22,662 bases of DNA, from positions 1 through 22,662 of the IMG/VR virus record IMGVR_UViG_3300032116_001396; one strand, 5' to 3'. Made by a program: the position numbers and the translations under genes. This DNA is from a virus. The notes below the pieces were generated by a model. The model saw only the letters and a program-made list of their open reading frames with translations. It made no database searches and had not been told where the DNA came from. Shown here one piece after another: positions 1-22,662 of the stretch. The stretch's first letter is position 1; each line of letters starts with the position of its first letter.

Positions 1-164
1 AAATAAAATCTTCCTATTTGAATATCTTGAACCCTTGTACTCTGTACCTCGTTGTCAGATTTTTGATATTTCTCATAGAAGAACAATGAGTTATTTTTAA
101 AATTGTCTGCAATACCTTTGCCAGATTTTAGTGATTCATTGATTTTTTCCAAAAGAATACCCAT
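1..164 (-). CDS. 5' part of an unidentified minus-strand gene, cut by the window edge
   Basis: An open frame begins with ATG at 164-162 on the minus strand and runs without a stop through the first base, giving about 54 residues. The protein starts MGILLEKINESLKSGKGIAD and ends in a segment reading QDIQIGRFY. It is hydrophilic at first, with no signal peptide or membrane segment. It is divergent from the gp4-like gene at 195, and the 30-bp gap carries a palindromic TATATA box that could serve both. In T4, gene 4 neighbours genes 2 and 3, so a head or tail completion protein is possible. That is only a guess from position, because too little of the protein is visible. Confidence 0.6.
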   Translation of the reverse strand, partial: MGILLEKINESLKSGKGIADNFKNNSLFFYEKYQKSDNEVQSTRVQDIQIGRFY

Positions 165-194
165 AACAATATATATTCAAAAAACATAAACGAT
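165..194. promoter_or_regulatory. Divergent TATATA late-promoter-like region
   Basis: The perfect palindrome AATATATATT (168-177) sits in the 30-bp gap between two divergent genes. It resembles the -10-only late promoters read by T4 gp55, and it could work in both directions. Confidence 0.4.
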
Positions 195-698
195 ATGTTG
201 AATAGTGCTCCAAGACAACCAACTAAATATAAGCAAGGTCTTTTTCTACCAAATAATAAAGACAAGATAATAAAATTGAATTCCCAAGGTGGTCTATATT
301 ATAGGTCAGGTCTCGAACACAAAATGATGGTTTATCTTGATAACAATCCAAAAATAAAATTTTGGGGAGCCGAACATTTAAGAATACCATACCAAAAAAC
401 TGAATGGATAAATGAGACACAAGAATTCAAAACTACAGAGCACAGTTACTATCCCGATTTTTATTACGAATTAGTTAGAGAAGATGGTACAATTTCAAGA
501 GTGGTTGCGGAGGTAAAGCCAAGTAGTGAGACAAAAGAACCAACTTTGAGAGAAAACCCAACTGCTAAACAGTTAAAAAACTTTGAATACTCACTTAAAA
601 TGTATAATAAAAATTTGAGTAAATGGAAGTATATGATTGAGTATTGTCAAAGAAAAGAATTCGAGTTCATTATTATTACAGAACAACACCTTGGATAA
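195..698 (+). CDS. 4: T4 gp4-like head completion nuclease
   Basis: This 167-aa protein closely follows the layout of T4 gp4 (gp50/4), the protein needed to complete DNA-filled heads before tail joining. Visible motifs are YRSGLEHKMMVYLDNNP at about 36-52, a tryptophan-containing strand (KFWGAE), IPY at 64-66, YYPDFYYE at 85-92, and AEVKPS at 105-110. These form a PD-(D/E)xK nuclease core with E41, D88 and E106-x-K108 as likely metal-binding and catalytic residues. Length is close to that of T4 gp4 (about 150 aa). TnsA-type nucleases share the fold and are the main alternative, but the phage context favours gp4. There is no Shine-Dalgarno sequence. The 3' end overlaps the convergent membrane-protein gene by 23 bp. 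Confidence 0.85.
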   Translation: MLNSAPRQPTKYKQGLFLPNNKDKIIKLNSQGGLYYRSGLEHKMMVYLDNNPKIKFWGAEHLRIPYQKTEWINETQEFKTTEHSYYPDFYYELVREDGTISRVVAEVKPSSETKEPTLRENPTAKQLKNFEYSLKMYNKNLSKWKYMIEYCQRKEFEFIIITEQHLG

Positions 699-1020
699 AA
701 ATGGATAAGTAAATTATCATATACAAAACCGCTGTAGAAATTCCATATAAATTAATAATCTTGAAATTATTAGTGTATAAAAAAATAGATTTCAAAATCT
801 CACTAATAACGATTATAGCGTAGTGGATCCAAATAGGGGTGAAAAGTCCAATAATTAAACAGATCACATTTAGTATTTTGGAGAAGGAAAATATCAAAAG
901 CTGAATGTGATTTGATTCATCAATTTGTTTGGGGTAGACCATAGGTTTCACGGTGAGTTGTTTCCACTCAACCCAAACGAATAAAAGAGACAGTGAATAA
1001 AAAAAATTCAGCATAATCAT
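676..1020 (-). CDS. Small multi-pass membrane protein, coupled to the late sigma gene
   Basis: The 114-aa product has about four hydrophobic segments, at roughly residues 3-17, 41-60, 63-82 and 92-111, and so is probably an inner-membrane protein. It belongs to no family I recognise. Its ATG (1020-1018) overlaps the stop of the sigma-factor gene in an ATGA arrangement, which implies translational coupling. Its 3' end overlaps the convergent gp4-like gene by 23 bp. A holin is conceivable from size and hydrophobicity, but nothing specific supports it and the neighbours are not lysis genes. Confidence 0.6.
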   Translation of the reverse strand: MIMLNFFYSLSLLFVWVEWKQLTVKPMVYPKQIDESNHIQLLIFSFSKILNVICLIIGLFTPIWIHYAIIVISEILKSIFLYTNNFKIINLYGISTAVLYMIIYLSIFIQGVVL

Positions 1021-1382
1021 AGAGAGTGTAAGCCCATACCATCATTAGAAGATTCGATAGAAATTAATCTTATTTGATGTTCATTATCACCTTTTTTCTT
1101 ATATAGTTCGTTGAATCCTTTTGCTAGACCACGTTTGAATATTTCCGTAAAGTATGCAAATGCATTATCGGATTTTTCCTCGTTAAAATTATACCAATTT
1201 GAAAACATATCCAACAGTCCCGACTGATAGCAATCCATCCTATCATCGTTGTTGTAATATCTCATTTTTTTGATAGTTCGTTTAGCTAGTGTTTCCAACA
1301 TCAATTTGGAATTTCTAGTCAATTTTCCTTGTGCTTTTGAAATTATTATTTCTACGTATAAATCTTTATTCTGAAGGTACAT
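1017..1382 (-). CDS. 55: T4 gp55-like late-transcription sigma factor
   Basis: The 121-aa protein resembles T4 gp55, the minimal sigma factor that directs host RNA polymerase to late promoters. The N-terminal YLQNKDLYVEIIISKAQ matches the T4 YVNNKELLQAIIDWK segment. The core, roughly residues 40-95, has LAKRTIKKMRYYNNDDRMDC, then a helix with YQSGLLDMFSNWYNFNEEKS, then NAFAYFTEIFKRGLAKGFNE. This is the sigma region-2 pattern (T4 counterparts: GIEASIKGLHNFDETK and NPHAYITQACFNAF). It is shorter than T4 gp55 (185 aa). The missing part is mainly C-terminal and includes the SLDFL-type sliding-clamp-binding tail; the protein ends in GMGLHSL instead. No TATATA box lies close upstream, so it may be expressed earlier than the structural genes. 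Confidence 0.8.
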   Translation of the reverse strand: MYLQNKDLYVEIIISKAQGKLTRNSKLMLETLAKRTIKKMRYYNNDDRMDCYQSGLLDMFSNWYNFNEEKSDNAFAYFTEIFKRGLAKGFNELYKKKGDNEHQIRLISIESSNDGMGLHSL

Positions 1383-1462
1383 AAATGAAATTATTTTTTA
1401 AGGATCTGAACCTTAATTAATTTCTTAATACGTATATCGCAATTAGAGTATTTGTTTAAAAC

Positions 1463-1489
1463 AAAAAACCTCCTTATCGGAGGTTTTTT
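1463..1489 (-). terminator. Rho-independent terminator after the 430-aa gene
   Basis: The hairpin is AAAAAACCTCC, loop TTATC, GGAGGTTTTTT. It follows the minus-strand stop at 1495, and T-runs flank both sides, so it could stop transcription in either direction. On the minus strand it separates the 430-aa gene from the sigma gene. Confidence 0.85.
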
Positions 1490-1494
1490 TTATT

Positions 1495-2787
1495 TTACAT
1501 AAGTCTTTCTCTTTCTCTTTCTCTGTATTGTAGTTCTCTTACAGATAACAAATCTTTTTCGAGTTGGTCTTTCCTTTTAGCAAGATTACCTAAAGCAACT
1601 TGTAAAGAATTAGATTCACCAAGCATTTGAATTGAGTTCTGAACCTTATCGATATTCAATTGTACATCTTCCAATTTCAAAGTGATTTCTCTTTCCTTGT
1701 CTTCTAATTTTCTCTTTGTGACAATTTCTTTTTCGAGGTTATTTTCATAGAAGTAAGTTAGGTCGAAATTGAGTTCATTCTTTACTTCGTTTACAAGTTC
1801 CATAGCTGACTCATATTTAAAGAATGAATTGCCATATCTTTCGTCACATCTGTAAAGATAGATGGCATTCTTATAATTAAACGCATATACCTCAAGATAC
1901 GGATTTACTAAATTTGATACTCTTTTGATTACATCCATCTCAACAAACTTATTTAGGTTGTGGGATGTTTCAAGTAACACAGGATAAAAATTCTTATTTA
2001 CGATAGGGATAATAGGAGAAGAAAATAGACTTTCTAGTGTTGTCTCTTTATTCATTTCATCATCGTTGATAAAAATTACACCTTTCTTATTTACAGATAA
2101 TCCAATTGTTAAATTTTCAGAAATTCTAAAATTAATTTTTTCATCATTTAAACTAGCAAATCTCATACCGATTTCAAGATTTCTCAAAGTTTTGAGTTTT
2201 TCTGGATCCGTAACGTGAGTCTCTAGTAAAGTCTTTTCAATATTATTATCTGTCAGTAAAAACCAAGAATCTCTAACCATACAAAGATATCCATCTTCAA
2301 CTTGTTCCACAATTGTGTAAACAGATTCAGCGTTACCACCGGAAAGTAGATTTGTTTTTTGCTCTGGATTTTTTGTCAGATTATGCACAAATAGTTTAAT
2401 CTCTGGTACCCAATCATAGACAGCCAACTCATTTAAAATTTTGGACATTCTATCTTGATCAGAATCAAGATTAATTGTCTGTAAAAGGACATTGATCGGT
2501 TGTCTGTACAACTGACCCTGATTTTTACTATCCAACACATTATATAAGTGCTTTAACTCATAAAGGAGTTGATACTGGCTCATATCGTCAGTTAATGACT
2601 CTAGAAACCCCTTTACTTGCTTATCATAAGTGAATGGCTTGAGTTTTTCATTCAATGAATTAATTACAACTTTCTCTGATAATTCATTACAAGCATTCAT
2701 ATGTCCCTCAAGAACAGTGGAAATTTCCATTTGATCCACACTTAAGGATTTTCTAAAATTGAACAACTCCATTTTGAGATTCTTCAT
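1495..2787 (-). CDS. 430-aa protein with C-terminal coiled coil, function unknown
   Basis: I do not recognise this 430-aa protein. Residues 1 to about 350 look globular with mixed alpha/beta character. Residues from about 352 onward are strongly charged with heptad-like leucines and read as a long coiled coil, ending in YRERERERLM. That Arg-Glu tail comes from a short TCTTTC repeat at 1503-1524. It has no signal peptide or membrane segment. The start MKNLKMELF was taken because it is the first ATG after a TATATAATATATA box at 2821-2833. It may be transcribed separately from the gp15-like gene upstream, since each has its own box. Its position among tail and head genes suggests a virion or assembly protein, which is inference only. 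Confidence 0.75.
   Translation of the reverse strand: MKNLKMELFNFRKSLSVDQMEISTVLEGHMNACNELSEKVVINSLNEKLKPFTYDKQVKGFLESLTDDMSQYQLLYELKHLYNVLDSKNQGQLYRQPINVLLQTINLDSDQDRMSKILNELAVYDWVPEIKLFVHNLTKNPEQKTNLLSGGNAESVYTIVEQVEDGYLCMVRDSWFLLTDNNIEKTLLETHVTDPEKLKTLRNLEIGMRFASLNDEKINFRISENLTIGLSVNKKGVIFINDDEMNKETTLESLFSSPIIPIVNKNFYPVLLETSHNLNKFVEMDVIKRVSNLVNPYLEVYAFNYKNAIYLYRCDERYGNSFFKYESAMELVNEVKNELNFDLTYFYENNLEKEIVTKRKLEDKEREITLKLEDVQLNIDKVQNSIQMLGESNSLQVALGNLAKRKDQLEKDLLSVRELQYRERERERLM
1503..1524. repeat. TCTTTC hexanucleotide repeat inside the coding end
   Basis: About three and a half tandem copies of a CTTTCT/TCTTTC unit lie at the 3' end of the 430-aa gene and encode its terminal Arg-Glu run. 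Being a multiple of three, copy-number change would keep the frame. Confidence 0.6.
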
Positions 2788-2820
2788 AATGACAAAAATT
2801 AATTTTTTAGTTTTCTAAAG

Positions 2821-2833
2821 TATATATTATATA
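2821..2833 (-). promoter_or_regulatory. Late-promoter-like box for the 430-aa gene
   Basis: On the minus strand this reads TATATAATATATA, 33 bases before the ATG at 2787. It matches the box seen before most other genes here and resembles the T4 late -10 element TATAAATA. Confidence 0.45.
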
Positions 2834-2894
2834 AAAAAAGTGTGTTTTTTACATTTTATATCTCTATGAGGATTATATATTAAAATTACTATGT

Positions 2895-3644
2895 TTATTT
2901 TCTCTTAATTAGTTTTGATGAGTTAGTCCTTGGTAAATTCGATTTATCACTCCTAGCATTACTATTCATTTGTAGATACCATCTTGTACCCTTTGGATAG
3001 ATTATAGGGTCTGGATCCTTTCGATATGCTGGGTAATAAGTTTGTACTTCAAATGATACTGATAATTTGATTGTATTATCTGAAGTCAATGTTTTTTCTC
3101 TTTGGATTTCGACTTGGTTTGTATCAGGTATTAACATCACCGCATCAATATTCATAAAATTGTGCTCGAAATACATAAATCGATAAACCCACAGTGTGTC
3201 CATGATAGCTTGAGAACATTTGAAAACATCAATTTCGCTAGAAAGTAATATTGACAAATCATATTTTACAGAGACTGGTACTGCTCTCACCTTTGTCAAC
3301 ATTTTTCTGATCTCATCATCTTTTTCTATAACCATTCTTAACCAAACATTCGGATTAGCGAATTCATCAGCTCTTATGTCATAAGATGTCAAGGTCAAAT
3401 GTCCCCTAGGTATTTTATCGGTATTGAGTTCAACAAATCTATTATTTGATACCACATCGTCAGAAAATGAGTCTAATAAGTATCTGTCATCACCGGTCAT
3501 CGAATAATAAAATGGAACACTAACTTTAACATCACCAGCACTGAATTTATTAGTCCAATTGATTTCACCCTCTAAAGTGTCGAGTACACAGATGGTCAAG
3601 TCTCGGAAAAAAACGTCTTCAAAATTAAATCTTTCACCAATCAT
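2895..3644 (-). CDS. 15: T4 gp15-like tail sheath stabiliser / tail completion protein
   Basis: The 249-aa protein follows T4 gp15, the ring that caps the contractile tail and joins it to the head. Shared features are an N-terminal FxFEDVFFRDLTIC segment, then VKVSVPFYYSM (T4 IRVPITYAS) near 39-49, then IPRGHLTLTSYDIR (T4 LPRINLHLVDFSYN), then VSVKYDLSILLSSEIDVFKC (T4 IKMIYELSIFTRYEDDMFQI). An extended IDAVMLIPD strand and IKLSVSFEVQTYYPAYR (T4 IEWSLTFEVNGWMYPP) follow. It lacks most of the Pro-rich C-terminus of T4 gp15 and ends in a basic tail. The ATG is fixed, because the next Met is residue 49, yet a TATATAA box ends only four bases upstream. It is divergent from gp44. Confidence 0.8.
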   Translation of the reverse strand: MIGERFNFEDVFFRDLTICVLDTLEGEINWTNKFSAGDVKVSVPFYYSMTGDDRYLLDSFSDDVVSNNRFVELNTDKIPRGHLTLTSYDIRADEFANPNVWLRMVIEKDDEIRKMLTKVRAVPVSVKYDLSILLSSEIDVFKCSQAIMDTLWVYRFMYFEHNFMNIDAVMLIPDTNQVEIQREKTLTSDNTIKLSVSFEVQTYYPAYRKDPDPIIYPKGTRWYLQMNSNARSDKSNLPRTNSSKLIKRK

Positions 3645-3648
3645 AAGG

Positions 3649-3657
3649 TTATATATT
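3649..3657 (-). promoter_or_regulatory. TATATAA box directly before the gp15-like ATG
   Basis: On the minus strand this reads AATATATAA and is followed by CCTT and the ATG. The sequence fits a gp55-type late promoter, but the spacing to the start codon is very short for a -10 box. Confidence 0.4.
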
Positions 3658-3681
3658 CAAAACTTCTAGCCCGAAACTAGG

Positions 3682-3689
3682 TATAAAAA
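3682..3689 (+). promoter_or_regulatory. TATAAAAA box before gp44
   Basis: TATAAAAA lies three bases before the gp44 ATG in the divergent gp15/gp44 gap. It is one mismatch from the T4 late box, but it could equally be an A-rich translation-initiation region, as Bacteroidota commonly use. Confidence 0.3.
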
Positions 3690-3692
3690 TCC

Positions 3693-4685
3693 ATGAAAAA
3701 TTTACTTTTATCCGAGAGGTGGAGACCAAAAACTATTGAGGATACCATTCTCTTACCAAGAATTAAAAAGCTTTTCGAAAATGGTATTCAACAAAATGTT
3801 ATTTTTTACGGAAATTTTGGTACAGGAAAAACTACCCTTGCTAGGATATTAATAGGTAAATATTCCAAAAACAAACCTTATATTGAACTGAATAGTTCCT
3901 TCTATACTTCAATAGATACTCTAAGAAATAAGATCGATGAGTTCTGTTCTAAAGTTTATATGGGACTTGATTTAGTAGACAATTTACCACAAGACACAAT
4001 AAAATATGTATTTCTCGATGAGTTTGAAAGAACTTCTATTCAATATCAAGATGCTTTGAAAGCTTATATAGAAGAATTTTCGAGAAAAAATGTTAGATTT
4101 ATTCTCACTACGAACCATATCAATAAAGTGAGTCCTGGTATAAGGTCTCGAATGGTAGAAGTTAATTTTGATTGTCTGAATAAAGAGGAAGAAAGGTTTT
4201 TAAAATCTGAAATTTATAAGAAGATTATAAATAAAATCGCTCCTACAGAAAATTTCGAAATAAGTAAAGATAATTTGGTGAAAATTATTAATAAAAAATT
4301 TCCAGATTTTCGTTCCATACTAATTGAGGTTGATCAATTTAGATTGACCGGACACACTACTCAAAGTAACACGACCTCTAATATCAAGGTCAAACAAGAA
4401 TTATATGATTTGATATATGATGAATCAAAAAATTTTGAAGATGTGTACATTTTTTTAATGGAAAATTTCGGACCAGAAAAAATCGATATATTATTGGACT
4501 TATTCGGTAAAAATTTTATTGATTACTCATTGAATGAGAGAAAAGAAAATATACCAAAATTATTTCAAGTATCCTATATCGTCTGTGAACATCAAAAATT
4601 ACTTGAAACTAATACAGATCCAATAATATTGGGCATGACAGTGATTGGTAAAATTAGAGACCTATTTGTCAGAAATAATATATAA
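3693..4685 (+). CDS. 44: T4 gp44-like sliding-clamp loader ATPase
   Basis: This 330-aa AAA+ ATPase corresponds to T4 gp44, which with gp62 loads the gp45 sliding clamp on DNA. In T4 this supports both replication and late transcription. It begins with the typical ERWRPKTIED segment (residues 8-17). Walker A is GNFGTGKTT at 40-48, Walker B is VFLDEFERTS at 106-115, sensor 1 is TTN at 139-141, and the arginine-finger SRC-like motif is SRM at 152-154. Downstream KKFPDFRSILIEVDQF matches T4 KNFPDFRKTIGELDSY. Length is near the T4 protein (319 aa). The S-R-C cysteine is replaced by Met, which leaves the catalytic arginine intact. gp25 follows after three bases, a combination not found in T4. Confidence 0.92.
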   Translation: MKNLLLSERWRPKTIEDTILLPRIKKLFENGIQQNVIFYGNFGTGKTTLARILIGKYSKNKPYIELNSSFYTSIDTLRNKIDEFCSKVYMGLDLVDNLPQDTIKYVFLDEFERTSIQYQDALKAYIEEFSRKNVRFILTTNHINKVSPGIRSRMVEVNFDCLNKEEERFLKSEIYKKIINKIAPTENFEISKDNLVKIINKKFPDFRSILIEVDQFRLTGHTTQSNTTSNIKVKQELYDLIYDESKNFEDVYIFLMENFGPEKIDILLDLFGKNFIDYSLNERKENIPKLFQVSYIVCEHQKLLETNTDPIILGMTVIGKIRDLFVRNNI

Positions 4686-4687
4686 AT
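4679..4687 (+). promoter_or_regulatory. TATATAAAT box before gp25
   Basis: TATATAAAT overlaps the gp44 stop codon and ends one base before the gp25 ATG. It could be a late promoter box, but the spacing would place a transcription start inside the coding region. Confidence 0.35.
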
Positions 4688-4688
4688 T

Positions 4689-5075
4689 ATGGCATCATAT
4701 GACTACACTGATTTTTATATAATTGATTCTAGCTTTAATAAGTTCAACGACACCGAATTGATAGAAGATGATTTGATCAGAATAATAATCCAAAAATATC
4801 AAGTATTGGTTTATACCACAAAAGGTGATGTTATGGGTGATCTGAATGTCGGTACAGATTTACCGGAACTTTTATTTCAAACTAAACTATCATCTCAATC
4901 TGTGCAAGATATTATAACAGAACAAATATTCACTTACATACCAGAAATAACACAAACCCCATATGAACTGACCGTGGAGTTTGAACAAGATCCAGAGAAT
5001 TATCAAGAAATAATGATAATTAATTTCAAAATTGATGAGTTCCAAATTGTGAATCAAATTGGTTCATTTCTTTAA
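4689..5075 (+). CDS. 25: T4 gp25-like baseplate wedge protein
   Basis: The 128-aa protein belongs to the GPW/gp25 family, a core sheath-initiating component of contractile injection machines. Recognisable are the N-terminal strand around residues 30-45 and the central turn GDVMGDLNVGTDLPELLFQ (46-64), corresponding to the family's GxxxxxxxFGxxLxxLLF pattern. An amphipathic helix (SSQSVQDIITEQIFTYIPEI) and C-terminal beta strands follow (ELTVEFEQ, IMIINFKIDEF). Size matches T4 gp25 (132 aa). In T4 it nucleates sheath polymerisation by joining the first gp18 ring to the wedge, so the partner here would be the large sheath protein at 15573. It lies in one run with gp44 and the hydrolase-like gene. 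Confidence 0.82.
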   Translation: MASYDYTDFYIIDSSFNKFNDTELIEDDLIRIIIQKYQVLVYTTKGDVMGDLNVGTDLPELLFQTKLSSQSVQDIITEQIFTYIPEITQTPYELTVEFEQDPENYQEIMIINFKIDEFQIVNQIGSFL

Positions 5076-5084
5076 TATATAAAT
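5076..5084 (+). promoter_or_regulatory. TATATAAAT box before the hydrolase-like gene
   Basis: TATATAAAT sits between the gp25 stop and the ATG at 5089, four bases from the start codon. It is identical to the box before gp25. Confidence 0.4.
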
Positions 5085-5088
5085 CATA

Positions 5089-5721
5089 ATGAAGTATATT
5101 CACAGATTTGAAAAATTTGGATCAACGACTGAATCAATTCTACTAATAGTAGACGTACAACCATCCTTTAAAAAATTTTTCACCGATAATTACGTACAGT
5201 CTTTGAAAAAATATTGTAGAAATTTCGAAAGCGTATACCAAATATTTGATAATCATCACAAAGGTAAAAATGTAGATAAAGATTATCTTTACGACGAAGA
5301 CCATGATGTGAATATTTCAAATGATCTATATGTTTTTCCAAATCAAAAAGATGTCATCGAAAAAAGATATAATTACAAAGTAAATGCTGATTTCTATAAA
5401 AAAATTCTTGATGACGAAATCTACCAAAAAATAAAAGATAATGAAAACCAGCTAACAAAAGGTGAGTATTTTCCAACTACCGAGGGTACTATAATAGTTT
5501 TCATTGGCAATAACCACAAATGGTTTCACGTACCAAAAAAACTCTATGAGATTTTTCAAGATCTGAAAGAAGCCCAATCCGGTAGTGGGACAATAACTGT
5601 GGTAGGAGGTGCTAGTGGTGAATGTTTAGAGGATATCGTCACAACTTGTGAATCACTTGGTTTGAAAATAGATAAAAATTTAAATTTCATTTACTCCGCT
5701 ACGAATTGTCCTATAAAGTAA
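5089..5721 (+). CDS. Isochorismatase-like cysteine hydrolase fold protein with phage leader
   Basis: The 210-aa protein has the order of elements of the isochorismatase/cysteine-hydrolase superfamily. ILLIVDVQPSF puts the usual Asp at D22, VIEKRYNY offers a Lys at K92, and TVVGGASGECLED puts a Cys at C179. These would make the Asp-Lys-Cys triad. A conserved-looking GNNHKWFHVPKK segment lies between Lys and Cys and is not typical of the classic enzymes, so the substrate is unknown. The first ten residues, MKYIHRFEKF, resemble leaders on other proteins of this window. It is last in the gp44-gp25 run and is followed at once by a hairpin terminator. Alternatively, it may be a structural protein that keeps the fold without activity. 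Confidence 0.6.
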   Translation: MKYIHRFEKFGSTTESILLIVDVQPSFKKFFTDNYVQSLKKYCRNFESVYQIFDNHHKGKNVDKDYLYDEDHDVNISNDLYVFPNQKDVIEKRYNYKVNADFYKKILDDEIYQKIKDNENQLTKGEYFPTTEGTIIVFIGNNHKWFHVPKKLYEIFQDLKEAQSGSGTITVVGGASGECLEDIVTTCESLGLKIDKNLNFIYSATNCPIK

Positions 5722-5750
5722 AAACCCATCTTGTGGATGGGTTTATTTTA
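5722..5750. terminator. Bidirectional terminator between convergent genes
   Basis: A 9-bp perfect stem AAACCCATC / GATGGGTTT with loop TTGTG fills the gap between the stops of two convergent genes. T-rich sequence follows on both strands, so it can end transcription from both sides. Confidence 0.85.
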
Positions 5751-6287
5751 TTATTCTGTTGGTAGTTCTTCTTCCTCACCACCTTCTTCTTCTTCCTCAA
5801 CTTCCTCTTGTTCTTGACCTTGAACTTGTCCTTGACTCTGTGGTTGACCTTGTGGTTGACCCTGAGCCTGTCCTTGACCTTGTGGTTGAACTTCTTCGAA
5901 GTCTTGTGCAGGTTCAGTTTGTACTTGTGCAGCTTGACCTTGTGGTTGTGCCTGTGTTTGCATTTGTGCCTCACCTTGACTTTGACCTTGAGCCTGTCCT
6001 TGAGCACCGCCGACCAAAATTGATGCAGGTATAGTATCCACATTCATCCCAGTTTCAACAACGTGTTTTACTAATTCTTCAACAATGTCCATATCACTGT
6101 AGAAATCTCTTAAATTTTTTTGTGTATTATCGGACACCTTTTTGATGTAAGAATTGACCATCGATTTTTTTACATCAACAATCACTCTTACTTTATAAAC
6201 GTCATCAACTTGTAAAACAGATTCCTTAACAACCTGTGTTGGATTCTTTTTACTCTTATATGATAAGAATTTTCTGATATGGTTCAT
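5751..6287 (-). CDS. Gly/Gln-repeat protein with acidic C-terminal tail
   Basis: The 178-aa protein has two parts. Residues 1-92 look folded, with a strand pair (YKVRVIVDVKKS) and helices (NLRDFYSDMDIVEELVKHVV). Residues 95-160 are a disordered run of GQ, AQ and PQ units, followed by an acidic tail (EQEEVEEEEEGGEEEELPTE). The start MNHIRKFLSYKSK weakly recalls the short basic-aromatic leaders of other genes here. I know no family for it. The minus frame is chosen over overlapping plus-strand frames because it has a folded N-terminus, a TATATA box upstream and sits against a terminator. Acidic disordered tails occur in phage scaffold and head-core proteins, so such a role is possible but unproven. 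Confidence 0.75.
   Translation of the reverse strand: MNHIRKFLSYKSKKNPTQVVKESVLQVDDVYKVRVIVDVKKSMVNSYIKKVSDNTQKNLRDFYSDMDIVEELVKHVVETGMNVDTIPASILVGGAQGQAQGQSQGEAQMQTQAQPQGQAAQVQTEPAQDFEEVQPQGQGQAQGQPQGQPQSQGQVQGQEQEEVEEEEEGGEEEELPTE
5808..6005. repeat. Degenerate hexanucleotide repeat coding the Gln/Gly tract
   Basis: Imperfect tandem copies of CCTTGA / TGTGGT-type hexamers encode GQ, AQ and PQ dipeptides on the minus strand. The variation between copies suggests an old or selected repeat, not a fresh expansion. Confidence 0.8.
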
Positions 6288-6312
6288 TATTATTTAATAA
6301 TTTTTTATATGA

Positions 6313-6325
6313 TATTATATATTTA
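6313..6325 (-). promoter_or_regulatory. Late-promoter-like box for the Gln-rich gene
   Basis: The minus strand reads TAAATATATAATA, 25 bases before the ATG at 6287. The spacing suits a true -10 box with a short leader. Confidence 0.5.
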
Positions 6326-6345
6326 TTTTGAAATTCGTTTTTTTA

Positions 6346-6855
6346 TTAATTTCCAACTAATGTGCCCAATAAAAACAAAGATAATGCAGCGAACCCCATA
6401 CTACCACCAAGCAACCATTTTCTTTCTTTATTCAATTGATCTATAACCTTTTCAAAATTTTGTATCTGACCGTCTTGTAATTTTCTTTGTTCATCACACT
6501 TTTTTATATCATTTTCTAAATTTGTAGTCTTTGCTAAATGAGTTTTGATCTCATTATCTTTGTCTATCAAACTTTTTTCGTGTTGTTCTATTAAAAGTTT
6601 ATCTACCAATTGTTTTTGTTCATACTTATTAACAACTACCAAATATCTTTGTAATAGAGTATCACATCCAAGTCTTACATCTTTGAATAAAGATAGTAAA
6701 ACCTCATGGTTGTAGATTTTTTGTACTTGGTCTATAGTGTAGATGACACCTATGGTATCCTCACCTTGAATGTAATACCTTGGATATTCTTCAGATTGAC
6801 CAAATAGATTCGTGGTTGTGACCATCAGGACAATTAAAAAAAAGAACTTTTTCAT
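6346..6855 (-). CDS. Exported coiled-coil protein with C-terminal membrane anchor (spanin-like)
   Basis: The 169-aa protein starts with a clear type I signal peptide, MKKFFFLIVLMVTTTNLFGQ, in the style of flavobacterial exported proteins, with cleavage likely after Gln20. No lipobox cysteine is present. Residues 20-75 include YYIQGEDTIGVIYTIDQVQK. Residues from about 75 to 142 are charged heptads typical of a coiled coil. Residues about 146-168 (LLGGSMGFAALSLFLLGTLV) are a membrane helix. The mature protein would sit in the periplasm, anchored in the inner membrane by its C-terminus. It starts three bases after the stop of another membrane/coiled-coil gene. Together they look like a lysis spanin pair, but the membrane anchoring is not the classic Rz/Rz1 one. 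Confidence 0.6.
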   Translation of the reverse strand: MKKFFFLIVLMVTTTNLFGQSEEYPRYYIQGEDTIGVIYTIDQVQKIYNHEVLLSLFKDVRLGCDTLLQRYLVVVNKYEQKQLVDKLLIEQHEKSLIDKDNEIKTHLAKTTNLENDIKKCDEQRKLQDGQIQNFEKVIDQLNKERKWLLGGSMGFAALSLFLLGTLVGN

Positions 6856-6858
6856 AAT

Positions 6859-7290
6859 TTATTTCAATTTTTCTTTAGTCTTGTCCACCAACTGATTTTT
6901 TGGTAAAATGATTGGCTTCTTCAATAGTTCATCGATTTGTTGATTTCTCTTTTCTAACATTTGATTATACAATTTCAAATTTTCCTTCAAGTCTTTTATT
7001 TCAGTGTCTTTTATTCTTGATAACCTTCTGTAAAAATTTATTGTGTCAGATCTAAAGGAAGCTAATTCTCTCAAACGTTCAAGTTCAGAATCTAAAATTT
7101 TCCTTTCGGTTGATAAAGTCCTTCTTTCTTGTTCAATTTTATCTATTAATTCTTTTTTTTCCAAATTATCTTTTTTAACTTGTTCTATGTCGACTAAATC
7201 TAACGGTCTCAAATAAAACCACAAACAAAGACCAATCAAGATGACAATAACTAAATCTCTGATATTTATTTTAATTTCTTGAGGAATCAT
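6859..7290 (-). CDS. Rz-like membrane-anchored coiled-coil protein (candidate inner-membrane spanin)
   Basis: The 143-aa protein has one N-terminal membrane helix (about residues 11-28, LVIVILIGLCLWFYLRP) and then an almost continuous charged coiled coil to about residue 122. It ends in a Pro/Lys-rich tail (KKPIILPKNQL). This N-in, C-out plan and length fit inner-membrane spanins (Rz), which span the periplasm and help disrupt the outer membrane at lysis. No endolysin or holin is recognised next to it, and a structural or membrane-remodelling role cannot be excluded. It is first in a two-gene unit with the exported coiled-coil gene three bases downstream, and is divergent from clpS across 68 bp with a shared TATATA box. 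Confidence 0.55.
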   Translation of the reverse strand: MIPQEIKINIRDLVIVILIGLCLWFYLRPLDLVDIEQVKKDNLEKKELIDKIEQERRTLSTERKILDSELERLRELASFRSDTINFYRRLSRIKDTEIKDLKENLKLYNQMLEKRNQQIDELLKKPIILPKNQLVDKTKEKLK

Positions 7291-7321
7291 TTGTATTTAA
7301 AAAGAATATTTTTTAACTTTG

Positions 7322-7330
7322 TATATATAA
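7322..7330. promoter_or_regulatory. TATATATAA box in the divergent spanin/clpS gap
   Basis: TATATATAA lies 28 bases before the clpS ATG and about 31 bases before the minus-strand start at 7290. Both distances suit a promoter, and the palindromic core could serve either strand. Confidence 0.45.
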
Positions 7331-7358
7331 TAAAAAGATTTTTACTCCACAATAAAAT

Positions 7359-7640
7359 ATGTCTACAATTACCAAATCCAAAACAAGTGAACAACTTGAA
7401 AAAGTTTTAAGTGAACCATTCATTCTGATTCTCCATAATGACGATTTCAATACTTTCGAATGGGTTATCGAATGTCTTGTTAAAATTTGCAAACATGAAC
7501 CGAATCAAGCGTCACAGTGCGCACATATAGTTCATTTTACTGGTAAATGTGATGTAAAGCGCGGCGATCATGAAACAATCATTACGATGTATAATAAATT
7601 GAAAAGCTGTGGATTGAGTGTCACAATGGAAATGTCTTAA
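7359..7640 (+). CDS. clpS: Phage-encoded ClpS adaptor (N-degron recognition)
   Basis: This 93-aa protein is a near full-length ClpS, the adaptor that binds N-terminal destabilising residues and delivers substrates to ClpA/ClpC-ClpP. FILILHNDDFNTFEW (21-35) carries the hallmark HNDD at 26-29. VHFTGKC (58-64) supplies the second pocket residue, His59. The spacing from Asn27 to His59 is 32 residues, the same as Asn34 to His66 in E. coli ClpS, so the N-degron pocket looks intact. The gatekeeper position (Met40 in E. coli) is Phe33. The pattern HNDDxNTF, the cysteines at 39, 44 and 54, and VHxxGKCxVKxG match the Bacteroidota form. No ClpA or ClpP is visible here, so it would use the host protease. 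Its stop overlaps the terminase stop by four bases. Confidence 0.92.
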   Translation: MSTITKSKTSEQLEKVLSEPFILILHNDDFNTFEWVIECLVKICKHEPNQASQCAHIVHFTGKCDVKRGDHETIITMYNKLKSCGLSVTMEMS

Positions 7641-9775
7641 CTCCAAAGATTTCTGGTATTCGATTCTTGATATTGTTGGTACATTTTTCTTTGTCTGCGG
7701 ACATTCAATAATGCTCTGTAGTCAGTAACTTCCTGAAAATCCACATTTTTCAAAAAATCTTTATATTGGCTCAACAAATATGAGTCAAGAATCTTTGGAG
7801 CATAATCCTCAACCATTTCTCTAAACGAATGTTTTGAAAAAACACTACTTGTATTTACTAATGTCATAACACAATCATCATTGCCGATGTCTGCCGCGTA
7901 TCTGATATTTCCCGAAGGAGTGATGTGTTTAACAAAAGTTGTGATTTCTTTTATAGTATCCTCATTATTGATAAGGAAATTTCTTTTGTCCATACAATCC
8001 TGGTAATCCTTAACCAAAATATTTTTATTTTCACCAACTTTCAATCCAATTTTTTCATCAACTGCATCTGCACGATGCTTATATCTGAAAAATACACTTG
8101 AACCATAATTATTTTTACCATCAAAAATATTTGGTAAGTGAGCTAGGAACTCATTACCATAGTTGTTCAATTCTAATACAACTTTGAAATTTTCATAATC
8201 AAAGTACTCAAACAATAAACAATAAAAAACTTCCGCTAATTGTTTAACCGAGACAAGATTTGATCTAAATATACCAATTTGTTCCAAACAAAAAAAGTCC
8301 GAAATATTCGTAAATTTAAACTTATTTTGTTCAATAAACTCCGGACTTTTGGGTGATATTTTGAAAATGTTTATAATCGAATAATCTTGACCCAAACCCT
8401 CTGATATATCAACTGATATGACTCCTTTGATAGACTTTCTCATTATGGGTGAGAATATATCATCATCATCTATCCATTTAAGACCCTCATAAGAAAATTT
8501 AAGTTTCTCGTCGAACTCTGATATTTGCTCAAAGACATAGTTTTTCTTACTGTTGATCAAACTTTCTATAATACTTTCATCGAGTAAAGATCTTGTTGCG
8601 TTGACAAATCTTAAACCATATTCTTGATTGAAAGCATCTTCACCACCTATATCCTTGATTGCCTCTTCTTTCCACGTTGTAACCTCACAAAATGATTGTA
8701 TTGGTACTTCTCTACCATCGTTAAGTTTATATTGAAATGATTTAACCATCTTATCTGAACAATTATCATTATTATAAACATAAATCACATCTTTCATCAA
8801 ATCGGTATTAAACCTCATTTCAACTTTTGTTATTTGGGAATACTCCAAGTCGATTTGTTCAAGAACTTCAGTTTTTGTAACACCAAATTCATGCATTTTA
8901 TGAGCGTTCAATCTCAAGTGAGTCACAAATCTACCGGGAACCTGGTACCAGTAAACCCTTTTAGCTTTGTAATTGTTTTTCAATGGATCTCCATCAGGTC
9001 TTTCTGCATCTGTCAAAAGTTTATAAAACAAATTCATTCCATTTGGGGTAGAGGTTATGACAATTTTCGAATTTTCTACCGCTGATACCACGGGAAATAC
9101 GGCTGTATAGTAAGGTTCTATGATGTTCGAGGGTATGTGAGCAAATTCGTCCAAGTACAAAAAATCAATAGTAAAACCAATAGCTGGTGTTTTGCTCCTC
9201 GCGGCTGATTTTATCCTACACCCATTTTCAAAAATTATTGTTCGTTGGTTCCAGTTTTTCAATCCAACTTTTAAGAAAAACGGAAGTTGTTGATATATGG
9301 ATTTAATCTTATCAATAATTTCTATTGTGGTACCAGCGATATTAGCTACAATCATTATATTCTTGTCATTATTAAAAGTAACATAATGTAACATTGTAAT
9401 TGCCGAATTGATAGTCTTACCTATTTGTCTAGAACCCATCAGGATACTGAATCTATTATTACTATAAAGATCTAATATTTCCTTTTGATATTCTCTCAAT
9501 CTGATGTTTTGGATAGAACCATCTTCGGTTTTGATTCGGCAATATTTTTCAGCAAAATAATGGATATCTAGTTTACACTTGATGTACTCTTGTATCTCAT
9601 CTTCAGTCATCTTAAAGGTGATGCCTGATTTACGTAAACCTACTTCACTAGAAAACCAAGGATTTTGAAACCTTTTTATTACAACACCATCGTTTATTTT
9701 TGAAGTGACTTCTTCGACGAGTTTGGTTGTAAAAATGAATTTCCTCTCGTCTTCCTTTTGTTTTTGTTGAGCCAT
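7637..9775 (-). CDS. 17: Large terminase (T4 gp17-like packaging motor)
   Basis: The 712-aa protein is the ATPase-nuclease that pumps DNA into proheads and cuts concatemers. Walker A is GSRQIGKT at 114-121, Walker B with catalytic glutamate is LYLDEFAH near 205-212, and the coupling motif STPNG is at 241-245. The nuclease domain has SVDISEGLGQDY (first metal Asp at D456), a central LELNNYGNEF segment, and a DIGNDDCVMTLVN segment with the third acidic cluster. The upstream DVIYVYNNDN-type region and the FNQEYGLRFV motif are also typical of T4-like terminases. It is about 100 residues longer than T4 gp17 (610 aa), spread through the protein. It is convergent with clpS and divergent from a possible small terminase. 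Confidence 0.95.
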   Translation of the reverse strand: MAQQKQKEDERKFIFTTKLVEEVTSKINDGVVIKRFQNPWFSSEVGLRKSGITFKMTEDEIQEYIKCKLDIHYFAEKYCRIKTEDGSIQNIRLREYQKEILDLYSNNRFSILMGSRQIGKTINSAITMLHYVTFNNDKNIMIVANIAGTTIEIIDKIKSIYQQLPFFLKVGLKNWNQRTIIFENGCRIKSAARSKTPAIGFTIDFLYLDEFAHIPSNIIEPYYTAVFPVVSAVENSKIVITSTPNGMNLFYKLLTDAERPDGDPLKNNYKAKRVYWYQVPGRFVTHLRLNAHKMHEFGVTKTEVLEQIDLEYSQITKVEMRFNTDLMKDVIYVYNNDNCSDKMVKSFQYKLNDGREVPIQSFCEVTTWKEEAIKDIGGEDAFNQEYGLRFVNATRSLLDESIIESLINSKKNYVFEQISEFDEKLKFSYEGLKWIDDDDIFSPIMRKSIKGVISVDISEGLGQDYSIINIFKISPKSPEFIEQNKFKFTNISDFFCLEQIGIFRSNLVSVKQLAEVFYCLLFEYFDYENFKVVLELNNYGNEFLAHLPNIFDGKNNYGSSVFFRYKHRADAVDEKIGLKVGENKNILVKDYQDCMDKRNFLINNEDTIKEITTFVKHITPSGNIRYAADIGNDDCVMTLVNTSSVFSKHSFREMVEDYAPKILDSYLLSQYKDFLKNVDFQEVTDYRALLNVRRQRKMYQQYQESNTRNLWS

Positions 9776-9795
9776 GAGGAATTTATAATTTAGGA

Positions 9796-9803
9796 TATAT
9801 ATA
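9796..9803. promoter_or_regulatory. Divergent TATATATA box between the terminase genes
   Basis: A palindromic TATATATA lies 18 bases before the plus-strand ATG at 9822 and 20 bases before the minus-strand ATG at 9775. It could drive both packaging genes. Confidence 0.5.
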
Positions 9804-9821
9804 CCAAATTCTTGGAGTCCA

Positions 9822-10439
9822 ATGTCTAAAAAAGAAGAAAAAATACAGAATTTACAAGATGAGTTTTCTAGAATTCAAGAAAACAACAAAGATCTAGATG
9901 TTTCAAAATATTTAGCAAAACGAGAGGACCATTTACCAGATTTGGGCACAATACAGATTTACGATTATGACAAAGATATAGATGAGTCAAAAGACCAAGC
10001 GGGTGAAGTATTGGAATCGATGGTCGATTTATATCTTGGGGATTATCCAGATTTAGTCAAACATAAATATGTTCAACAAAAAATGAAAGAGGATGCTAAA
10101 GTCTATGCTGATACTTTATTTTTACAAAAGATGACGAAACGTAATTTTTTGACTCAATTAAAACAAGTTGACAACGGTGATAATTCAGCGAGAATGCATG
10201 AAGTTGTGAATCAATCTGTATCACAGATACGAGATAATATAAAATTTTCCCAAACTCAAAGAACAGAATTTGAAAAATTTTGGAAAGATATGAGAAAAGA
10301 TCTTGGTCTAAATGAACTATCGGAATCGATGGAACAAAAAAATCAATCCAACATAGACGAAGAGTTGGATACTGGCAAAATTGTTGATTCTAGAAGTCTG
10401 AATGAAATGATTGATAAAGTTATCAAGGGTAAATCGTAA
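9822..10439 (+). CDS. Candidate small terminase (gp16-like), helical
   Basis: The 205-aa protein is charged and almost wholly helical. An N-terminal coil (KKEEKIQNLQDEFSRIQENN) is followed by IQIYDYDKDIDESKDQAGEV. A core of amphipathic helices between about 60 and 150 follows, then an acidic linker and a short C-terminal helix. T4 gp16 likewise has an aromatic/acidic start (ERDYVYTRTRL), a helical oligomerisation core and a tail. Sequence agreement is faint, so the call rests on shape and on its place back to back with gp17. It is one of the few genes here with a Shine-Dalgarno-like GGAG, eight bases before the ATG. Its end overlaps the convergent gene by 17 bp. A head or scaffold assembly protein is the main alternative. 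Confidence 0.45.
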   Translation: MSKKEEKIQNLQDEFSRIQENNKDLDVSKYLAKREDHLPDLGTIQIYDYDKDIDESKDQAGEVLESMVDLYLGDYPDLVKHKYVQQKMKEDAKVYADTLFLQKMTKRNFLTQLKQVDNGDNSARMHEVVNQSVSQIRDNIKFSQTQRTEFEKFWKDMRKDLGLNELSESMEQKNQSNIDEELDTGKIVDSRSLNEMIDKVIKGKS

Positions 10440-11277
10440 AAGATTCAAATTTAGTTATCAAGTGTTTGAGACTCAATTCGATTTTAGTTGTTCGTATTGG
10501 GTTGAATTGATTATCTTCTATTTTATTTATCTGAATTATTGGAGTATGAGTTTTTAGATCATCTTTTATTACATCCATCAATCCTTTATCTGTGTTTTTC
10601 ATCATGGATTTGAATATTTGATCAACAGTGATTGAAACTGTTTTGAATGGAATTGATTTATCATAAAAGTTTATTTGGTCATACTTTGTAATTTCATCAT
10701 CGATAAATTTATTCATATCGCTACGATATCCTATAGAGTGTTGTAATAGGAGTCTCATTTTTTTGTAATTGACCTCATCAGTATTTTGATTCAAAAAATT
10801 TTCATTCAAATAATAAAAATTTTTTACGATCATACCATTCGTCCGCAGTGTCTCTACTATCTCATTAATAATCTTTTCATATAAACCTTTGGTTTCTTTT
10901 GAACAAATTACGTAAATATCCTCAACTTTGTTTTTTAAATTCATGATTTGATCAAGTTTTACCTCATAATCGAGTGCCTCAATCAAATCCTTATTAAGGA
11001 ATTCTTGTAAACTAATTACAAAACTAGAAAAATCTATTCTGTTCTTTGTGGATATAACTTTTAATTTATTCCACAACTCATCTGGTAAGTAATAGACAAC
11101 ACCATTGAAATCTATTTTATTACCTCTATTTTTATAGATCCCACTCTTTATTAAGAGAAACTCAGAAGGAGATATCTTATAAAGTGGTTGATTTGGATTT
11201 GATTTACTTACAACCCAAGCATTTTGGGGTATATTAACTAAACAACTCAAATCAAAAAAATGGGCAATATTTGACAT
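10423..11277 (-). CDS. Unidentified 284-aa protein
   Basis: I do not recognise this protein. It has no signal peptide or membrane helix. The N-terminal part (LSCLVNIPQNAWVVSKSNP, then a YKISPSEFLLIKSGIYK segment) looks like a small beta domain. The middle (EDIYVICSKETKGLYEKIIN, then LRTNGMIVKNFYYLNENF) has alternating strand and helix with the look of a Rossmann-like or nucleotide-handling fold, but no Walker or other catalytic motif is clear. The C-terminus (TPIIQINKIEDNQ) returns to strands. A TATATAC box ends five bases before its ATG. Its 3' end overlaps the candidate small terminase by 17 bp on the opposite strand. Confidence 0.75.
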   Translation of the reverse strand: MSNIAHFFDLSCLVNIPQNAWVVSKSNPNQPLYKISPSEFLLIKSGIYKNRGNKIDFNGVVYYLPDELWNKLKVISTKNRIDFSSFVISLQEFLNKDLIEALDYEVKLDQIMNLKNKVEDIYVICSKETKGLYEKIINEIVETLRTNGMIVKNFYYLNENFLNQNTDEVNYKKMRLLLQHSIGYRSDMNKFIDDEITKYDQINFYDKSIPFKTVSITVDQIFKSMMKNTDKGLMDVIKDDLKTHTPIIQINKIEDNQFNPIRTTKIELSLKHLITKFESFTIYP

Positions 11278-11282
11278 AATAG

Positions 11283-11291
11283 TATATATTA
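11283..11291 (-). promoter_or_regulatory. AATATATAC box before the 284-aa gene
   Basis: The minus strand reads AATATATAC, followed by TATT and a further A before the ATG at 11277. It is another case of the recurrent box very near a start codon. Confidence 0.35.
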
Positions 11292-11316
11292 AACTACTTG
11301 GCTAATAATTAGTCAA

Positions 11317-11772
11317 TCAAATCAAATCCTTACTCAATCCAAATTCATAAAATACAGGTAGATTTAAGAATTTCAAAAAACCAGATTTGATGTCAGATAA
11401 TTTTCTAGACTTTTTGAATATAACCGAAACAGTTACTCCGAATTCTTCTTGGAATAGTAGGTCACATTCATTCCAAGGTCTTTTATAAAAATTTCTTCTT
11501 TTCCACTCTTCGTCCCCACCCGATAACCAATATAGACATTTCTTTGTATCAATCAAATCCAAATCTAAATTTTTTGTTATGTCCTTACTCCATATCTTGG
11601 AATCTGTAATATTTAGCCTCATCATAATCGAAACGGCTTCACAAATATCTGTCGTACAAATGTCATTAATTTCGAAAAATAAGCAATTACCAGCACCCTC
11701 ACTTATACCAACGGAGTCATTTCTATTGAGAAAGTCGACTTCATTTGTTTTGGTGAATTTTCTTTTTCCCAT
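11317..11772 (-). CDS. Unidentified 151-aa protein
   Basis: No family is recognised. The protein is mixed alpha/beta without membrane segments. It has a cysteine-containing stretch (FEINDICTTDICEAVSIMMR), a WKRRNFYKRPWNECDLLFQE segment in the middle, and a hydrophobic C-terminus (LKFLNLPVFYEFGLSKDLI). The start MGKRKFTKTNEV is the first ATG after a TATAAAAAATAA stretch. It is the second gene of a minus-strand cluster, 25 bases after the repeat-protein gene. An opposite-strand frame at 11579-11794 is treated as a shadow. Confidence 0.65.
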   Translation of the reverse strand: MGKRKFTKTNEVDFLNRNDSVGISEGAGNCLFFEINDICTTDICEAVSIMMRLNITDSKIWSKDITKNLDLDLIDTKKCLYWLSGGDEEWKRRNFYKRPWNECDLLFQEEFGVTVSVIFKKSRKLSDIKSGFLKFLNLPVFYEFGLSKDLI

Positions 11773-11797
11773 AACAAAAAATTATTTTTTATAACCT

Positions 11798-12082
11798 TTA
11801 CACTTTGATACCACTCAAAAATGTGCCTTTGAAATTTCCATCCTCAAAAATTCCATTGACAAATGTTCCGTAAAAGTTTCCAGACTTAAAAATACCATAG
11901 TACCAATTACCAGTGTAGTAATCACCACTATGCCAAATCAAAGTTTCTTTTTTAATCTCGATTATCGCATTTTCGAATTCAGAGTCAATTAGCCAATCAA
12001 ACCCCTTATCCTCAAGGATTGCAATAATTTTTTTCGGATTGGTGATTTGTTCATCACCTATAATAAGTCTATTGAATCTCAT
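11798..12082 (-). CDS. Small protein with Gly-aromatic (GNF/GIF) repeats
   Basis: The 94-aa protein has a short alpha/beta N-terminus (residues 1-48). A run of five-residue-like repeats from about 50 to 92 follows: WHSGDY, YTGNW, YYGIF, KSGNF, YGTF, VNGIF, EDGNF, KGTF, LSGI. The regular spacing of Gly and aromatic residues suggests a small beta-solenoid or stacked hairpin, reminiscent of MORN or pentapeptide repeats but matching neither consensus. Its function is unknown; such repeats often mediate binding or protein assembly. A TATATAA box lies 15 bases before the ATG, so it probably leads the minus-strand cluster 12082-10423. Confidence 0.7.
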   Translation of the reverse strand: MRFNRLIIGDEQITNPKKIIAILEDKGFDWLIDSEFENAIIEIKKETLIWHSGDYYTGNWYYGIFKSGNFYGTFVNGIFEDGNFKGTFLSGIKV

Positions 12083-12097
12083 AATTCAAAATCAAAG

Positions 12098-12106
12098 TTA
12101 TATATT
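12098..12106 (-). promoter_or_regulatory. Late-promoter-like box for the minus cluster 12082-11317
   Basis: The minus strand reads AATATATAA, 15 bases before the ATG at 12082. The spacing is suitable for a -10-only promoter. Confidence 0.5.
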
Positions 12107-12193
12107 CATAAAAACACAAAGATATTTAATGACATGTATTTATTTTCAAAAAAATAAGGGTCTCATTTTTTTTTATCCCATCATTTATTTTAA

Positions 12194-12200
12194 TATATAA
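12194..12200 (+). promoter_or_regulatory. Late-promoter-like box for the 912-aa gene
   Basis: TATATAA followed by a run of A lies 19 bases before the ATG at 12220. This is the best-spaced plus-strand example in the window. Confidence 0.5.
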
Positions 12201-12219
12201 AAAAAATTGAACAAATACT

Positions 12220-14958
12220 ATGAAGTTTTTGAAATATAGAAATGACTTTATTGAAAATAAATCAGAACTAAATCATTTAATGCAAACATCAACTCTAGTC
12301 AATGAGTTTTTGGAGAATGATATTAGATTCGGTGATAGTTATTTCGGTAGAATGATAAACTCTTCTATACAGATGTTAAAAACTGCTTATAAGACAGCGA
12401 GAATACCATTTATCTTGGGTGATTTGGAAAATCAAATACAACTAATGGTAGATAGAATCAAATTCGAACAAATTACCAAACAGTTCCCAACATTATTTTT
12501 GAAAGCTACTTTAGAGGAGATTAAAGTTTGTTGTACAAGCACTTTGACCGATGAAGAAAAGTTAGAAATTCTCATAGGTTGGGATGGTACTTTTGATCCA
12601 TATGACCCAAATTTCCCAATAAAAGATATTCCTAGTTACTACGAGGGTAGAAAAATATTGACAAATTCACTTGTACAATCTGCTTATGACAAAATCGATG
12701 AAAAGGTGATGCGAGAAAGGTTGGAAAAAGCGATCAGTAAAGAACTCATAAAATCGTTTCTTGACACCTTATCCGACTTTATGGATGAATTGAGAAAATA
12801 TGCATATGAAATGAGGCATCCAACGGTATCTACACCAAGCAGTTCAAAACCCATGGGTTTCAATTTGAATTTATTGGAAATCCTAAAGAAGATAGTAAAC
12901 GCAAATTTAGTACCTGAGAATTCATCTTATGCTAAATTTCTACGATATAATCAATTCATAAATGAACAACAAGTTGAAACAAAATTCGAAAATCTATCAA
13001 AATTACAGGATGTCGCAAAAAAACTTATTGATATCATAGAAAGTGATTCTGATTTGGATGTTAAATCTAGTGGTGAATATAATGAACTAATTGAAGTACT
13101 AAAATCTTTAGATTCTGAGGAAATTAGCGTATTGAAAAGTAAAGAAATTATAAATGATTTACAAAATGTGATTGACATTTCCAAAACAGAAAAGGGGTCA
13201 TCAGAGAAAGAAATTGAAAAATTACCACCGACCGAAGATCAGAAAAAAATTGAAACTCCGATATCACAGACGACCGGAACAAAACAAGTTGATAAACATA
13301 CCGAAGTCCCCGTTCAGAAAGAACAACCATCAAGCACAAAACAAGAAGTAAGTCCGTCAGTGCCAAATAAAAATTCCAATCAAACCACAACTGCGGTACC
13401 TACATTTTCCAAGCCAACAACCACTTCGGATCAAAAGACTCAAGTCGAGAAACCAAAGTCCGAAAAGGAAATCGAGATGGAAGATGATGATAAGGAAAAA
13501 GAAGGAGCGCCAAATCCTATTCAACCTCTAGCAGAAAATTCGAAATATACAAATTACATACAATTGGTATTGGAGCAAGTAGGTACACCACCAGCACCAC
13601 CTTTGACTTCAAGCACACCACCGACACCACCTTCAACTCCGAGTACCTCTACTCAGACAAAAAATGTTGAAACTATATGGAATCAATTCTTCGAAGAAGT
13701 AGAAAAGGTTTTCCCTGCTAAAATGACACAAGATGACGTGAATAAACTTAAATCTTTCACCGCTGCGGATATCGATTTAGCTGAATCCATTATGAAAAAA
13801 CCAGATCCTTTAATAAAGATCATCAAACTATTCGAAACAGCAAATTCTGTATATATGACACAAGTTATACCATCAGGCAGAACAAATGGACAAGTATGGC
13901 CTGTAACCTATAGAAGATACACATACGCTGGTGCGGGTTCTCCTGGTGGACCGAGTAGTCCAGGTGTTGGTCCTTGGATACACAATGCTTTATTCAAACA
14001 ATGGAAGAGGGGGGTAATTGAAATTATGGGTAAACCAGAATTTAAAGATGTGTTCAAAAACGTCAAAAATTTGGTTGAAAAATTTGATAGGGATTTTATT
14101 GGATTCGATAAAATTTTTGAACAGGATACTCTGAAAAATAGTGATTCACTCGGTGAGTTGTTTTTAGATTTATTAAAAATCAAAAATCAAGGTGAATTTG
14201 ATGTCTATGCTGCCGCAGCTTTGAAGAAATATTTTAATGTAGATATCAAACCAGAAAAATTAAAAGGTAATCCCAATCTCAAAAGGGATGATTTACCAAT
14301 GGATGAAAAGGACATTGATCCAAATACATTTGTTTGGGAGCCATTGAGACAAACTTCATTCACTAGAAATAACATTAATCAGTATTTTGCTTTCGCTGTT
14401 GAAGATTTTAGGGCTGGTAATATCTCTAAAAAACATGATATAATATTTGTAAGACCAATAGAAATTGATGGAGATAAGGTACAAATAAAATTCACATATG
14501 ACCATCAAGGAGAGGGACTCAACGTTCAAAATTCCAAAAAAGATTCTGGAAAAGTTGATTGGTCCTGTGACGGAAAAACTAAATCTAACAATATCTATTA
14601 TGGAATTATGAAAAACGATTTCAGAAATGGTTTGCAAATTTCATATGTCAATATCAACAACAGTGTTAGTGCTTCATTCAAAGGTGATCCCATATATGGT
14701 GAACCAAAAGTAAAGGGGGGAGTCAATTTCGGATTTCAAAAACAAAAAATTAGACTCAATAATGGTAAGACCCAACAATTATACAATGCTAGATTGATTT
14801 ACTTTAATGATGATAAAAAGAAAGAGGATGTTTTTATACCAAAAAATACCTCATTAGTAAATGAACATTTAGATTCCAAATTGAAAGAATTGAAAGCGTC
14901 TAGTGGTAATTTATATGATGAGTTGATTAAAAAGGGTAAAGATAATTTTGGTTGGTAA
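12220..14958 (+). CDS. 912-aa multidomain protein with Pro/Thr-rich linker, possible internal head protein
   Basis: I do not recognise this protein. It begins MKFLKYRNDFIENKSELNH, which resembles the capsid-targeting leader of T4 internal proteins (MKTYQEFI-type, ending near an acidic residue). Residues 1 to about 320 are mostly helical. Residues about 325-440 are a low-complexity Lys/Glu/Thr/Gln/Pro linker, and about 455-475 form a TPPAPPLTSSTPPTPPSTPS tract. A helical region (EEVEKVFPAKMTQDDVNKLK) and a GGPSSPGVGP loop follow. From about residue 700 to the end there is a beta-rich domain containing KVQIKFTYDHQGEGL. No enzyme motif is evident. The next gene starts two bases after its stop, so the two are probably made together. 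It may be packaged and ejected with the DNA. Confidence 0.8.
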   Translation: MKFLKYRNDFIENKSELNHLMQTSTLVNEFLENDIRFGDSYFGRMINSSIQMLKTAYKTARIPFILGDLENQIQLMVDRIKFEQITKQFPTLFLKATLEEIKVCCTSTLTDEEKLEILIGWDGTFDPYDPNFPIKDIPSYYEGRKILTNSLVQSAYDKIDEKVMRERLEKAISKELIKSFLDTLSDFMDELRKYAYEMRHPTVSTPSSSKPMGFNLNLLEILKKIVNANLVPENSSYAKFLRYNQFINEQQVETKFENLSKLQDVAKKLIDIIESDSDLDVKSSGEYNELIEVLKSLDSEEISVLKSKEIINDLQNVIDISKTEKGSSEKEIEKLPPTEDQKKIETPISQTTGTKQVDKHTEVPVQKEQPSSTKQEVSPSVPNKNSNQTTTAVPTFSKPTTTSDQKTQVEKPKSEKEIEMEDDDKEKEGAPNPIQPLAENSKYTNYIQLVLEQVGTPPAPPLTSSTPPTPPSTPSTSTQTKNVETIWNQFFEEVEKVFPAKMTQDDVNKLKSFTAADIDLAESIMKKPDPLIKIIKLFETANSVYMTQVIPSGRTNGQVWPVTYRRYTYAGAGSPGGPSSPGVGPWIHNALFKQWKRGVIEIMGKPEFKDVFKNVKNLVEKFDRDFIGFDKIFEQDTLKNSDSLGELFLDLLKIKNQGEFDVYAAAALKKYFNVDIKPEKLKGNPNLKRDDLPMDEKDIDPNTFVWEPLRQTSFTRNNINQYFAFAVEDFRAGNISKKHDIIFVRPIEIDGDKVQIKFTYDHQGEGLNVQNSKKDSGKVDWSCDGKTKSNNIYYGIMKNDFRNGLQISYVNINNSVSASFKGDPIYGEPKVKGGVNFGFQKQKIRLNNGKTQQLYNARLIYFNDDKKKEDVFIPKNTSLVNEHLDSKLKELKASSGNLYDELIKKGKDNFGW

Positions 14959-14960
14959 TT

Positions 14961-15506
14961 ATGAAATATATTTTAGAGTACAAAAGTTTTGTGATTGAAC
15001 AAAACACACAAGATGTGATGGCTGTTAGTAAACAGTATAATATAAAAGATATGCAAAATAAAATTAAAGAATTTGAATCACAAATTGTAAAAATACGAAG
15101 TGTATTTCAGAATGATAAAATTAATGATTCAGAAATTCCAAATCTGTTAAAAGATTATCTCAAAGATAAAGACGTAAATAAATTTGTTTTTGAGAATGAA
15201 TTCTCACAATTGGAAGCTGATATTTGTAATTTATCAAGAAAAATCAGACAAAAAGAATTGAAACTTACCAATCTATCCAAGGATCTTGAGGCAGAAAGAG
15301 GTAATGTGACACCACTGGATAAAGATTCGAAAGGAATGAATCAACAAGCTATGTCGAGTATCAAACAAAATCAAGATTCTGCAAAGTCGGAACTTGTAGA
15401 TTTGAAACAACAACTTCTACAAAAAGAGGAAAGTAAAAATAAAGTTTTAAAAGATTTCGAAAATAAAATCCTAAACTTAAAAAAAGAAGTAACATTAAAT
15501 AAGTAG
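14961..15506 (+). CDS. Coiled-coil protein with capsid-targeting-like leader
   Basis: The 181-aa protein starts MKYILEYKSFVIEQNTQD. The frame is open further upstream from TTG at 14952, but ATG at 14961 is preferred because it gives the shared leader and avoids overlap with the previous stop. After the leader it is highly charged and helical. Heptads span about 25-45 and 75-105, a Gln/Ser-rich break follows near 115-125, and a last coil covers about 130-180. No membrane helix or catalytic motif is visible. Prohead core and internal proteins of T4-like phages are often small, charged and helical, so an internal head or scaffold role is reasonable but unproven. It forms a pair with the 912-aa gene. 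Confidence 0.7.
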   Translation: MKYILEYKSFVIEQNTQDVMAVSKQYNIKDMQNKIKEFESQIVKIRSVFQNDKINDSEIPNLLKDYLKDKDVNKFVFENEFSQLEADICNLSRKIRQKELKLTNLSKDLEAERGNVTPLDKDSKGMNQQAMSSIKQNQDSAKSELVDLKQQLLQKEESKNKVLKDFENKILNLKKEVTLNK

Positions 15507-15539
15507 TGAAATTGAGAAAAATATAATTTTTTCTTTTAA

Positions 15540-15546
15540 TATATAC
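15540..15546 (+). promoter_or_regulatory. Late-promoter-like box for the sheath gene
   Basis: TATATAC preceded by TTTTAA lies 26 bases before the sheath ATG. A separate promoter would suit the high expression this gene needs. Confidence 0.5.
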
Positions 15547-15572
15547 TTACAAATAAAAAATATCGAACTATT

Positions 15573-18500
15573 ATGGCAATTCAAATCGGTAAATACAAAA
15601 GACCTGGTATCTTTGTAGAAGAATTCGATGCATCGGTAATAACCTCACCCGCAATCACTGGTGGATTAGTATCTTTAGTTATGGGTTTTTCCAAAAAGGG
15701 ACCTGTCAATACACCAGTGCTTTTACAAAATGTAAGAGACTTGGAAAATATCTTCGGAACACTCGATAGAAACCTCGAAAGAAAAGGTTCTTTCTTTCAT
15801 AGAACTATTTCAAAATTATTGGAATCTAGTCCAGTATATGCAATAAATCTTATGCTTACATCCGACACTTTGGATCAAATTGAGTATCAATCTGTATCTA
15901 CAAGATCTGATGCATCTAATGATGTGAAAAGATTAGGACCATACAGAAGGTTTTTCAACACAACTGGTTTCTGGAAACGTGATACCGAAACATTCAATAA
16001 CCTTGTAAAAGACGATCCAGGAGCTTCTGGTAGACTTTTAGCATTCACTAACCTATCCGATAGATATGTCACAATGTTTATTTTCAAAGCCGCTAATACA
16101 TTTGGTTTCGATAGAAGCTTATTGGAAGCGTATGGTACTGCTGAAAAGGTACCTTTGTACCTAAATCCTTTAGATTATGCTTCTGATTATTTAGTCGATG
16201 TTTTAATTGTTACTGGTGATTGGACTAATTACGGTGAATTAGCTGTCGACACTAAATGGGCTCAATATTTCACACCGGAAGGTTTGAGAAAAAATAAAGT
16301 TCGTGATTTTGCTAATGACAGAAATATCACACTACTGAATTTCTATGAGGGGATTTCTCTCATTCCATATTTCAAAGATGCTAATGGTAGAAATATCTTT
16401 ATCGAAAACGTCATAAATGATGATACAGATTCTACTGGGGTATTTTGTACTTTTGATGTAGATAAATTCGAAGGAGATTTTCCAAATGGTATGGTTGATA
16501 TCATTGGAAATAACCTTGTCGTGAATAACTCACTTGTTGATACAGAACAAGAAACAATCAAGTTCTTATCTTATGAGGAAACCATCGCTGAAACAAACGT
16601 TCTATCACATACTCAATTAGATGCTGCTGGAGGTACAATAGGCCAACAAGTTATTGCTTTCGGTCCTACTATTTCTACATTCAATGGTGCTGCTTGGGGT
16701 GGATTGGGAAGTCCTAATAGAACCGCACTTTTGAGAGAAGGATTTATAAATGGTGTATCCTATACACCTGGTATATCGGACTTTGGTAGCACTTCTTCTT
16801 TTACAATTGGATTTACTACTATCGCTCCAAGTTCAAAGGATGGTTCTCCATCTACTTGGGGACCTTATTGTGTAATAGGTGGTGAACAAAAATTCATCAA
16901 TAGTGGTTCCGCATCAACTTTTACTTATTCGATTCCAAGGACCAATTACGAAACAGTTACCGGAACCGCGGGTCATATTTCAGTCGCGTATGTAGATGCA
17001 AGTACTGGAAATATTGCGGTCAAGAATTCGACCGCAGGTTCACCTAACACCCAACCACAAATCGGAATCAACGATTTGGTTTTGGGATATTTGAGTTTCA
17101 CCGTAAGTAATGGATATCTTGTTGCTAATCAATATTCTTGGACTAGTGTTGGTATATTTGGTACCTCTGGGGACCCTAAAGAATTTACACTTGGTACTTA
17201 CAGTACAAATGATTATACCATAACAACTACTGGTTTACCAGCTGGTTCTTTTAAACTTGAATTCAACGAAACGAGTCAAGCTAATTTGAATGGTGGTAGT
17301 TTGGGCAATTATGATAGACACAGAAAGATTGACATCTTTAATAAGATACTCAGTATTTTGGATTCTTCTGATTCAGAGCAGTCTACGATGATAGTGAACT
17401 ATGCAACAGGTGAAAAGTATTCAGGTGAAAACATAACTATTTCATCTGTAGTCAATACCACATCATCTAATAAGAGTCTTGTAATAAATTTGGGGACATC
17501 ATCAGTACCACAAGACATTCTTGCCGGTAATTTTACTTTGTATAAAAAAGATAATGAATTCACATTGGGTGAATATGGAGCACAGGGTGGGGTTGCTGAA
17601 GGATTCGGTAATACAGGATCTATAGGAAAATATTCAGATACTTATTTAGCTTATCAAAATGGTCAAATAAACACTGGCGATTGGTTCTATCAAAACGCTT
17701 GTACACTACCGGTTACTAAAATTACATTTACAAGAGAATCTGGATATGATATTATAGTTTTCTCACCTAACACAAATAACATCTTCGGTGGTGTTTCAGC
17801 AGAAAAAACATTTAGAATACCGAGTTCTATCTATAATTCTGGAATATTCGAAATATCCGGATCCACAACATCCACAATGATAACAGATCCTATAACTGGA
17901 ACATACTTCGTTTCGGGTGAGGCTTTCACTATCAACAGTGACTTGGTAACACCAGAAACACTATATGATGTTTCTAGGATAGAAGATACGTCAGAAAAGG
18001 TTTATCTCGATATGCAATTTAGTCCTAGTGGTGATATGGATTTAAGATTCACCGATTATACATTAGACTCTCCAAATGATATTCGTATAACAAATGATGG
18101 ATTGGATAATAAAGATGGTAGGTTGAGAGTTCGTTCCGATAAGTCTAATTATAAACAAACAATCGAAATCGAAGTTCCTGCAGGTTATACACCGGTAGCT
18201 AATAAAATTCTAATAAACGCCGCTAGATATACCGAACTAAAAGTTGGTGATTATCTACAAGCAGCTGTCGATGAGACTATATTGGAAAATGGACAAATGC
18301 CTAAAAAATTAGCAAGGATCCAAAGAAAAAGAGCTTATGCTCCAGACCCAACTTTAGTTGAAATTAGTTGTGATGTGTCCATAAATAAGGTTTCAAGAAG
18401 AGGCGATCTACAAACATTGAGATATGTTCCTATTACAGATTTTGCTTCCACTTATAAAGGTATTTCAATGAAAGGTTTTAGAGTAAGAGAAGACTCAATG

Positions 18501-19499
18501 CCTGATGGTACAGAAGAGAGACAAAACGCAATACTAAATTTAGTCGCTCAAGGAACTTCACTTTACGGAGCATTAGTGAACAAAGAAGCATTTGACTTCA
18601 GATATCTAGTAGATTCTTTTGGTCTCGGACTGACAGAAAGGTCCAAACAACAATTGGTTGACATTTGTGGAGAAAGATTAGATGCTATGGGTATACTTAA
18701 TATGCCATCAAACAAAATGTTCAGAGATTCAACCGCTGTAACCTTCACAGATGACGAGGGAGTTGTACAAACATCTTTCATTGCACAAGGTGGAGATCCA
18801 GAATCAAATCCAGCATTCCTTTATTCATTCGGTGACGGTAAAGGTGCAAGTTGTGTCGGATATTTCTATCCATATGTGACAGTAAATGATAATGGTAGAC
18901 CAGTTAATGTTCCACCAGCTGCTTATGTAGCGACAACTTACTTAAGAAAACAAAATTCTGCACTTACTACGATTACACCTTGGACAATTGCCGCTGGTGT
19001 CACTAACGGTAGAGTAACTAATATTGCTGGAGTTGAGGTTAATTTCTCTCCAACAGATATAGAAAACCTCAATGGAGCTCAAATCAATCCGATTGTATTT
19101 AAGAGAAACAGAGGTTTTGTTATCGAGACTGAAAATACTGGTCAAACCCTTTACAAATCAGCTCTTTCTTACCTACACGTTAGAGAAGTTCTTATTGAAC
19201 TTGAAAGAGAATTATCTGCAATGTTGTTGGAATTCCAGTGGAGATTCAATACCGCTGATGTTAGAGCTGAAATCAAATTAAGAGCTGATAGTATTTGTGA
19301 AAAATATGTTAATAGAAATGGTCTATACAACTACTTCAACAAGTGTGATGAAGAGAACAACACACCAGAAATCATCGATAATCAAATCGGTGTACTCGAC
19401 ACATACGTTGAACCGATTAAGGGTATGGGAATCATTGTAAATAACATAACTATACTACGTACTGGAGCAATCCAAGCTGGTGGATTTATCCAATCATAA
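15573..19499 (+). CDS. 18: Oversized tail sheath protein (T4 gp18-like)
   Basis: The 1308-aa protein is the contractile sheath subunit. The N-terminus has KYKRPGIFVEEFDAS and a domain with VSLVMGFSKKGPVNTPVLLQ and LENIFGTLDR (T4 GIELKETTVQS, AALAGKFQWGP, LVNTFG). The C-terminal portion from about residue 940 is strongly sheath-like, with the late segments VLIELERELSAMLLEFQWRF and CDEENNTPEIIDNQIGVLDT (T4 CDTTNNTPSVIDRNEFVATF). T4 gp18 has 659 residues. The extra length lies mainly at about 345-850, which is Gly/Ser/Thr-rich and beta-strand-rich, as expected of domains on the outside of the sheath. The coding frame is continuous, so this is not an assembly fusion of two genes. A strong terminator follows. 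Confidence 0.93.
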   Translation: MAIQIGKYKRPGIFVEEFDASVITSPAITGGLVSLVMGFSKKGPVNTPVLLQNVRDLENIFGTLDRNLERKGSFFHRTISKLLESSPVYAINLMLTSDTLDQIEYQSVSTRSDASNDVKRLGPYRRFFNTTGFWKRDTETFNNLVKDDPGASGRLLAFTNLSDRYVTMFIFKAANTFGFDRSLLEAYGTAEKVPLYLNPLDYASDYLVDVLIVTGDWTNYGELAVDTKWAQYFTPEGLRKNKVRDFANDRNITLLNFYEGISLIPYFKDANGRNIFIENVINDDTDSTGVFCTFDVDKFEGDFPNGMVDIIGNNLVVNNSLVDTEQETIKFLSYEETIAETNVLSHTQLDAAGGTIGQQVIAFGPTISTFNGAAWGGLGSPNRTALLREGFINGVSYTPGISDFGSTSSFTIGFTTIAPSSKDGSPSTWGPYCVIGGEQKFINSGSASTFTYSIPRTNYETVTGTAGHISVAYVDASTGNIAVKNSTAGSPNTQPQIGINDLVLGYLSFTVSNGYLVANQYSWTSVGIFGTSGDPKEFTLGTYSTNDYTITTTGLPAGSFKLEFNETSQANLNGGSLGNYDRHRKIDIFNKILSILDSSDSEQSTMIVNYATGEKYSGENITISSVVNTTSSNKSLVINLGTSSVPQDILAGNFTLYKKDNEFTLGEYGAQGGVAEGFGNTGSIGKYSDTYLAYQNGQINTGDWFYQNACTLPVTKITFTRESGYDIIVFSPNTNNIFGGVSAEKTFRIPSSIYNSGIFEISGSTTSTMITDPITGTYFVSGEAFTINSDLVTPETLYDVSRIEDTSEKVYLDMQFSPSGDMDLRFTDYTLDSPNDIRITNDGLDNKDGRLRVRSDKSNYKQTIEIEVPAGYTPVANKILINAARYTELKVGDYLQAAVDETILENGQMPKKLARIQRKRAYAPDPTLVEISCDVSINKVSRRGDLQTLRYVPITDFASTYKGISMKGFRVREDSMPDGTEERQNAILNLVAQGTSLYGALVNKEAFDFRYLVDSFGLGLTERSKQQLVDICGERLDAMGILNMPSNKMFRDSTAVTFTDDEGVVQTSFIAQGGDPESNPAFLYSFGDGKGASCVGYFYPYVTVNDNGRPVNVPPAAYVATTYLRKQNSALTTITPWTIAAGVTNGRVTNIAGVEVNFSPTDIENLNGAQINPIVFKRNRGFVIETENTGQTLYKSALSYLHVREVLIELERELSAMLLEFQWRFNTADVRAEIKLRADSICEKYVNRNGLYNYFNKCDEENNTPEIIDNQIGVLDTYVEPIKGMGIIVNNITILRTGAIQAGGFIQS

Positions 19500-19517
19500 T
19501 GAAATTTAATCAAAACT

Positions 19518-19543
19518 AAAAACCCCTCTTTGGAGGGGTTTTT
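19518..19543 (+). terminator. Strong rho-independent terminator after the sheath gene
   Basis: The hairpin AAAAACCCCTC, loop TTTG, GAGGGGTTTTT is followed by more T. It lies just after the sheath stop (19499), and its A-rich left arm could also serve the convergent gene ending at 19560. Confidence 0.9.
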
Positions 19544-19559
19544 TTATTTCTAAATGTAG

Positions 19560-19838
19560 TTAGTATTTTTGATTTTTTATTTGAAGAAGTTTATCTAGAT
19601 TTGATTGAGTAAAATTCTTCAAATCAAAATCTAATTTTTGAAATTTTGATAAATCATCAAATAAATTCATGAAATCGGATTCTGTGTAAAAATTATCATC
19701 GGAACCAAGTAAGATATTTGTATCTTTTGTAGATAAAGTATTTGGTAAATCAGTCTTTGGATAATTTGGACCCATATCTTTTCCGACTAATTCCCACCCA
19801 CTTATGGATTCTTTGAAATTTTTCCAATTTTTAATCAT
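19560..19838 (-). CDS. Unidentified 92-aa protein
   Basis: The frame is open from 19907, but the start at 19838 (MIKNWKNFKESISGWELVGK) is preferred. There the ATG overlaps the stop of the upstream gene as ATGATTAA, a usual coupled junction, and the longer versions would lie inside that gene. The protein is acidic and hydrophilic, with DLPNTLSTKDTNILLGSDDN in the middle and a C-terminal helix. The opening WKNFKESISGWEL weakly recalls the short leaders on other proteins here. No family is recognised. Confidence 0.6.
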   Translation of the reverse strand: MIKNWKNFKESISGWELVGKDMGPNYPKTDLPNTLSTKDTNILLGSDDNFYTESDFMNLFDDLSKFQKLDFDLKNFTQSNLDKLLQIKNQKY

Positions 19839-20286
19839 TATTTGAATTAATTTTTTCATAGTACTCTGATTCAATATCCAAAGAATAATTGTCATGTTTG
19901 AATTCATAGACCAATTTATAAAGACAACTATCTTTCAATACAATATTACCGTGTTTGAGTCCAAGTTTCAGTGTACAGTCATCATGATTGTATTCCATTG
20001 AAATTATGAGGTCATTTATTTTACCCTGTTTGTCTTTGATATCACAAAATATTTGTTTATCAATTTTCGACATTATATAGAATAAATCTAACAAGGAAAG
20101 GTAATTATAATCCTTAATCTCATCATCGTTGATATTGTCAAATTTATCTAGAAAATTGACCTCTCTATCTGATAATTTATCATGCAAAGATATTTTATCC
20201 AAAATTTGATTGAGTTCATAAATTTTGGGTGCATCTTTTGCTGTAAAAGTTACCTCAAGTTTTTTTGACATTGTCATAGATACCAT
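19831..20286 (-). CDS. Unidentified 151-aa protein
   Basis: No family is recognised. The N-terminal half (LEVTFTAKDAPKIYELNQIL, then DREVNFLDKFDNINDDEIKD) is helical and acidic. The C-terminal half has alternating strands (DLIISMEYNHDDCTLKLGLK, then YKLVYEFKHDNYSLDIESEY), suggesting a small beta sheet. The start at 20286 follows a TATATAC box by seven bases; in-frame ATGs at 20277 and 20271 (MSKKLEV) are alternatives. It is coupled to the 92-aa gene downstream and divergent from the 611-aa gene. Confidence 0.65.
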   Translation of the reverse strand: MVSMTMSKKLEVTFTAKDAPKIYELNQILDKISLHDKLSDREVNFLDKFDNINDDEIKDYNYLSLLDLFYIMSKIDKQIFCDIKDKQGKINDLIISMEYNHDDCTLKLGLKHGNIVLKDSCLYKLVYEFKHDNYSLDIESEYYEKINSNND

Positions 20287-20293
20287 TATACAG

Positions 20294-20330
20294 TATATAT
20301 TTGGGGTTTGGATTCAAATTTATATATAAC
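20294..20330. promoter_or_regulatory. Back-to-back TATATA boxes in a divergent gap
   Basis: One box (20294-20301, minus-strand AAATATATAC) faces the gene starting at 20286. A second (TATATATAAC, 20321-20330) faces the plus gene at 20352, 21 bases from its ATG. The presence of two separate boxes in one gap supports a directional promoter role. Confidence 0.5.
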
Positions 20331-20351
20331 CTACAAATTAAGTTTTTTTGG

Positions 20352-22187
20352 ATGATAAATATATTACCAAGTTTGAACAATTTTTCAAAGAGTTTAGAAG
20401 ATATTTCCGAGGGTTTTGATAAAAATTTATCTACGTCAAATGATTTGCCTTTCACTGACATATCACCACTATTGATACCTCCACCACCGGTTGAGGATGA
20501 ATCGGATATTTTTCCAAAAAAATTCAATAAATCGAAAAACGATATTGGTAAGAAAATAATAGATTTGCAGAAATCTATTGTCGAAAAATTAGATATAGGA
20601 AATGATTTGGTCAGAGAACAAAAACAGTCACTAAAACTTTCACAAAGCCAAAATACCATAATTTTACCCGATATATTAACAAATTTCGAAAACATACCTA
20701 CACCACAGCTTAATGAGTATAAAAAGGATTTTACAGAGAAAGAACAAAAGTTGTCGACTAATAATCTCATCCAAACAAATTTACCAATTCAAACTATTGA
20801 TTTACCTGAACTTGACAAGTTAAAGTTCAAAATCGATGTAGATAATTTACCGAAGATTGAAATTGATGATATTAAAGTTGGTTTTGATTTGAAGGAAACC
20901 AATCTATTGAAAATGTTTGAAGACAAAATAATTAAGATACCAATTAATTATGATTTCCCAAGATTTAATTTACCAAAATCTTTTGAAATGGATGTGTTTT
21001 ATAATTTTATGAATACATTACCAACAATTGGAAATCTACAAATAACATCACCAAAATTTGACTTGCCAAAATATGATGCAATAAATATACCAATAAATAC
21101 TGAAGTCGATTTTGTCAATATGCTGAATCGTAAGGATTTTTCGAATCTTATACAGAAAATAGATTATATAGAATCGAGAAATATATTGGAAAATACAGTC
21201 AAAAGAATCGGATATGAATATCCAAACCTTATCGACCCCATTGAACAATTGACAACCAAAATAAATGTTGACACTGAATACATAAATCCCTATACCAAAT
21301 TACCCGAAATTATTAATTCAAGAATACCATTAGGTTATGATATATCTACAAAACTTGATTTACCAAGTTTGCAAAGAATGACAATACCTGTAATACTAGA
21401 ACAGTTGGGTGAAAAATTTGATATCCCATCAAATGAAAATTATGAGAAAAAACTTAAAGTTAATTTCGAAACACAAAAACTTAATTTTCAAAACCTAGAC
21501 AACTTACTATCAGACTCAAAAAATATTCTAATAGACACTACATCTCAAAAGACACAATCATCTTCAGTAGCAATTCCGAAATCAATTTTGGAATTTCAAA
21601 ATAGGTTAAAAATGGATTTTGAAACTACCAACACAGTCAACCAAATAAACAAAAAAGAAGAATATGTAGTAAAAGATGGGTTTAACGAAACCATAAATAA
21701 TGTATCGAATTTTTTAGATACATTTATCAATAAGCTTGATAATTTGAATGATTTCGAACTTAATAACCCCTTTGAACAAATCACTCTCAAGTCAATTAAG
21801 AATGAAGAGAATTCTAAAGAATTGGTATCGAACGTAGACCTTTCGAAATTATCATCCATAAATAGGTCTTCGATACCATCAGTTATGATGTCAACTATGG
21901 ATTCAAAGCAATTCAATTCACTAATGGATACTTTAGAACAGAATTCAAAAGTAATTTCAGAAAACTTTAAACAAAACAGCACGGAAAAGGTCACTACAAA
22001 TTCTATGATTAATTTCAGTATACCAAATCAAACTGAAAATAAATCGAAGAGTGAAGATAAATTAGTAGAAATTATGTCAAGTCTAGATGATAAAATGACT
22101 ATCATGATTTCCGCCTTATCAAATATATCGACTTGGGTCAATGAAAATAGAACGACTTCAACTTCATTGAGACATTATAAACATTGA
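20352..22187 (+). CDS. 611-aa low-complexity protein rich in LPxL-type motifs, probable structural protein
   Basis: The start at ATG 20352 (MINILPSLNNFSKSLEDISE) is preferred over an upstream TTG at 20301, because the latter would place the TATATATAAC box inside the coding sequence. After a PLLIPPPPVEDESD segment the protein has many loosely repeated units of the form LPxLxxLxFxIDVDNLPKIEID, with Leu-Pro and Ile-Pro every 15-25 residues up to about 390. A Ser/Asn/Gln-rich region and C-terminal helices (SEDKLVEIMSSLDDKMTIMI) follow. It has no signal peptide, membrane helix or enzyme motif. The repeated, extended character suggests a fibrous or scaffold-like virion component. I cannot place it in a named family. 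Confidence 0.75.
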   Translation: MINILPSLNNFSKSLEDISEGFDKNLSTSNDLPFTDISPLLIPPPPVEDESDIFPKKFNKSKNDIGKKIIDLQKSIVEKLDIGNDLVREQKQSLKLSQSQNTIILPDILTNFENIPTPQLNEYKKDFTEKEQKLSTNNLIQTNLPIQTIDLPELDKLKFKIDVDNLPKIEIDDIKVGFDLKETNLLKMFEDKIIKIPINYDFPRFNLPKSFEMDVFYNFMNTLPTIGNLQITSPKFDLPKYDAINIPINTEVDFVNMLNRKDFSNLIQKIDYIESRNILENTVKRIGYEYPNLIDPIEQLTTKINVDTEYINPYTKLPEIINSRIPLGYDISTKLDLPSLQRMTIPVILEQLGEKFDIPSNENYEKKLKVNFETQKLNFQNLDNLLSDSKNILIDTTSQKTQSSSVAIPKSILEFQNRLKMDFETTNTVNQINKKEEYVVKDGFNETINNVSNFLDTFINKLDNLNDFELNNPFEQITLKSIKNEENSKELVSNVDLSKLSSINRSSIPSVMMSTMDSKQFNSLMDTLEQNSKVISENFKQNSTEKVTTNSMINFSIPNQTENKSKSEDKLVEIMSSLDDKMTIMISALSNISTWVNENRTTSTSLRHYKH

Positions 22188-22196
22188 TTTGAATTC

Positions 22197-22207
22197 TAAA
22201 TATAATA
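22197..22207 (+). promoter_or_regulatory. TAAATATAATA box before the last gene
   Basis: TAAATATAATA ends three bases before the ATG at 22211. It is a weaker match to the recurrent box and may instead be an A/T-rich translation-initiation region. Confidence 0.25.
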
Positions 22208-22210
22208 GTG

Positions 22211-22645
22211 ATGAACATTTTCAAAAAAATCTCTCTCTTCTTGACTTTTAGAACAATTCTAAAATCTATCAGTAGGGAGTTGGAGATCGAATATAATTGT
22301 CGAGTAGATAACATCTTCCGAATATATTCTGTGTTGAATATACCAGAAGAAATCTTTGAGGAGCCATATAATATCAGAAAATCGGACATTGATACGATCG
22401 CTAGGAATTATGTGACCGAATATCGTAGAAATATTTCCAATTTTTTGATATCCAAGGGATTGATGGAATTGTTCGATATATATGAAATTAGAAAAGTTGA
22501 TAAGTACAGTTATTTAATCATTTTCGGATTTTCTCTTTTCAATACGAGAAAAATTGCTAATAATATGATTACAACTCTAATATTCTCGATCCCAATTTTA
22601 ATTATTTCTATAATAGGTTGGGTACTCTATCAAACTTTAGTTTAA
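22211..22645 (+). CDS. Small protein with C-terminal membrane segments
   Basis: The 144-aa protein starts at ATG 22211, with a GTG codon just before it also in frame. Residues up to about 90 are helical and charged (SISRELEIEYNCRVDNIFRI, then YVTEYRRNISNFLISKGLME). A hydrophobic stretch (KYSYLIIFGFSLFNTRK) follows near 98-114, and a C-terminal membrane helix (LIFSIPILIISIIGWVLYQT) lies near 122-142. It is probably tail-anchored, facing the cytoplasm. TAAATATAATA lies just before the start. It follows the 611-aa gene by 23 bases and belongs to no family I know. Confidence 0.65.
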   Translation: MNIFKKISLFLTFRTILKSISRELEIEYNCRVDNIFRIYSVLNIPEEIFEEPYNIRKSDIDTIARNYVTEYRRNISNFLISKGLMELFDIYEIRKVDKYSYLIIFGFSLFNTRKIANNMITTLIFSIPILIISIIGWVLYQTLV

Positions 22646-22662
22646 ATTCTTATTATAAGACA

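Follow-up and report, generated by a model that had tools for sequence, protein, structure and literature searches.

Positions 7359 to 7640 of the viral DNA analysed here (22,662 nucleotides, referred to as the window) raise the question of why a phage would encode its own ClpS, an adaptor of bacterial proteolysis, beside its terminase gene, and which Clp protease such an adaptor would serve. The original prediction, made from the letters alone, had proposed a stand-alone N-degron adaptor with an intact recognition pocket in a T4-like phage, captured from Bacteroidota, and had named a profile search, a phylogeny and a structure prediction as checks. The 22.7-kb record is probably a fragment.

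The clpS gene, its product and its neighbours

The following features of the window are relevant:
7359..7640, + strand: clpS, ATG-to-TAA open reading frame of 93 aa (Pfam, AF2, Foldseek)
7359..7418, + strand: N-terminal extension of ClpS, residues 1-20, low-confidence model (pLDDT 54-61)
7437..7457, + strand: pocket segment N27 D28 D29 F30 N31 T32 F33, corresponding to E. coli Asn34-Met40, with gatekeeper F33
7521..7535, + strand: pocket segment A55 H56 I57 V58 H59, corresponding to E. coli Met62-His66; A55 and H59 in 52/52 phages
7614..7616, + strand: pocket residue L86, aligned with E. coli Leu99; 52/52 phages
7322..7331, + strand: promoter-like box TATATATAAT, 5' of clpS inside the 68-bp divergent gap
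7637..9775, - strand: terminase large subunit (TerL), Pfam Terminase_6N 7e-22, convergent with clpS, 4-bp overlap
6859..7290, - strand: 143-aa divergent neighbour of clpS, N-terminal hydrophobic segment and coiled coil by eye
15573-19499: tail sheath (Pfam/PHROG matches)
3693-4685: clamp loader (Pfam/PHROG matches)
195-698: gp4-like head closure (Pfam/PHROG matches)
1017-1382, - strand: gp55-like late sigma factor (Pfam/PHROG matches)

The product of 7359-7640 is a genuine ClpS and folds as ClpS. It matched Pfam PF02617 (ClpS) with 59.3 bits over residues 19-83, well above the cut-off of 23 (E 3.2e-16), PHROG 27368 matched as well, and phmmer retrieved ClpS chains from the PDB. The AF2 model has a mean pLDDT of 82.9 with a confident core of about 90 or more, and the top Foldseek matches to it were all ClpS, with E values down to 2e-07. 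Superposition on several solved ClpS chains, including peptide-bound E. coli, mycobacterial and Caulobacter ones, gave rmsd values of 1.0-1.2 Å, so that profile search and structure prediction both bear out the predicted identity. An N-terminal extension, which ClpS requires for delivery, is present with 20 residues, and its length and an M-x-T-I start are conserved among the phage ClpS copies. A chance reading frame is contradicted by the relatives encoded in 193 IMG/VR stretches and by a median dN/dS of 0.18 for phage clpS, which indicates purifying selection.

Pocket residues were taken as defined from the Caulobacter ClpS structure (PMC12493166). The HNDD motif consists of H26-N27-D28-D29, and H59 follows N27 by 32 residues, which is the spacing of Asn34 and His66 in E. 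coli ClpS that had been read from the letters. In the alignment with the E. coli protein, N27, D28 and D29 correspond to Asn34, Asp35 and Asp36, N31 to Thr38, F33 to Met40, V36 to Val43, A55 to Met62, V58 to Val65, H59 to His66 and L86 to Leu99. The alpha-amino contacts (N27, D29 and H59) are all present with correct spacing, as are, by residues, the hydrophobic specificity pocket and its gatekeeper (L25, F33, V36, A55, V58 and L86). Among 52 distinct phage ClpS sequences N27, D28, F33, V36, A55, H59 and L86 are invariant and D29 is kept in 50, confirming an intact and nearly invariant pocket.

The gatekeeper is indeed Phe (F33) where E. coli ClpS has Met40, but the shift in residue preference attached to this exchange gains no evidence as a phage-specific one. 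Phe was found in 29/29 readable ClpS of a sample from the phylum Bacteroidota, counted in an HMM-selected set, as an earlier survey had been pattern-selected and was partly circular. The Phe gatekeeper therefore predates the phage, and its interpretation as a phage adaptation is ruled out. Ala at the position of E. coli Met62 occurs in 52/52 phages versus 6/29 of the sampled Bacteroidota ClpS, and may enlarge the pocket of the phage protein. Glu79 and Lys84, which contact ClpA in E. coli, are replaced by D70 and I75 in the window ClpS; they are uninformative as a docking test, being unconserved even in Bacteroidota ClpS.

The Terminase_6N, tail sheath, clamp loader, gp4-like and gp55-like genes place the window phage in the T4-like contractile-tail type, and the overlap with TerL agrees with the predicted position beside the terminase. 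The clpS gene is a lone plus-strand unit, convergent with TerL and divergent from the 143-aa gene, whose product had no match in Pfam or PHROG. The product of 6346-6855 (- strand), also near clpS, showed a weak resemblance to XhlA below the cut-off; together with the product of 6859-7290 (- strand) it makes up a pair of small membrane-type coiled-coil proteins, possibly encoded by lysis or membrane genes. The tail sheath frame, with 1308 aa, is far above the T4 sheath in length, and the sheath domain was matched in its C-terminal part only.

Of the 22 window genes, 16 are preceded by TATATA at no more than 50 bp, as compared with 4.7% of random 50-mers containing it, which makes the box a probable phage promoter element; the reading is kept cautious because the intergenic DNA is AT-rich. 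Some of the boxes, between divergent genes (TerL and a 205-aa gene), are palindromic.

Distribution and descent of the phage gene

The description of a stand-alone copy was an understatement: across a large phage clade clpS belongs to the core genes and keeps its synteny, and large members of the clade add ClpP and a ClpC lacking the N-domain. In 78 of the best 80 of the 193 stretches, a relative of the window TerL lies beside clpS. An independent start from TerL led to ClpS in 63/63 loci with at least 2 kb of flank beyond TerL; the two genes are convergent in 61 of these (median gap 86 bp) and rearranged in 2. One terminase locus (L214), taken as ClpS-less, carries ClpS further along the same contig after rearrangement. 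The distances of TerL and ClpS co-vary over 48 loci (Mantel r 0.69, 0/2000 permutations as high).

In a tree of 52 phage and 77 bacterial ClpS, the phage sequences form one group among those of Bacteroidota (SH-aLRT 94), in line with the proposed origin; the tree is built on 77 columns only, with deep branches poorly separated and a bacterial set picked for similarity. Judged by synteny, tree and the co-variation of TerL with ClpS, the phage gene was captured once, long ago, from Bacteroidota ClpS and has since been passed down as a core gene along with the terminase region. A moron or recent capture with patchy occurrence is ruled out by the synteny (63/63) and the co-variation. The lineage carrying terminase-linked clpS is one of T4-like jumbo phages and megaphages, and a Bacteroidota host is inferred for the window phage.

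Two side observations were made on these loci. The ClpS of megaphage LR756504 (L254) lies on a different branch of Bacteroidota ClpS and represents a separate capture. In L219, L220, L225-L228, L232, L243 and L245, extra sequence of about 0.7 kb or more lengthens or shifts the TerL match, which suggests that the terminase gene contains an intein or intron.

ClpC and ClpP in the large relatives

Profile searches of 21 long relatives detected ClpP in 6 and a Clp-type AAA_2 ATPase in 3, and 11 further related records contained the ATPase in 5 and ClpP in 4. The catalytic Ser motif was present in 13/16 phage ClpP frames checked. The Clp_N profile had no match in these 32 related records (21 + 11) and matched five unrelated phages; as this search missed B. 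subtilis in the control set, a diverged N-domain could escape it. In the phage ClpC frames themselves, however, only a short linker precedes AAA-1.

The six intact ATPases (G018, G019, G024, G025, LR745206 and LR756502) are ClpC proteins of 701-711 aa, the N-domain-less loci being L249, L250, L255, L256, L259 and L260. All of them begin shortly behind an in-frame stop, inside the acidic linker found after the N-domain of host ClpC. AAA-1, the UVR motif of the M-domain, AAA-2 and the VGF loop, known from ClpC as a ClpP-docking loop, are kept in 6/6, and the N-domain is gone. In the ClpC tree the six proteins group as a single clade adjoining Bacteroidota ClpC (SH-aLRT 99), and the L249 protein shares 63-71% identity with its best matches among host ClpC. 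The frames of these host ClpC span 837-868 aa in 14 of 15 ClpS-bearing genomes and are split over contigs in the remaining one, and the two host ClpC tested carry two Clp_N stretches apiece. Since the phage clade adjoins Bacteroidota ClpC and full-length host proteins carry Clp_N, loss of the N-domain on the phage side is the most likely course. On the host side, ClpS is present in 146/148 genomes of the phylum Bacteroidota.

The six large records with an intact ClpC (G018, G019, G024, G025, W01 and W02) combine ClpS with a ClpC devoid of the N-domain, and five of them also encode ClpP. The distance between ClpC and ClpS is 217-247 kb in 6/7 records; short contigs, the window included, therefore cannot show ClpC, and the idea that its absence or that of ClpP from short records reflects loss was dropped. 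ClpC lies downstream of ClpS on the same strand in G018, G019 and G024 as against upstream on the opposite strand, at a similar distance, in LR745206, LR756502 and G025, which suggests large symmetrical inversions. In a 464-kb record (G014, L251), a ClpC fragment opens with an intein-like sequence at the second Walker A motif (ending ...LLSHN before TQLAKVL). A Leu/Phe-transferase (PF03588) was found in none of the 21 related records, many of which are fragments.

The combination of ClpS with ClpP and N-domain-less ClpC in jumbo and megaphage relatives is apparently a new partner arrangement, and the open-access literature, to which the search was confined, yielded no description of such a system for this lineage.

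Possible modes of action and comparison with known systems

We hold with moderate confidence that the window ClpS is an N-degron adaptor that docks on host ClpC and directs N-degron proteins to host ClpC-ClpP. By fold and residues, its pocket would bind the exposed N-terminal residue of substrates. During infection the protein would dock on the N-domain of host ClpC, and proteins bearing N-degrons would be passed to host ClpC-ClpP. The promoter-like box common to clpS and virion genes suggests their co-expression, and in the largest relatives the phage supplies its own ClpP and N-domain-less ClpC. ClpS of these relatives must act via host ClpC, mixed rings or another contact, because the phage ClpC is devoid of the usual dock. 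An adaptor role in phages is supported by unrelated jumbo phages, in which ClpS is accompanied by a phage ClpA that has the N-domain. Against this reading stand the ClpS that the hosts already possess and the absence of a Leu/Phe-transferase from the 21 related records, many of them fragmentary.

It is unlikely that phage ClpS mainly fills the N-domains of host ClpC, excluding other adaptors and non-N-degron substrates and sparing phage proteins, while the N-domain-less ClpC and phage ClpP of the large relatives, blind to ClpS, keep working. Such a role would suit the absence of the N-domain from 6/6 intact phage ClpC, which do retain the two AAA+ modules along with UVR motif and VGF loop, and the 0/32 result for Clp_N in related records, given that five unrelated phages match in the same search. 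It would also accord with the inhibition by ClpS of the use of SsrA substrates and with the indifference to ClpS of Leptospira ClpA when its N-domain is missing (PMC12493166), yet a pure blocker would not need the pocket that is conserved here. Quite unlikely, in turn, is an uncoupling of the Clp halves, in which core ClpS would seize or saturate host ClpC via its N-domain, phage ClpC without this domain could not be seized, and, with the phage's own ClpP, proteolysis would move from host to phage control.

That ClpS docks on a phage ClpC devoid of the N-domain, through a different surface or in rings mixed with host ClpC, is very unlikely: the two co-occur in the six large records, five with ClpP, but known ClpS docking requires the N-domain (PMC12493166), the genes are 217-247 kb apart in 6/7 records, and no ClpC was seen in smaller relatives, though fragments could miss it. 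A role in virion assembly, with ClpS acting on packaging or head proteins, for instance by clearing fragments that the prohead protease releases or by regulating terminase, is highly improbable despite the conserved TerL adjacency, the TATATA box in common with virion genes and the placement of ClpS elsewhere in unrelated jumbo phages, since adjacency may persist through descent alone and TerL and clpS, lying on opposite strands, are not one operon.

That a widespread giant-phage lineage keeps an adaptor of proteolysis as a core gene implies a central part for the steering of bacterial proteolysis when these phages infect. Whether host Clp is taken over or replaced by phages can be tested directly on the combination of ClpS with a dock-less phage ClpC. 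Few viral N-degron readers are known, and the window ClpS is small and easy to assay.

The window protein shares with Bacteroidota ClpS the fold, the length and the pocket residues including the gatekeeper Phe, and many of these bacterial proteins have the HNDD form; the nearest bacterial relatives reach about 54-61% identity over the matched part. The phage copy differs in being phage-borne and terminase-linked, in its fixed Ala at the Met62 position and M-x-T-I start, and in forming its own clade. With E. coli and Caulobacter ClpS it has in common the fold and the Asn/Asp/His contacts to the N-terminus, while Phe instead of the gatekeeper Met, Ala instead of Met62 and unconserved ClpA-contact residues distinguish it from the E. 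coli protein.

Phage ClpS as such is already known from other jumbo phages. Iyer, Burroughs and Aravind (2021, PMC7824862) proposed that the ClpS of jumbo phages recruits targets for host ClpAP, Atu_ph07 carries ClpS along with several Clp proteins (PMC6102473), and tblastn with E. coli ClpS retrieved 22 phage records. Moraphages are large T4-like phages linked to Bacteroidota, and a Clp ATPase is among their core VOGs (PMC12619734); the passages considered on moraphages, LR756502 and LR745206 make no mention of ClpS (PMC12619734, PMC9723777). By their ClpS, the megaphages LR745206 and LR756502 are members of the window's clade.

Other jumbo phages (PA5oct, Atu_ph07, GAP32, Phosso, Kaldavass and Vibrio 2.275.O) have a ClpS that is more distant in sequence and differs in neighbourhood. 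In six of the 22 records, from unrelated jumbo phages, clpS lies among genes of stress response, nucleotide metabolism or translation, such as those for small heat-shock protein, thymidine kinase, IF-3 or ClpX. Five of the six unrelated ClpS phages encode ClpA with Clp_N, so that adaptor and dock are both phage-made, in contrast to the present clade, whose ClpC is without the dock.
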